A stretch of DNA of 64,000 bases. Source: Haloactinospora alba (GTDB lineage Bacteria; Actinomycetota; Actinomycetes; Streptosporangiales; Streptosporangiaceae). The DNA lies in NCBI RefSeq assembly GCF_006717075.1, contig NZ_VFQC01000001.1, positions 186,001-250,000 on the forward strand, written 5' to 3'. Positions 1-64,000 of this stretch are shown here, piece by piece. Positions within the stretch are counted from its first letter, which is position 1, and every line of letters starts with the position of its first letter. The translations under genes were made by a program, and so were the position numbers. A model generated the notes under the pieces. The model was not told the DNA's origin. It ran no database searches and was given only the letters and a program-made list of their open reading frames with translations.

Positions 1-668
1 TTGTCCGGGTTCTCGGCGGGCTGCGCACCGCCCTGGCCGCCACCCTGCTGTTGCTGGAGCATGTCCTGCAGTTCCTCCTGGGACATGTCCGAGGGGTCCT
101 GGCCGCCCCCGCCGCCGGAGCCGTCGCCTCCGCCGTCGCCGCCGGAGCCGTCGCTGCCGCCACCGGAGCCGTCCGTGGGGGCGTTGGCGTTGTCCGGCGG
201 GTTCGCCGAGTCACCGCCGGGAGCTCCGCCGCCGGGTGCCCCGCCGCCGGGTGCTCCGCCGAGGCCGGGCATTCCGCCCGAGCCGCCCTGTTGGCCCTTC
301 GAGCCGAGCACGGGGTGGAAGGACAGTTGGGCGGTCTGCCCGAGGATCTCGGCCGCCTCGGTCGGGTCCTGCACACCCGGCAGCTCGACGATGATCCGGT
401 CGCTTCCCGACCGCGACATGGTGGCCTTACTGACCCCGATGTCGTCGATGCGCTGGCGCAGTACCTCGATGACCTGGTCGGTGTTCTCGGCGTTGGCCTC
501 GGTTCCGTCCTCGGCGTCCTGGGTCTCCAGGATGATCTGTGTGCCGCCGCTGAGGTCGAGCCCCAGCTTCGGCGGGATGAACCACGCGGCGCCGAAGGCG
601 GCGACCACGATGATGAGGGAGACGATGCCGCGCAGCATGCGCGTCCCGCCTCCCGCCTGACTGGACAA
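1..668 (-). CDS. secD: Protein translocase subunit SecD, N-terminal part (runs off the window)
   Basis: SecD is an RND-type membrane subunit that works with SecYEG and SecF to pull exported proteins across the membrane. The visible part starts with one membrane helix (about residues 12-30) followed by the SecD signature PPKLGLDLSGGTQI. A periplasmic P1 region follows, with DRIIVELPGVQDPTEAAEIL typical of the family. After it comes a long Gly/Pro/Ser/Asp-rich linker with Gln-rich ends, a low-complexity insertion within the P1 domain that is longer than in most SecD proteins. The start is taken as TTG at 668 because a GAGAGG Shine-Dalgarno lies about 9 nt upstream; ATG at 638 is the alternative. 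The C-terminal transmembrane domain lies outside the window. Confidence 0.85.
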   Translation of the reverse strand, partial: MSSQAGGGTRMLRGIVSLIIVVAAFGAAWFIPPKLGLDLSGGTQIILETQDAEDGTEANAENTDQVIEVLRQRIDDIGVSKATMSRSGSDRIIVELPGVQDPTEAAEILGQTAQLSFHPVLGSKGQQGGSGGMPGLGGAPGGGAPGGGAPGGDSANPPDNANAPTDGSGGGSDGSGGDGGGDGSGGGGGQDPSDMSQEELQDMLQQQQGGGQGGAQPAENPD

Positions 669-733
669 TGGAAACTACCTCTCACGTCGCCGTGGATACT
701 TGGGGGTCTCTCCGCGGAAGTCGGAGAACAGGG

Positions 734-1180
734 TCACACGCGCACGGTGGGAGGCGGGTCCCGGCCAAGCGGCAGACCGGGCGCCACGGGCGTCGGCGAA
801 GCGCCGGCGGCCTGTGGAAGCGGGACACGTACCCACGGGCCCGCGCGGTGGGGAAGAAGCCCGTGCGCGGGCGCGTAGCCCTCGGGAAGGTCCCGCGCTG
901 CGGGACGCTGGTCCCCGCCACCGGGCGGTACCGCCGCGGTAGCGGTCCCCGGGTCGTGACGTGTGTAGGCGACGGGCGGCGGCAGCGGGGCCGCCGCAGC
1001 GACCGTACGGTCCGGCCGGTGGTGCGCGTCCGACTGCGCGCCGGGAGGGTGCGGTACCGGCGCCCCGGCCAGTACGGCGGCTGCGGCCAGCAGCAGGACC
1101 AACGCGCGGGAGGCCGTGGCGGTCGCCTTCGTGCGCTGGCCGTTCACCACAGCCCCGGAGCGGTAACGCCGCGGAGCCAT
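734..1180 (-). CDS. Putative small secreted protein of unknown function
   Basis: The family is not recognised. The predicted 148-residue protein starts with a basic stretch ([18 protein letters not shown]) followed by a hydrophobic run rich in Leu and Ala (about residues 27-42, [17 protein letters not shown]). That fits a Sec signal peptide or signal anchor. The rest is rich in Pro, Ala and Arg with no visible domain. It lies 65 bp upstream of secD on the same strand, so it could be co-transcribed with it. The start at ATG 1180 has a weak AGTAGG upstream; TTG at 1186 is also possible. The low-complexity composition means it could be a chance open frame. Confidence 0.35.
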
Positions 1181-1312
1181 CGTCAACCTACTACGACTGG
1201 GAAGTTCAGGGGATCACACTACCGAGCCCCGCGCGCCCTGTCGTCCCGGACCGGTACCTCCACCGCTCCACCGGAACGACGGAAACGGTGTGCCCGCGTC
1301 CGGAATCGCGAC

Positions 1313-1318
1313 TAGGCT
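1313..1318 (+). promoter_or_regulatory. -10 element for leaderless metG transcript
   Basis: TAGGCT matches the actinobacterial TANNNT -10 pattern. It ends exactly 7 nt before the metG ATG, and there is no Shine-Dalgarno sequence in front of that ATG. This spacing predicts transcription starting at the A of the start codon. Confidence 0.5.
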
Positions 1319-1325
1319 TGTGGCC

Positions 1326-3143
1326 ATGTCGTCGAAACGCCACATTCTGACCGGGGTGGCCTGGCCCTACGCCAACGGGCCCCGCCACATTGGGCACGTG
1401 TCCGGGTTCGGGGTTCCCTCCGACGTCTTCGCCCGCTTCCAGCGAATGTCGGGCCACCACGTGCTGATGGTCAGCGGCACCGACGAGCACGGCACCCCCG
1501 TGCTGGTGCGTGCGGAGCAGGAGGGGATCACCGCGCGGGAGCTGGCCGACCGCTACAACCGGGTCATCGCCGAGGACCTGGTGTCGCTCGGGCTGTCCTA
1601 CGACCTGTTCACCCGTACCACCACCGCCAACCACTACCGCGTGGTGCAGGAACTGTTCACCGGCCTGTACGACAACGGGTACATCTTCGCGCGCACCACC
1701 AAGGGCGCCGTGTCCCCGTCCACCGGGCGCACCCTGCCGGACCGTTACATCGAGGGGGAGTGCCCGATCTGCGGTGCCGCGGGCGCCCGCGGGGACCAGT
1801 GCGACAACTGCGGGAACCAGCTCGACCCCGTGGACCTGATCGACCCCCACTCCAAGGTCAACGGCGAGAAACCGGAGTTCATCGACACCGAGCACTTCAT
1901 GCTGGACCTCCCGGCGTTCGCCGAGGTCCTGGGGAAGTACCTGAGGTCCAAGAACGGACAGTGGCGGCCCAACGTCCTCAAGTTCTCCCTGAACCTGCTC
2001 GACGACATGCAACCCCGGGCGATCAGCCGCGACCTCGACTGGGGCGTGCCGATCCCGCTGGAGGGCTGGAGCGAGGAGGCGAACAAACGCCTCTACGTGT
2101 GGTTCGACGCCGTCATCGGCTACCTGTCCGCCTCGATCGAGTGGGCCAACCGGACCGGCGATCCCGAGGCGTGGCGCCGCTGGTGGCAGGAGGCCGACGC
2201 CGAGTCCTACTACTTCATGGGCAAGGACAACATCGTCTTCCACTCCGAGATCTGGCCGGCGATGCTCATGGGCTACAGCGGCGCCGGCGACAACGGGGGC
2301 ACCCCGGGCTCGCTGGGCGCGCTGAACCTGCCGAGCGAGGTGGTCTCCAGCGAGTTCCTCACCATGGAGGGGCGCAAGTTCTCCTCCTCCCGGCGGGTGG
2401 CCGTCTACGTCCGGGACTTCCTGCAGCGCTACTCCGCCGACGCCCTGCGGTACTACATCATCGCCGCCGGACCGGAGACCCAGGACACCGACTTCACCTG
2501 GTCCGAGTTCGTCCGCCGGAACAACGACGAACTCGTCGCCACCTGGGGCAACCTGGTGCACCGCGCCATCTCCCTGGCGGCCAAGAACATCGGGGAGGTT
2601 CCGGAACCGGGCGGGTTCACCGACGAGGACCACGCCGTGCTGGCCGAGGTGAGGGCGGCGTTCGACACGGTTGGCGGGCACCTGCAGCGTTCGCGGTTCA
2701 AAGCCGGCCTGCAGGAGGCGATGCGGGCCGTCGCCGAGGCCAACAAGTACCTCTCCGAACAGGCGCCGTGGGCGCTGAAGAAGACCGACCCGGACCGGAT
2801 GCGCACGGTGCTGCACGTCGCGCTGCAACTGGTCAGTGACGCGAAGACGCTGCTCACCCCCTTCCTCCCGGAGTCGTCCAACAAGGTGCACGCGATGCTG
2901 GGCGGGACCGGAGTGTGGGCCGGGATGCCGCGGCTGGAGGAGGCCGTGGACTCCATCGGCGGGGAGGACGGCACCTCCACCTACCCCGTGATCACCGGGG
3001 ACTACGCCACCGACCAGGCCACGTGGGAACCGGTGCCCGTCCAGCCCGGGACGCCGCTGTCCGCGCCGACGCCGCTGTTCGCCAAGCTGGACCAGAGCGT
3101 GGTGGACGAGGAACTGGCGCGGCTGGAGAACCAGGCCGATTAG
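1326..3143 (+). CDS. metG: Methionyl-tRNA synthetase
   Basis: This enzyme charges tRNA-Met with methionine in the cytoplasm. The 605-residue protein is a class I synthetase. The HIGH motif is seen literally at residues 21-24 (PRHIGH), and the KMSKS loop appears as KFSSS at about 351-355. A four-cysteine zinc knuckle (CPIC...CDNC) sits near residues 146-162 in the connective peptide. Conserved family segments include [21 protein letters not shown] and [15 protein letters not shown]. The C-terminal tRNA-binding domain of the E. coli dimeric type is absent, as in many actinobacterial MetG proteins. The ATG at 1326 is preferred because the -10 element fits a leaderless start. Two hairpins follow the gene. 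Confidence 0.97.
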
Positions 3144-3146
3144 GGA

Positions 3147-3175
3147 CCGGCCGGCGGACAGCGTCCGCCGGCCGG
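3147..3175 (+). terminator. Perfect 13-bp hairpin after metG
   Basis: CCGGCCGGCGGAC pairs perfectly with GTCCGCCGGCCGG across a 3-nt loop, starting 4 nt after the metG stop codon. There is no T run, so it may act as an RNA 3' end stabiliser or as a weak terminator. Confidence 0.6.
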
Positions 3176-3230
3176 GAACCGGACACCACCCCGTTCCCCG
3201 ACCGGCGTCGGGTAACGGGAATACCAGCGG

Positions 3231-3265
3231 CGGCGGACCGTTCTACCGGATGGTCCGCCGTTTTT
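3231..3265 (+). terminator. Rho-independent terminator between metG and tatD
   Basis: CGGCGGACC (3231-3239) pairs with GGTCCGCCG (3252-3260) and is followed directly by TTTTT (3261-3265). It is the best intrinsic terminator in this part of the window. It ends only 30 nt before the tatD start codon, so tatD needs either a very short promoter region or read-through. Confidence 0.75.
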
Positions 3266-3295
3266 CGTGTTCCACGCTTTCCGGGAGTACTAGGG

Positions 3296-4222
3296 ATGGG
3301 TAAACGCAGTGGTCAGGCCGTGCGCAACCGGAACGCGTCGGCGCCGCCCCCCGCGCCCGAATCGTTGGGGGCAGCCGTTCCGGACAGCCACACCCACATG
3401 GACATGCAGGACCCGCCGGTGGAGCGGATCATCGCCGACGCGGCCGACGTGGGGGTGCGCCCGCTGGTCCAGGTCGGGTGCGACGTGGCGGGGGCGCGTT
3501 GGGCGGTGGACACCGCCCGCCACCACCCCGGCGACGTGTGGGCGGCCGTGGCGCTGCACCCCAACGAGGCGCCGCGGATCGTGTACGGCGACGGCGCCCC
3601 CGGCGTCGAGGTGGACGAGACCGACTGGGCCGGCAAGCTCCGCCCGGCGGGCGGCACGGCCGGACTGGACGAGGCCGTGGCCGAGATCGACCAGCTGGCC
3701 GCGGCGGAGGAGGTCCGCGCCGTCGGTGAGACCGGCCTGGACTACTTCCGCACCGGCGAGGAGGGGGTGCAGGCGCAGCAGGAGTCGTTCCGCCGCCACG
3801 TCGAGCTCGCCAAGCGGCACGACAAGGCGCTGATGATCCACGACCGCCAGGCCCACGACGACGTGCTGCGCGTCCTCGACGAGGAGGGCGCCCCGGAGCG
3901 GGTGATCTTCCACTGTTTCTCCGGCGACGCCGACCTCGCCGAGGTGTGCGCCCACAACGGCTACTTCATGAGTTTCGCGGGCAACGTCACCTTCGCCAGC
4001 GCGACCGAGCTGCGGGAGGCCGTCGCCGCGGCCCCGGCGGAGCTGCTGCTGGTGGAGACGGACGCGCCGTTCCTCACCCCCCGCCCCTACCGGGGGAGGC
4101 CCAACGCCCCCTATCTGGTTCCGCACACGCTGCGGGCCGTGGCCGAGGCGAAGGACCTGGCCGAGGACAAGCTGGCTGAGCTGGTGGCGGACAACGCGCG
4201 CCGCGCCTTCGGCCTCGCCTGA
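3296..4222 (+). CDS. tatD: TatD family hydrolase (Mg-dependent DNase)
   Basis: TatD-family proteins are cytoplasmic metal-dependent nucleases of the amidohydrolase fold, linked to DNA repair and DNA turnover. Metal-ligand motifs are visible in order in the 308-residue protein: SHTHMD (His32/His34), VGETGLDYFR with the Glu ligand, MIHDRQAHDD, FHCFSGD, and ETDAPFLTPRPYRG at the C-terminal end. The first 28 residues are a basic, Pro/Ala-rich extension. The ATG at 3296 follows TAGGG and gives the family-like length; upstream in-frame sequence would run through the terminator. The gene order metG-tatD-...-rsmA is a common actinobacterial arrangement. Confidence 0.93.
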   Translation: MGKRSGQAVRNRNASAPPPAPESLGAAVPDSHTHMDMQDPPVERIIADAADVGVRPLVQVGCDVAGARWAVDTARHHPGDVWAAVALHPNEAPRIVYGDGAPGVEVDETDWAGKLRPAGGTAGLDEAVAEIDQLAAAEEVRAVGETGLDYFRTGEEGVQAQQESFRRHVELAKRHDKALMIHDRQAHDDVLRVLDEEGAPERVIFHCFSGDADLAEVCAHNGYFMSFAGNVTFASATELREAVAAAPAELLLVETDAPFLTPRPYRGRPNAPYLVPHTLRAVAEAKDLAEDKLAELVADNARRAFGLA

Positions 4223-4235
4223 CCGCTGCCCGGCC

Positions 4236-5333
4236 TCAGGTGTCCACACCCCACTGGGCGAGGGTGTCCTCGAGCGTGGGGGTGGGAAACTCCGGGTCGC
4301 GGGTGGCCGCTCCCGGGGTGCGGTCGAACCGCGGCGCGGGGCCGGGATAGAGGCCGTCCCCGTCTCCCGCGAGGGAACCGCGGGCGGCGACGTGCGGGTG
4401 CCGGGCCGCCTCCGGTGCGGAGAGCACCGGCTGTACGCACGCCTCCGTGCCGCCGAGGAGCTCGGCCCACTCGTCGCGGGTCCTGGTCCGCAGCACCGCG
4501 GCGAACCGCTCCCGCAGCTCCGGCCACCGCTCCCGGTCCCACTGGTCGGGGAGGTCGGCCTGGTCCAGGCCGATCCCCTCCAGGAACGCCGCGTAGAACT
4601 GCGGCTCGATGCAGCCCACCGCGACGTGGCGGCCGTCGGCGCACTCGTAGACGTCGTACCAGGGGGCGCCGGTGTCCAGATAGTTGGTGCCGCGTTCGTC
4701 GCTCCACGCGCCCCGCCGGCGGTCCTCGTGGATCATGGCGGTGAGGAGGGCGCTGCCGTCCACCATCGCGGCGTCCACCACCTGTCCCCGGCCGGAGGTG
4801 GCGCGCTCCACCAGGGCACTGAGAATGCCGGTGACCGCGAACATGCTGCCGCCGCCGAAGTCGCCGAGCAGGTTCACCGGCGGCACCGGTGCCTCCCCCT
4901 GGCGTCCGATGGTGTGCAGCACACCGTTCAGGGCGATGTAGTTCATGTCGTGCCCGGCGGTGTGCGCGAGCGGGCCGTCCTGGCCCCAGCCCGTCATCCG
5001 CGCGTACACCAGGCCCGGGTTGTCCGCGTGGCACACCTCGGGGCCCAGCCCGCGCCGTTCCATGACGCCGGGGCGGAACCCCTCCAGCAGCACGTCCGCC
5101 GCCGCGACCACTCTCCGGGCGGTGGCGAGGTCCTCCTCGCTCTTGAGGTCGAGCCCCATGATGGGCCGCCCGGCGCTCATGTGCGGCCCCTGGCCGTGCC
5201 GGGCCGCCTCGGCCGCCTCGGGGCGGTCCACCCGGATGACACTGGCGCCGAGGTCGGCCAGCAGCATGGCCGCCATCGGCCCGGGACCGATCCCGCCGAA
5301 CTCCACGACACGAACACCCGCAAGCGGACCCAT
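4236..5333 (-). CDS. CaiB/BaiF CoA-transferase family protein, probable alpha-methylacyl-CoA racemase
   Basis: Family III CoA-transferases include alpha-methylacyl-CoA racemases, which invert the 2-methyl centre of branched acyl-CoAs so that they can enter beta-oxidation. The 365-residue protein has the family start GVRVVEFGGIGPGPMAAMLLADLGA. Racemase-type motifs follow: GHDMNYIALNGVL, with the His-Asp pair, and NLLGDFGGGSMFAVTG, with the second catalytic Asp. The CoA-transferase Asp of formyl-CoA transferases cannot be excluded by eye, but the overall pattern is closer to the racemase branch. ATG 5333 has GAGGGG 9 nt upstream; GTG 5342 overlaps that site. The gene sits convergent to tatD, where actinobacteria often carry an rpf gene. 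Confidence 0.85.
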   Translation of the reverse strand: MGPLAGVRVVEFGGIGPGPMAAMLLADLGASVIRVDRPEAAEAARHGQGPHMSAGRPIMGLDLKSEEDLATARRVVAAADVLLEGFRPGVMERRGLGPEVCHADNPGLVYARMTGWGQDGPLAHTAGHDMNYIALNGVLHTIGRQGEAPVPPVNLLGDFGGGSMFAVTGILSALVERATSGRGQVVDAAMVDGSALLTAMIHEDRRRGAWSDERGTNYLDTGAPWYDVYECADGRHVAVGCIEPQFYAAFLEGIGLDQADLPDQWDRERWPELRERFAAVLRTRTRDEWAELLGGTEACVQPVLSAPEAARHPHVAARGSLAGDGDGLYPGPAPRFDRTPGAATRDPEFPTPTLEDTLAQWGVDT

Positions 5334-5468
5334 GCGTGGCACCCCCTCTGATTAGAACAACGTTCGGTCTCATTATGTCCGCAGTGGCGGGAACGCGCGA
5401 ACCCCGGTCCCACGCGGTCAGCCGGAGCGGCCGGGCCGCGTGCCCGCGCGAGCTGGCAGAATAACGGG

Positions 5469-6344
5469 ATGAACCCGTGCGGAACTCCCGACGACACCGG
5501 TCTGCTGCTGACCTCCGCCGACGTGCGGCGCCTCGCCGCCGACATCGGCCTGCGCCCCACCAAGACACTGGGCCAGAACTTCGTCGTCGACGCCGGAACC
5601 GTGCGCCGTATCGCACGCGCCTCCGGAGTCGGCAGTGACGACACCGTCGTCGAGGTCGGCCCCGGTCTGGGGTCGCTGACCCTGGCGCTGCTCGCCCGCG
5701 CCGGGCACGTCACCGCGATCGAGGCCGACCCGGACCTCGCCGAGGCCCTGCCCGGCACCGTCCGCCGGCGTGCTGGCGCGCTGGCCGGGAAACTCGACGT
5801 CGTCACCGCCGACGCGCTGCGTGTCACCCGGCTCCCCGGGCCCGAACCCACCGCCATGGTGGCGAACCTGCCCTACAACGTCGCGGTCCCGGTGGTGCTG
5901 CACCTGCTGGAACTGCTCCCGTCCCTGCGCCACGTCCTCGTCATGGTGCAGTCCGAGGTGGCCGACCGGCTCGCGGCCGCCCCGGGGAGCCGCACCTACG
6001 GGGTGCCGTCGGCCAAGGCCGCCTGGTACGCCGAGGTGCGCCGCGCGGGGGCGGTCAGCCGCAACGTGTTCTGGCCCGTGCCCCACGTCGACTCCGGGCT
6101 GGTGGAGCTGCGCCGCCGCGCACCCGTGGCCACAACTGCGAGCCGCGCGGAGGTCTTCGCCGTCATCGACGCCGCCTTCGCGCAGCGCCGCAAGACCCTG
6201 CGCTCGGCCCTGTCCGCGTGGGCCGGCTCGGCCTCCGCCGCCGAACAGGCCCTGCGCGCGGCCGGTGTCGACCCGGGAGCGCGGGGGGAAGCGCTCGACG
6301 TGACGGCCTTCGCCCGCATCGCCGAGCACGGCCCCGGCGGTTAG
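5469..6344 (+). CDS. rsmA: 16S rRNA (adenine1518/1519-N6) dimethyltransferase
   Basis: RsmA (KsgA) dimethylates two adjacent adenines in helix 45 of 16S rRNA late in 30S assembly, using S-adenosylmethionine. The 291-residue protein shows the family entry motif [10 protein letters not shown] (about residues 37-46), the SAM site [12 protein letters not shown] (about 61-72), the acidic residue in [10 protein letters not shown] and the catalytic NLPYN (about 135-139). The tail [13 protein letters not shown] is typical of the family. A CAGAAT hexamer ends 6 nt before the ATG with no Shine-Dalgarno, suggesting a leaderless or nearly leaderless mRNA. The gene converges with the Ser/Thr kinase, with only 4 bp between the stop codons. 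Confidence 0.95.
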
Positions 6345-6348
6345 GACC

Positions 6349-8211
6349 TCAGCTCGCCTGCGGGATGTCGCTGATGTCGACCGAGACGGGTTCCGCGTCC
6401 TCGGCGCCGGACAGGAGGAGCTCTCCCGACTCCAGGTCGGCGTTCTCCTCCACGAGGAAGACCAGGTCGCCCTCGGCCCGCTCCCGGGGGGACAACTGTT
6501 GCCACAGCGGCGCCTCGGACTCGGTCACCGACGGTTCGAGAGCCGTGTAGGACCCCGACGGACCCCCCTCGATCCGCTGCCAGTCGCTCTCCAGCGTGAC
6601 GGGCTCGGAGGAGACGTTGCGCACCTCCAGCGAGAACACGCAGTACATCCCTCCCTCTGGGCGGGAGCGTCCGTCCACCGAGGGGACACAGGAGTACTCC
6701 CGAGCGTCGAACTCCACCGGGGAGGCGTTCTCCCCGGAAGCGCTGCCACCGGAACCGTCCCCGGAGGAGTCGTCGCCGTCCGCGTCGGCGTCCCCGGCGT
6801 CGTCCTGGTCCGCGGTGTCCTGCGGGGCCTGGTCGTTGTTCAGGGGCAACCCCAGCCCGTTGGACCCGAACAGGGTCAGCGCGGTGACCAGCAGGCCCAC
6901 GAGGACGATGGCGACGCCGGCCGTCACCACAATCCATGTCAATCGCCGCTTCGCGGGATGTAACGGGCGCTGCGGTGGTGGGGGCGCCGGCGGGACGTAG
7001 GGCTGGGGCCGCTGCTGCTGCGCGGCCTGCTCGTGCGGGTCGGGTCCCACCTGGGGGATCGGTCCGGACTGGTGCACGGGAGGCGCGTTGAACTGGCCCG
7101 TCTGGTGGGCCGGGGGAGGCGCTGCGTGCTGGTTGGGGTGCGGGGCCGGCTGCGCGGGTGGTTGCGGCCCCGGTACCGGAGGTTGTTGGGCCGGGTACTG
7201 CGGCAGGGGAGGGCCCTGTCCCGCCGGGGATGGTGGCGGGTGCGGCATGCCCGCGGGCGTCGGCGGGGGCCCGGGCGGGCCGGGCTGCGGTGGCGGCGGG
7301 ACCGGCGGGAGGTTGGGGTGCCAGGACTGGTGCAACGCGTGGCTGATCTGGTCGCCGCCGTTGTTGTTGGCCTCGTCCTCGCCACCGGTGAGCTCCAGGA
7401 GCAGGTCCTGGGCTTTGGGGCGGTGCTCGGGCTTCTTCGCCAGCGCCTGGGTGACCAGCCGGTCCAGCGGGGCGTCGAGGTTGCCGATCTGGGGCTCGGC
7501 GAACAGCATGCGTTTGCCCAGCGTCATCGCGTCGCCGTTCCCGAACGGGTGGACCCCGTTGCCCGCGAACGCCACCAGGCACCCCCACGCGAAGACGTCC
7601 GCGGCGGTGGTGACCTTCTCCTCCAGCAGTTGCTCCGGCGCCATCCAGCCGGGGCTGCCCATGACGATGCCGGTCTGGGTGTGGTTCGTCACCGTGTTCA
7701 TGGCCCGGGCGATCCCGAAGTCGATCACCCGCGGCCCGGAGAGGGACAGCAGCACGTTGGCGGGCTTCAGGTCGCGGTGCACCAGCCCGGCCCGGTGGAT
7801 CGCCGAGAGCGCCGCGGCGACCCCCAGCGCGAACCCGTGCAGCGTGCTCGAGTCGAGCGAACCGTGCTCCGCGACGTGCTCGGCCAGGGCGGTACCCGAG
7901 ATGTACTCGGTGACCATGTAGGGGCGCCCCTCGAACGTGCCGTAGTCCAGCACCTTGGCCGTGCAGAACGAGGCGACACGGCGCGCGTTCTCCATCTCGT
8001 CATGGAAGCGGGCACGGGTGGCCTCGTCGAACGCGAGTTCCGGTCGAATCACCTTGATGGCGACATGCGTGCCTTTCTCGGCGGTACGGCCGAGATAGAC
8101 CGTCCCCATTCCTCCGTTGCCCAGTTGCCCGGCCAGCACATAGGGACCGATGGTGGCCGGATCTCCGGCTGCCAACGGTTCCAAGTCCTTCGGGAGCCCG
8201 TCCGACGGCAA
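6349..8211 (-). CDS. Membrane-anchored serine/threonine protein kinase (PknB-like kinase domain)
   Basis: This 620-residue protein is a Hanks-type kinase. The N-terminal catalytic domain (about residues 22-280) has the Gly-rich loop GNGGMGTVYLG, the ATP Lys in VAIKVI, the catalytic loop HRDLKPANVLL, DFG and the APE-type PGWMAPE. A Pro/Gln/His-rich juxtamembrane linker of about 130 residues follows. Next is a single membrane helix near residues 423-447 (WIVVTAGVAIVLVGLLVTAL). An acidic, Gly/Ser-rich stretch then leads to an extracellular domain of about 130 residues without PASTA repeats, so the sensed signal is unknown. The start is TTG 8211 with GGGGAGGG close upstream. It separates rsmA and ispE, which are often neighbours in actinobacteria. 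Confidence 0.92.
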   Translation of the reverse strand: MPSDGLPKDLEPLAAGDPATIGPYVLAGQLGNGGMGTVYLGRTAEKGTHVAIKVIRPELAFDEATRARFHDEMENARRVASFCTAKVLDYGTFEGRPYMVTEYISGTALAEHVAEHGSLDSSTLHGFALGVAAALSAIHRAGLVHRDLKPANVLLSLSGPRVIDFGIARAMNTVTNHTQTGIVMGSPGWMAPEQLLEEKVTTAADVFAWGCLVAFAGNGVHPFGNGDAMTLGKRMLFAEPQIGNLDAPLDRLVTQALAKKPEHRPKAQDLLLELTGGEDEANNNGGDQISHALHQSWHPNLPPVPPPPQPGPPGPPPTPAGMPHPPPSPAGQGPPLPQYPAQQPPVPGPQPPAQPAPHPNQHAAPPPAHQTGQFNAPPVHQSGPIPQVGPDPHEQAAQQQRPQPYVPPAPPPPQRPLHPAKRRLTWIVVTAGVAIVLVGLLVTALTLFGSNGLGLPLNNDQAPQDTADQDDAGDADADGDDSSGDGSGGSASGENASPVEFDAREYSCVPSVDGRSRPEGGMYCVFSLEVRNVSSEPVTLESDWQRIEGGPSGSYTALEPSVTESEAPLWQQLSPRERAEGDLVFLVEENADLESGELLLSGAEDAEPVSVDISDIPQAS

Positions 8212-8339
8212 GCGACCCTCCCCGACGGTGTCCTTACTCCGTCTGGCCCCAAGGTAGCGGGGAAACTCTCGTGATACCCACCCACGCAGGCCACACGGCC
8301 ACGAGGCCGCATACCCGGACCGGGTAAGCTCTGGGACCC

Positions 8340-9266
8340 GTGAACACTCCGAACACCGTGACCGTACGGGTACCCGCGAAGGTGAACCTCCAGCTAGCGG
8401 TGGGGCCAGCGCGCGACGATGGATACCACGATCTGGTCAATGTCTTTCACGCTGTTTCGCTGTTCGACGAGGTTACCGTCACAGCGGCAGGGCCGCATGC
8501 CACCCCCGACGCGCCACAGCTCAGCGCGGAGGCGCAAACGGGACCGCGGGCGGGGGTCCCCCTCGACGGAACCAACCTCGCCAGCCGGGCCGCCCGGTTG
8601 GCCGCGGGCGCGTGCGACCGCCCCTGCCCGGGGAGAATCCACCTGCGCAAGAACATACCGGTCGCCGGCGGCATGGCGGGAGGAAGCGCCGACGCCGCCG
8701 CTGTTCTTGTGGCATGCAACACACTGTGGAACGCGGGGTTGTCGGAGGGGGAACTCGGCTCCCTCGCGGCGGAACTGGGCAGTGACGTCGCCTTCCCGTT
8801 GCTGGGCGGCACCGCCGTGGGGACCGGTCGTGGTGAGCAGCTCACCCCTCTGGACAGTCCGGGCCGGTACCACTGGGTGTTCGCGCTGTCGGAGACCGGC
8901 CTGTCCACCGGTGCCGTGTTCGGGGAGTACGACCGGCTGCGGCCGGACGCGCCCGCGCCGCGCCGCGACCCGGAACTGACCCGGGCACTCGCCGCGGCCG
9001 ACGCTGCGGCGCTCGGCGCGGCGCTGAGCAACGACCTGCAGCGCGCGGCACTGTCGCTGCGTCCGGACCTGGAGGGCGTGCTGCGGGCCGGGCGCGCTGC
9101 GGGCGCGTCGGGGGCGCTCGTCTCCGGCTCGGGGCCGACGTGCGCCTTCCTCGCGGGAGACGAGGGGACGGCCCGCGCCCTCGCCGCCGAGCTGGAGCGT
9201 TCCGGCGCCTGCCAGCACACCGTTGTCGCCCACGGCCACGTGGCCGGAGCGACGGTCGTCGGCTAG
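8340..9266 (+). CDS. ispE: 4-diphosphocytidyl-2-C-methyl-D-erythritol kinase
   Basis: IspE phosphorylates the 2-hydroxyl of CDP-methylerythritol with ATP, a middle step of the non-mevalonate isoprenoid pathway. It belongs to the GHMP kinases. The 308-residue protein shows the substrate-binding start VRVPAKVNLQLAV with the conserved Lys, DGYHDLVNVFHAV, the ATP loop IPVAGGMAGGSADAAA, and the C-terminal motif ASGALVSGSGPTCAFL. The GTG start at 8340 follows TAAGCT by 9 nt without a clear Shine-Dalgarno, so the transcript is probably short-leadered or leaderless. It is divergent from the kinase gene; the 128 bp between them must hold both promoters. Confidence 0.95.
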   Translation: MNTPNTVTVRVPAKVNLQLAVGPARDDGYHDLVNVFHAVSLFDEVTVTAAGPHATPDAPQLSAEAQTGPRAGVPLDGTNLASRAARLAAGACDRPCPGRIHLRKNIPVAGGMAGGSADAAAVLVACNTLWNAGLSEGELGSLAAELGSDVAFPLLGGTAVGTGRGEQLTPLDSPGRYHWVFALSETGLSTGAVFGEYDRLRPDAPAPRRDPELTRALAAADAAALGAALSNDLQRAALSLRPDLEGVLRAGRAAGASGALVSGSGPTCAFLAGDEGTARALAAELERSGACQHTVVAHGHVAGATVVG

Positions 9267-9467
9267 GTCCTGTTTCCGGACGCTGTTCGTCGCGAGCGGC
9301 GTCTCCAGTGCCGGGGCGACGCGCAGCAGCACAAGCGCCCACCGGCGGGGTTCCGGGCGGTGGCAGGAGCCCATGTGCCGCCCGGAATCCCCGGTCGGCC
9401 CTTCCGGTGGGACCGAGGCGGATTCCGCCATTGACCTCAACCGCGCTTGAGGCAGGAGTCTGTCGGT

Positions 9468-10151
9468 ATGGCAACCGCGACTTTCTCCAGGTACGCCGAC
9501 CTCACCGCACTCGTCGGATTGATGACCGGGGACGAGAAGCACCAGGCCGCCGCCGCGTCCACCCTCGACGTGCTGTGGGTCCTCTACGACCGTGTCCTCA
9601 CCGTCACGCCCGAGACCACCGACCACCCGGATCGCGACCGGTTCCTGCTCTCCAAGGGGCACGGTCCCGCCGGTTACTACGCCGTCCTTGCCGCCAAAGG
9701 CTTCCTCACCGTCGGGAACCTCCGGAACTGGACGGAGTCCGACTCGCCGTTGGGCCACCATCCCGACCGCACCCTCGTCCCCGGAGCCGAGATCTCCAGC
9801 GGTTCGCTGGGTCACGGCCTCGGGCTCGGAGTGGGAACCGCCCTCGGGTTGCGCGCCCAGGCCCGCGACCGCCCCCGGGTCGTGGTACTCCTCGGCGACG
9901 GTGAACTCGACGAGGGAAGCAACCATGAGGCCATCGCCTTCGCCGGCCGGGCGGGGCTGGAGAACCTCACCGCCGTCGTCGTCGACAACAGTTCGGCCAC
10001 CCACGGCTGGCCCGGCGGTATCGCGGAGCGCTTCACCCGGGAGGGGTGGTCGGCGCGCACCGTCCCCAACCGCGACCACGCCGCTCTGTACGGCGCGCTC
10101 ACCGCCCCGCACGACGGGGTCCCCCTCGCCGTCGTCGTCACTGTCGTCTGA
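9468..10151 (+). CDS. Transketolase-like subunit, N-terminal (ThDP-binding) half
   Basis: Transketolases move two-carbon ketol units between sugars using thiamine diphosphate. Here the enzyme is split over two genes. This 227-residue subunit has the ThDP/Mg motif GDGELDEGSNHEA (about residues 145-157), KGHGPAGYY with its conserved His, and SSGSLGHGLGLGVGTALG. It corresponds to the first domain of a full transketolase but is shorter and diverged. AGGAG lies about 10 nt before ATG 9468. The pyrimidine-binding partner follows 26 bp downstream. Split transketolases often serve secondary or dedicated sugar pathways, so the substrate cannot be assigned from sequence alone. Confidence 0.85.
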   Translation: MATATFSRYADLTALVGLMTGDEKHQAAAASTLDVLWVLYDRVLTVTPETTDHPDRDRFLLSKGHGPAGYYAVLAAKGFLTVGNLRNWTESDSPLGHHPDRTLVPGAEISSGSLGHGLGLGVGTALGLRAQARDRPRVVVLLGDGELDEGSNHEAIAFAGRAGLENLTAVVVDNSSATHGWPGGIAERFTREGWSARTVPNRDHAALYGALTAPHDGVPLAVVVTVV

Positions 10152-10177
10152 CAGACACACCCACCAGGAGAGTCACC

Positions 10178-11131
10178 ATGACAGCGACCACAGCCCACTC
10201 CGGGGAGACCGCCACCGACGTGGCCCAGCCGATGCGTGAGACGTTCGTGCGCGTCGTCAGCTCCGCACTGGACACCGATCCCGGACTCGCCCTGCTACTG
10301 GCCGACATCTCCGCGGACCGGTTCGCGGAGGTGTCGGCGCGCCATCCCGACCGGGTCGTCAACCTCGGTAGCCGGGAGCAGCTACTGATCGGCGCGGCCG
10401 GGGGGCTGGCCCTCACCGGTATGCGCCCCGTCGCCCACACGTTCGGGTCCTTCCTGGTGGAACGCCCGTTCGAACAGCTCAAACTCGACCTGGGGCACCA
10501 GGGGACGGGCGCTGTCCTGGCCAGCACCGGCGGTTCCTACGAGACACCGGGCTACGGCCGTACCCACATGGCTCCCGGTGACGTCGCGCTGCTCGACACC
10601 CTCCCTGGGTGGACGGTGCATGTCCCCGGACACGCGGACGAGGCCGCCCGGCTGCTGGAGGGCGCCCTGCCCGGTGACGACCGGGTGTACCTGCGGCTCA
10701 GCGAACGCGGGAACACACAACCGCACGCCGTCGGGCGGGGACTGGTCCCGGTGCGGGAGGGGTCCGCCCGCTCGCGCGGCGTCGTCCTCGCGGTGGGCCC
10801 CATGCTGGAACGGGTGCTGGCCGCGACCCGGGACCTCGACGTCACCGTCGCCTACACCGCGACGGTCCGACCCTTCGACCGGGAAGGGCTGAGACGGCTC
10901 ACCGCCGCGGCGGGACAGGCCGACATCCTGCTCGTCGAGCCCTACCTCGCGGGAACGTCGGCGCACGAGGTCGCCGCCGCGCTGCACGACCGCAGGCACC
11001 GGCAGCTCTCGTTGGGCGTGTCCCGGAACGCGGAGGTGCGCGGGTACGGAACCCAGGCCGACCACGACCGCGCCCACGGTCTGGACACCGCCGGCGTCGC
11101 CGCGGCCGCGCGTGAGTTCTTCCTCGTCTGA
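10178..11131 (+). CDS. Transketolase-like subunit, C-terminal (pyrimidine-binding) half
   Basis: This 317-residue protein matches the second and third domains of transketolase. Visible features are the pyrimidine-domain segment NLGSREQLLIGAAGGLALTG, the aromatic and His-rich region around TFGSFLVERPFEQ, GYGRTHMAPGDVALL, and a C-terminal transketolase_C fold ending near AAAREFFLV. The catalytic Glu expected to activate ThDP is probably the one in NLGSREQ. AGGAGAG precedes ATG 10178 by a normal distance. It forms a two-gene operon with the ThDP-binding half, and the two products presumably assemble into one heteromeric enzyme. The pair lies between ispE and the ABC-F gene. Confidence 0.85.
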   Translation: MTATTAHSGETATDVAQPMRETFVRVVSSALDTDPGLALLLADISADRFAEVSARHPDRVVNLGSREQLLIGAAGGLALTGMRPVAHTFGSFLVERPFEQLKLDLGHQGTGAVLASTGGSYETPGYGRTHMAPGDVALLDTLPGWTVHVPGHADEAARLLEGALPGDDRVYLRLSERGNTQPHAVGRGLVPVREGSARSRGVVLAVGPMLERVLAATRDLDVTVAYTATVRPFDREGLRRLTAAAGQADILLVEPYLAGTSAHEVAAALHDRRHRQLSLGVSRNAEVRGYGTQADHDRAHGLDTAGVAAAAREFFLV

Positions 11132-11191
11132 GGCCGTCCGCGCGCGGGTGTGGTCAACCCACCCGGGCGCGGGCACCACAATGGAAGGACG

Positions 11192-12979
11192 ATGAACCTC
11201 GTCAATCTGCAGGACGTCACTGTCGCCTACGGCCACCTCGTGCCGCTGAACGCCGTATCGCTCGGTGTGGAGGACACCGACCGGATCGGGATCGTCGGCC
11301 GCAACGGGGGTGGCAAGTCCACACTGGTCGCGGCCGTCGCGGGTCTGCTCCAGCCCGACTCGGGGCGGGTGATCCACAGCCGCGGGTTGCGTGTCGGCTA
11401 CCTCTACCAGAGCGACAGCTACCCCGAGGGGACCGTCGGAGAGTACGTGCTCGGCGGTATGGCCGAGCACGAGTGGGCCGGCAACGCCCGCACACGCGAC
11501 GTGCTGCGCGGCCTGCTCAGCGGCTGGGACCTCGACACCCCCATGTCGGCCCTGTCCGGTGGGGAGCGGCGCCGCACCACCCTGGCCCGGCTGCTGATCG
11601 AGAGCCACGACCTGATCGCGCTGGACGAGCCCACCAACCACCTGGACATCGAGGGCATCGCCTGGCTCGCCAACCACCTGCGGCAGCGCAAGGAAGCCCT
11701 GCTCGTCGTCACCCACGACCGCTGGTTCCTGGACAGCGCCACCAACCGCACCTGGGAGGTCGTCGACGGCCGGGTGGAGCAGTACGAGGGGGGATACGCC
11801 GCCTACGTGCTGGCCAAGGCGGAGCGCGAACGGCTCGCCGCGGCCGCGGAGGAGCGCCGGCAGAACCTGATGCGCAAGGAGCTCGCCTGGTTGCGGCGCG
11901 GCGCCCCCGCCCGCACGTCCAAACCCAAGTTCCGGGTGGAGGCGGCCAACGCCCTGATCGCCAACGAGCCCCCGCCCCGGGACACCGTGGAGCTGGTGCG
12001 GTTCGCCACCTCCCGGCTCGGCAAGACCGTCATCGACGTCGAGGACCTCGTCCTGACGGGGGGTGAGGAGCGCCTGCTCGACCGGGTCACCTGGCAGCTC
12101 GGCCCCGGGGACCGGGTCGGCCTGGTCGGGGTGAACGGCTCCGGGAAGACGACCCTGCTGCGTGCCCTCGCCAAGGAGCGCGACCCCGACGACGGGACGG
12201 TGCGGCACGGTAAGACCGTGAACCTGGCGCACCTGTCGCAGACCCTGGAGGAGCTGGACCCGCAGCGCCGCCCGCTGGAGGCGGTCGAGGAGGTGCGCCA
12301 GTACGTCACCATCGGCAAGAAGGAGTACTCCGCCAGCCACATGCTGGAGCGGTTCGGGTTCCGCGGCGAACGCCAGTGGACGCCGATCGGTGACCTCTCC
12401 GGCGGGGAGCGGCGCCGCCTGCAACTCCTGCGGCTGCTGATGAACGAACCCAACGTGCTGCTGCTGGACGAGCCCACCAACGACCTGGACATCGAGACGC
12501 TCACCGAGCTGGAGGACCTGCTGGACAGCTGGCCGGGGTCGTTGGTCCTGGTCAGCCACGACCGCTACTTCCTCGAGCGCATCACCGACCACGTCCTCGC
12601 GCTGATGGGCGACGGCAAGCTCTCGCTCCTGCCCGGCGGGGTGGACGAGTACCTGTCGCTGCGCGACGCCGCCGGCGACCGGGGGGCGGTCCCCAGCCAG
12701 GACCGGGAGGCCTCCGAACAGTCGTCCGGCGGGCAGCCCGCCGCCTCGGCCGGGATCTCGGCCGCGGAGGAACGCGCGATCGGCAAGGAGATCCAGCGGA
12801 TCGAGCGGCGGATGGAGCGCATCGGCACCCGCGAGTCCGAGCTGCACGAGCAGATGGCGCAGGCCGCCGAGGACTACACGCGTCTGGCGGAGCTGGACTC
12901 CGAGCTCAAGGGGCTGCAGGCCCAGAAGCGTGAGCTGGAGGAGTCCTGGCTCGCCGAGGTGGAGAAGCTGGAGGGGTAG
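11192..12979 (+). CDS. ABC-F family ATP-binding protein
   Basis: ABC-F proteins have two ATPase domains and no membrane helices; they act on the ribosome as translation factors or antibiotic protection factors. In the 595-residue protein the first domain has Walker A GRNGGGKST (about 37-45), signature LSGGERRR and Walker B LIALDEPTNHLDIEG. The second has GVNGSGKTT, LSGGERRRLQLL and LLLDEPTNDLDIE. The linker between them (AKAERERLAAAAEERRQ) is charged and helical, like the P-site tRNA interaction motif. A C-terminal coiled coil rich in Glu, Arg and Lys ends the protein, as in Uup-type members. GGAAGG precedes ATG 11192. A housekeeping role is likelier than resistance, given the ispE context. 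Confidence 0.92.
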   Translation: MNLVNLQDVTVAYGHLVPLNAVSLGVEDTDRIGIVGRNGGGKSTLVAAVAGLLQPDSGRVIHSRGLRVGYLYQSDSYPEGTVGEYVLGGMAEHEWAGNARTRDVLRGLLSGWDLDTPMSALSGGERRRTTLARLLIESHDLIALDEPTNHLDIEGIAWLANHLRQRKEALLVVTHDRWFLDSATNRTWEVVDGRVEQYEGGYAAYVLAKAERERLAAAAEERRQNLMRKELAWLRRGAPARTSKPKFRVEAANALIANEPPPRDTVELVRFATSRLGKTVIDVEDLVLTGGEERLLDRVTWQLGPGDRVGLVGVNGSGKTTLLRALAKERDPDDGTVRHGKTVNLAHLSQTLEELDPQRRPLEAVEEVRQYVTIGKKEYSASHMLERFGFRGERQWTPIGDLSGGERRRLQLLRLLMNEPNVLLLDEPTNDLDIETLTELEDLLDSWPGSLVLVSHDRYFLERITDHVLALMGDGKLSLLPGGVDEYLSLRDAAGDRGAVPSQDREASEQSSGGQPAASAGISAAEERAIGKEIQRIERRMERIGTRESELHEQMAQAAEDYTRLAELDSELKGLQAQKRELEESWLAEVEKLEG

Positions 12980-13021
12980 GCCCTGTTCCTCGGGCGCCTG
13001 CCCCGCCGCGTGGCGCTGGAC

Positions 13022-13070
13022 GCGCCGCCCGTCGCGGGCGGCGCCCACCGGCCGGCCTGACGCCGGCCGG
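13022..13070. terminator. Two tandem GC-rich hairpins between convergent genes
   Basis: GCGCCGCCCG pairs with CGGGCGGCGC (13022-13044, 3-nt loop). CCGGCCGGC pairs with GCCGGCCGG (13048-13070, 5-nt loop). They lie between the stop codons of the ABC-F gene and the convergent marR gene and probably end transcription in both directions. Neither has a T run. Confidence 0.6.
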
Positions 13071-13078
13071 GCGGTGCC

Positions 13079-13582
13079 TCAGGCACCCTCAGGTCCGTCG
13101 TCCAGCGGGGAAAGCAGGGAGCGCAGCAGTCCCGCGAGCTGTGTGCGCTGCTCGCGCGGCAGGGTCCGCAGGATCGACTCCTCGTAGCGCAGCAGGTCGG
13201 ACAGCGCCGCGTCCACGCGTTCCCTGCCCTCCTCGGAGAGGCGCACCAGCACCCCCCGTTTGTCCGCCGGGTCGGGGTGGCGTCCCACCAGCCCCGTCTC
13301 CGCCAGCCTGTCGATCCGGTTCGTCATGGTCCCCGAGGTCACCAGGGTCGCGCGCAGCAACCGTCCGGGGGTGAGCTCGTAGGGGGGACCCGCGCGGCGC
13401 AGCTCGGCGAGAACGTCGAACTCCCACGGTTCGAGGTTGTGCTTGGTGAACACCGCGCGCCGGGCGCGGTCCAGGTGCCGTGCCAGGCGGGACACCCGGC
13501 TGAGCACCTGCAGCGGTTCCACATCGAGATCGGGACGCTCCGCGCGCCACGCCGTGACCAGCCCGTCAACCTCATCGTGCAT
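13079..13582 (-). CDS. MarR family transcriptional regulator
   Basis: MarR proteins are dimeric winged-helix repressors, often released by phenolic compounds or oxidants. The 167-residue protein has N-terminal dimerisation helices, then a winged helix with ELTPGRLLRATLVTSGTMTNRIDRLAETGL as its recognition region (about residues 70-100) and the wing HPDPADKRGVLVRLSEEG, both diagnostic. The C-terminal helix completes the dimer interface. A perfect 18-bp palindrome sits 13 bp upstream of ATG 13582, so autorepression is likely. The upstream tetR gene ends at 13646 on the same strand, so the palindrome lies in the short gap between the two genes. No obvious target other than itself is adjacent. 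Confidence 0.92.
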   Translation of the reverse strand: MHDEVDGLVTAWRAERPDLDVEPLQVLSRVSRLARHLDRARRAVFTKHNLEPWEFDVLAELRRAGPPYELTPGRLLRATLVTSGTMTNRIDRLAETGLVGRHPDPADKRGVLVRLSEEGRERVDAALSDLLRYEESILRTLPREQRTQLAGLLRSLLSPLDDGPEGA

Positions 13583-13594
13583 ACGCGCAGCATA

Positions 13595-13612
13595 TCTCTT
13601 GATATCAAGAGA
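13595..13612. promoter_or_regulatory. Perfect 18-bp palindrome, probable MarR operator
   Basis: TCTCTTGATATCAAGAGA is perfectly self-complementary and lies 13 bp before the marR start codon. Its core TTGATATCAA resembles operators known for MarR-family proteins. Position and symmetry suggest autoregulation. Confidence 0.75.
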
Positions 13613-13645
13613 AAAGTCGGGAGGCGCGGATCCGGCCCGAAAGTG

Positions 13646-14299
13646 TCACCCCGCCCGGTTGCTCAGGGTCTCCAGCTGGGGCTTGGCCTCCAGGCTGGAC
13701 AGGCCGTTCCAGGAGAGGTTCACCAGGTGCGCCGCCACGACCTCGCGCTTGGGTTTGCGCACCTCCAGCCACCACTGGCCGGTCAGCGCCACCATACCGA
13801 CCAGGGACTGCGCGTACATCGGCGCCAGCTTCGGGTCGTAGCCGCGCTCGTTGAACTCCTCGACCAGAACGTGTTCCACCTGGGTGGCGATGTCGCTGAT
13901 CAGGCTCGCGAAACTCCCCGTGCCGGAGGCGGCGTGCGAGTCCCGGGCCAGGATCCGGAACCCGTCGCTGCACTCGTCCACGTAGGCCAGCAGCGCCATC
14001 GCGGCACCCTCGAGCTTGGCGCGGGCATGGTCGCCGGTCAGCGACTCGACGACCATGCTGAGCAGCGTGCGCATCTCGCGGTCCACGACCACGGCGTAGA
14101 TACCGTCCTTGCCGCCGAAGTGCTCGTAGACCACGGGTTTGGAGACGCCCGCACGCGCGGCGATCTCCTCGATCGACGTGCCGTCGAAGCCGCGCTGCGC
14201 GAACAGCTCCCGGCCGATGTCGAGCAGTTGCTCCCGGCGTTGTCTGCCGGTCATGCGCTTGCGGCGCGACCGGCCCTTCTGTTCGCTCACGGCTCCCAT
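13646..14299 (-). CDS. TetR family regulator next to the fatty acid desaturase
   Basis: TetR proteins are dimeric repressors with an N-terminal helix-turn-helix. In this 217-residue protein the DNA-binding domain is at about residues 20-65: RREQLLDIGRELFAQRGFDG then TSIEEIAARAGVSKPVVYEHFGGKDGIY. A C-terminal ligand domain of about 150 residues follows. It starts 14 bp after the desaturase stop codon on the same strand, so the two form an operon. That arrangement suggests the regulator senses acyl chains and controls the desaturase through the repeated sites upstream of it. ATG 14299 is chosen; TTG 14308 and GTG 14290 are alternatives because no strong Shine-Dalgarno decides. Confidence 0.9.
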   Translation of the reverse strand: MGAVSEQKGRSRRKRMTGRQRREQLLDIGRELFAQRGFDGTSIEEIAARAGVSKPVVYEHFGGKDGIYAVVVDREMRTLLSMVVESLTGDHARAKLEGAAMALLAYVDECSDGFRILARDSHAASGTGSFASLISDIATQVEHVLVEEFNERGYDPKLAPMYAQSLVGMVALTGQWWLEVRKPKREVVAAHLVNLSWNGLSSLEAKPQLETLSNRAG

Positions 14300-14313
14300 G
14301 ATGGCCAATCAGT

Positions 14314-15285
14314 CTAGGCGCTGACGCGTTTGGCTTCCAGACGCTCACGTTTCGGCCAACGGACCTTAGTGGCCCATCCCAGTTTTTCAAACACCCAGAT
14401 CGTCCGGGCGGAGATGTCGATCTGTCCCTTGAGGACCCCGTGCCGCGCGCAGGTGGGATCGGCGTGGTGCAGGTTGTGCCACGACTCGCCGAACGACGGG
14501 ATGGCGAGCCACCACACGTTGCGCGAGCGGTCCCGCACCTCGAAGTTCTCCTCACCGATCGTATGGCAGATGGAGTTGATCGACCAGGTCACGTGGTGCA
14601 GCAGACCCACCCGCACCAGGCCGGCCCAGAAGAAGGCGGTGGCCGCACCCCACCACGACATCGTCACCAGGCCGCCGATGATGCCGGGGCTGAGCAGGCT
14701 GAACAGCACCAGCGGGATGAACATCTTGTCGACCTTGACGACGTCCCGGTCCTTCAGCAGGTCCGGGGTGAACCGCTTGGGCGAGGTCTTCTGCTCGTCC
14801 AGGTACATCCACGCCATGTGGGCGTAGTACAGGCCCTTCGCCACCGAGCGCCAGTCGTCGCCGAACCGCCACGGGGAGTGCGGGTCGCCCTCCACGTCGG
14901 CGTACTTGTGGTGGCGCCGGTGGTCGGCCACCCACTTGATGACGCTGCCCTGGATGGAGAGGCTCCCGGCGATCGCCAGGGCGATGCGCAGCGGGCGGTT
15001 GGCCTTGAACGAACCGTGCGTGAAGTGCCGGTGGAAGCCGACGGTGACGCCCAGGCCGCTGACGAGGTAGAAGACGGCGCCGATGACGATGTCGGTCAGG
15101 GTCAGACCCCAACCCCACGCGAGGGGGACGGCGGCCGCCAGTGCCAGCAGCGGGATGAAAACGAACGCGAAGACCGTGTAGCGCTCGGCCTTGCCGCGGC
15201 CCTCCGGGTCCAGCTCCGGTTCGGGAGCGTTCTTCGGCGCCGGTCTCGGCGCCGGTTCTGGGGTGATCTCGGGTGCTGCGGTCAA
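14314..15285 (-). CDS. Acyl-CoA / fatty acid delta-9 desaturase
   Basis: Membrane di-iron desaturases insert a cis double bond in acyl chains to tune membrane fluidity. The 323-residue protein has the three His boxes in order: HRHFTH, HRRHH and HNLHH, each next to hydrophobic helices (for example VFAFVFIPLLALAAAVPLAW). It resembles stearoyl-CoA-type desaturases (DesA3-like) rather than acyl-ACP soluble desaturases. The N-terminus is Pro/Glu-rich. The TTG at 15285 is preferred because GAGGT lies 6 nt upstream; an ATG-like start further out (15336) lacks support. A tetR gene follows in the same operon. Repeated GTAACTTA elements occur about 90 bp upstream. Confidence 0.92.
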   Translation of the reverse strand: MTAAPEITPEPAPRPAPKNAPEPELDPEGRGKAERYTVFAFVFIPLLALAAAVPLAWGWGLTLTDIVIGAVFYLVSGLGVTVGFHRHFTHGSFKANRPLRIALAIAGSLSIQGSVIKWVADHRRHHKYADVEGDPHSPWRFGDDWRSVAKGLYYAHMAWMYLDEQKTSPKRFTPDLLKDRDVVKVDKMFIPLVLFSLLSPGIIGGLVTMSWWGAATAFFWAGLVRVGLLHHVTWSINSICHTIGEENFEVRDRSRNVWWLAIPSFGESWHNLHHADPTCARHGVLKGQIDISARTIWVFEKLGWATKVRWPKRERLEAKRVSA

Positions 15286-15372
15286 TTTCCCACCTCGGGT
15301 CCGGAAAGCCGTGCGATTCGTCCGAAGCGGGCTCATGTTTCCCGCTCTCCGTGCCCGATCGCCCGGCGGTCC

Positions 15373-15415
15373 TGTAACTTATCCTTACGTAACCGTAACT
15401 TACGATGCCGTAGGT
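15373..15415. promoter_or_regulatory. Repeated palindromic operator array upstream of the desaturase operon
   Basis: GTAACTTA occurs at 15374-15381 and again at 15395-15402, exactly 21 bp apart, which is two helical turns. The second copy is part of the perfect palindrome CGTAACTTACG (15394-15404). Between them is the palindrome TTACGTAA (15385-15392). The array is AT-rich in a GC-rich context and sits in the promoter region, so it probably binds the adjacent TetR. Confidence 0.6.
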
Positions 15416-15615
15416 TAGCCAATTCCGGGGTCGAAATCGCAGCGGAAAGAACCGGAAGCGCCCGCGCCCGGCGGCCCGTTGCGGCGTGGCGGGCGCCACA
15501 TCCGGGTGCGGGCGGTACTATCGGGATGCCGAGATCGGGCAGAGCGGCTATCGTTGGCCCAGGCGGGCCCGCGACGGGTCCGCGCCCGGGCGCGTCTCGC
15601 GCCCGCCGCAGGCGG

Positions 15616-15688
15616 TCCCCGGTGGTGTAATCGGAAACACGTCAGATTTTGGTTCTGAAGAGTCCAGGTTCGATCCCTGGCCGGGGAG
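15616..15688 (+). tRNA. tRNA-Gln (anticodon TTG)
   Basis: The cloverleaf can be drawn by eye. The acceptor stem is TCCCCGG with CCGGGGA, the anticodon stem TCAGA with TCTGA, and the loop TTTTGGT gives anticodon TTG. The T arm is CCAGG-TTCGATC-CCTGG. The discriminator base is G and CCA is not encoded. A TACTAT -10-like hexamer lies at 15516-15521. No integrated element is visible at its 3' end. Confidence 0.95.
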
Positions 15689-16003
15689 CACACCCACCCA
15701 GCCCGCGGGTAAGAAACCACACACTCGCGGCTGCGGTCTTTCGCTCCCGCTCCCGCACGCCCCGGGCTCTCCCCGAACCGCCCGGTACGCTGGCCCGGCA
15801 CCGATCCGCAGCGCGGGCCGAGCGCGTGTATGCTGCCGGTGTCGGCCTCGTGAGGCCATCCGCGTCCGCGGCCGCGGTGGGAGACCCGCGCGCGGCGGTA
15901 CGCTCGTTTATCCACGCACCCGTGTGACACCGCGGATGCGTCCTGTCGCACGCCGACCCACAGGTCGCCACCCGATCCGCCAGCGTTACGAGGAGTCCCG
16001 CCA
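15689..16003 (+). promoter_or_regulatory. Intergenic region before glmU with candidate promoters
   Basis: No gene is supported here. TANNNT hexamers occur at 15786-15791 (TACGCT), 15829-15834 (TATGCT) and 15899-15904 (TACGCT). The last lies about 100 nt before the glmU start and the second about 170 nt. Which of them drives the glmU-prs genes cannot be decided by eye. Confidence 0.3.
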
Positions 16004-17476
16004 GTGAGTGCGAGCCGCCCCGCTGCCGTCATCGTCCTCGCCGCGGGCGAGGGCACTCGGATGAAGTCCCGGCACCCCAAGGTTCTGCACGAGATCTGCG
16101 GACGCAGCATGCTGGACCACGTGCTGGCCGCAGCGCACGAGCTGGAGCCCGAGCACACCGTGGTCGTCGTCGGCTCCGGCCGGGAGCGCGTCACCCGCCA
16201 CCTCGCCGACACCGCCCCCGACGTGGGTACCGCCCTGCAGGAGCAGCAGAACGGCACCGGCCACGCCGTACGTATGGCCGTGGCCCAGCTCGCCTCGCGC
16301 GGTGTCAGCCTCTCCGGCACGGTGGTGCTCGCCTACGGGGACACCCCGTTGCTGCGCGGGCGCACCCTCGACGACCTCGTCGCGGCCCACGAGTCGGAGG
16401 GCAACGCCGTCACCGTGCTGTCCGCGGAGGTTCCCGATCCCACCGGCTACGGCAGGGTGGTGCGCGACGCCGAGGGAGTGTTCACCGGCATCGTCGAACA
16501 CGCCGACGCGACGGAGCGCCAGCGCGGGATACACGAGATCAACTCCGGGATGTACGCCTTCGACGGCGCGCTTCTCACCAGCGTCGTCGAGCGCTTCTCC
16601 ACCGACAACGCCAAGGGTGAGGAGTACATCACCGAAGCGGCCGGGATCCTGCGCGGCGACGGCCACCGGGTGGGCGCCGCCCCGGCCGCGGACTGGGTGG
16701 AGATCCAGGGCGTGAACGACCGCGTCCAACTCGCCGAGGCCCGGCGGCTGCTCAACGACCGGCTGCTCACCCGGCACATGCGCGAGGGCGTCACGGTGGT
16801 CGACCCCGCCTCGACCTGGGTGGACACCGACGTCCGGATCGGCGTGGACGCTGTCGTCGAACCACAGACCCAACTGCGCGCAAGCACCGAGATCGGCGAG
16901 GGGGCGCGGGTGGGCCCGGGCTCCCTGCTGAGCGATACCCGCGTGGGGGACGACGCGCACGTCTCCCACACGGTCGCGTACTCGGCCGAGATCGGCCCTG
17001 AGACGGAAGTCGGGCCCTACACCTACCTGCGTCCGGGTTCCCGGCTCGACAGCGGTTCCAAGGCCGGAACCTTCGTCGAGGTGAAGAACTCCACCGTGGC
17101 GGAGGGGGCGAAGGTCCCGCATCTGACCTACGTCGGTGACGCCGACATCGGACGGGGCGCGAACATCGGGGCGTCCTCGGTGTTCGTCAACTACGACGGT
17201 GTCGACAAGCACCGCACCACGATCGGGGACCACGCCCGCACCGGCAGCGACAACATGTTCGTCGCTCCCGTGAGCGTCGGGGACGGCGCCTACACCGGTG
17301 CGGGAACGGTGGTCCGCAAGGACGTCCCATCCGGTGCGCTGTCCGTCACACACGGCGAGCAGCGCATCATCGAGGGGTGGGTGCGGCGCAAACGTCCGGG
17401 AACACCGGCGGCCGAGGCCGCCGAGGGGGCGGACGACGACGGCACGAAGCCGGACAGCGCCGACGACGGCGAATAA
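16004..17476 (+). CDS. glmU: Bifunctional N-acetylglucosamine-1-phosphate uridyltransferase / glucosamine-1-phosphate acetyltransferase
   Basis: GlmU acetylates glucosamine-1-phosphate and then couples it to UTP, giving UDP-GlcNAc for peptidoglycan. The 490-residue protein has the N-terminal pyrophosphorylase domain, with LAAGEGTRMKSRHPKVLHEI (about 10-29) and the QEQQNGTGHA region. The C-terminal left-handed beta-helix domain shows hexapeptide repeats (IGEGARVGPGSLLSD, VGPYTYLRPG), the acetyltransferase segment NYDGVDKHRT, and GAGTVVRKDV. A charged, disordered tail of about 30 residues ends the protein. The GTG at 16004 has GAGGAG about 10 nt upstream. prs follows after 25 bp, so the two are likely co-transcribed. 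Confidence 0.97.
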   Translation: MSASRPAAVIVLAAGEGTRMKSRHPKVLHEICGRSMLDHVLAAAHELEPEHTVVVVGSGRERVTRHLADTAPDVGTALQEQQNGTGHAVRMAVAQLASRGVSLSGTVVLAYGDTPLLRGRTLDDLVAAHESEGNAVTVLSAEVPDPTGYGRVVRDAEGVFTGIVEHADATERQRGIHEINSGMYAFDGALLTSVVERFSTDNAKGEEYITEAAGILRGDGHRVGAAPAADWVEIQGVNDRVQLAEARRLLNDRLLTRHMREGVTVVDPASTWVDTDVRIGVDAVVEPQTQLRASTEIGEGARVGPGSLLSDTRVGDDAHVSHTVAYSAEIGPETEVGPYTYLRPGSRLDSGSKAGTFVEVKNSTVAEGAKVPHLTYVGDADIGRGANIGASSVFVNYDGVDKHRTTIGDHARTGSDNMFVAPVSVGDGAYTGAGTVVRKDVPSGALSVTHGEQRIIEGWVRRKRPGTPAAEAAEGADDDGTKPDSADDGE

Positions 17477-17501
17477 TCAGTGTCTGTGGGGGATCTCAAA
17501 A

Positions 17502-18476
17502 GTGACCGGGATGAAGTCTCCGGGACAGAAGATGCTCATGCTGTTCTCCGGGCGTACCCACCCGGAGCTGGCCGACCAGGTGGCCGAACAGCTCGGTATC
17601 GATGTCGCACCGACGAAGTTCGAGGACTTCGCCAACGGTGAGACCTACGTGCGTTTCCTGGAGTCGGTACGCGGCAGTGACGCGTTCGTCCTGCAGAGCC
17701 ACGCCGACCCGATCAACGAGTCCATCATGGAGCAGCTCATCATGGTGGACGCGCTGAAGCGGGCCTCGGCCAAACGCATCACCGTGGTGACGCCGTTCCT
17801 GGGCTACGCGCGCCAGGACAAGAAGCACCGGGGGCGCGAGCCGATCTCCTCGCGCCTCATGACCGACCTGTTCCGCACCGCCGGCGCCGACCGGCTGATG
17901 GCCGTGGACCTGCACACCGACCAGATCCAGGGCTTCTTCGACGGGCCGGTGGACCACCTGGTCGCGCTGCCGCTGCTGTCGGACTACATGAAGGGGCGCG
18001 TGAGCAGCTCCGAGGCAACGGTGGTCTCCCCGGACGCGGGACGGGTGCGCACGGCCGACCGGTGGGCCGACCGGCTCAGCTCGCCGCTGGCGATCATCCA
18101 CAAGCGCCGCGACCCGGACGTGGCCAACCAGGTCAAGGTGCACGAGGTCGTGGGTGAGGTCGAGGGCCGCACCTGCATCCTGGTCGACGACATGATCGAC
18201 ACGGCCGGCACGATCGTGAAGGCGGCGGACGCGCTGGTCGAGCAGGGGGCCAAGGAGGTACTGGCCGCGGCGACCCACGGGGTGCTGTCCGGCCCGGCGG
18301 CCGAGCGGCTGCAGAACTCGCGCATCTCCGAGGTGGTGGTCACGAACTCCCTCCCGATCCTCGAGGAGCGGCAGTTCCCGAAGCTGACCCAGCTGTCGAT
18401 CGCTCCGCTGCTGGCTCGTGCGGTGAGCGAGGTCTTCAGCGACGGCTCGGTGACGAGCCTGTTCGAGGACCCCTGA
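17502..18476 (+). CDS. prs: Ribose-phosphate pyrophosphokinase
   Basis: PRPP synthetase transfers pyrophosphate from ATP to ribose-5-phosphate, feeding nucleotide, His and Trp synthesis. The 324-residue protein shows the class I motifs FANGETYVRFLESVRG, the flexible-loop region PFLGYARQDKKHRGREPISSRL with its catalytic Lys and Arg, DLHTDQIQGFFD, and the PRPP loop VLVDDMIDTAGT in the form ILVDDMIDTAGTI. GTG 17502 gives the start MTGMKSPGQKMLMLFSGR, which matches the length of actinobacterial relatives and has GGGGGA 8 nt upstream; ATG 17511 is the alternative. It lies between glmU and rplY. Confidence 0.96.
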   Translation: MTGMKSPGQKMLMLFSGRTHPELADQVAEQLGIDVAPTKFEDFANGETYVRFLESVRGSDAFVLQSHADPINESIMEQLIMVDALKRASAKRITVVTPFLGYARQDKKHRGREPISSRLMTDLFRTAGADRLMAVDLHTDQIQGFFDGPVDHLVALPLLSDYMKGRVSSSEATVVSPDAGRVRTADRWADRLSSPLAIIHKRRDPDVANQVKVHEVVGEVEGRTCILVDDMIDTAGTIVKAADALVEQGAKEVLAAATHGVLSGPAAERLQNSRISEVVVTNSLPILEERQFPKLTQLSIAPLLARAVSEVFSDGSVTSLFEDP

Positions 18477-18514
18477 CCCACCGGGGCCGTGTACGAAGCT
18501 GTCGGTGTAGCCCT

Positions 18515-18520
18515 TAGACT
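18515..18520 (+). promoter_or_regulatory. Candidate -10 element for rplY
   Basis: TAGACT fits the TANNNT pattern and lies about 190 nt before the rplY start. It would give a long 5' leader that contains the CRISPR-repeat-like hairpins at 18597-18697. Confidence 0.4.
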
Positions 18521-18596
18521 GGGTTGAGTCTCCCCGTGCCCTGTGGTGGCTACGGGCTCCGACACGCAGGAGCGTGTGGTCCGGCGTGGTGCGGTT

Positions 18597-18697
18597 GTGC
18601 GCCCTGTTTCCGCGGGGATGGTCCCGCGCGTTCTTCCCGCCCGCGCGGGATGTTGTTGTGCAGAAGTCGTGTTCCCCGGCAATGCGGGGATGATCCC
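18597..18697 (+). repeat. CRISPR-repeat-like sequences in the rplY leader
   Basis: Two 29-nt segments (18597-18625 and 18669-18697) resemble actinobacterial type I-E CRISPR repeats. The second has GTGTTCCCCG at its left and GCGGGGATGATCCC at its right, differing from a typical repeat mainly in the 3-nt centre. The first keeps GCGGGGATGGTCCC but has a degenerate left half. They are separated by 43 nt, not the 32 nt of the real array at 39.2 kb. That gap holds a third, shorter CCCGCCCGCGCGGG hairpin. The second repeat ends just before the GAGGAG of rplY. They could be relics of an array or leader hairpins that look alike by chance. Confidence 0.5.
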
Positions 18698-18710
18698 GAG
18701 GAGTTTTGTC

Positions 18711-19379
18711 GTGTCCGAGGTACGCATCGCGGCCGAACCGCGCACGGAATTCGGCAAGGGCGCCGCACGTCGCACCCGCCGCGCGGGGAAGGTGCCGGCC
18801 GTGCTCTACGGCCACGGCACTGAGCCCCGCCACATCTCCCTTCCCGGCCATGAGCTGATGATGGCGATGAAGACCCCGAACGTGCTGCTGCGTGTCGAGG
18901 GCGTGGACAAGAACAACCTTGTCCTGCCCAAGGAGGTGCAGCGCGACGACATCAAGGGCTTCCTCACCCACGTCGACCTCATCGTCGTGAAGAAGGGCGA
19001 GCGGGTGAACGTGGAGATCCCGGTGACACTCACCGGCGAGGTGCCCACCGACGGCGTGCTCAACCAGGAGCTTGTTCAGGTGGAGGTCGAGACCGAGGCC
19101 ACCCACATCCCGGAGGGTGTCAACTACGACATCTCCGAGCTCCCGGTCGGGACGCACGTCACGGCCGGTGACCTGAACCTGCCCGCCGGCACCACGCTGT
19201 CGGGCGACCCGGAGACCATCGTTCTCACGCTCTCCGGCGAGCAGGAGGCGGCCGTTCCGGAGGCCGAGACCGAGGAGGCCGAGGCCGAGTCCGAGGAAGC
19301 GGCAGCCGAGGCGAGCGGTGAGGCGTCCGAGTCCACCGAGGGGTCCGGGTCCTCCGGGTCCTCCGAGTCCTCCGAGTAA
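18711..19379 (+). CDS. rplY: 50S ribosomal protein L25/general stress protein Ctc
   Basis: L25 (CTC/TL5 type) binds 5S rRNA in the large ribosomal subunit. The 222-residue protein has the N-terminal 5S-binding domain (VRIAAEPRTEFGKGAARRTRRAGKVPAVLYGHG) and the C-terminal TL5 beta domain (VNVEIPVTLTGEVPTDGVLNQ through LSGDPETIVLTL). The final 40 residues are an acidic, Glu/Ser/Ala-rich tail common in actinobacterial Ctc proteins. GTG 18711 has GAGGAG about 7 nt upstream. Order prs-rplY-pth is conserved in actinobacteria. A hairpin with a short T run follows the gene. Confidence 0.96.
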   Translation: MSEVRIAAEPRTEFGKGAARRTRRAGKVPAVLYGHGTEPRHISLPGHELMMAMKTPNVLLRVEGVDKNNLVLPKEVQRDDIKGFLTHVDLIVVKKGERVNVEIPVTLTGEVPTDGVLNQELVQVEVETEATHIPEGVNYDISELPVGTHVTAGDLNLPAGTTLSGDPETIVLTLSGEQEAAVPEAETEEAEAESEEAAAEASGEASESTEGSGSSGSSESSE

Positions 19380-19410
19380 CCGCCGGACCGGATTTCGGTT
19401 TCGATGCGGA

Positions 19411-19450
19411 CGCGCGGCCTCCCACGGTGGTTGGGGGGCCGCGCGCGTTT
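19411..19450 (+). terminator. Terminator after rplY
   Basis: CGCGCGGCC (19411-19419) pairs with GGCCGCGCG (19437-19445); an inner CCCAC/GTGG pairing is possible and TTT follows at 19448-19450. It falls before the chosen pth start, which argues against the longer pth reading frame beginning at 19404. Confidence 0.6.
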
Positions 19451-19496
19451 CGGCCGGGGCGAGACACCCGGCCCCGATGCGGACGGGAGCGCGGAG

Positions 19497-20099
19497 GTGG
19501 CCCCCTCAGGGGAGAACGCGGGCGAAGCCCAGCGGTGGCTGGTCGCGGGGTTGGGCAATCCCGGCCCGAAGTACGCCGGGAACCGGCACAACATCGGTTT
19601 CATGGTGCTGGACGCGCTCGCGGAACAGTGCGGCGAGCGCTGGAAGCGGCACAAGACCAACGCACAGGTCGCCGAGGCGCGGCTCGAACAGCGGCCCGTC
19701 ATCCTGGCGAAGCCCCAGTCCTACATGAACCTCTCCGGCGGTCCGGTCGCCGGGCTGAGCAGGTTCTACCGCGTCCCGCTGGAGCGGATCGTGGTGGTGC
19801 ACGACGAACTGGACGTCGCCTACGGGGCACTGCGGTTGAAACGCGGCGGTGGCGGCGGCGGGCACAACGGCCTGCGTTCGCTGACCTCCTCGCTGGGCGG
19901 GCCGGACTACGTCCGGCTGCGGATGGGGATCGGCCGCCCGCCCGGCCGGACGGACGTCGCCGCCTACGTTCTCTCGGACTTCTCCACCGCGGAACGCAAG
20001 GAACTCGCGCTCACCGTCGAGCGCGGCACCGACGCGGTGCGGACCGTGTTGGCTCAGGGTTTGGAGAAAGCCCAGCACGTGTATCACACTGTGTCGTGA
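19497..20099 (+). CDS. pth: Peptidyl-tRNA hydrolase
   Basis: Pth releases tRNA from peptidyl-tRNAs that drop off the ribosome. The 200-residue protein has the start [22 protein letters not shown] with the catalytic His, [10 protein letters not shown] with its Asn, [11 protein letters not shown] with the catalytic Asp, and [13 protein letters not shown] with the second Asn. GTG 19497 gives the family's usual length and has GGGAG 7 nt upstream. Reading from ATG 19404 would add 31 unrelated residues encoded by the rplY terminator hairpin. Confidence 0.95.
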
Positions 20100-20435
20100 T
20101 CCAATTCAGCGCGCCGCGCGGCGGCGACCGCCCCACGACACCGACCCCACCGGGTAGGCGGGCGGTTCCGGCTCGGCGGGCGCGGGTGGTGCGGCCTCCG
20201 GGGCCACCACAGGCCCGGACGCCGGGCGGCGCACGCTGCCGCTTCGGACCGGTCCGTCGGTGGAACGTGTCCCGGGCGCCGTCGTGGGCGGGCGCGCCGG
20301 AACGCGGCCCGGCCGCCGGGACCCGAGTGTTCGGGTCCGCGTAACGTGGGAAGCTGGCCGCCGTTCCCGAACGTCCGAGTCGCGTGCGGTGGGCATGGTC
20401 AGCGTCAGTCCGTGGGCGGGAGCATACTGAGTCCG
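20100..20435. other. Intergenic region between pth and cysQ
   Basis: No gene is supported in these 336 bp, which are extremely GC-rich. The only regulatory candidate is CATACT at 20423-20428, exactly 7 nt before the cysQ GTG. This suggests a leaderless cysQ transcript, as there is no Shine-Dalgarno. Confidence 0.4.
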
Positions 20436-21227
20436 GTGAACAACATCCGAAACGATCATGAGGTGGCACGCGATCTCGCGACCGAAGCGGGCCAGCAGCT
20501 GCTCAAGCTGCGGGCGAAGCACGGCTTCGACGAGCCCGAGGTGTTGCGTACGCTCGGTGACCGAACCTCGCACGAGTTCCTCTTCTCCGCGCTGGGCCGG
20601 CTGCGCCCCAGCGACCCGGTGCTCTCCGAGGAGGGGGCCGACAACGAGGCGCGGCTGGAGTCCCAGCGGGTGTGGATCATCGATCCGCTCGACGGCACGC
20701 GGGAGTTCTCCGAGTCGGGCCGCACCGACTGGGCGGTGCACGTCGCCCTGTGGGAGAACGGTGAACTGACCGCGGGCGCGGTCGCCCTGCCGGCGCAGGG
20801 GAGCACACTGTCGACGGTGGACCCGCCGTGGCTGCCCGAGGAGCGGCCCGCCGGGCAGCGCTTGCGGATCACCGCCAGCCGGACGCGTTCTCCCGAGTTC
20901 GTCCAGCGCATGTCCACACAGCTCGGGGCCGAGGTGGTCCCGATGGGCTCGGCCGGTGCGAAGATCTGTGCCGTGCTGCTGGGAATCGCCGACATCTACG
21001 TGCACGCCGGCGGGCAGTACGAGTGGGACAGCGCGGCGCCGGTGGCCGTCGCTCGGGAGGCGGGTCTGCACGCCTCGCGGATCGACGGGTCGAGGCTGAC
21101 CTACAACGGGGAAGAGCCCTGGCTACCCGATATTCTGGTATGTCGACCGGAATTGTCGGGCATGTTGTTGGCAAGTATCCGCGATGTCGCGGATCGGGAC
21201 GGCGCGGGGCCCCACTCGGGAGAGTGA
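20436..21227 (+). CDS. cysQ: 3'(2'),5'-bisphosphate nucleotidase (CysQ)
   Basis: CysQ removes the 3'-phosphate of PAP or PAPS, recycling the by-product of sulfotransferase and PAPS reductase reactions. It is a Li-sensitive, Mg-dependent phosphatase of the inositol monophosphatase fold. The 263-residue protein shows LSEEGADN with a metal-ligand Glu, the signature WIIDPLDGTREFSESG (about residues 84-99), and the C-terminal YEWDSAAPVAVAREAG. It sits directly before cysD and cysN, which fits control of PAPS levels in sulfate assimilation. The GTG at 20436 lacks a Shine-Dalgarno but has a well-placed -10 element for a leaderless mRNA. Confidence 0.93.
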   Translation: MNNIRNDHEVARDLATEAGQQLLKLRAKHGFDEPEVLRTLGDRTSHEFLFSALGRLRPSDPVLSEEGADNEARLESQRVWIIDPLDGTREFSESGRTDWAVHVALWENGELTAGAVALPAQGSTLSTVDPPWLPEERPAGQRLRITASRTRSPEFVQRMSTQLGAEVVPMGSAGAKICAVLLGIADIYVHAGGQYEWDSAAPVAVAREAGLHASRIDGSRLTYNGEEPWLPDILVCRPELSGMLLASIRDVADRDGAGPHSGE

Positions 21228-21269
21228 CAGCACCCTCGCGATAAGGCGCCGGGACACAGAGGCGAATTT

Positions 21270-22202
21270 ATGGATCAGACCGATACACCAGTGAAGGGGA
21301 ACTACCAGCTCTCGCAGCTGGACGTTCTCGAGTCAGAAGCGATCTTCATCATGCGCGAGGTCGCCTCGGAGTTCGAGCGGCCGGTGCTGCTGTTCTCCGG
21401 CGGCAAGGACTCCCTGGTGATGCTGCGCTTGGCGGAGAAGGCGTTCTGGCCGGGGGCGATCCCGTTCCCCGTGATGCACGTCGACACGGGGCACAACTTC
21501 GAGGAGGTCATGGAGTTCCGGGACCGCCGCCTCGCTGAGGCGGGCGTGGAGCTGGTCGTGGCCTCGGTACAGGAGCAGATCGACGCGGGCAAGGTCACCG
21601 AACCGACCGGACGCTCGGCCGGACGCAACCGGTTGCAGACCCCGGCGCTGCTGGAGGCGCTGGAGAAGCACCGGTTCGACGCCGTGTTCGGCGGGGCCCG
21701 GCGGGACGAGGAGAAGGCCCGCGCCAAGGAGCGGGTGTTCTCCTTCCGGGACGAGTTCGGTCAGTGGGACCCCAAGGGGCAGCGGCCCGAGCTGTGGAAC
21801 ACGTTCAACACCCGGATCAAGCCGGGGGAGCACATGCGGGTCTTCCCCCTGTCCAACTGGACCGAGCTGGACATATGGGGTTATATCGCCCGGGAGCGGC
21901 TGGAGCTGCCCTCGATCTACTACGCCCACAAACGCCAGGTGTTCGAGCGTGACGGCATCCTCCTGGCCGACCACCCGGTGACCCAGCGCGGTGCGGACGA
22001 GGAAGCGTTCGAGGCGACGGTGCGCTACCGCACCGTCGGGGACATCTCCTGCACCGGAGCTGTCCGCTCCACCGCCGTCGAGCTGGATGACATCATCGCC
22101 GAGATCGCGGCCACCCGGGTCACCGAGCGCGGTCAGACCCGGGCCGACGACCGCTCCAGCGAGGCGGCGATGGAAGACCGCAAACGCGAGGGCTACTTCT
22201 GA
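21270..22202 (+). CDS. cysD: Sulfate adenylyltransferase subunit 2
   Basis: CysD is the catalytic small subunit of the GTP-driven ATP sulfurylase that makes APS from sulfate and ATP. The 310-residue protein belongs to the PP-loop ATPases; the motif LLFSGGKDSLVMLRLAEKAF is at about residues 40-59. Other family blocks are PFPVMHVDTGHNFEEVMEFRD, GGARRDEEKARAKER, VFPLSNWTELDIW and RYRTVGDISCTGAV. The C-terminus (SEAAMEDRKREGYF) is typical. A GAGG element precedes ATG 21270. cysN lies 156 bp downstream. Confidence 0.97.
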   Translation: MDQTDTPVKGNYQLSQLDVLESEAIFIMREVASEFERPVLLFSGGKDSLVMLRLAEKAFWPGAIPFPVMHVDTGHNFEEVMEFRDRRLAEAGVELVVASVQEQIDAGKVTEPTGRSAGRNRLQTPALLEALEKHRFDAVFGGARRDEEKARAKERVFSFRDEFGQWDPKGQRPELWNTFNTRIKPGEHMRVFPLSNWTELDIWGYIARERLELPSIYYAHKRQVFERDGILLADHPVTQRGADEEAFEATVRYRTVGDISCTGAVRSTAVELDDIIAEIAATRVTERGQTRADDRSSEAAMEDRKREGYF

Positions 22203-22358
22203 TCCAGGCGCGGGTAGTAGCGGGTACAACGCCCGTACCGGGGCGCGCCGGCGAGCCACGCGCGAACGTGCCGGCGGCCCGCCCCGTCCCCGGGACGCCT
22301 CCGGACACCGCTGCCTCACGCGACCGTTTCCACCGCCACCGTTTTGGGACACCTGCAC

Positions 22359-23627
22359 ATGAGTACTGACATTCTGCGGTTCGCAACAGCCGGATCCGTC
22401 GACGACGGCAAGAGCACACTGATCGGCCGGCTGCTCTACGACTCCAAGTCCATCTTCGAGGACCAGCTCGACGCGGTCGAGCGGACCAGCCGCGGCCGCG
22501 GCGAGGAACAGGCCAACCTGGCACTGCTCACGGACGGGCTGCGCGCCGAGCGTGAGCAGGGGATCACGATCGACGTCGCCTACCGGTACTTCGCGACGCC
22601 GCGCCGCACGTTCATCATCGCCGACACGCCCGGCCACGTCCAGTACACCCGCAACATGGTCACCGGGGCGTCCACCTCGGACCTTGCGGTCATCCTGATC
22701 GACGCCCGCAACGGGCTGCAGGAGCAGAGCCGCAGGCACGCCTTCCTCGCCTCGCTGCTCCAGGTGCCGCACCTGGTGCTGGCGGTCAACAAGATGGACC
22801 TCGTGGACTACTCCCAGGAGCGGTTCGAGGAGATCCAGCGGGAGTTCTCCGAGTTCGCCGCGAAGCTGGACGTCAACGACCTGACGTTCGTTCCGATCTC
22901 GGCGCTGCACGGCGACAACGTGGTGGAGCGTTCGCTGAACATGCCGTGGTACGAGGGGCCGTCCCTCCTCCACCTCCTGGAGAACGTCCACATCGCCTCC
23001 GACCGCAACCTCATCGACGTGCGGTTCCCGGTGCAGTACGTCGTCCGGCCGCACAAGGCCGACAACCCGGAGCTGCACGACTTCCGCGGCTACTCCGGCC
23101 GGGTGGCCGGCGGCGTCCTCAAACCGGGCGACGAGGTGACACACCTGCCGTCGGACCTGAACACCCGGATCAAGCGGATCGTGACCGCGGACGGGGACGT
23201 CGACGAGGCCTTCCCGCCGATGTCGGTGACGCTGCTGCTCGAGGACGACATCGACGTCTCGCGCGGTGACATGATCTGCAGGCCGCACAACAGGCCGCGC
23301 TCCGCCCAGAACGTCGACGCGATGATCTCGTGGATGTCCCCGGGCCGGACGCTGACGCCGCGGTCCAAACTGCTGGTCAAGCACACCACCCGCACGGCCA
23401 AGGTGATGGTGCGCGACCTGTACTACCGGTTGGACGTCAACACGCTGCACCGCGACGAGGAGGCCGCCGAGCTGGGACTCAACGAGATCGGCCGGGTGAG
23501 CCTGCGTTCCGCCGACCCGCTGTTCGTCGACGAGTACCGCGACAACCGGCTCACCGGCGGGTTCATCCTCATCGACCCGGACACCAACGAGACCGTGGGT
23601 GCCGGGATGGTCGTGGACGCCGAGTGA
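22359..23627 (+). CDS. cysN: Sulfate adenylyltransferase subunit 1 (GTPase)
   Basis: CysN is an EF-Tu-like GTPase that couples GTP hydrolysis to APS formation by CysD. The 422-residue protein shows G1 SVDDGKSTLIGRLLYD (about residues 11-26), G2/switch I REQGITIDVAYRYF, G3 DTPGHVQYTRNM and G4 NKMD. Two beta-barrel domains follow. It ends without an APS kinase domain, unlike CysNC fusions; that activity is supplied by a separate gene at 29.0 kb. ATG 22359 opens the conserved STDILRFATAGSVDDGKST start. Confidence 0.97.
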   Translation: MSTDILRFATAGSVDDGKSTLIGRLLYDSKSIFEDQLDAVERTSRGRGEEQANLALLTDGLRAEREQGITIDVAYRYFATPRRTFIIADTPGHVQYTRNMVTGASTSDLAVILIDARNGLQEQSRRHAFLASLLQVPHLVLAVNKMDLVDYSQERFEEIQREFSEFAAKLDVNDLTFVPISALHGDNVVERSLNMPWYEGPSLLHLLENVHIASDRNLIDVRFPVQYVVRPHKADNPELHDFRGYSGRVAGGVLKPGDEVTHLPSDLNTRIKRIVTADGDVDEAFPPMSVTLLLEDDIDVSRGDMICRPHNRPRSAQNVDAMISWMSPGRTLTPRSKLLVKHTTRTAKVMVRDLYYRLDVNTLHRDEEAAELGLNEIGRVSLRSADPLFVDEYRDNRLTGGFILIDPDTNETVGAGMVVDAE

Positions 23628-23667
23628 GAGCTGTCCCGCCGGGCGGACCGGCGGGACAGCGGGACCG

Positions 23668-24765
23668 TCACTGGATACGGTCGGACATCTGGGGTTCGGT
23701 CTCCTGCCCGTGGGTGAACGCCTCACGGCTCACCCGCTCCACCCCGGTGCTCAGCGCGTCCAGTACCGGCCGCACCGCGGCGTTCTGCGTCGCCGAGCTG
23801 CCCAGCAGCGCTGACGCTCCGGTCGACAGGGCGTCGGCACCGAGGTCGTAGGCCGACCGGGGCACCTCCATCATGTCGGCGTAGGTGTCGGACAGCGCCA
23901 GCCGCAGGAACGCCGGAACGGCACCCTCCAGGCCCGGGGGCATGTAGGACTCGTAGAGGTCGATGCACTCCCGGGTCAGCAGCACGCCCTCGTCGCTGCG
24001 GGCCCACTCCCGGTCCCGCGCCTCGTCCCACAGGTTCTTGGCCTCGGCGCGGCTCGCGGGCATGTACGCGTCCGGGATGCCGAGGAAGTGCCCGACGACG
24101 CGCCAGGCGTAGTAGAACCCGTCGGCCTCGCGCTCTGTGACCGACACTCCGATACGCTCCATCGCGTCCAGCGCGCCGACGGAGAACACGACGGCGGCCC
24201 CGGCGGTGTAGAGCTGGGAGACCGGGGCGCCGTCCCGCTGGGTGTCCCACTCGCCGGAGCGGCGGTGGAGCTCCCGGATCGCCGCGTGGACGAGGCGGAC
24301 CTTCTGGCAGGTGGGGACGAGCTTGGAGCGGTCGGTGAACGCGTCCTCGTCCCCCATGCCCATGAACAGCCGCGTCGACTGGGAGAGGCGCCGGTGCGGC
24401 TGCTGCGAGAGCTGGTGGGTGGACAGCAGCGTCTTCGCGCCGACGGGGGAGAGGTAGGTACCCACCAGCCCGGCCGTCGCCTGGATGGCCGAGGCCGCGA
24501 GGTGGTGGTGCTGGAAGAACTCGGCGATGTCGTCCAGCCGCTGGGACTCCATCCAGTCGGGGAAGCTCCGGGTCTTCTCCAGGTAGTCGGCCAGGACCGG
24601 CGGGGCCTGGGAGGGGACGTCCTGGTCGGCCGCGCCGAACTCCCGGAACAGTTCGTTGACGCTGTTGACCTGGCCGTTGTCCAGGAGTTCCCGGACGACG
24701 GCGTCAGCGTCCGGGTCACCGGCGTGTTTGAGGTCGGTGAGGTAGTCGTCGTAGGTGAGGGCCAA
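23668..24765 (-). CDS. DUF2236 / MpaB-family oxygenase-like protein
   Basis: This family includes the fungal MpaB' oxygenase and the heme-dependent rubber oxygenase Lcp. The 365-residue protein is soluble-looking. It has the conserved block QKVRLVHAAIRE (about residues 155-166), which corresponds to the Arg/His-rich motif of the family. GVSVTEREADGFYYAWRVVGHFLGIP follows, resembling the second conserved block. An N-terminal region rich in acidic residues precedes HHHLAASAIQATAGLVGTYL. A His near the motif could ligate heme, but this cannot be confirmed by eye. The start is TTG 24765 with AAGGAG 6 nt upstream. The substrate is unknown. Confidence 0.75.
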   Translation of the reverse strand: MALTYDDYLTDLKHAGDPDADAVVRELLDNGQVNSVNELFREFGAADQDVPSQAPPVLADYLEKTRSFPDWMESQRLDDIAEFFQHHHLAASAIQATAGLVGTYLSPVGAKTLLSTHQLSQQPHRRLSQSTRLFMGMGDEDAFTDRSKLVPTCQKVRLVHAAIRELHRRSGEWDTQRDGAPVSQLYTAGAAVVFSVGALDAMERIGVSVTEREADGFYYAWRVVGHFLGIPDAYMPASRAEAKNLWDEARDREWARSDEGVLLTRECIDLYESYMPPGLEGAVPAFLRLALSDTYADMMEVPRSAYDLGADALSTGASALLGSSATQNAAVRPVLDALSTGVERVSREAFTHGQETEPQMSDRIQ

Positions 24766-25010
24766 CTCCGGCTCCTTACGTTTCGCTGCGAGGCGCTGGC
24801 GCCCGCGCGGACGCTCCGTCCGGTCCCGCTGGGGAGGGCGGTGAGGAACACGCCCGGCGCGAAGACACGTTCAATCGCCAGAAGACTACAATACGTGTTT
24901 CCCGTCTGCGGCGCGTTCCGCCGAATCCACCGCGGGAACGGTTCACCCGGTGCGCGGACGTGACGCGCTGCGGCAGCGGTGGCTGGCCCCGCCGACGGGC
25001 CACGGCCGGG

Positions 25011-28000
25011 TCAGCTGGCGAACACGGCCTCCACCAGGTCGGTGCACCACTTCAGCAGGTCCAGGTCGCGCAGGTTCTTCCCGCCGAGACCGCCCGCCTT
25101 CGGCGCCGGGACGAGGAGCGTGTGGTTCGCCTCCTTGAGTACCGCCTTGGGGTAGAGCCGCCGCAGCCGCAGCTGCTGCGACTCGCGCAGCTCGACCGGA
25201 GCGAACCGGATCTGGTTGCCCTGCAGGACCACGTCGGTCAGCCCCACCTGTTTGGCCAGTACCCGGAAGCGGGCCACCGCCAGGAGGTTGTCCACGGGCT
25301 GCGGCGGGGTGCCGAACCGGTCCACCAGCTCCGCGCGCGCGGCGGCGATGTCCTCGTCGTCGGTGACACTGGCGATGCGCTTGTAGGACTGCAGCCGCAA
25401 CCGCTCGCCCGGGATGTAGTCGTGCGGGATGTGGGCCTCGACGGGCAGCTCGACCTTGGTCTCCACCTCCTCGTCGGAGACCTCGTCGCCGTTGAGCTCG
25501 CGGACGGCCTCCCCCACCATGCGGGTGTAGAGGTCGAACCCGACCCCGGCGATACTGCCGGACTGCTCCGCGCCGAGGATGTTGCCTGCGCCGCGGATCT
25601 CCAGGTCCTTCATCGCCACGTACATCCCGGCGCCGGTCTCCGTGTGCTGGGCGACCGTGGAGAGCCGTTCGTGCGCGGTCTCACTGAGCGGTTGCTCCGG
25701 CGGGTAGAGGAAGTAGGAGTAGGCCCGCTCGCGGCCGCGGCCGACCCGGCCCCGCAGCTGGTGCAGCTGGGACAGCCCGTAGGTGTCCGCGCGGTCCACG
25801 ATCAGGGTGTTGGCGTTGGGCACGTCCAGTCCGGACTCCACGATGGTGGTGCAGACCAGCACGTCGAAGCTCTTCTCCCAGAAGTCCACCATGACCCTCT
25901 CGAGCTGGTGCTCGTTCATCTGGCCGTGGGCGTGGGCCACCCGCGCCTCCGGCACCAGCTCGCTGATCGAGGCCGCCACCCGCTCGATCGACGCCACCCG
26001 GTTGTGTACGAAGAACACCTGCCCCTCGCGCATCAGCTCCCGGCGGATCGCCGCCGCGATCTGCTTCTCGTCGTAGGGGCCGACGAACGTCAGCACCGGG
26101 TGGCGTTCCTCCGGCGGGGTGAGGATCGTGGTCATCTCCCGGATGCCCGTCATCCCCATCTCCAGGGTGCGCGGGATGGGGGTGGCCGACATCGCGAGTA
26201 CGTCCACCTGCGTCCGCAGCCGCTTCAGGGCCTCCTTGTGCTCCACCCCGAACCGCTGTTCCTCGTCGATGACCACCAGACCCAGGTTCTTGAACCTGGT
26301 CTCGTCGGACAGCAGCCGGTGGGTGCCGATCACGATGTCGATCTCGCCGGTGCGCAGTCCCTCGCGGGTCTGTTCCACCTCCGAGTCGGTCTGGAACCGC
26401 GACAGGGGTTTGATCCGGACGGGGAAGGACCCGTAGCGCTCGGTGAACGTGGACAGGTGCTGCTGCACCAGCACCGTGGTGGGCACCAGCACCGCCACCT
26501 GCTTGCCGTCCTGCACTGCCTTGAACGCGGCGCGCACGGCGACCTCCGTCTTGCCGTAGCCGACGTCGCCGCAGATCAGCCGGTCCATCGGCACCGACTT
26601 CTCCATGTCGGCCTTGACCTCCTCGATGGCGGCCAGCTGGTCGGGCGTCTCCACGTAGGGGAACGCGTCCTCCAACTCGCGCTGCCACGGGGTGTCCGGC
26701 GGGTAGGCGTGGCCGGGCGACGCCTGGCGGGCCGAGTACAACCGGATCAGCTCACCGGCGATCTCCCGCACGGCCTTGCGGGCGCGGCTCTTCGTCTTCG
26801 ACCAGTCCGCACCGCCCATCTTGGACAGGGTCGGCGCCTCGCCGCCGACGTAGCGGGTGATCTCGTCGAGCTGGTCGGTCGGGACGAACAGCCGGTCACC
26901 CGGCTGGCCGCGTTTGCTCGCCGCGTACTCGATCACCAGGTACTCGCGGGTGGCGCCCTGGATCGTCCGGCTGATCATCTCGACGTAACGCCCGATGCCG
27001 TGTTTCTCGTGCACCACGTGGTCGCCCGGTTTGAGCTGCAACGGGTCCACGTTGCCCCGGCGGCGGCTGGGCATCCTGCGCATGTCGCGCGTCGAGGACT
27101 TCTGCCCGACCAGGTCGGTCTCGGTGAGCAGCACCGTACGCACCGGGCGCCACACGAAACCGTGCTCGAGCTGCCCCGTCGTCACCGTCGCCACCGACGG
27201 TTCCGGTGCCTCGTCGAGGTCGCCGCGCAGCTGTACCCCGAGGCCGGCGTCGCGCAGCATGGAGTCCAGGCGCTCCGCGGGACCGTGTCCCGGTGTCAGC
27301 AGCACGACCCGCCACCCGTCGTGCAACCACGACTTGACGTCGGCGAGTGCGCGCTCGGTGTCGCCGCGGTAGGCCTCCGCCGGGCCGGCGTCGATACGGA
27401 CCGTCGTGGCGCCGCTGCCGTCGGCCTCAGCGGCGTCGCCGGAGTCGAACGGGGTGAGGGTCCACCACGGCAGTCCCAGCTCGGCTGCGTTCGCCTGCAC
27501 CTCGTCGAGGGTCATGTAGGCCGAGGCGCCCACGTCGATCGGAGTGTCGCCACCGGAGGCGGCGTTGATCCACGAGGCCTGCAGGAACTCCCGGCTCGTC
27601 TGCTCCAGCTCGACGGAGCGGGACCGGACGCGCTCCGGGTCGCAGCCCACGACGTGCGTCCCCGCGGGCAGGTGGTTCAGCAGCGGTTCCATACCGTCGG
27701 CGAGGACCGGCGCGAACGCCTCCATGCCCTCGACCGCGATCCCCTGGGCCAGCTTGTCCAGGATGTCGGAGAGTTCGGGGTTCTGGCGGGAGAGCTCCCT
27801 GGCCCGCTCCCGGACCCGCTGCGTGAGCAGAAGTTCCCGGCAGGGCGGCGCGAACAGCCCGGCAGCGGCGTCGCCCCGGCCGCCGGTGTGCTGCTCGGCG
27901 CTCATCGACCGCTGGTCGGAGACGTGGAAGTACCGGACCTCCTCCACCTGGTCGCCCCAGAACTCCAGGCGCAGCGGGTGCTCCTCGGTCGGGGGGAAGA

Positions 28001-28586
28001 CGTCCACGATGCCGCCGCGCACCGCGACCTCACCGCGTTTCTCCACCAGGTCCACCCGGGCGTAACCGATGTCCACCAGGGACTGGACGAGGTCCTCCAG
28101 CTCCGCGTCCTCCCCCGGGCGGACCCGCACCGGCGTCAGTTCTCCCAGGCCGGATACCAGCGGCTGCAGGACACTGCGGACGGGGGCGACCACCACCCGC
28201 AACGGCGCGGTCAACGGGTCGGCGGGGTCGGGGTGGGCCAGCCGCCGCAGCACCGCGAGCCGCTGCCCCACGGTGTCCGAACGGGGGGAGAGCCGCTCGT
28301 GCGGCAGCGTCTCCCAGGCGGGGAACAGCGCCACGGAGTTGTCGGGCAGCAGTGAACCGAGCGCTTCGGACAGTTCCGAGGCGGCACGCTCCGTGGCGGT
28401 CACCGCCAGTACCGGCCGGTCAGCGCCCGCGGGTTCCTCCGCGGCGAGCGCCGAGACCAGCAGCGGCTGCAGCGCCGGAGGGGCCACGAGATCGAGGTGT
28501 TCGTCCCGGCCGTCTCGCGCGGCCGCGATCGTTCGGTCGAGTTCCGGGTCGCCGGCGGCGACCTTCAACAATCCAGAAAGACTCAT
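25011..28586 (-). CDS. mfd: Transcription-repair coupling factor
   Basis: Mfd is an ATP-driven DNA translocase that pushes stalled RNA polymerase off DNA lesions and recruits UvrA. The 1191-residue protein has the N-terminal UvrB-homology region and the RNA-polymerase interaction domain around LQLKPGDHVVHEKHGIGRY (about residue 515). RecG-like helicase motors follow: ICGDVGYGKTEVAVRAAFKA, VIDEEQRFGVEHKE, MSATPIPRTL and the LHQLRGRVGRGRERAYSY motif. A C-terminal TRCF domain precedes a short conserved tail. ATG 28586 gives the family start MSLSGLLKVA. The length equals that of other actinobacterial Mfd proteins. Confidence 0.97.
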   Translation of the reverse strand: MSLSGLLKVAAGDPELDRTIAAARDGRDEHLDLVAPPALQPLLVSALAAEEPAGADRPVLAVTATERAASELSEALGSLLPDNSVALFPAWETLPHERLSPRSDTVGQRLAVLRRLAHPDPADPLTAPLRVVVAPVRSVLQPLVSGLGELTPVRVRPGEDAELEDLVQSLVDIGYARVDLVEKRGEVAVRGGIVDVFPPTEEHPLRLEFWGDQVEEVRYFHVSDQRSMSAEQHTGGRGDAAAGLFAPPCRELLLTQRVRERARELSRQNPELSDILDKLAQGIAVEGMEAFAPVLADGMEPLLNHLPAGTHVVGCDPERVRSRSVELEQTSREFLQASWINAASGGDTPIDVGASAYMTLDEVQANAAELGLPWWTLTPFDSGDAAEADGSGATTVRIDAGPAEAYRGDTERALADVKSWLHDGWRVVLLTPGHGPAERLDSMLRDAGLGVQLRGDLDEAPEPSVATVTTGQLEHGFVWRPVRTVLLTETDLVGQKSSTRDMRRMPSRRRGNVDPLQLKPGDHVVHEKHGIGRYVEMISRTIQGATREYLVIEYAASKRGQPGDRLFVPTDQLDEITRYVGGEAPTLSKMGGADWSKTKSRARKAVREIAGELIRLYSARQASPGHAYPPDTPWQRELEDAFPYVETPDQLAAIEEVKADMEKSVPMDRLICGDVGYGKTEVAVRAAFKAVQDGKQVAVLVPTTVLVQQHLSTFTERYGSFPVRIKPLSRFQTDSEVEQTREGLRTGEIDIVIGTHRLLSDETRFKNLGLVVIDEEQRFGVEHKEALKRLRTQVDVLAMSATPIPRTLEMGMTGIREMTTILTPPEERHPVLTFVGPYDEKQIAAAIRRELMREGQVFFVHNRVASIERVAASISELVPEARVAHAHGQMNEHQLERVMVDFWEKSFDVLVCTTIVESGLDVPNANTLIVDRADTYGLSQLHQLRGRVGRGRERAYSYFLYPPEQPLSETAHERLSTVAQHTETGAGMYVAMKDLEIRGAGNILGAEQSGSIAGVGFDLYTRMVGEAVRELNGDEVSDEEVETKVELPVEAHIPHDYIPGERLRLQSYKRIASVTDDEDIAAARAELVDRFGTPPQPVDNLLAVARFRVLAKQVGLTDVVLQGNQIRFAPVELRESQQLRLRRLYPKAVLKEANHTLLVPAPKAGGLGGKNLRDLDLLKWCTDLVEAVFAS

Positions 28587-28836
28587 GGCGCAAAGAAGCG
28601 TATGACCGTGGTAGGGAGTGGTCGGCAGGTGGCAACGTGCACAAGCCTCGCTGGTCGCTCGTGTGCGCGGCGTCGCCACCCGCTGTCCGACACCGCCGCG
28701 CACTGCCGCGGTCCGGACAGCGGCACACCCGGCGGGCTCGTGTCAGCGCGGGCGGGCCACTGCCAAGCCTACGCGGCGCCACGAGCCGTCGGGACACCGT
28801 CCACCGTTCCGGCGGTGGACAGGGCCTGCCCCCCGT

Positions 28837-28916
28837 AACACCAACCGGCCGGCTGGTGTTCCTCCCCCGGCCGCGTCCGGCCGGCTGGTGTTCCTCCCCG
28901 GCCGCGTCCGGCCGGG
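28837..28916. repeat. Inverted repeat and two-copy tandem repeat between mfd and the APS kinase gene
   Basis: AACACCA (28837-28843) pairs with TGGTGTT (28854-28860) around the palindrome CCGGCCGG. A 31-32 bp unit starting CCGGCCGGCTGGTGTTCCTC is repeated in tandem at 28845-28876 and 28877-28907, with a partial third copy. The rest of 28587-29013 holds no supported gene. The region must include the promoters of the divergent mfd and sulfurylase-like genes. Confidence 0.6.
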
Positions 28917-29013
28917 ACACGGCTCTCTCCCCAACCACCGACGGGCGGCACGGTGGCCCCACCGGCCGGCATAAGCTGTCCCCAGCAGTGCACGAGCGAT
29001 TCTGGAGGTCGGG

Positions 29014-30624
29014 TTGAGTGTCAGTGGCGAGCGCACCGAGACAGCCGAGGCGGCGGCTCCGCACTTCGCCCCCGGCCCCACGGAACTGGCGCACCTGGAG
29101 CTCATCCTCAACGGCAGCTACCCGCTGTCCGGGTTCATGACCGCCGAGGAGGCCGAGGCGGTGACGCGGGACGGGCACCTGCCGGACGGCACACCCTGGC
29201 CGGTGCCGGTCACCCTGCCCGTCCCGGACGAACTGGCCGACGCCCGGCGGCTCGTACTCACCGACCCGGAGGGCGCGCCGCTGGCCGAACTGGACGTGCG
29301 CCAACGGTGGCGGCCCGAACAGCACGCACAACCCGACCAGACCCCCAGTCACCACCTCGCCGGGGAGGTGTGCTCCGCGAGCCCGGCGATGCACGGCGCG
29401 CTGCGGCAGCTGCGGCTGTCGCCCGACAGCCTCGCCGCCCTCCGGGCCGCAGAGGGCGGCGACGCCGGCCGGCCCCTCCTCGCCGTGGTCACCGACCGCC
29501 CGCTGCACCACAACACCCTGCACCAGATACGGGAGGCGGCGGCGAGCCTCGGAGGCGACCACCCCGCCGACGTGCTCGTCCTCGTCGACGCCCCCATGGA
29601 CAACGAGGGGCTGGCCCCCGCGATCCTTGCGGCGGAACCGCTCCTGCCGCCGCGGAGCAGGTTCGCCGTTACCACCCTCCCGCCGGCGCGCTCCCCCGCG
29701 GGCGGGGCGCTGCCAACTGGGCGGGACGCCCTGCTCGCCGCGCACGTGGCGCGGTCCTACGGCGCCACCAGCGTCCTGCTGAACCGCGGGGAGGACGGCT
29801 CCGCCCACGAGGTGGCGGCCGCGGAGCCCACCTCCCCGGTGGCGGTGCTGCGCCCCTCCGAGTGGCGCTACGACACCCGGGACGGGATGTGGCGCCTGGC
29901 TGGTGAGGTTCCCGAGCAGGCGGCGCGCGAGGAGCCGGCCGACGCCGACATCGCCGAGACGCTCGCCCTCGGCCGGGAACTGCCGTCCTGGTTCACGCCG
30001 GCGCGGGTGGCCACGGAACTGTACCGGCTGCGGCCGCCGCGCACTCGTCGCGGCCTGACCGTGTTCCTCACCGGCCTCTCCGGCTCCGGCAAGTCCACGA
30101 TCGCGCGGGGCGTGGCCGACGGCATCCGCGGCTCCGGGCGCACGGTCACCCTGCTGGACGGCGACATCGTACGGCGGCTTCTGTCCGCGGGCCTCACCTT
30201 CTCCCGCGAGGACCGCGACCTCAACATCCGCAGGATCGGCTACGTGGCCTCCGAGATCACCCGGCACGGCGGCGTGGCCATCTGCGCCCCCATCGCCCCC
30301 TACGCCGCGACCCGTGCCCAGGTGCGCGCTATGGTCGAGGAGAACGGGGACTTCTTCCTGGTCCACGTCGCGACCCCGTTGGACGTGTGCGAGGAGCGTG
30401 ACCGCAAGGGCCTCTACGCCAAGGCGCGCGCCGGCGAGATCCAGGAGTTCACCGGGATCTCCGACCCCTACGAGGAACCCGCCGACGCCGAGCTCGTGCT
30501 GGACACGGCGGGAACCGAGGAGAGCGAGTCCGTCGCCCGGGTGCTGGAGGCGCTGCGCGTCGGCGGCTGGCTACCCGAACCCGAACCGGAACGGAAGACC
30601 ACTGCTGATGACCGACACCACTGA
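29014..30624 (+). CDS. cysC: Sulfate adenylyltransferase-like domain fused to adenylylsulfate (APS) kinase
   Basis: The C-terminal half (about residues 345-525) is a standard APS kinase, which phosphorylates APS to PAPS. It shows the Walker A FLTGLSGSGKSTIARG, LLDGDIVRRLLSAGL, FSREDRDLNIRRIGYVA, CAPIAPYAATR and the KGLYAKARAGEI block. The N-terminal half resembles Sat-type ATP sulfurylase (PLSGFMTAEEAEAV, DGTPWPVPVTL). However, its active-site motifs are changed: the QxRNPxHxxH site reads VTDRPLHHNTLHQ and the GRDHAG site reads NRGEDG. It is therefore probably inactive as a sulfurylase and may be structural or regulatory. TTG 29014 has GGAGG 6 nt upstream. CysDN would supply the APS. Confidence 0.9.
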   Translation: MSVSGERTETAEAAAPHFAPGPTELAHLELILNGSYPLSGFMTAEEAEAVTRDGHLPDGTPWPVPVTLPVPDELADARRLVLTDPEGAPLAELDVRQRWRPEQHAQPDQTPSHHLAGEVCSASPAMHGALRQLRLSPDSLAALRAAEGGDAGRPLLAVVTDRPLHHNTLHQIREAAASLGGDHPADVLVLVDAPMDNEGLAPAILAAEPLLPPRSRFAVTTLPPARSPAGGALPTGRDALLAAHVARSYGATSVLLNRGEDGSAHEVAAAEPTSPVAVLRPSEWRYDTRDGMWRLAGEVPEQAAREEPADADIAETLALGRELPSWFTPARVATELYRLRPPRTRRGLTVFLTGLSGSGKSTIARGVADGIRGSGRTVTLLDGDIVRRLLSAGLTFSREDRDLNIRRIGYVASEITRHGGVAICAPIAPYAATRAQVRAMVEENGDFFLVHVATPLDVCEERDRKGLYAKARAGEIQEFTGISDPYEEPADAELVLDTAGTEESESVARVLEALRVGGWLPEPEPERKTTADDRHH

Positions 30625-31330
30625 CCGGGAGCACCGGCCCGGCCAGGGACTGCTCGCCCTGGTCGACGTCATGGACACGCTGCGCCGCGAGTGCCCGTGG
30701 GACGCCGACCAGACCCACGAGTCCCTGGCCAAGTTCCTCATCGAGGAGTCCTACGAGGCGCTGCAGACGATCGAGGACGGCGACTACGACACCCTCCGCG
30801 AGGAGCTGGGCGACGTCCTGCTGCAGGTCGTCTTCCACGCGCGTGTCGCCCAGGAACGCGGCGGTGAGGGCTTCACCATCGACGACGTGGCCGAGGCCGT
30901 CACCACGAAACTGGTGCGCCGCCACCCGCACGTGTTCTCCGACACCGCCGTCAACGGCACCGAGGACGTCCGGGCCAACTGGGAGACGATCAAGGCGGCC
31001 GAACGGGCCGAGAAGGGCCAGGAGGACGCGTCGATCCTGGAAGGGGTCCCGTTCGGCCAACCCGCAGCGCTGCTCAGCTACGAGCTGGCGAAACGGGCCG
31101 TGCGCAACGGGGTGCCCGCCGAGCTGATCGGCGACGACGGCGGGCCCGGCGGTGAGCTGTTGGCCGCTGTGGAGGCGGAACGCCAGCGCGGCGCCGACCC
31201 GGAGATGGACCTGCGTTCGGCCGCGCGCCGGTTCGACCAGCGGGTACGCGCCGCCGAGGCCAAGGCCCGCGCCGACGGCTACGAGCCGCGCTCACTCACC
31301 GCCGACCAGTGGCGGGCCTACTGGGATTAG
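30608..31330 (+). CDS. mazG: Nucleoside triphosphate pyrophosphohydrolase MazG
   Basis: MazG hydrolyses (d)NTPs to monophosphates and pyrophosphate, cleaning aberrant nucleotides and affecting ppGpp pools. The 240-residue protein has the core ALVDVMDTLRRECPWDADQTHESLAKFLIEE with its metal-binding EExxE pattern (EESYEALQTIEDGDYDTLREELGDVLLQVVFHA), followed by the second block KLVRRHPHVF. The C-terminal half matches the shorter actinobacterial type. ATG 30608 lies inside the end of the APS kinase gene (17-nt overlap), so translation may be coupled. Confidence 0.93.
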   Translation: MTDTTDREHRPGQGLLALVDVMDTLRRECPWDADQTHESLAKFLIEESYEALQTIEDGDYDTLREELGDVLLQVVFHARVAQERGGEGFTIDDVAEAVTTKLVRRHPHVFSDTAVNGTEDVRANWETIKAAERAEKGQEDASILEGVPFGQPAALLSYELAKRAVRNGVPAELIGDDGGPGGELLAAVEAERQRGADPEMDLRSAARRFDQRVRAAEAKARADGYEPRSLTADQWRAYWD

Positions 31331-31708
31331 CGCGTCCGGAGCGCTGGGTGGGGCACCGAGGGGGCTTTGGCCCGCGGGGACATGGTTCCCCGTGTGCTCT
31401 GCGCATCCGCCCACGGAGAGGGACCCGGCATCGAGGGCTTCGGCGACGAGGACGCAGCGCGGCGTTCGGCCGCGGCGCGTGTGCGGGTATCGGTTCCGGG
31501 ACGGCACCCCGAAGCTGTGGGGTTCCTGGAGGAGCCCTCCGGTGGGGAAACGCCGATCTCCGGGGCCGCCTCGCCGCTGGCGGGCATGCCCGGATCTGTC
31601 TGTGTGGGGAGTAACCGCGGGTGGCCGCTTCCGGCCACGGGGTGTTGCCTGTTCCGCGCGCGGGGTAGGGACGTGGACGGATATCCCCCCGAGGCGTGGA
31701 GGATCAGT
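31331..31708. other. Region without a supported gene
   Basis: These bases separate mazG from the accessory region. Open frames exist on both strands, but none has a ribosome binding site, a recognisable domain or codon bias that stands out. A GGAGG at 31698-31702 serves the nine-codon frame that follows. Confidence 0.4.
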
Positions 31709-31738
31709 ATGGGTACCCGTGGCGGTGCGGATGGGTGA
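31709..31738 (+). CDS. Possible 9-residue leader peptide ahead of the methyltransferase
   Basis: An ATG with a strong GGAGG six nt upstream begins a frame encoding MGTRGGADG and a TGA stop. It overlaps the methyltransferase ATG (31731), which itself lacks a good ribosome binding site. Ribosomes loading on this short frame could re-initiate on the longer gene. No function of the peptide is implied. Confidence 0.3.
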   Translation: MGTRGGADG

Positions 31739-32890
31739 ACAGACCCCACCCGGCCCGGAACGGTTGGCCGGACTTACCGAGAACGAAACGTGGAGGCAGG
31801 CACTGCGGGACGTCCCGCGCGAGTGGTTCGTGCCCGAGCGGGCGTGGGCGACGCCCATGGGTGCCGCTCCGAGTTATTGGATCGACCGAGCCACCGATCC
31901 CCAGCCGTGGTACGAGGCGGTCTACAGCGACAGCACGATCGTGACCCAGATCGAGGACGGCGGTACCGACCTCACTGAGGAATCGGCTCGGAGCGCGAAC
32001 CGCTTCACCAGTTCCAATTCCGCTCCGAGTAATGTCACCTCCTTCTTAGAGCTTCTCGATACATACGACAAGGACCGAGTGTTAGAGATCGGTACCGGTA
32101 CCGGGTGGACAACCGGTCTGCTCTCGGCCCGGTTGGGCGCGGAGAACATCACTTCCGTGGAGGTGGACGAGCAGGTAGCGAAACAGGCGCGGGTGAATCT
32201 GGAACGCGTTGGATATATGCCGAACCTGATAACAGGTGACGGCGAGAAAGGGCATCCGGGAGGAGCCCCCTTCGACCGGATCCATGTCACATGCGGGGTA
32301 CGGAAGGTGCCCTACACATGGGTGGAACAGACCCGCCCTGGCGGGATTATCGTGCTGCCGTGGATGCCTGGCTTGGGCGGTTATCAGGTAAAGCTCACTG
32401 CTACGAATGACGGAGCCGTGGGACGCTTCACTGGCAACTGCGGTTATATGATGATGCGTTCCCAGCGCCCTACCAACACCCCCATAGCTGACGATGACCG
32501 CGAGTCGCACCCCGGATTGATCCACGCCGCGTCCATTACGCGGGTACGGGATGTCAGATAGCACTCATCGGGACGTTGCCGCGCCTCACCGCAGCAGGCG
32601 GTAGCTCGGCCGACGGAACGTTCCTTCTGGTGCTGTCTGATGGGGGTCTCTCACACGCACTGGTGAAACAACCTTCCACGGATGAACCTGCGACGGTGAC
32701 GCAGCGCGGGCCACGCAACCTATGGGATGAGGCTGAAGAGACCTACTTGAGATGGGTGGCATGGGGCGAGCCGGGCCAAGAGCGGTTTGGACTCACTGTG
32801 GACGCTGACGGCCAGCACGTGTGGCTGGATTCGCCACGCAATCAAGTGCGGAGAGGTATGGGTGATGGGGTCAGCACCGTAAAGAAGTGA
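31731..32890 (+). pseudogene. PCMT-type SAM methyltransferase split by a frameshift
   Basis: The first part (31731-32561, 276 residues) is a protein-L-isoaspartate-O-methyltransferase-like domain. It has the SAM-binding motif RVLEIGTGTGWTTGLLSARL and the later motif PFDRIHVTCGVRKVPYTWVEQTRPGG. The frame then stops. From about 32545 a second frame encodes residues that look like the missing C-terminal part of this family in actinobacteria, including RGPRNLWDEAEETYLRW and QERFGLTVDADGQHVWLDSP. Joining the two needs a shift near 32545-32576. Members of this family usually occur near XRE/DUF397 pairs, as here. Either the gene is decayed or the sequence has an error at this point. Confidence 0.7.
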
Positions 32891-33059
32891 ACTGCAGCGC
32901 ATGTCGGGGATATGGAACCCAGCAACGATCCCGCGATGGAACAGTTGAAGATGCCCCTTGCGAACTCTGCAGCGGAACCGGGAAACAACCCTCGTGACAC
33001 CATCAGCTCTGGCTCGGTGAGCCCCAGCGGGCGGTAGACGCTGCGTCCCCCCATGCCGA

Positions 33060-33115
33060 CGTAGCCCCGGAACAACAACAGCCCCCGGCCGGGGTGAAAC
33101 CGAGGGCTGGCTACG
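33060..33115. terminator. Bidirectional terminator-like hairpin
   Basis: CGTAGCC (33060-33066) pairs with GGCTACG (33109-33115). Inside it CAGCCC (33079-33084) pairs with GGGCTG (33104-33109 region), with further pairing of CCGG with CCGG. It lies between the methyltransferase remnant and the convergent DUF397 gene. Confidence 0.45.
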
Positions 33116-33151
33116 TCTTGCTCCGTGGCCGAGGGCAGCCACAGGCGAAGG

Positions 33152-33337
33152 TTACAGTCGGCCGGTGCGCACCTCGTCGAGGAACGCCTGCCACTCGGAA
33201 GCGGAGAACGACAGGTGGCCGGCCTGCCGGTTCTGGGTGTCGCGGACAGCGGTCACCGGCCCCTCGGCGACCTCGACACAGTTGTTGTTACTGCCGTTGC
33301 TGTAGCTGGACTTGTGCCACACATGCTGGTTACTCAT
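33152..33337 (-). CDS. DUF397 domain protein
   Basis: DUF397 proteins are small actinobacterial proteins, almost always encoded beside an XRE regulator with a DUF5753 domain. The pair is thought to act like an antagonist-regulator couple. The 61-residue protein has the family pattern WHKSSYSNGSNNNCVEVAEG near the start, then VAVRDT-like TAVRDTQNRQ and the C-terminal FSASEWQAFLDEVRTG. Its start codon overlaps the end of the XRE gene by 8 nt, so the two are translationally coupled. Confidence 0.93.
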   Translation of the reverse strand: MSNQHVWHKSSYSNGSNNNCVEVAEGPVTAVRDTQNRQAGHLSFSASEWQAFLDEVRTGRL

Positions 33338-34145
33338 CTAGCTCTCCCTGTATCTGGCGGAGAAGGTCAACGCTACTGCTGGTCGGCAACGCGTCCGCCT
33401 GAATCGCTGACCACAGCGTGGAGCAGGTGCGGACGTGCTCATCACTGTCGAGGACCACATCGTCCACCACGTGTTCCGCTGTCACCACCATGGGGCGGTC
33501 CGCGAACGCGAACACTCGGAACGGTCCGCACAGCCCCGGTGGCATCGAGAGGTCGGACGGAACGATCTGGAGACGCAGGACGTGTTCATCGATCAGTCTC
33601 AGTAAATGACCAATCTGCCCCTTCATTGTGACCACGCCACCGATGTTGCGCCGTATGACAGTCTCATCCAGCACAACCCACATTAGTGGGCGGTCTGTAT
33701 CCTCCAGCACCCGCTGGCGCTGCAACCGTGAGTCCACCAGTTGGTCAATAGTCGCCGCATCTACGAACGGTCGCATGGCAGCGAACGTGGCACGGGCGTA
33801 ATCAGCGGTCTGCATAAGACCAGGAACCAGAAAATTGTGATATTCGCGTATTTCGTAGGCTAACTGCTCGAAGTCGATGGATGTCCGGGAACCGGTCGGA
33901 TACAGCGTCTGTCCGTTGGCCGACTTCCAGAGCCGTTCGAAGGTCCCGGTAGTCCGGAACAATGCGTCCAGTTGTTGCGCTTGGTCAAACTGCGGACCAC
34001 GCATACCGGACTCCATGTACGAAATCAGGGATGAGGACACCACCAAAGCCTGGGCAACCTGCCCCTGTGACATGGATGTTGAAGTTCGGTGTTTTCGCAG
34101 TTCAGAGCCGAATTTCTGCCAAGTTGGATTGTATCTACGCCCCAT
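33330..34145 (-). CDS. XRE family regulator with DUF5753 domain
   Basis: The 271-residue protein has an N-terminal XRE helix-turn-helix at about residues 10-65 (FGSELRKHRTSTSMSQGQVAQAL, SSLISYMESGMRGP). The rest is the DUF5753 ligand-like domain, seen in EIREYHNFLVPGLMQTADYARA and the middle block VLDETVIRRNIGGVVTMKGQIGHLL. Such regulators are numerous in actinobacteria and include developmental regulators of the BldB/WhiJ system type. ATG 34145 has GGAGG 5 nt upstream. The gene is divergent from the four-gene operon at 34.4 kb and may regulate it. Confidence 0.92.
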   Translation of the reverse strand: MGRRYNPTWQKFGSELRKHRTSTSMSQGQVAQALVVSSSLISYMESGMRGPQFDQAQQLDALFRTTGTFERLWKSANGQTLYPTGSRTSIDFEQLAYEIREYHNFLVPGLMQTADYARATFAAMRPFVDAATIDQLVDSRLQRQRVLEDTDRPLMWVVLDETVIRRNIGGVVTMKGQIGHLLRLIDEHVLRLQIVPSDLSMPPGLCGPFRVFAFADRPMVVTAEHVVDDVVLDSDEHVRTCSTLWSAIQADALPTSSSVDLLRQIQGELDE

Positions 34146-34219
34146 CAGTCCTCCACGCTTGATCAACCATCACAGAACATCACCGCTAGAACACCAAAAT
34201 AAACCGAACGTAAAAGAAA

Positions 34220-34246
34220 TTGACAAAGCGGTGGTCATGCTAGCTA
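34220..34246 (+). promoter_or_regulatory. Candidate promoter of the 34.4-35.7 kb operon
   Basis: TTGACA (34220-34225) is a consensus -35 element. TAGCTA (34241-34246) follows after a 15-bp spacer, which is slightly short. The region is AT-rich compared with its surroundings and lies between the divergent XRE gene and the operon. Confidence 0.4.
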
Positions 34247-34409
34247 CCGATTCCGCACGAAAGCCATGCTGGTCGGCGAGCTCCTGGAACAAGGGGAGGA
34301 GCCTCCGGGCGCGGTATCAGGTAGCAGCGAAACCGCGCCCGGGGCGTTACAAAACCTCCGCGAGAGTGACAGCTCTCCGGAGGCGTGGCCATCAACTGAT
34401 GAGGAGTCG

Positions 34410-34916
34410 ATGACAATGCTCCAGTTTATTCGCACCCTCGCGTCCCTGTGGACGCTGCTTGCGATGCTGGCTGTCGCCCTGTTCCCGCCCACGCGTTACC
34501 GGGATGGCTACCAACGCCCGGCCCCGCGTGCCGCACCACCGCCACCCGCCAGGCGAGGTACGGCACGCCGCTTCACCGTGCCGCCGCCACGGGGTGGGAC
34601 CCACGACCAGGCCGGGATTTCCTGCCGGGACGTGGACAGCGGCATGGTCCCTTCAGCCGCGTTTCCCGAGCCCGAGCTGCTCGACCCTGAGGAGCACAGC
34701 CCCGTGCGGCCTTATGTGACCGAGTTCGAGCGTCACCGCCAACGGCGGGAGGAAGAGGGGGCCTGTCCGGCCTGCGGTGCCGCCACCACGCCTGAACCTC
34801 CCGCCCCACCGGCCCACGAGGACGGGCTGGACGACGTGCGCGCGGAACTCTCCCCGCTGGTGCGGCAATGGCTATCCCAGCGCGAGCAGAAGAGCACGGT
34901 GGGGGTGGTCCGGTGA
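34410..34916 (+). CDS. Small membrane-anchored protein of unknown function
   Basis: No family is recognised. The 168-residue protein starts with one hydrophobic helix (about residues 4-25, LQFIRTLASLWTLLAMLAVA), followed by a Pro/Arg-rich stretch. The acidic C-terminal half includes a CPACGAA zinc-ribbon-like pair near residue 117 and a short helix (LDDVRAELSPLVRQWLSQRE). ATG 34410 has GAGGAG 4 nt upstream. Its stop codon overlaps the next start (GTGA), so it is the first gene of a tightly coupled operon with a BldC-like protein. Confidence 0.65.
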   Translation: MTMLQFIRTLASLWTLLAMLAVALFPPTRYRDGYQRPAPRAAPPPPARRGTARRFTVPPPRGGTHDQAGISCRDVDSGMVPSAAFPEPELLDPEEHSPVRPYVTEFERHRQRREEEGACPACGAATTPEPPAPPAHEDGLDDVRAELSPLVRQWLSQREQKSTVGVVR

Positions 34917-35128
34917 GTACCCCCGCACCCTGGCCCGCCCCGTTGCTGCGTCCGGGTGATGTGGCCGAGGCCTTCGGCGTGACCACCTCCACCGTCAACA
35001 CCTGGGTACGCGAGGGCCGCCTGGCCCCGGTACTGGTTACCCCGGGCGGGCACCGCCGGTTCGCGCCCGACCAGGTTCACACCCTGCTGGCCACCACCAA
35101 CCGTGAAGAAGGGGGTGGTCAGGCGTGA
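34913..35128 (+). CDS. BldC-like MerR-type DNA-binding protein
   Basis: The 71-residue protein consists of little more than a winged helix of the MerR/excisionase class: LLRPGDVAEAFGVTTSTVNTWVREGRL followed by TPGGHRRFAPDQVHTLL. The GGHRRF wing is characteristic of BldC, which binds direct repeats as head-to-tail oligomers. Excisionases of mobile elements share the fold, so either role is possible. The start GTG at 34913 and the next start at 35125 both overlap neighbouring genes by 4 nt, so the operon is translationally coupled. No integrase gene is in the window. Confidence 0.8.
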   Translation: MSTPAPWPAPLLRPGDVAEAFGVTTSTVNTWVREGRLAPVLVTPGGHRRFAPDQVHTLLATTNREEGGGQA

Positions 35129-35361
35129 ATCTCACCCCGCAGGAACGCCGCGAGTTGCGTGACCTGGTGGAGCAGCTCGTCCAGGCCACCGAAGGCCACG
35201 CGTTCTGGCTCAACCGGATCCGCGCGACCATCCTCGCGCTGCGCGACCGGCTGGACGCCTGGCTCGGCGAGGAGGACCACGACACCGACAGAAGTGACGA
35301 GGACACGGGAGCGGTTTCCCATCAGCGCGAGGCTAGGGGTGGTGGCCCGTGCGAGGAGTAG
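35125..35361 (+). CDS. Short helical protein of unknown function
   Basis: The 78-residue protein is strongly helical and charged (LTPQERRELRDLVEQLVQAT, then NRIRATILALRDRLDAWLGEE), with a disordered acidic tail. It could form a coiled coil with a partner encoded in the same operon. The start GTG overlaps the stop of the BldC-like gene (GTGA). No family is recognised. Confidence 0.6.
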   Translation: MNLTPQERRELRDLVEQLVQATEGHAFWLNRIRATILALRDRLDAWLGEEDHDTDRSDEDTGAVSHQREARGGGPCEE

Positions 35362-35750
35362 AGCCCGGGTGGGAACCCGGCATGTGGGTGCGGCTGCCCG
35401 GGGAACCCGACGGCACCACCCCGTGGGATGTCGTCACACAGCAGGCTGACGGGATGCTGCGGATCGCTCCCCGCGACACGGTCGGCGATGTCCACACGGT
35501 CACCGTCCACCCGGCCGAAGTGGAGCGGCTTTCCGGTGGGGATCTGTCGTATCTGCAGTGCCGCTGGCCCGTGGGGTTGCGGGTGCGGCTGCACGCAGCT
35601 GGCTCCACCGTGCACGTGGTCACCGGCCACACACCCCAGCCCGGAACGGACAGCGGGGATGTGCTTGTGCGACCTGCCAAGGGCGGTCCGGTGCGCCACG
35701 CCAATCCCCGCATCCTGACCGACTGGATCCCGGTCGAACTCCAGGAATAG
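35349..35750 (+). CDS. Hypothetical protein, last gene of the BldC-like operon
   Basis: No family is recognised in the 133-residue protein. It looks beta-rich, with repeated short strands such as GMWVRLPGEPDGTTPWDVV, VHTVTVHPAEVERL and VGLRVRLHAAGSTVHVVTGH, and no membrane segment. It overlaps the previous gene by 13 nt. A 14-bp perfect hairpin follows 40 bp after its stop codon, marking the end of the operon. Confidence 0.6.
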   Translation: MRGVEPGWEPGMWVRLPGEPDGTTPWDVVTQQADGMLRIAPRDTVGDVHTVTVHPAEVERLSGGDLSYLQCRWPVGLRVRLHAAGSTVHVVTGHTPQPGTDSGDVLVRPAKGGPVRHANPRILTDWIPVELQE

Positions 35751-35790
35751 AACCATCACGGAACGCGTGCCTTTTCTCGACCGGGCGCGC

Positions 35791-35824
35791 GACGGGGGTG
35801 TGCGTGGTGGCGCACACCCCCGTC
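35791..35824 (+). terminator. 14-bp perfect hairpin ending the BldC-like operon
   Basis: GACGGGGGTGTGCG (35791-35804) pairs with CGCACACCCCCGTC (35811-35824) over a 6-nt loop, without a T run. It separates the operon from the sulfotransferase gene, which therefore probably has its own promoter in the following 137 bp. Confidence 0.65.
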
Positions 35825-35961
35825 CCTGGGTGCTGCCACCATCTCCCAACACCCGGGCGTCCTTCCCTCCCACGCCGCGCCAGGGGTGGCCCACCACTAA
35901 GAGCGACACAGATCAGACCAGCAACTTCCGTCTTCGAGACACCCCCTGGGAGACACGAACC

Positions 35962-37602
35962 ATGACGGCTGACGAACGCCCTCTGATACTCGTTCTTGGA
36001 ACCTCCGAACGCGTGGGGTCGAACTGGGTTCTCGACTCCCTGCGACATTCCACCATCCAGCACAACGAACACCTTCGGCAGCAGCTCGGCAGGCAACACC
36101 CACTCGCCCCCTTGACCACAATCAGTGCAACAAGCCCCGCTGTACACGCTCCGCTCGCCGCCTACTGGGTGGAGTCCTTCAAGAGCAGCAAGTACCGCGG
36201 CGGGCGCCACGTCGTCAAAGAGACCAACCTGTATTTCACCGCCGCGGCGCTCCTCGCGCTATTCCCGGACTCACCCGTTGTGGTGCTCTCACGGTCTCCG
36301 CTAGGGGTGGCCAGCTCTTTCACCCGTGGCGCCCTCTGGAAACGGTGGGACTACGGGAACATCTACCGCCATGTTGCGGCCTTGGCACACGAGGACGAAC
36401 ACCGCCGCTGGTCGAGACTCGTACCCGACGACGATCCGTGCCCGCCCGTCGCGCTTACACGGCTGATCACCTTGAACACGGCCCTGCTCGCCGATGCCCT
36501 TGGAGACCGTGAACACGCGCATGTGTCCTACGAAGCTGCCGTACTCGACTGGCGATCCGCCACGCGGCCCTTGGCCGGGCTGGTTGAGGAATTCGGATCG
36601 GCGTCTTCGCTCCCATCAAAGGAGACACCCTCCTGTGACAGCACGTTCGCGACCACCAACCACAAAGACGGTTTGGTCGCGCGTCTGCGCCCCGGAACCG
36701 CCGAGGTGGTGACGTCCGAGACGTCACGCTGTTTGAGTCTGCTCCGCAGCATCGTCGCTCCCGCGTCGTCCAAGAGGGCGGAGCGGTGGCTTGCCGGTGC
36801 CGACTCCTACGCCCTGGCCACCTTCGACAATCCAGAAGCCGCCCCACCGAGACTGACGACCACCATTCGCAAGGCGCGGACCGAACCGGCCTATGTCCCC
36901 TTGGCTCCCCCTCATACCCGGTGGCGGAACCTGCTCGTCTCCAACGCCGAGATGTGTGTCTTCCTTAACGGGCTCACCGACGCGGGCCTGAAGACCACCC
37001 TGCACGGGGTACACATCGTCGCGATCCCCATGCCGCACGAACGCGGCGGCCGACTGCACCCCACCGGCAAGGGGTGGCGAGTGAGCCCCGGATACGAACA
37101 CCATCCGGCCTACTGGATCACCTGGATCGGAGCAGCCGCCTATGCCTTCTGGGAAGGGGCGCGGCTCCCGACCAGCAGCGAGCTGGACGCGCTCACTGCC
37201 GGCGCTCACGCCAGCAACGCCGAATACCAGATGGGAGATGTGACTCCCGTCGATGAACCTGGTTTAGGGCCGAAAGCTGTGCACCACAGAGTCGGCAATC
37301 TTCGAGTGTGGTGCTGCGATGGGCCGGGCCACGGAACGGAGTGGGCGCCCCTAACGCGGTACCGGCACGGAGCCGCATGGAACACACCCGCGTCGCGGGA
37401 GGAGGTGACGAGTCGGCGTTCCCGGCACCTGCTCGGCGCCTCCTGCGGTGTCGGTGTGCGGTTGACCTGTGCATCTTCCACGGGTCCTCGATGTTCGCTT
37501 AACGAGGTAGCCGACCGATTGAGCCGGTGGCTCACCCTGCTAGGCGACCGGACGCGCCCCCTGTCCGAACTCGACCGGGAGGCTATCGCCCTTCTGTCAT
37601 AG
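35962..37602 (+). CDS. Sulfotransferase domain fused to a formylglycine-generating-enzyme (SUMF1)-like domain
   Basis: The N-terminal half (about residues 8-250) looks like a PAPS-dependent sulfotransferase. LVLGTSERVGSNWVLDSLR fits the 5'-phosphosulfate loop, and FPDSPVVVLSRSPLGVASSF fits the 3'-phosphate site with its Arg and Ser. The C-terminal part (about residues 325-505) follows the FGE-sulfatase fold: VSNAEMCVFLNGL near its start, GYEHHPAYWITWIGAAAYAFWEGARLPT in place of the usual HPV.VSW.DA..YA.W...RLPTEAEW, and GNLRVWCCDG in place of GNVWEW. The final LLGASCGVGVRL matches the GFR end. ATG 35962 has GGGAG 9 nt upstream. I know of no described protein with this fusion. PAPS is supplied by genes at 20-31 kb. 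Confidence 0.7.
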   Translation: MTADERPLILVLGTSERVGSNWVLDSLRHSTIQHNEHLRQQLGRQHPLAPLTTISATSPAVHAPLAAYWVESFKSSKYRGGRHVVKETNLYFTAAALLALFPDSPVVVLSRSPLGVASSFTRGALWKRWDYGNIYRHVAALAHEDEHRRWSRLVPDDDPCPPVALTRLITLNTALLADALGDREHAHVSYEAAVLDWRSATRPLAGLVEEFGSASSLPSKETPSCDSTFATTNHKDGLVARLRPGTAEVVTSETSRCLSLLRSIVAPASSKRAERWLAGADSYALATFDNPEAAPPRLTTTIRKARTEPAYVPLAPPHTRWRNLLVSNAEMCVFLNGLTDAGLKTTLHGVHIVAIPMPHERGGRLHPTGKGWRVSPGYEHHPAYWITWIGAAAYAFWEGARLPTSSELDALTAGAHASNAEYQMGDVTPVDEPGLGPKAVHHRVGNLRVWCCDGPGHGTEWAPLTRYRHGAAWNTPASREEVTSRRSRHLLGASCGVGVRLTCASSTGPRCSLNEVADRLSRWLTLLGDRTRPLSELDREAIALLS

Positions 37603-38037
37603 CCCGATAGCCGACTTCGGTCCCATGTAGGAGCCGGCGCCAGGGAAGCCGCCCTCGACCAGCTGGGCGAACCGCTCGCTGAAACCGAGCTGCGAAAGAT
37701 CCTCGGTCTTTACGAATTCCACTCCACGAATCGGGCGCGTATCGATTCCCTCGGAGATCTTACCGAGAGTCCCGCCCACCTTTCGCACCTCGAAAGTCAT
37801 GTGCACCACATGAAGACCTTTTTCCGGAATGATGTGGTCGCACACGTAAAGCAACCGGACGACTTCGACGTCGATTCCGGTTTCCTCCCGCATCTCGCGA
37901 ACGAGGGCATCAGCGAGCGGTTCGCCCTCCTCGACCCGGCCGCCGGGCAGGCTCCACTTGCGCAGCCCGTCGGTGTCCTGGTCCAACAGCAGAACCTGCC
38001 CGTCCTCCACAAGGAAACCCGTCACGCGTATATCCAT
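37597..38037 (-). CDS. NUDIX hydrolase
   Basis: NUDIX enzymes cleave nucleoside diphosphates linked to another moiety. In the 146-residue protein the Nudix box runs from GGRVEEGEPLADALVREM into REETGIDV (about residues 31-56), matching GX5EX7REUXEEXGU. The N-terminal strand (VTGFLVEDGQVLLLDQD) is typical. The substrate cannot be told. Its stop overlaps the end of the convergent sulfotransferase fusion, and its start is only 29 bp from the divergent nucleotidyltransferase gene, so a shared function is plausible. Confidence 0.92.
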   Translation of the reverse strand: MDIRVTGFLVEDGQVLLLDQDTDGLRKWSLPGGRVEEGEPLADALVREMREETGIDVEVVRLLYVCDHIIPEKGLHVVHMTFEVRKVGGTLGKISEGIDTRPIRGVEFVKTEDLSQLGFSERFAQLVEGGFPGAGSYMGPKSAIGL

Positions 38038-38066
38038 GTCAGCACCCTAGCGAAAAGGATGGCTCA

Positions 38067-38855
38067 ATGCGATCGGACCGAGGAAAACAGCATTCAGTAA
38101 TGATCGCCGCCGGAGGGCTGGGAACAAGGAGGGCGGACTGGTTCCGATTCCTGCCAAAAGAATACTTTCCCGTGCATGGGAAACCAGGAATCGCACTGCT
38201 CATGGAAGAAATCGCCGACCTGGGAAACGCGCGAACCGTCATGGTGCACCACCCCTACTACACCCGGTTCGCCGCATGGATCAGCTACGTACTGAACAAG
38301 CCCGACGCGTATGACCAGGTTGCCGACACCGCCACCGAAACGCGGCACTGGCCCAGCGTGGACATGATCCCCCAGTCCGGTACCTACGGTGACATCACGT
38401 CCGTACTCAACGCCGACGACTACCTGAACCGGCCCGCCCAGCTGTATGTCATGTACGCCGACAACCTGTTTCCCAACGCCCGCCCCCTGCTGCACCTGGG
38501 TGAACTGGACGCCGACACAGCGGTGATGGTGCGGCCCTACACACGCGCCGCAGCAACCAAGCGCGGCGTCGTCGTCTGCGACAACGACCGCATGGTTCGC
38601 TTGGTGGAAAAGCCCGACGAGGATACAGCAGCCGTTCTCGAAGCCACCTACGGCTGCGACAACCTCGCGCTCATGACCGGCCGTTCACGGGTCAGTCGCT
38701 CATTCCTGGACTTCCTCCACACCTACCGGCACTCCAGCGGAGAGCCGAAACTATCGCTTGCCTTGTCCACCTACGCCCAGACGGCATCGGTCAGAGTCCG
38801 GCGAGTAGACACTACTGTGACCGATCTTGGGGCGCCCTTCCCGAACGTCGACTGA
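38067..38855 (+). CDS. GalU-like nucleotidyltransferase
   Basis: Sugar-1-phosphate nucleotidyltransferases join a sugar phosphate to a nucleoside triphosphate. The 262-residue protein has the signature AAGGLGTRRADWFRFLPKEYFPV with GKPGIALLMEEI, which matches the GxGTRxxPxTKxxPKExxPV pattern of GalU-type enzymes with a changed spacing. GTYGDITSVLNADDYL and YADNLFPNARPLL correspond to later active-site segments (the latter in place of LGD). AAAGGA precedes ATG 38067 by 8 nt. Its promoter must lie in the 29 bp shared with the NUDIX gene or inside that gene. Confidence 0.85.
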   Translation: MRSDRGKQHSVMIAAGGLGTRRADWFRFLPKEYFPVHGKPGIALLMEEIADLGNARTVMVHHPYYTRFAAWISYVLNKPDAYDQVADTATETRHWPSVDMIPQSGTYGDITSVLNADDYLNRPAQLYVMYADNLFPNARPLLHLGELDADTAVMVRPYTRAAATKRGVVVCDNDRMVRLVEKPDEDTAAVLEATYGCDNLALMTGRSRVSRSFLDFLHTYRHSSGEPKLSLALSTYAQTASVRVRRVDTTVTDLGAPFPNVD

Positions 38856-39200
38856 GATAGGGGGCAATTGCGGTTCCGGGGCGCGGTGTGTGCGGGGTGA
38901 GCTATCCCACCGCGTCGGCGACGACAGCGGAGGTGTCGCGTTCTCGACGTCGCTACCACGCGGAATGGATACATCGCTGCTACACACACTTGCCGACCAC
39001 ATGGGATCAGGCGCGGTTTCATCCGGGGGAGCGTGCACAGCGACGGGAGATGTGGTCTCCTGGCTCCGTCGTCGCGGTGTTGGGTTACGCGCCGCACTGC
39101 TCGTTGATAACGCGTTTTTGAGGTATGTACGTGTTATGTCCGAATATCCAGAAGTTGCACACACGGGCACGCGCGTGACATAGAAGACCAGGTCAGAGAG
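38856..39200 (+). promoter_or_regulatory. Leader region of the CRISPR array
   Basis: No gene is supported; the open frames found here lack ribosome binding sites. The last 100 bp before the first repeat are richer in A and T than the surroundings, with TTGATA at 39104-39109 and a run of five T at 39115-39119. A leader promoter reading into the array from the left is expected from the repeat orientation and from repeat decay at the far end. Confidence 0.45.
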
Positions 39201-39534
39201 ATGATCCCCGCGCACGCGGGGATGGACCCCGGTTGGCGTTGTATTGCTATTGACCAACCGGATGCTCCCCGCGCACGCGGGGATGGACCCGGGCGTTTCC
39301 GATTCCGGAGACGGTCCCCCAGATGCTCCCCGCGCACGCGGGGATGGACCCATACGGCGCATGCTCACGCAGAGCGACTATTTATGCTCCCCGCGTACGC
39401 GGGGATGGACCGCAACGCTCCGGACAACCTCTGTGGATTGTCACGTGAGCCCCACGCACGTGGGGATGGACCGAGGTACGGGTCAGCCGCACACTGACAC
39501 CGCGGATGAGCCTCACGCACGTGGGGGTAGGTCG
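39201..39534 (+). CRISPR. Type I-E CRISPR array, six 29-bp repeats and five 32-bp spacers
   Basis: Repeats start at 39201, 39262, 39323, 39384, 39445 and 39506, an exact 61-bp period. The consensus contains CTCCCCGCGCACGCGGGG followed by ATGGACC, the type I-E style of actinobacteria, with the hairpin CCCCGCG/CGCGGGG. Spacers occupy 39230-39261, 39291-39322, 39352-39383, 39413-39444 and 39474-39505, each 32 bp. The last two repeats differ from the others, which marks the distal end, so the leader is on the left and transcription runs on the plus strand. No cas gene is present in the window; processing would need Cas proteins encoded elsewhere. Confidence 0.97.
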
Positions 39535-39547
39535 AGGTCAGTTACCT

Positions 39548-39577
39548 GCTGGGAGCGGGAAAGCTCCCGCTCCCAGC
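39548..39577. terminator. Perfect 13-bp hairpin after the CRISPR array
   Basis: GCTGGGAGCGGGA (39548-39560) pairs with TCCCGCTCCCAGC (39565-39577) over a 4-nt loop, 13 bp after the last repeat. It can end transcription of the array and of the convergent reductase gene. No T run follows. Confidence 0.65.
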
Positions 39578-39636
39578 CACTCCACTCCGTCTTGTGAAGG
39601 CCGGGTGCGTGGGTAGCGGGTCACGCCGGGCGCGGC

Positions 39637-40119
39637 TCACTCGGGTCGCAGGGCGACGATGGGCACCCCGTGCTCCCGGTCGGCGCCCACCCGTTCGTAG
39701 CTGGCGTCGGTGCTGTCGACCTCCTGGCCGACCGCCCGCATCAGCGCGGCGGCGGTCCGAGGGTGGCGGCGGGCGTACTCGGCGAGGCGGCGCCCCGACT
39801 CCTCAGCCGGCAGCGGGCGCGCCGTGCCCGTGTAGCGGCGCCATCCCACCTGGAAGCGCACCCGCGGCTCGGTGCTGATATTGCGGAACCACTGCGCGCG
39901 TCCGCCGTAGCCGGAGGCGACCAGGTACCCGCCGGACTCCTCGTGGCGCCCCACGACCTCCAGTACCACCTGGCGGGCCCTGCCGCTCTTGCGCCCGATG
40001 TGGGTCAGCAGCACGAACCTGTTGCCGAGGAGGCCGCCGAGCCCCAGTCGGTAGATCCAGATCGGCGCCCGGTACAGGGCGCGCCGCGCGGTCGTACGCG
40101 GCGGTTGGGAGAAGGTCAC
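39637..40119 (-). CDS. Deazaflavin (F420)-dependent nitroreductase family protein
   Basis: This family (DDN-like, split beta-barrel) uses reduced F420 to reduce quinones, nitro compounds or other acceptors. The 160-residue protein shows the entry WIYRLGLGGLLGNRFVLLTHIGRKSGRARQVVLEVV, close to the family pattern LLLTTTGRKSGKPR, and then GGYLVASGYGGRAQWFRNI and VGWRRYTGTARPLP. The GTG at 40119 has AAGGAG 9 nt upstream. A tetR gene lies upstream on the same strand and may control it. Confidence 0.88.
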   Translation of the reverse strand: MTFSQPPRTTARRALYRAPIWIYRLGLGGLLGNRFVLLTHIGRKSGRARQVVLEVVGRHEESGGYLVASGYGGRAQWFRNISTEPRVRFQVGWRRYTGTARPLPAEESGRRLAEYARRHPRTAAALMRAVGQEVDSTDASYERVGADREHGVPIVALRPE

Positions 40120-40235
40120 GGTTCGTCGCTCCTTGTCTCGAGGGCGGGATGGGCCAGTAGCGGTTCGGTCAGCAGCACCGGGGCGCGAACCGGGCGGGCG
40201 TCGAACCGGCCCGACGCGGAGGTGACGGCCGTGGT

Positions 40236-40835
40236 TCACGCCTCCTCCCGGAGGCGCACGCCCTCGACGCACACGTCGAGGATCGGCTCGGCCAGCTCGG
40301 TGATCGGCAGTCGGGGGTCCATCAGCCACTGGAGCAGGCAGCCCTCGATCGCCCCGACGATCACGGTCGCGTGGTGCTCTCCGACTCCCTCCCGGACGGT
40401 GCCCTCGGCCTCGCGCAGCAGTTCGGCGATCGTCGTCCGGTACTCGCTGTAGACGCCCGGCATGTCCAGGGGGAGCTGGCTTTCCTCGCGGCCGCTCGAC
40501 CACAGGTCGAGCAGGATACGGGCGAGTTCCGGCTCGTCGGCGAGCGCCTCCAGCACTGAGCGCACCAGGGAGCCGAGTCGCTCCAGTGGCGGCCCTGTCC
40601 CCTCGCGCGCCTGCTGGAGTACGTTCCGCGAACGTTCCGCGAACGCCTCGAACGCGGCGCTGAGCAGGGCGTCCCGACTGTCGAAGTAGAGGTAGACGCT
40701 GCCCTTGCCGATGTCGGCCTCGCGGGCGACGTCGTCGATGCGCGTCGCGGCGAACCCCTTGCGGGCGAAGACGCGCACGGCGGCCGCCAGGATCTGCTCC
40801 CGCCGCGCGCTCCGGTCCACTCTCTTCGGCGTCAC
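40236..40835 (-). CDS. TetR family regulator
   Basis: The 199-residue protein has a standard TetR DNA-binding domain at about residues 8-55: RREQILAAAVRVFARKGFAA, TRIDDVAREADIGKGSVYLYF, then DSRDALL. The C-terminal domain is of the AcrR type. GTG 40835 has GGAGG 4 nt upstream; upstream in-frame codons are part of the operator and are unlikely to be translated. A 28-bp inverted repeat lies immediately before the ribosome binding site, so autorepression is likely. The reductase gene downstream is a likely target. Confidence 0.92.
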   Translation of the reverse strand: MTPKRVDRSARREQILAAAVRVFARKGFAATRIDDVAREADIGKGSVYLYFDSRDALLSAAFEAFAERSRNVLQQAREGTGPPLERLGSLVRSVLEALADEPELARILLDLWSSGREESQLPLDMPGVYSEYRTTIAELLREAEGTVREGVGEHHATVIVGAIEGCLLQWLMDPRLPITELAEPILDVCVEGVRLREEA

Positions 40836-40844
40836 GGTTCCTCC

Positions 40845-40872
40845 TATTATGACTGACCAGTCAGTCATAATA
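40845..40872. promoter_or_regulatory. 28-bp near-perfect TetR operator
   Basis: TATTATGACTGAC (40845-40857) is the exact reverse complement of GTCAGTCATAATA (40860-40872), with only CA between them. It lies 1 bp upstream of the GGAGG of the tetR gene. TGACTGAC half-sites facing each other are common for this class of repressor. Confidence 0.8.
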
Positions 40873-40973
40873 GTGGGTGTTCCACTTCCCCATCAAGCTC
40901 ACCCCCGGTCGGATCCCACCCGCATGCCGCGCTCCCGAACGCTCCCCGCGCCGGCGGCACCGGCTGGACGGCC

Positions 40974-42103
40974 CTACGCCGCCTCGTGCTGCGCCGCCAC
41001 GGCGAGCAGGAGTCCCTCCCCGCCGTGCCGACCCACCAGTTGCAGCCCCACGGGTTCACCGTCTGGGGTGAGGCCGGCGGGAAGAGAGACGGCCGGATGA
41101 CCGCTCAGGTTGAACGCCCAGGTCAAGGCGACGCTCATCCGTGCTCCCGGTCCATGGTGCCCGTGTGGCGGGTTGGGTGTGGTGGGGGTGGCGATCAGGT
41201 CGAGCTCCGCGAACGCCGCGGCCAGGCGCCGGTCGTTGTCAGCGCGGAGCTGTCGGGCGGCCTGCCGCTCGGCGGTGGAACCGCCGGTCCGCAGCGCCGC
41301 CCAGGCCGTTCCGGGGTCGGCAAGCTCGACGGGCCGCTCCACAAGGCGCAGGAGGCCGCGGTCGGCGAGCCGTTGCAGGGCGGAGCGCGCGGTGGCGGTG
41401 ATGCTCCTCTCGCTCGCTGCGAACCCGAGCGTGGCCGACCAGGCCACTGCCGGAGCCCGTGCCAGGGCACGAAGGCCGGCGGTGGTGTCGGTTCCCGCGA
41501 GGGCGTCGAGGTAGCGGGCGGCCCGGCGATGTTCAACCCCGCGCTGTCACCGGCGGCGACGCGGCCGTTGGCGGGTTTCAGCCCGAGCACCCCGCACCAG
41601 GCGGCGGGCAGCCGCACGGAACCGGCACCGTCGCTTCCGGTGGCCAGCGGCACCATGCCCGTGGCGACGGCCGCGGCCGAACCGGCCGAGGAACCGCCGG
41701 GGGAACGGTCGGGCCGGTACGGGTTCAGCGTCGGCCCCCGGTCGGTGTGTCCCCAGGTCCGCCACGCCGTGCGCGGACCCGGGACCGAGGTGGCGCCGAC
41801 GGGCACGCAGCCGGCCGCGACGAGCCTGCGGGTCTGCTCCGCGTCCAGCCCCTGGCTCTCCTTCACCCCGAGCGGTACTCCGGCCAGTGGCAGAGGCCTG
41901 CCCTCGGTGAGTCTCCGGTCGACCCGCTGGGCGTACCAGCGTGCGGCCTCGGGCCAGACCCCGGTGAAGGCCCGGACCCCGTCGTCGGTGCTCCGTATCG
42001 CGGCCAGTGCCGCCTCTGCGGTCTCGGCCGCCGTGGCCTCGCCGCTGGTGACCGCCGCGGCGATCCGGGAGGCCGACAGGGTCGGGTACGACTGCGTTTC
42101 CAT
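40974..42103 (-). pseudogene. Amidase-signature family enzyme with a frameshift
   Basis: Amidase-signature enzymes hydrolyse amides with a Ser-cisSer-Lys triad. The N-terminal part shows [12 protein letters not shown] with the catalytic Lys and [13 protein letters not shown] plus [13 protein letters not shown] with the Ser residues. After GLNIAG the frame is lost; the C-terminal part resumes in another frame from [11 protein letters not shown] through [14 protein letters not shown] and LSGHPAVSLPAGL. The join near 41515 lacks a few residues that relatives have between these blocks, so a small deletion is likely. All catalytic residues are before the break, but the lost core makes function unlikely. 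No functional partner is adjacent. Confidence 0.8.
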
Positions 42104-42306
42104 GGCGGGGCGGCCTCGCGCGTCCGGGGACTGGGGGGCGGTCCGGGCAGGCCGGTGACAGGCGGCTTCGGTGGAGGTCCGGGGCGGGCATCGGGGCCGG
42201 CACCGGGTGGCGACCGCCATGCCGCGGGGGAGGGGGCGAGTCGTTGCCCTTCCTCCCGCTGCCGCTCCCGGTCGGGACCGCGTCCGCCGGATCACCACCA
42301 CCGCCC

Positions 42307-42897
42307 TCACTGCCGGGAGCGGCCCAGGTAGTCCCGAACCAGGTCCTCGGCCTCGTGCTCGGTGACCACTCCGGCCATGACGAGCGTCCCGAGGCCGTGG
42401 GAGAGGGAGATGGCCTCGACGGCCCTCCGACGCGCCTGCTGGTCCTCCGCGCCGGCGTTCTCGTCCAGGGTCCCGGAGAGGTGCTCGACGAGCGCGCGCA
42501 GGTGGTCGCGGTAGGCGGTGGCGGCGGCGTCCGGTCGGGTGATCGCCAGGAGCTCGAGCGAGACGCCGACGCGGTGGAACGCGCGGCTGGCCTCGTCGGT
42601 GGGCAGGGCCTCGTCGAAGAACGCCTTGAGCTCCTCCTCGGGGCGCTTCTCGGTCCGCGCGGCGGACCGGGCCCGCCACCGTTGGACGCTCCGGTCCGCG
42701 AGGCGGTCCAGCGCCGCCGTCATCAGCTGGGCTTTGTTCTTCCCGTAGTACTGCACCAGGCGGAGGGACACACCCGCCTCGGCGGCCACCGCGCGCATGG
42801 TGACCGCGTGCGCGCCGTCCCTGCCGAGGATGCGGTCGACGGCGTCCAGGATCTCCTCGCGGCGTTCGGGTTCCGGCGCTGACGGTTCTTCTCCCAT
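42307..42897 (-). CDS. TetR family regulator of the divergent MFS transporter
   Basis: In the 196-residue protein the DNA-binding domain is at about residues 11-58 ([33 protein letters not shown] and [19 protein letters not shown]). It belongs to the TetR_C_6-like group with an all-helical ligand domain. The gene is divergent from an MFS exporter gene, and two overlapping palindromes lie in the 53 bp between their starts. This is the classic arrangement for a repressor that is released by the exported drug. Confidence 0.92.
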
Positions 42898-42914
42898 ACC
42901 GCAATGGTACGCTC

Positions 42915-42939
42915 GTATCATCGTGATACAGATGTATCA
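42915..42939. promoter_or_regulatory. Two overlapping palindromes in the TetR/MFS intergenic region
   Basis: GTATCATCGTGATAC (42915-42929) and TGATACAGATGTATCA (42924-42939) are perfect inverted repeats sharing TGATAC. They lie just before the AGGAGG of the MFS gene and 18 bp from the tetR start, so one bound repressor pair could silence both genes. Confidence 0.8.
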
Positions 42940-42950
42940 AAGGAGGTTGG

Positions 42951-44342
42951 TTGTCCTCGGCTTCCCGGTTCCGGTCACTCGCGCTGTGGGTCTCCTGCGT
43001 CGCGCAGCTCCTGGTGGTCCTCGACGTCTCGGTCGTCAACGTGGCACTGCCGTCGATCCGGGCCGACCTCGCGATGGGTCCGACCCTGTCGGCATGGGTG
43101 GCGCTCGCCTACACCCTCGGCTTCGCCGGAGCGCTCCTGGCCGGCGCGCGGCTCGCCGACGTTCTCGGTACCGGAGTGGTGCTGCCATGGGGCCTGGCCC
43201 TGTTCACGCTCGCCGGCACGTTGGGGGGCCTAGCCCCCGGCGGTGGGACACTCGTCGGCGCCCGGGCCGTCCAGGGCCTGTGCGCGGCCGTCGTCTCGCC
43301 CGCGACCCTCACCCTGCTCACCACGGTCTTCGCCGAGGGGCGGGAACGCACGCGCGCGGTGGCCGCCTGGACGGCGGTCAGCCTCGCCGGAGGTGGCATC
43401 GGCAACATCCTCAGCGGGGCGCTGACCGACCTGATCTCGTGGCGCGCCGTACTCCTGACCACCCTTCCGATCGGCGGCGCCGTCCTGGCGGGGGCGCTCG
43501 TGCTGCGCAGGCACACCCCGGCCGGTCCGAGCCGGGCCCGACTCGACCTGGCCGGCGCCGCCCTGGCCACCGGTGGGCTGACCTGCGCCACCTACGCGCT
43601 GTCCGCGGCGGGCGGCAGCGGCACCACCACCCGGGCGGGCACGGCCGCGGTGGTGAGCATCGTGCTGTTCGGCGTGTTCCTCGCGCAGCAACGGCGGACT
43701 CCGCACCCGCTGGTTCCGGCCGGCCTGCTGCGCAACAGGCCGGTGGTCCACGGCAACATCGCGATCGTGCTGGTCGGCACCTGCTTCCAGGCGGCGCTGT
43801 GGTACTTCCTCACCTTCCGGATGCAGGAAGGGCTGGGGTTCTCGGCGCTCCAGGCGGGACTCGGGTTCCTTCCGATGACGCTGTCCATGCTCGTGGTCAA
43901 CACCTGGATCACGCCGCGGTTGATGGATCGCGTGCCGCCCCGGAGCCTCGTCGTTCTCGGCTCCCTGAGCGCCTCGCTCGGTCTGGTGTGGCTCGGGCTG
44001 GCCGCAGAGGGCGGCTACGCCCTGGCGCTGCTCGGCCCCAGTCTGGTGGCCGGCACCGGGGGCGGCCTGCTGAACACGCCCCTGGCCACGACCGCCACGT
44101 CCGGGGTTCCGGCGGACCAGGCCGGCGCGGCGTCGGGACTGATGAACACCAGCAAGCAGTTCGGCGGCGCCCTGGGGCTCGCCGCTGCCACCGCCATCAC
44201 CGCAGCGGCCGGCGATGACGGGGCCGCGTTCCTGTTCCTGGCCGGGACCGTCGGGGCCGTCGCCGTACTCGCCGCCCGCCTGCCCGCCTCCCGGTACGGG
44301 CACTCGTCCGCCCCGTCCGAAACCCGGACGGAAACGCGGTGA
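42951..44342 (+). CDS. MFS transporter, DHA2 (14-helix drug exporter) family
   Basis: The 463-residue protein is a proton-driven exporter. The first helix motif C-like segment [16 protein letters not shown] is typical of EmrB/QacA relatives, followed by [27 protein letters not shown] and the [19 protein letters not shown] motif C region. At least 12 helices are visible and the C-terminal half includes [17 protein letters not shown], common in the DHA2 group. TTG 42951 follows GGAGG by 5 nt. Regulated by the divergent TetR. The substrate is not predictable. Confidence 0.92.
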
Positions 44343-44477
44343 CCTCCGTGCGCATGGTGTCCGCTCGTCGGGGGTGTTCGGGACAGTGGCACGGACCGGT
44401 GGTAGAGGCCGGGGCGCCTTACACCCGCCTTTCCGGGGAGGGGCGCGGGCCGTGTCCCTGGGGGACGGGCCACCGGG

Positions 44478-45185
44478 TCACCCGCCGATGCGGTCCATGA
44501 GCGCGTCGAAGTACGAGGTCTGGTGGAGGAGCAGGAACCCGATGACGGCCAGCAGCCACGCGGTGTCCTCCTGGGAGTTGTCCCTGAGCCAGCGGTCGAC
44601 CCTGATGAGCAGGGGGCGCACCAGCGTCCTGGCGAGGGCGACGACAAGCGTGGCGAGTAGGGCGGGCGCGACCATGACCAGGCAGTAGAGAGCCAGCACG
44701 GCCGCGTTCGTGGAAAACGGGGTGCCGGCGTCGGCGAGGGCGCCCAAAGCGATGACGTACGGGAACATCGTCGCGATCTCCAGCACGACCGCGGTGACGG
44801 CCACAGCCGACAGCACGCCTGTTCCGGCGCGCTCTCCCACCGCCGCCTCGCGCCACCTGCCTATCCATCCCCGCCGGGAGGTGTCCGCCTTCCGGAAACC
44901 GTGCCAAAGAGCGGCCGACAGGAACGCGCAACCCGCCACGGCCAGCCCGAGGTCGCCCGCTGGCGACTGGAGCGCTGACCGTACGAGCGGCCGTGTCCGC
45001 TCCAGGACTCCCACCAGAAGGAGCCCCAGGAGGAAGTAGGAGCCGCCGACCAGCGACAGGTACAGGAGTACGTTCCCGACGCGCAGGTTTCCGGGGGTCA
45101 GCAGGAACCAGACGGGGATGGCGAGTGTGGCGACACTCAACGTGTCCAACAGGGCCAGTGGCAGGATCTGGCTGAGGAGTTCCAC
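44478..45185 (-). CDS. GAP family (SfLAP-like) membrane protein
   Basis: The 235-residue protein has about six hydrophobic helices and the family start LLSQILPLALLDTLSVATLAIPVWFLL. Related proteins in mycobacteria (Gap, sulfolipid-addressing protein) assist transport of surface lipids. The C-terminus RWLRDNSQEDTAWLLAVIGFLLLHQ is typical of the family. GTG 45185 has GAGG upstream. Neighbours do not indicate its lipid partner. Confidence 0.8.
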   Translation of the reverse strand: MELLSQILPLALLDTLSVATLAIPVWFLLTPGNLRVGNVLLYLSLVGGSYFLLGLLLVGVLERTRPLVRSALQSPAGDLGLAVAGCAFLSAALWHGFRKADTSRRGWIGRWREAAVGERAGTGVLSAVAVTAVVLEIATMFPYVIALGALADAGTPFSTNAAVLALYCLVMVAPALLATLVVALARTLVRPLLIRVDRWLRDNSQEDTAWLLAVIGFLLLHQTSYFDALMDRIGG

Positions 45186-45294
45186 GCTCTGACCTCTTCT
45201 CTCGGGACGCGGGCGGAGCCGGGGCGGGGGGTGGGTCCTGTTTCGGTGGACGCTTGTCCTGCCACGCGGCGCCCCAGCACCGCCTGGCCGCGTC

Positions 45295-46701
45295 CTAACC
45301 CGACCGCAGCCGCAGCACCTCGGTGGCGGCGTCGGCGCCGTGCTCCGCGGCCGGTTCGGGACGGCGGGCCGCGTCGCTGATCCGCAGCCACAGCCCGACG
45401 ATGATCCAGCTCGACACGAGAGAGGAGCCTCCGGCGGCGAGGAACGGGGTCGTCATACCCGTCAGGGGGATGAGGCGTGTCACCCCGCCCAGTACCACGA
45501 ACACCTGGAACGCCAGGAGGAAGGCGAAACCGCTCGTGGCGAGCTTCACGAAGATCTCCCGGGACTCGAGCGCCGCTCTGAACCCGCGTTCGGTGAGTAG
45601 GAACAGCAGCACCACCACGGCGGCCAGGCCGGTGAAGCCGAGTTTCTCCCCGATCGAGACCAGGATGAGGTCGCTGTCGGAGGCGAAGATGTCCGCCGCG
45701 CGCCCCTGTCCGAACCCGGTGCCGGTGAGGCCGCCCTCCGCCAGTGCGAACAGCCCCTGGACCAGTTGGAAACTGCCGCCCTCGGCCTCGTAGGTGTCCG
45801 GCGCGAACGGTGTCAGCCAGGCCGTGACCCGGCGCTGCACGTGCCCGAACAGCGCCCACGCGACGCAGGCTCCGGCGGCGAACATGGCCACCCCGATGCC
45901 GACCCAGGACTTGCGCTGGGTGGCGGTGTAGAGCATCGCCAGGTACACGCCGAACAGCAGGAGCGAGGTGCCCAGGTCCTTGGTGCCGACCAGCAGCAGG
46001 ATCGCCACGCCCCAGGCCACCGTCATCGGGCCGAGGTCGCGCATCCGGGGCTGGCTGAAGACCTTCACCGAACCGATGGTGAGTTGGCGGGCGGCCAGCG
46101 ACAGCACGTCGCGTTTGATGCTCAGGTAGGCGGCGAGGAACACCACCAGCAGGATCTTGGCGAACTCGGAGGGTTGGACGGTGAACCCGGCCACCCCGAT
46201 CCACCGCTGGGCGCCGAACGCGTCGATGCCGACGAACGGGAGCATCGGCAGGGTCAGCAGCACCAGCCCGGCCGCCGCCGTGAGGTAGGGGTAGCGCTGC
46301 ATCATCCGGGGTCGGGGCACCACCGCCAGCGCCGCCCCGCACAGCGCGATCCCGCAGAGGGTCCAGGTGAGCTGGTCGGCGGCCTCGGAGGCCCGCGGGT
46401 CGGACACCCGGTGCAGACCCCAGATGGTGCACAGCCCCACCCCGTTGAGGACTGTCGCCAGCGGCAGGATCAGGGGGTCGGCCCACGGTGCGAGGAACCG
46501 CAGCGCTGTGTGCAGCGCGAGCGCCGCACCGGCGAGCGCGCCGGCGTAGAGCGCCACGGTGCCGCTGAGCTGGCCGCGGATGTCCCCCTCGGCCGAGGCG
46601 AACCCCAACGCGAGCAGCACCAGCGCGGCCAGCAGCAGCGCGAGCTCCGTGCGACGCGGCCGCGCCGGCAGCGCGGGATCCCGGCTGCCGGCGCGGCTCA
46701 T
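45295..46701 (-). CDS. SEDS family peptidoglycan glycosyltransferase (FtsW/RodA)
   Basis: SEDS proteins polymerise lipid II into glycan strands with a class B penicillin-binding protein. The 468-residue protein has ten or more helices and the family motifs QRWIGVAGFTVQPSEFAKILLV, the Asp in KDLGTSLLLFG, GTGFGQGRAADIFASDSDLILVSIGEKLGF and the end LPLTGMTTPF in the form RLIPLTGMTTPFLAAGGSSLV. RodA and FtsW are hard to separate by eye. No PBP gene is adjacent, unlike the usual actinobacterial rodA-pbpA cluster, so this may be a second copy. Confidence 0.92.
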   Translation of the reverse strand: MSRAGSRDPALPARPRRTELALLLAALVLLALGFASAEGDIRGQLSGTVALYAGALAGAALALHTALRFLAPWADPLILPLATVLNGVGLCTIWGLHRVSDPRASEAADQLTWTLCGIALCGAALAVVPRPRMMQRYPYLTAAAGLVLLTLPMLPFVGIDAFGAQRWIGVAGFTVQPSEFAKILLVVFLAAYLSIKRDVLSLAARQLTIGSVKVFSQPRMRDLGPMTVAWGVAILLLVGTKDLGTSLLLFGVYLAMLYTATQRKSWVGIGVAMFAAGACVAWALFGHVQRRVTAWLTPFAPDTYEAEGGSFQLVQGLFALAEGGLTGTGFGQGRAADIFASDSDLILVSIGEKLGFTGLAAVVVLLFLLTERGFRAALESREIFVKLATSGFAFLLAFQVFVVLGGVTRLIPLTGMTTPFLAAGGSSLVSSWIIVGLWLRISDAARRPEPAAEHGADAATEVLRLRSG

Positions 46702-46743
46702 CGTGCGAGTAGTGGTGACACGGGCGGTGCGGCCGCGGCGGCT

Positions 46744-48015
46744 CTAGAAATCGAAACCGCCGAAGTCACCGCCGCCGAAGTCACCGAAGTCACCACCGCC
46801 GAAATCGCCCGTGTCGCCGCCCATGTCGCCGCCCATGTCACCCATGCCGGCGCCCATCATGCCGCCGCCCATCATGGACCCCATCATGGAGCCCATCATC
46901 ATCCCGGAGAACATGCCCATCATCATGTCCGTGCCGAAGTAGCCTCCGGCGTAGGGGGAGTAGGCGGGGCCGGCGTCGTAGTAGGGGCGCCGCTGGCCGT
47001 CCACCTCGACCATGCGCACGTCCGGGTCGTAGCCGGACTGGACGGCCTGGGCGCAGGTGGAGCAGGCGGCTACCGAACGCGGGCTGCCGCCGGGCGGGGT
47101 CCACATGACGTCCTGGACCGAGGGGCCGTGCTGCGGGTTGAAGAAGCACGGGCCGCGCCGTTCCGGCACCGGCTCCCCGCTCATCCGGGCCCGGGTGGCG
47201 ACCATGTAGTACCGGCCGTCCTCCAGCGCGGTGGTGACCTGCTGGATCTCCTCCGGCTGCTGGATGTTGTCCAGCAGGTTCTTCGCCTGGTCGTAGGAGT
47301 TCATCGCCTGCTCGTAGTCGTTGCGGGTGGCCTCGTCCACCGCCGACAGGTCGATCTCCAGCTGCGCGATGTCCTCACCGAGCCGCACGACGTCCTCGGA
47401 GGCCATCTGTTTGATCTCGGCCAGCTGCTTGGCCTTCTCGGCCTCGCGCTTCTTCTTGGAGCTGTACAGGAAGTACCCGCCGCCCGCGACGGCCAGCACG
47501 AGCAGCCCCAGCAGCACCGAGCCGAACACGGCGGAGGCGGTCTCGGAGGACTCCTGTGCCTCGGCCGCGTCGGGGATGGCGGCGAGCGTGTCCACGTTGT
47601 TCTGGTTGCCGTTGGCCTTCGCCTCGGCGCCGATCTCGTCGACGGCGGACTGGTCGAGGTTCGGCGACTCCACGAAGTACCCCTGGCTGCCGACGAACCC
47701 GGCGTAGACCCCGTCGCCGAGGTCGTCCATGATCGGGTCGAGGAAGACCTCGATGGACTCCTCGGAGCGCAGCATGTCCTCCGGAAGGATCACGTAGTAG
47801 ACGGGGACGTCGGAGTCCTCGGCTGCCTGGACCAGCACGTCCTGTTCGGGCTGGGGGAAGGCGTCGGAGGCGCTCTCCTCGATGAAGAGGTGGTTGTCCT
47901 GCAACTGGCTGGCAACGTCATCGGCCGGGGGGACCGCGTCGGCGTTCGCCGGCGCTGCCATGACTGCGGTGAGCCCCGCTGCGAACAGGGCCGGTACTAC
48001 CAAGCGGCGCAACAT
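46744..48015 (-). CDS. Secreted/membrane protein with a Met-Gly-rich tail
   Basis: The family is not recognised with certainty. The 423-residue protein begins with a signal peptide (LVVPALFAAGLTAVMAAPANA), then an extracellular domain of about 130 residues that resembles a TPM-like fold, a membrane helix near residues 163-185, and a charged coiled coil (KKKREAEKAKQLAEIKQMASE). After a Cys-containing segment (CFFNPQHGP and SVAACSTCAQAV), the tail becomes Met/Gly-rich (SGMMMGSMMGSMMGGG) and then Gly/Asp/Phe repeats. AAAGGA precedes ATG 48015. It lies 42 bp upstream of the SEDS gene and may share its transcript. Confidence 0.6.
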   Translation of the reverse strand: MLRRLVVPALFAAGLTAVMAAPANADAVPPADDVASQLQDNHLFIEESASDAFPQPEQDVLVQAAEDSDVPVYYVILPEDMLRSEESIEVFLDPIMDDLGDGVYAGFVGSQGYFVESPNLDQSAVDEIGAEAKANGNQNNVDTLAAIPDAAEAQESSETASAVFGSVLLGLLVLAVAGGGYFLYSSKKKREAEKAKQLAEIKQMASEDVVRLGEDIAQLEIDLSAVDEATRNDYEQAMNSYDQAKNLLDNIQQPEEIQQVTTALEDGRYYMVATRARMSGEPVPERRGPCFFNPQHGPSVQDVMWTPPGGSPRSVAACSTCAQAVQSGYDPDVRMVEVDGQRRPYYDAGPAYSPYAGGYFGTDMMMGMFSGMMMGSMMGSMMGGGMMGAGMGDMGGDMGGDTGDFGGGDFGDFGGGDFGGFDF

Positions 48016-48205
48016 GATTGTCCTTTACCTCGGGGCGCGAAACCCAGAATCGGTTCCTGGATACCCCGTCTGTCGAACAGGTACCCGGTGTGATGCGGTT
48101 TTCCTGGTGGCCATCGGGCCGGCGACCTCCCCTCTTCGGCGAGAGGCGACACCGGTCCCGTAACGAAGACGAACAGCCACCGCTGTGGGTTCCCGCGGTG
48201 GTGGG

Positions 48206-48240
48206 AAAAAGAGTGCGGCCCGCCGCAGCGGACCGCACTC
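48206..48240 (-). terminator. Rho-independent terminator of the symporter gene
   Basis: Read on the minus strand, GAGTGCGG (48240-48233) pairs with CCGCACTC (48218-48211), with an inner CCGC/GCGG pair. TTTTT follows at 48210-48206. It lies 24 bp after the stop codon of the dicarboxylate symporter. Confidence 0.8.
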
Positions 48241-48264
48241 CGGGTGGTTCGTCGGACAGCGCGC

Positions 48265-49704
48265 CTACGTCGAGGCGGCCAGTCGGGTGTCGGAGTCCTC
48301 GGGTTCCTCCGCGGACCCCTCGGAAGTTCCGGCGTCAGCCTGGTGCGCCTCGGCCGCGTCGCGTTCCGCCTCCGTGGTGAACTCCGGTTCGACGAACCCG
48401 TCCAGGCCGCGCGGCGCGTTGTAGCGCTCGGTGTCCAGGATCCGTTCCCGCTTGGAGACGATGGTGGGCACGAGCGCCTGGCCGGCCACGTTGGTGGCGG
48501 TGCGGCCCATGTCCAGGATCGGGTCGACGGCCAGCAGCAGGCCGACGCCTTCCAGCGGCAGCCCGACCGTGGACAGGGTCAGGGTCAGCATGACCGTGGC
48601 ACCGGTGGTCCCGGCGGTGGCCGCGGAGCCGATCACGGAGACGAACACGATCAGCAGGTAGTCGGTGATGCCCAGCGGGACGCCGAAGAACTGCGCGACG
48701 AACAGCGCCGCGACCGCCGGGTAGATGGCGGCGCACCCGTCCATCTTGGTGGTGGCGCCGAACGGCACCGCGAACGACGCGTAGTGCTGGGGAACGCCGA
48801 AGTTCGTCTCCGCGACGCGCTGGGTGACGGGCATGGTGCCCATCGAGGAGCGGGACACGAAGCCCAGCTGGACGGCCGGCCACACCCCGCTGAAGAACTT
48901 CGTCATGGGCAGGCCGTGCGCCCGCGCCAGCAGCGGGTAGACGACGAACACCACCAGCACCAGGCCGAGGTAGATCGCGCCGACGAACGCGCCGAGCGCG
49001 CCGATGGTGGTCCAGCCGTAGCTGTAGACCGCGTTGCCCAGCAGCCCCAGGGTGCCCAGCGGGGCGAGCCGGATGATCCACCACAGGATCTTCAGGACGA
49101 TCTGCAGCGCGGACTGGACGACGTTGAGGAACGGTTCGGCCGGTTTGCCGACCTTGACGACGGCGACTCCCACCGCGATGGAGATCGCGATGAGCTGCAG
49201 CGCGTTGAAGTCCAGCGTCGTGGTGAGCGCGCCGCTCTCCTGGGCGGTCTCGGCGCCCAGTCCCAGGAAGTTCTGCGGGACGATGCTCTCCAGGAAGGCG
49301 AGCCAGCTTCCCTGGCTGTCGGCCGCCTCGGCGGAGGAGGGGTCGACGCCGCTGTTCGCGCCGGGTTGGATGAACGAGCCCAGCCCCAGCCCGATCGTCA
49401 CCGCGACGAGGGCGGTGATCGCGAACCACAGCAGGGTCTGTCCCGCCAGCCGGGCGGCGTTGGTGACGTTGCGCAGGCTGGCGATCGAGGAGATGACGGC
49501 GAGGATGATCAGCGGCGGGACGATCGCCATGAGCAGCGTGACGAACGTCGAGCCGATGGTGTCCAGGGTGACACCGAGCCAGTTGGGGTCAGCGTCCTCA
49601 CCGACCGGACCCATGTAGCGGGCCACGACGCCCAGGCCGACGCCGAGGACCAGACCGACAAGGACCTGAACTGCGAAGGGGATACGTCTGAGTGCGGATA
49701 GCAC
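48265..49704 (-). CDS. Dicarboxylate/amino acid:cation symporter (DAACS family)
   Basis: The 479-residue transporter takes up acidic amino acids or C4-dicarboxylates with protons or sodium. Family features are MAIVPPLIILAVISSIASL, the gate region with the Ser-rich SRSSMGTMPVTQRVAETNFG, PFGATTKMDGCAAIYPAVAALFVAQFFG and AGTTGATVMLTLTLSTVGLPLEG. The C-terminal tail is acidic and disordered. GTG 49704 has GGAG 7 nt upstream. No partner gene is next to it. Confidence 0.9.
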   Translation of the reverse strand: MLSALRRIPFAVQVLVGLVLGVGLGVVARYMGPVGEDADPNWLGVTLDTIGSTFVTLLMAIVPPLIILAVISSIASLRNVTNAARLAGQTLLWFAITALVAVTIGLGLGSFIQPGANSGVDPSSAEAADSQGSWLAFLESIVPQNFLGLGAETAQESGALTTTLDFNALQLIAISIAVGVAVVKVGKPAEPFLNVVQSALQIVLKILWWIIRLAPLGTLGLLGNAVYSYGWTTIGALGAFVGAIYLGLVLVVFVVYPLLARAHGLPMTKFFSGVWPAVQLGFVSRSSMGTMPVTQRVAETNFGVPQHYASFAVPFGATTKMDGCAAIYPAVAALFVAQFFGVPLGITDYLLIVFVSVIGSAATAGTTGATVMLTLTLSTVGLPLEGVGLLLAVDPILDMGRTATNVAGQALVPTIVSKRERILDTERYNAPRGLDGFVEPEFTTEAERDAAEAHQADAGTSEGSAEEPEDSDTRLAAST

Positions 49705-50133
49705 GGGGTGACTCCATGATCGGACAACAGGCACCGCGGCGTCCCTGTGGTGGGGGAGGTGCGGTGGCGGGTGACGTCGCGGACGGGTCGCGTCCGCCTC
49801 AGGGCAGAATCAGCGCGGTTGTCACAGCCGGCGACACGCCTGGCTGGCGATCCGGCACAGGTCCACGTGCCGTCGCCCGGTAAGTCCCCAAATGTTCGTC
49901 ACGTGTCAGTACAATAGCCCAAACGCCGATTTTATTCCGCACTGCCGGGATGTCGATCACGTCACGATCGTTTCCGCTGGTGAGAACGAGTCCGGGGAGT
50001 CGGTGCCGCGAAGGGCGGAGAAGAGGGCGGGTTTTTCCTGCGGTGGCGTGGGACACAGCGGTACCGTCCGGGTACGGCTCACCGGTATCGGGCCTTGGTG
50101 CGGGTAAGAGGAGTGGCTCATGAGGGGGCGCGG
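49705..50133. other. Intergenic region before the DHFR-like remnant
   Basis: No gene is supported in these 429 bp. AT-rich patches at 49908-49950 and 49960-49980 could hold promoters for the minus-strand symporter and the plus-strand DHFR-like gene, but no matched -35/-10 pair stands out. Confidence 0.35.
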
Positions 50134-50693
50134 ATGCGCGACATGGTGGTAACCGAGAACATCACTGTGGACGGCGTGATTGACGGTGCCGGAGGGTGGT
50201 TCGCCCCGGCCAACGTGGACCCGGACGAGATGTCCGACCTCAACGCCGCGCTCGCCGAGCAGAGCGTCGCCGCTGACGCCGTGGTCTTCGGGCGGGTGAC
50301 CTTCGAGGAGAGCGCGGCTACTGGCCGGCGCGGCGGGACGACCCCAGCGGTGTTTCGAACTACCTGGACACGGTGTCCAAGTACGTGTTCTCCACTTCCC
50401 TGGAGGACCCCCAGTGGCAGTACACGACGGTGCTGCGCGGCGATGCGGGTGAGGAGATCCGGGAGCTGAAGTCGCTTCCGGGGAAGGACATCGTCGCCAC
50501 CGGGAGCATCCGGCTGGTCCACAGTCTCATCGCCGCCGGCGTGGTGGACGAGTACCGGCTGTTCGTCTATCCGGTGGTGCGTGGACAGGGGGCCCGACTG
50601 TTCGCCGATGCCGCGGCGGCCCAACAGTTGCGCTTGGTGGAGTCGCGCCCGTTCCGCTCCGGGGGCATCCTGCTTCGCTACCGAAGCGAGTAG
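50134..50693 (+). pseudogene. Dihydrofolate reductase/RibD-C family protein with a 1-nt deletion
   Basis: The family (bifunctional deaminase-reductase C-terminal domain) includes stress-related reductases in actinobacteria. The start RDMVVTENITVDGVIDGAGGWF and DAVVFGRVTFEE are typical. Directly after EE the frame breaks; a second frame carries on with YWPARRDDPSGVSNYLDTVSK and ends with LVHSLIAAGVVDEYRLFVYPVV and LRLVESRPFRSGGILLRY. Restoring one base between 50310 and 50312 would give the expected EEMRGYW. The rest of the protein looks well preserved, so the change is recent or a sequencing error. Confidence 0.8.
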
Positions 50694-50792
50694 CTGTGTC
50701 CGGCCGGGCTCGTGGCCGCTGTGGACGCTCTCGCGGAACACCGGTCGCTGTGCGCTCACGAAGTGGTCTCTCACGGTGAGACCGCGTCTCCG

Positions 50793-51945
50793 GTGAGGAC
50801 GGTGATCGGGCAGCGTTCCGGACGTCGAGCAGGCGTCGGCGCTCGGCGCGAGCCTGCGCGCGGTCAACGAGGCCGCGAACCGGGTGTCGGAGGTGGCGTT
50901 TGAGCGTGGCGTGCCGCGTGAATATGAGCTGCGCAAGCACACCTACGCCGAGCTGAAGGCCCGTGGGCTGGGAGCGCAGGCCGCCCAGCACGTCATCAAG
51001 AAGGTGCGCGACGCCGACACCACGCTCACGGCCAACATTCGTGCCGGGAACCTCGGCGCGCCAGGATCGAAACGCCGCCGCAGGGCCGAGTCGACACCGA
51101 TCGCCTTCCGACCTGAGGCCGCCCAGCCCTACGACGATCGATGCTTGTCCTGGCAGTACGACCGCCGAACCGTGTCGCTCTGGACCACGGCGGGCCGTAT
51201 CAAGAACGTCCGCTTCGCCTGCTCGGCGGAGGCGCTCACGAGGCTCCAGCAGCATCGGCAGGGCGAGTCCGACCTGATCGAGCGTGACGGCGTCTTCTAC
51301 CTCATTGCCACGTGCGAGGTGCCCGAGGGCGAGCAGTATGAGCCGGACGGCTTCATCGGTGTGGACCTCGGTATCGCCAACATCGCCACCACCTCGACCG
51401 GCTACCAGGCTGCCGGGCGCGGCCTGAACCGCCACCGCAAGCGACAGCTCGTCCTGCGAGCCAAGCTCCAGAAGAAGCGCACGAAGTCCGCCAAGCGGCG
51501 GCTCAAGGCCCGCGCCCGCCGCGAGGCGCGGCACGCCGCGAACCAGAACCACATTATCTCTAAGACGATCGTGACCGAGGCTGAACGCACCTCGTCCGGA
51601 CTGTCACTCGAAGAGTTGACGGGTATCCGGCAGAGGGTACGGCTATCCAAGCCCCAACGGGTCGCGCTGCACTCCTGGGCCTTCGCCCAGCTCGCAGGAT
51701 TCATCGTCTACAAGGCCAAGGGGGCGGGTGTGCCCCTGGTCGTCGTTGACCCTGCCTACACGTCGCAGATGTGCGCACAGTGCCAGCACATCGACCAGCG
51801 CAACCGTGTCGACCAGGGGCTTTTCATCTGCCGGGGGTGTGGGGTCGTTGCCCACGCCGACCGGAATGCTTCCCACAACATCGCCCACCGTGGCGAGAGC
51901 GTGTGGAATGCGGGGCGTGAGTCACGCGTCCCTGCCACCCCATAA
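50793..51945 (+). pseudogene. tnpB: IS200/IS605-family TnpB, N-terminal frameshift
   Basis: TnpB is an RNA-guided nuclease with a RuvC fold encoded by IS605-type elements. From GTG 50884 the frame is open for 353 residues with all catalytic motifs: VDLGIANIATTS (Asp), SLEELTGIRQRVRL (Glu) and AHADRNASHNIA (Asp), plus the zinc ribbon CAQC...CRGC. The N-terminal strand MRTVI... expected from relatives is in another frame (start GTG 50793), and the joining sequence PDVEQASALGASLRAVNEA lacks a start. A single-base change near 50815-50820 would join them. No tnpA is adjacent and no terminal repeats were found. Confidence 0.75.
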
Positions 51946-51988
51946 CGGGGTGTCTGGACGGAGGAGCCCACCCAGCAGCCAGTTGGGC
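51936..51988 (+). other. Hairpins at the tnpB 3' end, possible omega-RNA part
   Basis: CACCCC (51936-51941) pairs with GGGGTG (51947-51952) across the stop codon, and GCCCA (51966-51970) pairs with TGGGC (51984-51988). In IS605-type elements the guide RNA overlaps the tnpB 3' end, so this structure could be its scaffold. The boundary of the element is not visible. Confidence 0.35.
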
Positions 51989-52009
51989 GCTACCTCCGAG
52001 CCCGGTCGT

Positions 52010-52538
52010 TCACGGCCGGGTCAAGTTGACGCAGAACAGTCCGTGGGCGTGGATGGGGGTGCAGTGCCAGGTCCAGGCCCAGTAGCACGCCTGTCCGTCG
52101 ATCCCGAAGCACAATCTCTCGCCGTAGACCCCGATCTTCAGGTCGGCCTTGGTGAGGAAGGCCCCCGGGTGGATCTCGATGTAGGAGCTCATCCGCGAGA
52201 GCTGGAAGTGCGAATTGCCGACCTTGTGGCCGAACACCTTCGCGTTGGCGTCCACAACGGCCCGCCAGGGTTCCTCGGAGTGGAACACCACTTCGATGTC
52301 GACGTCCAGAACCCCGGGAACGACTCCGATGGTCCAGGCGCGACTGTATCCGGTTTTTGGGGGGCTTTTCTGGGGTTTTCGGCTTTACCTCGACGGGTTT
52401 GGGGTCGGCGAGGTAGTTGCTCAGCCCCTCCTTGTAGTCCTTTTTCGCCTTTTCGGGGTCGCGTCCGGTCTGTTTTCCGATGTATTCCCACTGCTCCTTC
52501 GGGAGCAGTGCCATGTCATCGATGCTGGCGACGGCCAT
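52010..52538 (-). pseudogene. Unknown protein interrupted at a homopolymer run
   Basis: No family is recognised. The first frame starts at ATG 52538 with a strong GGAGGAG and encodes MAVASIDDMALLPKEQWEYI and a Pro/Lys-rich stretch up to TPEKPPK. A run of six C and five A then precedes a shift, after which the frame YSRAWTIGVVPGVLDVDIEV continues to the stop at 52010 with an aromatic, His-rich C-terminal domain (CYWAWTWHCTPIHAHG). Removing one base of the run joins both into one protein of about 175 residues. It shares its 3' end region with the tnpB element. Confidence 0.55.
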
Positions 52539-53046
52539 CCGTGGCTCCTCCTTGTCGGGTGTGCTGCTACGGCGGGCGCCGAAGCTCACCCGGGGTGCTG
52601 CCCCGCGTTTCCTCTTTCTTATCCATTCCTCTCTGCTGCTCAGGGAGGAATATCGAGTATTTTCGTTACATATGGCGATGGCCAGTGAGGGCATCGTTTC
52701 CCTCGGGTTATCTGTTTTCGAGTGCTGGTCCGAGTTTCGTGCGTCCCTATTTTGTATTCCGGGTGGGTGGATCGTTTTCCCGGTGGTCGGAGAGGAAAAC
52801 GGACTCGTGGTTTTCCCTGGGGTGCGAGTGGTGGTGCGGCGCCGTGCGCCGCGCTCGGCGATTCCGCCGGGCATCGGAAAAGGACAGGTGTCCGGGCGGT
52901 AGCCCGCCGCCCGCTCCTCGCCCGCCTGGTACCAGCGGGTTCCACGGCCGCTCCGACGGTCCGGGCAGGCTGGATCCGCCGAGGCGCGCACCCCCATCCT
53001 CCTCGGCGGCACCGCTGTGCCCCGGCCGTCCCGAACCCACCCCGCC
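52539..53046. other. Long region without a supported gene
   Basis: These bases include a patch with clearly lower GC (about 52600-52800) than the rest of the window. Frames here lack ribosome binding sites and domains. The low-GC patch may be a remnant of the element that brought the neighbouring unknown gene and tnpB. Confidence 0.35.
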
Positions 53047-53084
53047 TTGACAAGGAGTCAGGGAATTAGCAAACTTCCTAACTG
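53047..53084 (+). promoter_or_regulatory. Promoter and operator of the ArsR gene
   Basis: TTGACA (53047-53052) is followed 17 bp later by CAAACT (53070-53075). TTAG (53066-53069) and CTAA (53078-53081) form an inverted repeat over the -10 region. The spacing to the ATG at 53085 suggests a leaderless mRNA repressed by its own product. Confidence 0.5.
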
Positions 53085-53384
53085 ATGGAGGTTGAGGTTC
53101 TCAGGGCGCTGGCGAGCCAGCGGCGGCTGCGGATTCTGGAGTGGCTGCGCGACCCGGTCGCGCACTTCCCGCCGCAGGCGGACGGGGATTTGGAGACCGA
53201 CGGTGTGTGCGGGGTCCTGATCGCCCAGAAGCTGGAGGTCAGCCAGCCGACGGCTGGCGAGCACCTGAAGGTGCTCGTCTCGGCGGGGCTGATCGAGGCG
53301 AAGCGGACCAAGCAGTGGGTGTTCTATCGCCGCGACGAGGACCGCATCCGGGAGGTCAAGCGAGCTTTCCAACACGATTGGTGA
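53085..53384 (+). CDS. ArsR family winged-helix regulator
   Basis: The 99-residue protein is a compact ArsR-type repressor: LRALASQRRLRILEWLRD, then LEVSQPTAGEHLKVLVSAGLIEAKRTKQWVFYRRDE with the recognition helix and wing. The inserted loop HFPPQADGDLETDGVCGV resembles a subgroup of ArsR proteins; the metal-site Cys pair is not present. ybaK follows 6 bp downstream and is likely in the same operon. The four genes to 54926 are tightly packed. Confidence 0.9.
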   Translation: MEVEVLRALASQRRLRILEWLRDPVAHFPPQADGDLETDGVCGVLIAQKLEVSQPTAGEHLKVLVSAGLIEAKRTKQWVFYRRDEDRIREVKRAFQHDW

Positions 53385-53390
53385 CGGAAC

Positions 53391-53951
53391 GTGGACGCAC
53401 CCGAGGATCGTGCCGGTGTGGGCACGTATGAGCGACTGGTCCGGCTGCTGGACGAGCGCGGCGCATCCTACCGGCTGATCGACCATGCGCCGGAAGGCCG
53501 GACGGAGGCGGTCAGCCGCCTGCGCGGGAACGCGCTGCAGCAGGCCGCCAAGTGCGTCGTTGTGCTGGTCAAGGTGGACAAGAGAACGCGAAGGTACGTG
53601 CTGGCCGTCGTCCCCGGCCACGCCCGCGTGGACCTGGCCGCACTGAAGGCGCTCCACCACGGCCGCTACGCTGGGTTCGCCGACAACGAGACCGCCGAGC
53701 GGCTCTCCGGCAGCGTCAGTGGAACGATCCTGCCGGTCACCTTCACCGACGAACTCGAGCTCGTCGTTGACCCCTCGCTGCTGGAGCGCGACGAGATCTT
53801 CTTCAACGCCGCGCGTCTGGACCGCTCCCTGGCCCTGGCGACCGGGGACTACCGCCGCGCCGCCCAACCCAGGGTGCATCCGATCGCCCAACCTCCGGTC
53901 GAACCCGCCACCGGCGGGAACCCTCGGGAGACGGAGGCCGACCGTGCCTGA
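53391..53951 (+). CDS. YbaK/EbsC-type aminoacyl-tRNA deacylase
   Basis: YbaK-domain proteins hydrolyse mischarged aminoacyl-tRNA such as Cys-tRNA-Pro. The 186-residue protein has the family order: YRLIDHAPEGRTEAVSRLRGN, AAKCVVVLVKVDKRTRRYVLAVVPGHARVDL with the conserved Lys, and ISGTILPVTF in the form VSGTILPVTF. The C-terminal 25 residues are disordered. GTG 53391 directly follows the ArsR stop codon. The next gene starts inside its end. Confidence 0.88.
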   Translation: MDAPEDRAGVGTYERLVRLLDERGASYRLIDHAPEGRTEAVSRLRGNALQQAAKCVVVLVKVDKRTRRYVLAVVPGHARVDLAALKALHHGRYAGFADNETAERLSGSVSGTILPVTFTDELELVVDPSLLERDEIFFNAARLDRSLALATGDYRRAAQPRVHPIAQPPVEPATGGNPRETEADRA

Positions 53952-54147
53952 CCCGAGTCCCCACACTGTCCATATGGAACCGGGGTCCGTCGAACTCCCG
54001 CGGGGGCAGGGCGCGACCGTTTCCCGAGAGCTCCAGCACCGGCCGGTCGCGCCGGAACGGACCACCATGCTCATGGTCGAACAGGCCGGGGCGCGTCCCA
54101 CGGGCGACAGCGCCAACCGCGGAGTCACACCATGGACCCCGGCATGA
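53944..54147 (+). CDS. Truncated cupin domain protein
   Basis: The 67-residue protein matches only the C-terminal half of a small cupin: METGE-like HMEPGSVELPRG, then LQHRPVAPERTTMLMVEQAG and PTGDSANR. The first strand with its HxH metal ligands is missing. It overlaps ybaK by 8 nt and ends in an ATGA overlap with the amidohydrolase gene, so it is still translated in the operon. It may be a relic kept for translational coupling. Confidence 0.55.
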   Translation: MPDPSPHTVHMEPGSVELPRGQGATVSRELQHRPVAPERTTMLMVEQAGARPTGDSANRGVTPWTPA

Positions 54148-54926
54148 GCACGGCAGACACCGGACGGTGGGTGTTCGACGCCCACCTGCACATCATTGAC
54201 CCGCACTTCCCACTGGTCGAGAACAACGGGTACCTGCCCCCCGCCTTCACCGTCGAGCAGTACCGCCGGCGAATCGCGACGCTGCCGGTGCGGGGAGGCG
54301 CGGTGGTCTCCGGTTCCTTCCAGGGGTTCGACCAGACCTACCTCCGCCACGCGCTCGCCGCGTTGGGACCGGGTTTCGTCGGCGTCACCCAGCTTCCGGC
54401 CACGGTCACCGACGAGGAGATCGCCGACCTGGACGCCGCGGGGGTGCGCGGTCTCCGTTTCAACCTCCACCGCGGCGGGTCGGCCGCGCTCGACGCTCTG
54501 GACGAACTCGCCCGCCGCGTGTACGACGTAGCCGGTTGGCACACCGAGCTCTACATCGACTCCCGCCACATCCCCGAGGTGGCCGACACCCTCGCCGCGC
54601 TGCCCGCCGTCAGCGTCGACCACCTCGGTCTGCACCGCGACGGGCTGGCTCCTCTGCTGAAGCTGGTCGAGCGCGGGGCCCGGGTCAAGGCGACCGGGTT
54701 CGGCCGCGTCGACCTCGACCCTGCCGAGGCCATCACCGCCGTCGTCAACGTCAACCCCGCCGCGTTGATGGTGGGTACCGACCTGCCCTCAACGCGTGCC
54801 CGACGCCCGTTCGCGGACACCGACCTCGATGCGGTCACCCGAGCTGTCGGCGAGGAGTATCGCGACGCCGTGCTGTGGGGAAACGCAGCCGCCTTCTACC
54901 GCGTCCCGGCGCCCTCGGACGTCTGA
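54144..54926 (+). CDS. Amidohydrolase family protein (TIM-barrel, PDC-lactonase-like)
   Basis: The 260-residue protein belongs to the amidohydrolase-2 family, which includes 2-pyrone-4,6-dicarboxylate lactonase. It shows FDAHLHIIDP (HxH metal site), the strand RGLRFNLHRGG, VSVDHLGL with its His, and the late MVGTDLPSTRARRPF with the catalytic Asp. ATG 54144 overlaps the previous stop (ATGA), which favours it over ATG 54132. It is the last gene of the ArsR operon. Confidence 0.82.
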   Translation: MSTADTGRWVFDAHLHIIDPHFPLVENNGYLPPAFTVEQYRRRIATLPVRGGAVVSGSFQGFDQTYLRHALAALGPGFVGVTQLPATVTDEEIADLDAAGVRGLRFNLHRGGSAALDALDELARRVYDVAGWHTELYIDSRHIPEVADTLAALPAVSVDHLGLHRDGLAPLLKLVERGARVKATGFGRVDLDPAEAITAVVNVNPAALMVGTDLPSTRARRPFADTDLDAVTRAVGEEYRDAVLWGNAAAFYRVPAPSDV

Positions 54927-54947
54927 CCCCCCGCGGGCTCGGCCGTC

Positions 54948-55502
54948 TCAGGAGCCGTTCCCCTCGCGGCGGGCGCGGTAGGAGCGCATCTTGTTCCGGG
55001 CGCCGCAGATGTCCATGCTGCACCACGCGCTGTTGTTGCCGGGGGAGCGGTCGTAGTACACCCACCGGCACTGCTGGAACCGGCACACCTTCAGCCGCTC
55101 GCGCCCGCCGGACAGTTCCGCGGTGGCCAGCACGGCCAGCAGTTCGGAGGCCAGGGCCTCGACCGCTCCCTGCTCGCGCGGACGCAGCCGCGGCCGCTCC
55201 CCGGGGTCGTCCCACCGGGGAGGCCCCAGCACCCGGTGCGCGAGGTCGGTGAGGACCTCGCGCGCGGCCGGGGCGGTGGGGTCCTCCAGATGGTCGCGCA
55301 GGGCCGCGCGCAGTCGCCGCAGCCGCCCGAGCGCTCCCTCGTCGGCCGTCTCGGCGGCGTCCGCCCAGCCGTGCTCGCGCAGCCAGGCGCGGGCGGAGCG
55401 GAGGTCGGTGAAGGCGTCCTCGCCGTAGAGGAACCGCGCCGAGTTGCAGAAGGTCTCGACACGTTCCAGTTCCGCCGGAGCCGGAGGGCGGGTGTAGGCC
55501 AT
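54948..55502 (-). CDS. CGNR zinc finger protein
   Basis: CGNR proteins are actinobacterial regulators with a C-terminal zinc finger. The 184-residue protein ends with the full signature CRFQQCRWVYYDRSPGNNSAWCSMDICGARNKMRSYRARR (read in parts: CxxxxCRWxYYD then WCSMxxCGxRxKxRxYR). The N-terminal helical domain probably binds a ligand. It is divergent from an alpha/beta hydrolase gene; paired GTTAC/GTAAC sites lie in the 91 bp between them. Confidence 0.92.
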   Translation of the reverse strand: MAYTRPPAPAELERVETFCNSARFLYGEDAFTDLRSARAWLREHGWADAAETADEGALGRLRRLRAALRDHLEDPTAPAAREVLTDLAHRVLGPPRWDDPGERPRLRPREQGAVEALASELLAVLATAELSGGRERLKVCRFQQCRWVYYDRSPGNNSAWCSMDICGARNKMRSYRARREGNGS

Positions 55503-55510
55503 ACCGCGAT

Positions 55511-55577
55511 GTTACTGGCTTCCCCTTGTTTCCTGGTAACCACGAGAGTTACTGTCTAAGTCACTTTGATGGTAACT
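55511..55577. promoter_or_regulatory. Paired inverted GTTAC/GTAAC sites between CGNR and hydrolase genes
   Basis: GTTAC at 55511-55515 faces GTAAC at 55536-55540, and GTTAC at 55548-55552 faces GTAAC at 55572-55576. Each pair is 24-25 bp apart and the region is AT-rich. The duplication suggests two binding sites for one regulator, possibly the CGNR protein. Confidence 0.5.
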
Positions 55578-55593
55578 ACAGCAAGGAGAGGGC

Positions 55594-56418
55594 ATGGGAA
55601 CCTGGGAACTGCGCGAGAGTTACGAGTCGTCGAACGGCACCGTCCGGTGGGACCGCATCGGCCAGGGCAGCCCGGTGGTGCTCGTCCACGGCTGGCCGTT
55701 CTCCTCCTACGTGTGGCGCGACGTCGCCGCGGGCCTGGCCCGGCGGCACACCGTCTACGTGTGGGACCTGCCCGGATACGGCCAGTCAGCCAAGACCACG
55801 GGACAGGACGTGTCGCTGGCCGGCCACCAGGCCGTACTCACCGAGTTGCTGGAGCACTGGGGACTGACCTCCCCCGCCGTCGTCGCCCACGACATCGGCG
55901 CCGCCGTGGCGCTGCGTTCGGCCCTGCTCGACGGGGTGGGCTACGGGCGGCTGGTACTGGTGGACGCGGTGAGCGTCCGCCCGTGGGGAAGCCCGTTCTT
56001 CCGTCTGGTGCGCGAGCACGCCGAGGTGTTCGCGCGGCTTCCGGCGCCGCAGCACGAGGCGATGGTGCGCCGCTACCTCGCCGGTGGCACGCACGGCGAG
56101 CTTCGCACGCGGGTGTTGGACACCCTGGTCCAGCCGTGGCTGGGCGAGGTCGGCCAGGCCGCGTTCTACCGGCAGATGGCCCAGGCGGAGGAACGCCACA
56201 CCCGGGAGGTGGAGGACCGGTTCGGTGAGTTGGACATGCCGACACTCATCGTCTGGGGTGAGCACGACGACTGGCTGCCTGCCGACCGCGCCGAGCACCT
56301 GGCGCGGCTCATCCCCCACGCGCGCCTGGAATGGGTCGCCGACTCCGGTCACCTCGTCCAGGAGGACGCCCCGGCACGCTTCACCAGCCTGCTCACCGAC
56401 TTCCTCGCCGGTCAGTAG
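55594..56418 (+). CDS. Alpha/beta hydrolase with Asp nucleophile (haloalkane dehalogenase/epoxide hydrolase type)
   Basis: The 274-residue protein has the oxyanion motif LVHGWPFSSYVW (about residues 29-40), the nucleophile elbow VVAHDIGAAVA where Asp replaces the usual Ser (about residue 92), and a C-terminal SGHLVQEDAP with the catalytic His. The Asp nucleophile points to dehalogenases or epoxide hydrolases rather than esterases; a Trp after the oxyanion region supports halide binding. GGAGAGGG precedes ATG 55594. Probably controlled by the divergent CGNR protein. Confidence 0.88.
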   Translation: MGTWELRESYESSNGTVRWDRIGQGSPVVLVHGWPFSSYVWRDVAAGLARRHTVYVWDLPGYGQSAKTTGQDVSLAGHQAVLTELLEHWGLTSPAVVAHDIGAAVALRSALLDGVGYGRLVLVDAVSVRPWGSPFFRLVREHAEVFARLPAPQHEAMVRRYLAGGTHGELRTRVLDTLVQPWLGEVGQAAFYRQMAQAEERHTREVEDRFGELDMPTLIVWGEHDDWLPADRAEHLARLIPHARLEWVADSGHLVQEDAPARFTSLLTDFLAGQ

Positions 56419-56545
56419 CACGGAACGCGTCCGGGACGGGAACCACTCCGGATCGTCGGAGCCGCCGGCCCGGACCGAAATCAGGGGTGGGAACGTCCGC
56501 GCCGACGGCCCCACCCGCCGTGCCTTCGTGGACGGGACCGGCCGG

Positions 56546-58315
56546 TCAGGAGTCCTTGATCTCGCAGATGACGCCGCCGTTGTTGACGGTCTCGCCGGTG
56601 GTGACGTTGAGCCCTGCGACGGTGCCGGACTTGTGCGCGCTGAGGGGCTGTTCCATCTTCATGGCCTCGATGACGGCGACGGTGTCGCCCTCGGCGACCT
56701 GCTGGCCGTCCTCGGCGGTGACCTTGACCACGGTCCCCTGCATCGGGCACACCAGGGCGTCGCCGCTGACCGCGGCGCTGGAGGAGCCCCCGCCGCGGCG
56801 CTTGCGGGACTTCTTCTGTCCCCCGGAGGGCACCGGGGCGGAGGCGGCGGCGCCGAGCTCGGCGGGCAGGGCGACCTCGATGCGTTTGCCGCCGACCTCC
56901 ACGGTCACCCGTTCCCGCTGGGCGGGCTCGTCCTGCTCGGCCGCGCCCGCGTAGGGGGTGATGGTGTTGGTGAACTCGGTCTCGATCCAGCTGGTGTAGA
57001 CCGAGAACGGCTGTTCGGGATCGGCCGGGGCGAAGGCCGGGTCGTCCAGCACCACCTGGTGGAACGGGATCACGGTGGGCATCCCGCCCACCTCGAACTC
57101 GGCCAGCGCGCGCCGGGAGCGCTGCAGCGCCTCGGTGCGGCTGGCACCGGTCACGATCAGCTTGGCCACCATGGAGTCGAACGCCTGGGGCACGGTGAAG
57201 CCGGACTCGCAACCGGTGTCGATGCGCACCCCGGGCCCGCCGGGCAGGTTCAGGCTGGTGATGGTGCCCGGTGCGGGCATGAAGTTGTTGCCGGCGTCCT
57301 CGGCGTTGATCCGGAACTCCAGGCTGTGTCCGCGGGTGGGAGGGTCGTCGTAGCCCAGTTCCTCGCCGTCGGCCACGCGCAGCATCTCGCGCACCAGGTC
57401 GATGCCGGTGACCTCCTCACTCACCGGGTGCTCCACCTGCAGGCGGGTGTTGACCTCCAAGAACGACACGGTGCCGTCCAGACCCACGAGGAACTCGCAG
57501 GTGCCCGCGCCGACGTAGCCCGCCTCGCGCAGGATCGCCTTGGAGGAGTCGTACAGCAGCTGGCGCTGCTGGTCGGTCAGGAACGGCGCCGGGGCCTCCT
57601 CCACGAGCTTCTGGTGGCGCCGCTGCAGCGAGCAGTCCCGGGTGGAGACCACCACGACGTTGCCGTGCTTGTCGGCCAGGCACTGCGTCTCCACGTGCCG
57701 GGGCCGGTCCAGGTAGCGTTCCACGAAGCACTCACCGCGGCCGAACGCCGAGGTGGCCTCCCGCACCGCCGACTCGAACATGTCGGTGACCTCCTCCAGC
57801 GACCGGGCGACCTTGAGGCCGCGCCCGCCGCCGCCGAAGGCGGCCTTGATCGCGATCGGCAGCCCGTGCTCGCGGGCGAAGGCCACCACCTCCTCGGAGT
57901 CGGCGACCGGGTCGGGGGTGCCCGCCGTCAGCGGAGCACCGACCTTCTGGGCGATGTGGCGCGCGGCGACCTTGTCGCCCAGCGAGGTGATGGCCTCCGG
58001 CGGCGGGCCGATCCAGGTCAGACCGGCGTCGGCCACGGCCTGGGCGAAGTCGGCGTTCTCGGAGAGGAACCCGTATCCGGGATGGACGGCGTCAGCGCCG
58101 GACGCGGCCGCGATCTCCAGGATCCGGTCGATGTTGAGGTAGGTGTCGGCCGGGGTCTGTCCCCCCAGGGCGTGGGCCTCGTCGGCGACCTTGACGTGCA
58201 GGGCGTCCAGGTCGGGCTCGGCATAGACCGCGACACTGGCGACGCCGGCGTCGCGGCAGGCGCGGGCCACCCGCACCGCGATCTCGCCCCGGTTGGCGAT
58301 CAGAACTTTACGCAC
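56546..58315 (-). CDS. accA: Acyl-CoA carboxylase alpha subunit (biotin carboxylase plus BCCP)
   Basis: This subunit carboxylates its own biotin for use by the beta subunit in acetyl- or propionyl-CoA carboxylation. The 589-residue protein has the biotin carboxylase start [20 protein letters not shown], the ATP-grasp loop [13 protein letters not shown], the [13 protein letters not shown] segment and [18 protein letters not shown] variable Ala/Gly linker leads to the BCCP domain ending at [11 protein letters not shown] with the biotinylation Lys (about residue 555). GTG 58315 has AGGAGG 10 nt upstream. accE and accD lie upstream on the same strand. Confidence 0.95.
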
Positions 58316-58420
58316 GGTGGACAATCCTCCTGGTACGGCCTTCACTGGATCTCGCCCCGCTCTGGGATCGGGGCCCCGGCAGCTCGCCCGGCCTCGGGCG
58401 GCCGTTTCCTCCGGGGCGGC

Positions 58421-58666
58421 TCAGCCCGGGTGGAAACTGGCGCGCCACGCGCCCGGACCCGGTGTCGGCGGGCGGCGCAACAGGCGTTCGGGGTTGCGCC
58501 ACTGCCCGCGCCGGGCTTGGCCGGTTCCCGCGCCGGTGCCGTGGGCGCGCCGGGCGCGGGCGGTCAGCACCGCGACCAGGGCCGCGACCTCCTCGGGGGT
58601 GGGGTCGCCGCGCACCACGCACAGGTGGCGCCCGTCGTCCGGGGGGTTTGCAGGTGTGTTCGACAT
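58421..58666 (-). CDS. accE: Acyl-CoA carboxylase epsilon subunit
   Basis: Actinobacterial acyl-CoA carboxylases carry a small epsilon subunit that strengthens the alpha-beta complex. The 81-residue protein has the typical VVRGDPTPEEVAALVAVLTAR block and an Arg/Pro-rich C-terminal half ending GAWRASFHPG. Its ATG follows the accD stop directly (TAAATG), so the two are translationally coupled. Confidence 0.9.
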   Translation of the reverse strand: MSNTPANPPDDGRHLCVVRGDPTPEEVAALVAVLTARARRAHGTGAGTGQARRGQWRNPERLLRRPPTPGPGAWRASFHPG

Positions 58667-60268
58667 TTAGAGAGGGACGTTCCCGTGCTTCTTGGGTGGA
58701 AGTTGCTCGCGTTTGTTGCTCAGTGACCGCAGCGCCCTGGCGACGGACTCCCGCGTCTCGGACGGCAGGATGACCCCGTCCACGTAGCCCCGCTCGGCCG
58801 CCGAGTAGGGGTTGAGCAGCGTGTCCTCGTACTCCTGGACGAGGCGGGCGCGCTCGGCCTCCACGTCCTCGGCGTCGGCGAGAGCGCGGCGGTGCAGGAT
58901 GTTCACTGCCCCCTGGGCGCCCATGACCGCGATCTCGGCCGTCGGCCAGGCGAGGTTGACGTCGGCCCCCAGGTGTTTGGAGCCCATCACGTCGTAGGCG
59001 CCGCCGTAGGCCTTGCGGGTGATGACCGTGATCAGCGGGACCGTGGCCTCGGCGTAGGCGTAGATCAGCTTGGCGCCGTGCCGGATGATCCCGCCCCACT
59101 CCTGGTCCGTGCCGGGAAGGAAGCCCGGCACGTCCACGAACGTGAGCACGGGGATGTTGAAGGCGTCGCAGGTGCGGACGAACCGGGCGGCCTTCTGGGA
59201 GGCGTCGATGTCCAGGCAGCCGGCGAAGCTCATGGGCTGGTTGGCGACCACACCCACCGACCGGCCCTCGACCCGCCCGTAGCCGACCACGATGTTGGTG
59301 GCGAACTGCGACTGGACCTCCAGGAACTCCCCGTCGTCCGCCACGTTCTCGATGACGCGGTGCATGTCGTAGGGCTGGTTCGCCGAGTCGGGGATGAACG
59401 TGTCGAGTTCGGAGGTGTCGTCGTTCTCCGGGTCGGAGTCGGTCTCCTCGACCGGGGGGTCCTCCAGGTTGTTGCCCGGCAGGTAGGACAGCAGGGTGGT
59501 GACGTAGTCCAGCGCGTCCTGCTCGTCGCCGGCCATGTAGTGGGCCACGCCGGAGGTGGTGTTGTGGGTGCGCGCCCCGCCCAGGTCCTCCATGGACACG
59601 TCCTCGCCGGTGACGGTCTTGATCACGTCCGGACCGGTGATGAACATCTGCGACGTCTGGTCCACCATGACGGTGAAGTCGGTCAGGGCGGGGGAGTAGA
59701 CGTGGCCGCCGGCGGCGGCTCCCATGATCAGCGAGATCTGCGGGATGACCCCGGACGCCCGCGAGTTGCGTTTGAAGATCTCCGCGTAGAGGCCGAGCGC
59801 CGCCACTCCTTCCTGGATGCGGGCGCCGCCGCCCTCGTTGATCCCGATGACGGGGCAACCGGTCTTGAGGGCGTGGTCGAGGGCCTTGACGATCTTCTCG
59901 CCGTAGACCTCGCCCAGCGACCCGCCGAAGACGGTGACGTCCTGGCTGAACACGGCCACGGGCCGGCCGTCGACGGTCCCGTGGCCGGTGACCACGCCGT
60001 CGCCGTAGGGCCGGTTGCGGTCCATGCCGAAGTTGGTGGAGCGGTGCCGGGCCAGGGCGTCGAACTCCACGAAGGAGCCGGGGTCCAGGAGGGCGTCGAT
60101 GCGCTCCCGCGCGGTCATCTTGCCCTTGGCGTGCTGCTTCTCGATCGCTCGCTCGGACCCGGCGTTGACCGCTTCGTGCCGGCGGCGCTGCAGGTCGGCG
60201 AGTTTGCCCGCGGTGGTGTGGATGTCGATCTCGTCCGAGGGCAGCGGTTCAGGGGCTTCGGTCGCCAT
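58667..60268 (-). CDS. accD: Acyl-CoA carboxylase beta subunit (propionyl-CoA type)
   Basis: The carboxyltransferase moves CO2 from biotin to acyl-CoA. The 533-residue protein shows [54 protein letters not shown], and in the second half [24 protein letters not shown] and [34 protein letters not shown]. The Asp of the DVPGF region belongs to the acyl-chain pocket that separates propionyl from acetyl preference. An acidic insertion ([16 protein letters not shown]) lies in the middle, unusual in length. Operon accD-accE-accA. Confidence 0.95.
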
Positions 60269-60435
60269 AAATCCTCACGATAGCCGCGCGGGTGTACCGG
60301 ATCGGAACACACCCCTAGTTTACTGAACAGTAAGTGGGTAGGGGCACACCCGGCACACCGGCCCGGTCCGTGACCGCGGCGTTTCCGTAACCGAAAGGTG
60401 GCCCGCTGTTCCCGACTGGTAGAGACCATTCTCGG

Positions 60436-60441
60436 TAGGGT
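60436..60441 (+). promoter_or_regulatory. -10 element for leaderless ppc transcript
   Basis: TAGGGT ends 7 nt before the ppc ATG, and no Shine-Dalgarno precedes that ATG. The spacing predicts a leaderless transcript. Confidence 0.5.
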
Positions 60442-60448
60442 TTGTCAC

Positions 60449-63088
60449 ATGACAGTGGGAAGCGCGGAGCGCGACAGTGCGCGCCAGGAAATGCCCGACC
60501 AGCTGCGCGGCGACGTCCGGCTGCTGGGCGAGACACTCGGGACCGTCATGTCCGAAAGCGGCGGTGAGGACCTGCTGGAGGACGTCGAACGGCTGCGGCG
60601 GGCCGTCATCGGCGCCCGGGAGGGCACCGTCACCGGTGACGAGATCACCGAGCTGGTGGCGTCGTGGCCGCTGGAACGAGCCAAACAGGTGGCACGGGCG
60701 TTCACCGTGTACTTCCACCTCGCCAACCTCGCCGAGGAACACCAGCGCATCCGTGCCCTGCGGGAGCGCGACGACGCCGACAACCCGCCCCGTGAGTCGC
60801 TGGCCCGCGCCGTCGACTACATCCGCGACGACTGCGGCGAGGACCGGCTGCGCGAGTTCGTGGCGAACATGGAGTTCCACCCCGTGCTCACCGCCCACCC
60901 CACCGAGGCGCGGCGGCGCGCGGTCTCCACCGCGATCCTGCGCATCAGCTCCAAACTGGAGGAACTGCGCGGCTCCCACCCCGGCAGTACCGCCGAGGCC
61001 GCCGCGCGGCGGGAGTTCGCCGAGGAGGTGGACCTGCTGTGGCGCACCTCCCAGCTGCGCTACACCAAACTGGACCCGCTCGACGAGGTCCGCACCGCCA
61101 TGTCGGCGTTCGACGACACCATCTTCGAGGCCGTCCCCCGGATCTACCGGACCCTGGACGCCGCGCTCGACCCGGAGGGCGCCGGGAAGCGCCCCCCGCG
61201 CGCGGCACCGTTCGTGCGCTACGGGAGCTGGATCGGCGGGGACCGGGACGGCAACCCGTTCGTCACCCACGAGGTCACACGGGACGCCATCGCCATCCAG
61301 TCCGAACACGTGCTGCACGCGCTGGAGAACGCGAGCGGGCGCATCGCCCGCACCCTCACCCTCTACAGCAACCTCACCCCGCCCAACGAGGAGCTGCGCA
61401 ACGCCCTGGCGACCGCGGAGGCCGGGTACCCGCGGCTGATGGCCGAGATCGGGAAACGCTCCCCGAACGAGCCGCACCGCCAGCTGCTGCTGTTCGCGAC
61501 GGAGCGGCTGCGCGCCACCCGCCAGCGCGACGCCGACCTCTCCTACGACGGGCCGGAGGCCTTCCTCACCGACCTGCGCACGGTCCAGGAGTCGCTCGCG
61601 GCCGCCGGGGCGCACCGGCACGCCTACGGGGCGCTGCAGGACCTGATCTGGCAGGCCGAGACGTTCGGGTTCCATCTCGCGGAGCTGGAGGTGCGCCAGC
61701 ACAGCGGGGTGCACGCCCGCGCGCTGGAGGAGGTGCGCGCCGGCGGTGAGCTGTCGGAGCAGACCGAGGAGGTGCTCGCCACCCTGCGCGTGGTGTCCTG
61801 GATCCAGGAACGGTTCGGGGTGCGGGCGTGCTGCCGCTACATCGTCAGCTTCACCCGCTCGGCCGAGGACATCGCCGCCGTGCACGAGCTCGCCGAGCAC
61901 GCCCTGCCCGCCGGTCAGGCCCCGGTTCTCGACGTCATACCGCTGTTCGAGACCGGCGCCGACCTGGAGGCGGCCCCGGACGCGTTGGACGGGATGCTGC
62001 GGCTGGACAGCGTGCGCCGCCGCCTCGCCGACACCGGCAACCGTATGGAGGTCATGCTGGGCTACAGCGACTCGGCCAAGGACGTCGGACCGGTCAGCGC
62101 GACGCTGCGGCTGTACGACGCCCAGGCACAGCTCGCCGCGTGGGCCGAACGCAACGGCATCGTCCTCACCCTGTTCCACGGGCGCGGAGGCTCACTGGGG
62201 CGCGGCGGCGGCCCGGCCAGCCGCGCGCTCATGGCCCAGGCGCCCGGGTCGGTCAACGGGCGGTTCAAGGTGACCGAGCAGGGCGAGGTGATCTTCGCCC
62301 GGTACGGGCAGCCGACGATCGCCCACCGGCACATGGAGCAGGTGGGCCACGCCGTGCTGATGACGTCGACCGCCACGGTGCAGGAACACACCCGCTCGGC
62401 GGCGGAGACGTACCGGGAGGTGGCCGACCGGGTCGCCGACGCCGCCTACGACGCCTACCGCTCACTGATCGACACGGACGGGTTCGCCGAGTGGTTCTCC
62501 CGGGTGAGTCCGCTGGAGGAGCTGGGGGAGCTGCGGCTGGGCTCGCGCCCGTCGCGCAGGTCCTCCGCCCGGGGGCTGGACGACCTGCGCGCCATCCCGT
62601 GGGTGTTCGCCTGGACCCAGACCCGGGTCAACCTGCCCGGCTGGTTCGGCCTGGGCACGGGACTGGCGGCGGTGGGGGACCCGGACACGCTGCACGCCGC
62701 CTACAACGAGTGGCCGCTGTTCGCCTCGCTGCTGGACAACGCCGAGATGAGCCTGGCGAAGACGGACCGGACCATCGCCGAACGGTACCTGCGGTTGGGC
62801 GGGCGTCCGGAGCTGACGTCGCTGGTGCTCGACGAGTACGACCGCACCCGCGAGCTCGTGCTGACCGTCACCGGGCACCAGCGGCTGCTGGAGAACCACA
62901 GTGTGCTCTCCCGGGCGGTCGACCTGCGCAACCCCTACGTGGACGCGCTGTCCCACCTGCAGCTGCGCGCGCTGGGGGCGCTGCGCGAGGAACACGACGC
63001 CCTGTCCGAGGACGACCAGCGCCACCTGGAACGGTTGCTGCTGCTGTCGGTGAACGGCGTCGCGGCCGGCCTGCAGAACACGGGGTGA
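60449..63088 (+). CDS. ppc: Phosphoenolpyruvate carboxylase
   Basis: PEP carboxylase adds bicarbonate to PEP, giving oxaloacetate to refill the TCA cycle. The 879-residue protein has VLTAHPTEARRRAV with the catalytic His (about residue 150), WIGGDRDGNPFVT, VMLGYSDSAKDVGPV, LFHGRGGSLGRGGGPASRA, and the conserved C-terminal end LQNTG. Regulatory residues for aspartate inhibition are within the family pattern. ATG 60449 is chosen for the -10 spacing. birA follows 7 bp downstream, and the divergent acc genes use CO2 chemistry too. Confidence 0.97.
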   Translation: MTVGSAERDSARQEMPDQLRGDVRLLGETLGTVMSESGGEDLLEDVERLRRAVIGAREGTVTGDEITELVASWPLERAKQVARAFTVYFHLANLAEEHQRIRALRERDDADNPPRESLARAVDYIRDDCGEDRLREFVANMEFHPVLTAHPTEARRRAVSTAILRISSKLEELRGSHPGSTAEAAARREFAEEVDLLWRTSQLRYTKLDPLDEVRTAMSAFDDTIFEAVPRIYRTLDAALDPEGAGKRPPRAAPFVRYGSWIGGDRDGNPFVTHEVTRDAIAIQSEHVLHALENASGRIARTLTLYSNLTPPNEELRNALATAEAGYPRLMAEIGKRSPNEPHRQLLLFATERLRATRQRDADLSYDGPEAFLTDLRTVQESLAAAGAHRHAYGALQDLIWQAETFGFHLAELEVRQHSGVHARALEEVRAGGELSEQTEEVLATLRVVSWIQERFGVRACCRYIVSFTRSAEDIAAVHELAEHALPAGQAPVLDVIPLFETGADLEAAPDALDGMLRLDSVRRRLADTGNRMEVMLGYSDSAKDVGPVSATLRLYDAQAQLAAWAERNGIVLTLFHGRGGSLGRGGGPASRALMAQAPGSVNGRFKVTEQGEVIFARYGQPTIAHRHMEQVGHAVLMTSTATVQEHTRSAAETYREVADRVADAAYDAYRSLIDTDGFAEWFSRVSPLEELGELRLGSRPSRRSSARGLDDLRAIPWVFAWTQTRVNLPGWFGLGTGLAAVGDPDTLHAAYNEWPLFASLLDNAEMSLAKTDRTIAERYLRLGGRPELTSLVLDEYDRTRELVLTVTGHQRLLENHSVLSRAVDLRNPYVDALSHLQLRALGALREEHDALSEDDQRHLERLLLLSVNGVAAGLQNTG

Positions 63089-63095
63089 GGGCACC

Positions 63096-63965
63096 GTGCC
63101 CGAGACACGCGAACCGCAGCCCCCGCCGGGACGGGAACCGCTGCGCCCCGACGCGCTGGAGCGGGCGCTCGTCCGCCCCGGCGGGTTGTGGCGCGCAGTG
63201 GAGGTGTATCCCGAACTCGCCTCCACCAACACCGAGCTCGCCGCCCGCGCCCGGCGGGGCGGCGGCGACGCGACCGTCGTGGTCACCGACCACCAGACCT
63301 CGGGGCGCGGACGCAGGGACCGGGGGTTCGAGACACCGGCCCGGGCCGCCCTCACGTTCTCCGTACTGGTGCGTCCCGGGGTCCCACCCACCCGCCTGGG
63401 GTGGTTGCCACTGCTCATGGGGGTGGCGGCGGTGGACGCCGTCCGGGAGGCGGCCGGCTGCGCGGCGGGCGTCAAATGGCCCAACGACGTGCTGGCCACC
63501 GGCGGCCGGGACGGGACGCAGCGCAAACTCGCCGGAATCCTGTCGGAGGCGGTCACCTCGGAGGAGGGGATCGCCGTCGTGGTCGGGATGGGGCTCAACG
63601 TTACCCAGACCCGCGACGAACTGCCGACCCCCTCGGCGACCTCCCTGGTGGTGGAGAACGCCTCCCTCCGGGAGCGTGAGCCGCTGCTGCGCGCCGTGCT
63701 GGACGGGTTCGCCGCCGGTTACACCGCCTGGGTGTCCGCCGGCGGCGACGCCGCGGCCAGCGGGCTCGCCCAGCGCTACCGGGAGCGCTGCGACACCGTC
63801 GGCCGCCGGGTGCGGGTGGAGCTGCCCAACGGGCGGGTGGTGACAGGGCCGGCCACCGGGGTGGACGCGGACGGCCACCTGCTCGTGCGCACCCCGTCCG
63901 GGGAGGAGGCGCTCAGCGCGGGCGACGTCGTCCACGTGCGCCCGGACGCGGAGGGGGCGGAGTAG
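63096..63965 (+). CDS. birA: Biotin-acetyl-CoA-carboxylase ligase
   Basis: BirA activates biotin with ATP and attaches it to the BCCP Lys, here encoded at 56.6 kb by accA. The 289-residue protein is the group I type without an N-terminal DNA-binding domain. It shows ELASTNTELAARARRG, the biotin-AMP loop QTSGRGRRDRGFETPA, the KWPNDVLATGG region with the catalytic Lys, and KLAGILSEAV. The C-terminal SH3-like domain (VRVELPNGRVVTGPATGVDADG) is complete. GTG 63096 begins just after the ppc stop; the two are probably co-transcribed. The final 35 bp of the window hold nothing recognisable. Confidence 0.95.
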   Translation: MPETREPQPPPGREPLRPDALERALVRPGGLWRAVEVYPELASTNTELAARARRGGGDATVVVTDHQTSGRGRRDRGFETPARAALTFSVLVRPGVPPTRLGWLPLLMGVAAVDAVREAAGCAAGVKWPNDVLATGGRDGTQRKLAGILSEAVTSEEGIAVVVGMGLNVTQTRDELPTPSATSLVVENASLREREPLLRAVLDGFAAGYTAWVSAGGDAAASGLAQRYRERCDTVGRRVRVELPNGRVVTGPATGVDADGHLLVRTPSGEEALSAGDVVHVRPDAEGAE

Positions 63966-64000
63966 GCCGGCCCCTGTTCGGCGGGCGCGTACTCCCCGCG

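Follow-up and report, generated by a model that had tools for sequence, protein, structure and literature searches.

The described proteins closest to the gene product reported here are sulfotransferases on the one hand and proteins of the FGE (SUMF1) fold on the other. FGE itself contains a pair of copper-binding cysteines, the EgtB/SenA-type synthases possess a DinB domain with their iron histidines, and CarF, CalU17, PvdO, and ToxD are FGE-fold proteins of natural-product clusters. Both folds are known, but their joined, conserved architecture is apparently undescribed, as the original prediction had supposed: we found no description in the open-access literature of a sulfotransferase–FGE fusion or of its fixed NUDIX/nucleotidyltransferase partnership, although one may exist elsewhere. 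The words fusion, fused, and bifunctional do not occur in PMC4659905.

The window analyzed here, a stretch of 64,000 nucleotides from Haloactinospora alba, encodes such a fusion protein beside genes for a NUDIX hydrolase and a sugar-phosphate nucleotidyltransferase-like protein. We propose, at a probability of roughly 0.4, that these three genes form a horizontally moving cassette that makes or modifies a nucleotide-activated, sulfonated small molecule, with the FGE-like half of the fusion recognizing the substrate.

The fusion gene and its two halves

The fusion gene and the features within it are as follows (window coordinates):

35962..37602, + strand: sulfotransferase–FGE-like fusion gene, 546 aa, described below by Pfam, homologues, an AlphaFold model, and fold matches
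35974..36804, + strand: predicted PAPS sulfotransferase domain, residues 5-281 (Z 12.1 to CurM 4gbm)
35998..36027, + strand: 5'-phosphosulfate-binding-type loop GTSERVGSNW, residues 13-22 (E16, R17, G19, S20, N21, and W22 invariant in 21/21)
36292..36318, + strand: 3'-phosphate-binding-type motif R111...S119 (both invariant in 21/21, eight apart)
36883..37479, + strand: FGE/SUMF1-fold domain, residues 308-506 (Pfam FGE-sulfatase; fold matches at Z 12-15)
37282..37314, + strand: HH..GN...WC segment with H441, H442, and C451 (invariant columns)
37369..37389, + strand: GAAWNTP motif, residues 470-476, at the place of the FGE copper cysteines (profile alignment, columns)

The uninterrupted 546-residue frame of the original prediction is confirmed, with an ATG at 35962, a TAG at 37600-37602, 546 codons, and zero internal stops, and the sequence motifs quoted in its support are all present in the protein. 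A GTG upstream of this ATG would lengthen the open frame to 611 aa. The ATG matches the start position of the untrimmed G029 homologue in alignment A1, and agreement on the start rests on this homologue, as most rows of alignment A2 were trimmed by hand near this point. The protein is 42-65% identical to 20 homologues and the gene shows dN/dS values of 0.22-0.34 in six homologue pairs, indicating that the frame is not a product of chance. A window frame with sulfotransferase-type and FGE-type halves is confirmed as real.

Pfam searches of the two halves and a structure prediction had been proposed as checks of the original prediction, and both halves of the resulting model match solved structures. 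The AlphaFold model of the fusion, built with 17 aligned sequences as input, has a mean pLDDT of 82.2 and a pTM of 0.85, and the other four models have mean pLDDT values of 63-72. The model was compared with 994 PDB chains using a tool for which models that lack a clear match typically peak at Z 7-8, some mostly helical ones reaching 14; Foldseek was run separately and by itself also gives both the sulfotransferase and the FGE-fold matches. Residues 5-281 are predicted from this model to adopt a PAPS sulfotransferase fold and residues 308-506 an FGE/SUMF1-type fold.

The predicted N-terminal half matched five sulfotransferase entries at Z 11.3-12.1, in agreement with the fold originally proposed for it: the CurM sulfotransferase domain 4gbm (Z 12.1, rmsd 3.9, 207 aligned), 4gox (Z 11.7), SULT1A3 (Z 11.6), and TPST1 and TPST2 (both Z 11.3), with Foldseek E values of 2.3e-4 and 3.5e-4 against sulfotransferases. 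The Pfam profile Sulfotransfer_3 scored 25.6 bits over residues 38-159, slightly below its cut-off of 27, and matches 8 of the 17 members of alignment A3 at E 0.01. The R17-x-G19-S20 loop and the R111/S119 pair are kept in all 21 complete proteins, in which K86 and E87 also never vary. We assign the GTSERVGSNW loop a 5'-phosphosulfate role by analogy with sulfotransferase motifs, and the spacing of R111 and S119 is that of known sulfotransferases; by the same analogy, the invariant residues of this half fit what is expected of a PAPS site.

The C-terminal half scored above the cut-off with Pfam FGE-sulfatase (29.6 bits versus 23.3, residues 375-430), which matches all 17 members of alignment A3 at E 0.01. 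Its fold matches were CarF (Z 14.8), EgtB (13.8), human FGE (13.7), CalU17 (13.7), PvdO (12.3), and ToxD (12.1), and none pointed to a different fold. The copper-binding cysteine pair of FGE is absent from all 21 proteins, which contain no second conserved cysteine beside C451, the only one kept in 21/21. An FGE profile alignment, whose second reference set comprised 17 sequences of mixed EgtB-like and FGE-type proteins, places the invariant T475, within the GAAWNTP motif, and a gap against the two copper-binding cysteines of FGE. Neither the window protein, searched at E 1, nor 17 members searched at E 0.01 gave a DinB match, and scores fell below the NCBIfam equivalog cut-offs for EgtB/SenA-type synthases (19.9 versus 420 and 18.5 versus 360 bits). 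Because the copper cysteines are missing in 21/21 and no DinB domain was found, the FGE- or EgtB-type sulfur or histidine chemistry originally suggested for this half is not supported. Even without the residues on which the known chemistries of this fold depend, the half is strongly constrained, since the histidines H441 and H442, the R361-G-G-R364 stretch, N419, D426, W473-N474-T475-P476, and R488 are all invariant in 21/21.

In the best rival to the substrate-recognition role, the FGE-like half is itself catalytic through a new site (e.g., one using H441, H442, or C451, or a metal bound by them) and performs a further reaction on the substrate of the sulfotransferase half. Invariant polar residues could equally mark a catalytic site, and conservation is slightly higher in the C half than in the N half (mean identities of 0.52 and 0.46 to the window protein). 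However, the ligand sets of both FGE and EgtB are absent, and the alignments show the GN...W element and the cysteine after the W in ordinary FGE-family proteins as well, where they may be structural; we consider this rival doubtful. Its extension to a bifunctional enzyme, in which an FGE fold with a new, cysteine-pair-free site works in sequence with a PAPS sulfotransferase on one nucleotide-activated metabolite made by the nucleotidyltransferase, would define a new class of mobile biosynthetic cassettes for a sulfated signal or antibiotic, and seems quite unlikely. Substrate recognition by the FGE-like half is the role we prefer.

Copies of the fusion in other genomes

A public-genome scan that used two N-half motifs as its key yielded 23 loci; stand-alone C halves or relatives lacking these motifs would escape it. 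The fusion occupies a single frame in 17 loci (L016-L028, L030, L031, L032, and L035, with L029 excepted), is frameshifted, truncated, or internally deleted in five (L029, L033, L034, L036, and L037), and ends at a contig edge in L038. Host names at these loci are Nocardiopsis, Streptomyces, Kitasatospora, Rhizocola, Paractinoplanes, Hamadaea, Winogradskya, Planosporangium, Nonomuraea, Actinomadura, and Fodinicola, together with two metagenome bins. Three Streptomyces plasmids also carry the fusion, complete in two and represented by its N part only in the third, locus L041, where insertion sequences follow it. The public annotation of one plasmid copy reads "SUMF1/EgtB/PvdO family nonheme iron enzyme". 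The fusion therefore recurs in other actinobacteria, a point on which the original prediction had invited a check, with one-frame copies in 17 of 23 loci and two of three plasmids.

The full-length protein was found in three of 60 whole genomes searched and in three of 394 genomes of the class sample, the window's own being counted each time, and ten more genomes match over a short FGE stretch only (E 3e-5 to 6e-4). Across the order, the N domain was matched in 14 of 345 genomes, and 11 of these 14 copies (the window's own included) are complete fusions in one frame. The fusion of G862 lies in two frames with the break within the N half, G903 is missing the first ~175 residues, and G907 retains residues ~225-379 only. 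The order-wide copies partly overlap the scan loci (G013 with L026, G318 with L018). Locus L076 has a NUDIX gene and an interrupted nucleotidyltransferase gene and is devoid of the fusion. A search with the C-terminal domain (E 1e-8) in 396 genomes of the phylum returned the window's own genome only, in a procedure that scored few candidates per genome and may let distant relatives escape. None of 39 pattern matches in viral contigs was confirmed as a relative, and phage records gave none.

These copies bear on whether an artefact of sequencing or gene calling could have joined two genes. Some copies are broken, and nothing else was found in favor of this explanation. All 21 proteins of alignment A2 have the same single-frame fusion, and the breaks of the other copies vary in position, those of L029 and L036 falling inside the sulfotransferase half. 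No intact split pair of two separate genes was seen among the scanned loci and order-wide copies, a result of an N-half-keyed scan from which a stand-alone C half could escape. Within this scope, none of the three results that the original prediction had listed as refuting it was observed. The conservation of single-frame homologues refutes an artefact, to which we assign practically no chance.

The NUDIX and nucleotidyltransferase partners

Two partner genes follow the fusion and a regulator gene precedes it:

37597..38037, − strand: NUDIX hydrolase gene, 146 aa, convergent (Pfam NUDIX 63.2 bits; Nudix box; 3id9)
38067..38855, + strand: sugar-phosphate nucleotidyltransferase-like gene, 262 aa (Pfam NTP_transferase; GalU-like model)
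33330..34166, − strand: divergent XRE/DUF5753 regulator gene, upstream (Pfam; a similar gene lies beside four complete Nocardiopsis copies)

The overlap between the NUDIX and fusion genes is 6 nt in the window and 6-66 nt across 17 tabulated loci. The NUDIX protein has the whole Nudix box (consensus GX5EX7REUXEEXGU), its residues G33, E39, R47, E48, E51, E52, and G54 being invariant in the 14 rows of alignment A5, and the family profile aligns almost end to end with its closest solved chain, 3id9 (E 4e-47). The nucleotidyltransferase scored 34.1 bits with Pfam NTP_transferase (cut-off 21.2), and its model (pLDDT 87.6) matches the UDP-glucose pyrophosphorylase 3juk at Z 23.8; residues P30-K31-E32, D132-N133, E181-K182-P183, and D253 are invariant in the 18 rows of alignment A4. 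It did not reach the NCBIfam galU equivalog cut-off (27.7 versus 326.8 bits), and as this score is far under the cut-off, its sugar or nucleotide may differ from that of GalU. Two loci have longer fusion frames, of 1022 aa in L028 (8902-11970) and 770 aa in L035 (8842-11154), which stay open across the antisense NUDIX gene, that of L028 being in frame with the nucleotidyltransferase; these were considered as three-gene fusions and rejected, as the extra length overlies a recognizable antisense NUDIX.

The original prediction had asked whether the NUDIX and nucleotidyltransferase genes travel with the fusion, and they do. Among 26 further loci (L016-L041), the NUDIX gene adjoins all 19 complete fusions outside the window and the nucleotidyltransferase 18 of them, the exception being L032, where the NUDIX gene lies on the same strand as the fusion and the nucleotidyltransferase is missing. 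All 11 near-full-length order-wide copies, the window's included, have both halves, the NUDIX gene, and the nucleotidyltransferase gene or at least its start. Most copies have the NUDIX gene on the other strand, so the three genes are not one operon. Conversely, relatives of the nucleotidyltransferase (E ~1e-20) in 11 regions (L077-L087) had neither the fusion nor the cassette NUDIX beside them; in L080, two other NUDIX-type genes lie within 5 kb of such a relative.

For 20 loci, L032 and the broken copies being left out, the tree distances of the fusion, NUDIX, and nucleotidyltransferase genes correlate at r 0.87, 0.92, and 0.81, values each reached by 0 of 999 permutations and inflated by host kinship. 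All three genes are under purifying selection; in six pairs, dN/dS is 0.06-0.20 for the NUDIX gene and lies at 0.12-0.37 for the nucleotidyltransferase gene. The GC content of the fusion (65%), NUDIX (61%), and nucleotidyltransferase (62%) genes compares with 70% for the window. The plasmid copies, the patchy presence, and this GC content of 61-65% versus 70% are best read as signs of a mobile cassette, though the gene tree largely follows host groups, so that the patchiness could stem from gene loss as well as from transfer.

A regulator on the opposite strand is found within 2 kb upstream in 13 of the 19 complete copies and in the window. It is of the XRE/DUF5753 kind in L016, L017, L018, L020, and the window, and of a second, putative HTH-type kind, only some members of which have a Pfam helix-turn-helix, in L019, L021, L022, L023, L028, L030, L032, L035, and L039. 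A second, different NUDIX gene lies past the upstream regulator in some copies (L021 6851-7339, L028 6830-7381). The regulators occur across genera, and other neighbors are common mostly to close relatives. In the window, a short CRISPR-like array of six degenerate ~32-nt copies at a fixed 61-nt spacing (39202-39538) lies just downstream of the cassette. A methyltransferase-like frame (31776-32558, + strand) best matches the model of the ATP-grasp peptide maturase system methyltransferase over profile positions 12-257 of 363 (242 bits, under the cut-off of 380); it may be a RiPP gene that is truncated or divergent. A fused ATP-sulfurylase-like/APS-kinase gene 5 kb upstream (29014-30624, + strand) is a possible PAPS source; having no match among the ORFs of L016-L041 (26 loci) or L074-L087 (14 loci), it is a local neighbor and does not belong to the cassette.

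Some of the varying neighbors suggest another role, that of a tailoring or activation module for host-specific pathways (e.g., peptide natural products) in which the nucleotide enzymes only supply or recycle cofactors. Two Streptomyces copies adjoin a row of B12-binding radical SAM, thymidylate-kinase-like, and second NUDIX genes (L024 12004-15484, a region with an extra gene of weak HhH-GPD match, and L039 14939-18479), one Nocardiopsis copy has a radical SAM/SPASM gene immediately 3' of the nucleotidyltransferase (L016 11935-12909, Nocardiopsis chromatogenes), and neighbors other than the regulators mostly differ among genera. On the other hand, the trio is kept intact amid mostly changing neighbors, which makes a self-contained function simpler, and we hold the tailoring role to be unlikely.

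The patchy, plasmid-borne distribution with several decayed copies would also suit a defense or conflict cassette that makes and destroys nucleotide-derived signals. The NUDIX protein matches the PADLOC candidate model PDC-S07 (46.1 bits, E 8.3e-13, residues 5-91), and FGS (FGE-type) domains have been reported from cyanobacterial conflict systems (PMC7159879). The PDC-S07 match, however, covers the general NUDIX region, the fusion and the nucleotidyltransferase have no PADLOC match at E 0.01, and the nucleotidyltransferase has the fold of enzymes acting on sugar 1-phosphates, leaving a defensive role very improbable.

A proposed role and its relation to described systems

The reading we favor remains a cassette for a nucleotide-activated, sulfonated small molecule. 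The nucleotidyltransferase would activate a sugar phosphate (or other phosphate) as an NDP derivative, and the sulfotransferase half, with PAPS as the donor, would sulfonate a hydroxyl or amine of the activated molecule. The FGE-like half, lacking the metal cysteines of FGE, may bind or position the substrate, and the NUDIX enzyme would hydrolyze an activated intermediate or by-product. The two halves may take part in a coupled modification of one substrate, as originally suggested. We favor this reading because of the two-domain fold, the invariant PAPS-type residues, and the partner signatures; because of the partner linkage, the congruent trees, the purifying selection, and the missing FGE cysteines; and because CarF, CalU17, ToxD, and PvdO, from natural-product clusters, are among the fold matches. 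Several observations stand against it. The fixed cassette contains no glycosyltransferase and no transporter, L032 is without the nucleotidyltransferase, and the NUDIX gene is mostly on the opposite strand; in addition, Sulfotransfer_3 is under its cut-off, and the Z of 12 is well above 7-8 but within what some mostly helical models, at up to 14, can reach.

In conclusion, the fusion and its two nucleotide-handling partners point to a pathway, so far undescribed, for a sulfated small molecule, and this compact, mobile actinobacterial gene set may make an unknown sulfated compound. It also offers a test case for use of the FGE fold for something besides cysteine oxidation. Like the CurM/olefin-synthase sulfotransferase domains (4gbm, 4gox) and the TPST/SULT enzymes, the N half has PAPS-type motifs and the same predicted fold; unlike them, the fusion has its own QHNE..RQQ and KETN motifs and an added FGE-like domain, and sequence similarity to them is weak. 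The fusion shares the fold and the Pfam FGE-sulfatase match of FGE (SUMF1) without its copper-binding cysteine pair. EgtB, OvsA, and SenA (sulfoxide, ovoselenol, and selenoneine synthases) are likewise two-part proteins with an FGE-like domain, but the N-terminal half of the fusion is predicted to be of the sulfotransferase fold rather than DinB, and its NCBIfam similarity to SenA and EgtB is weak and far under the cut-offs. CarF, CalU17, PvdO, and ToxD have the FGE-like fold in common with the fusion and are not themselves fused to a sulfotransferase. Among the partners, the nucleotidyltransferase shares fold and catalytic signatures with GalU-type UDP-glucose pyrophosphorylases, though it lies far under the galU cut-off, and the NUDIX protein shares its fold and catalytic signature with 3id9.
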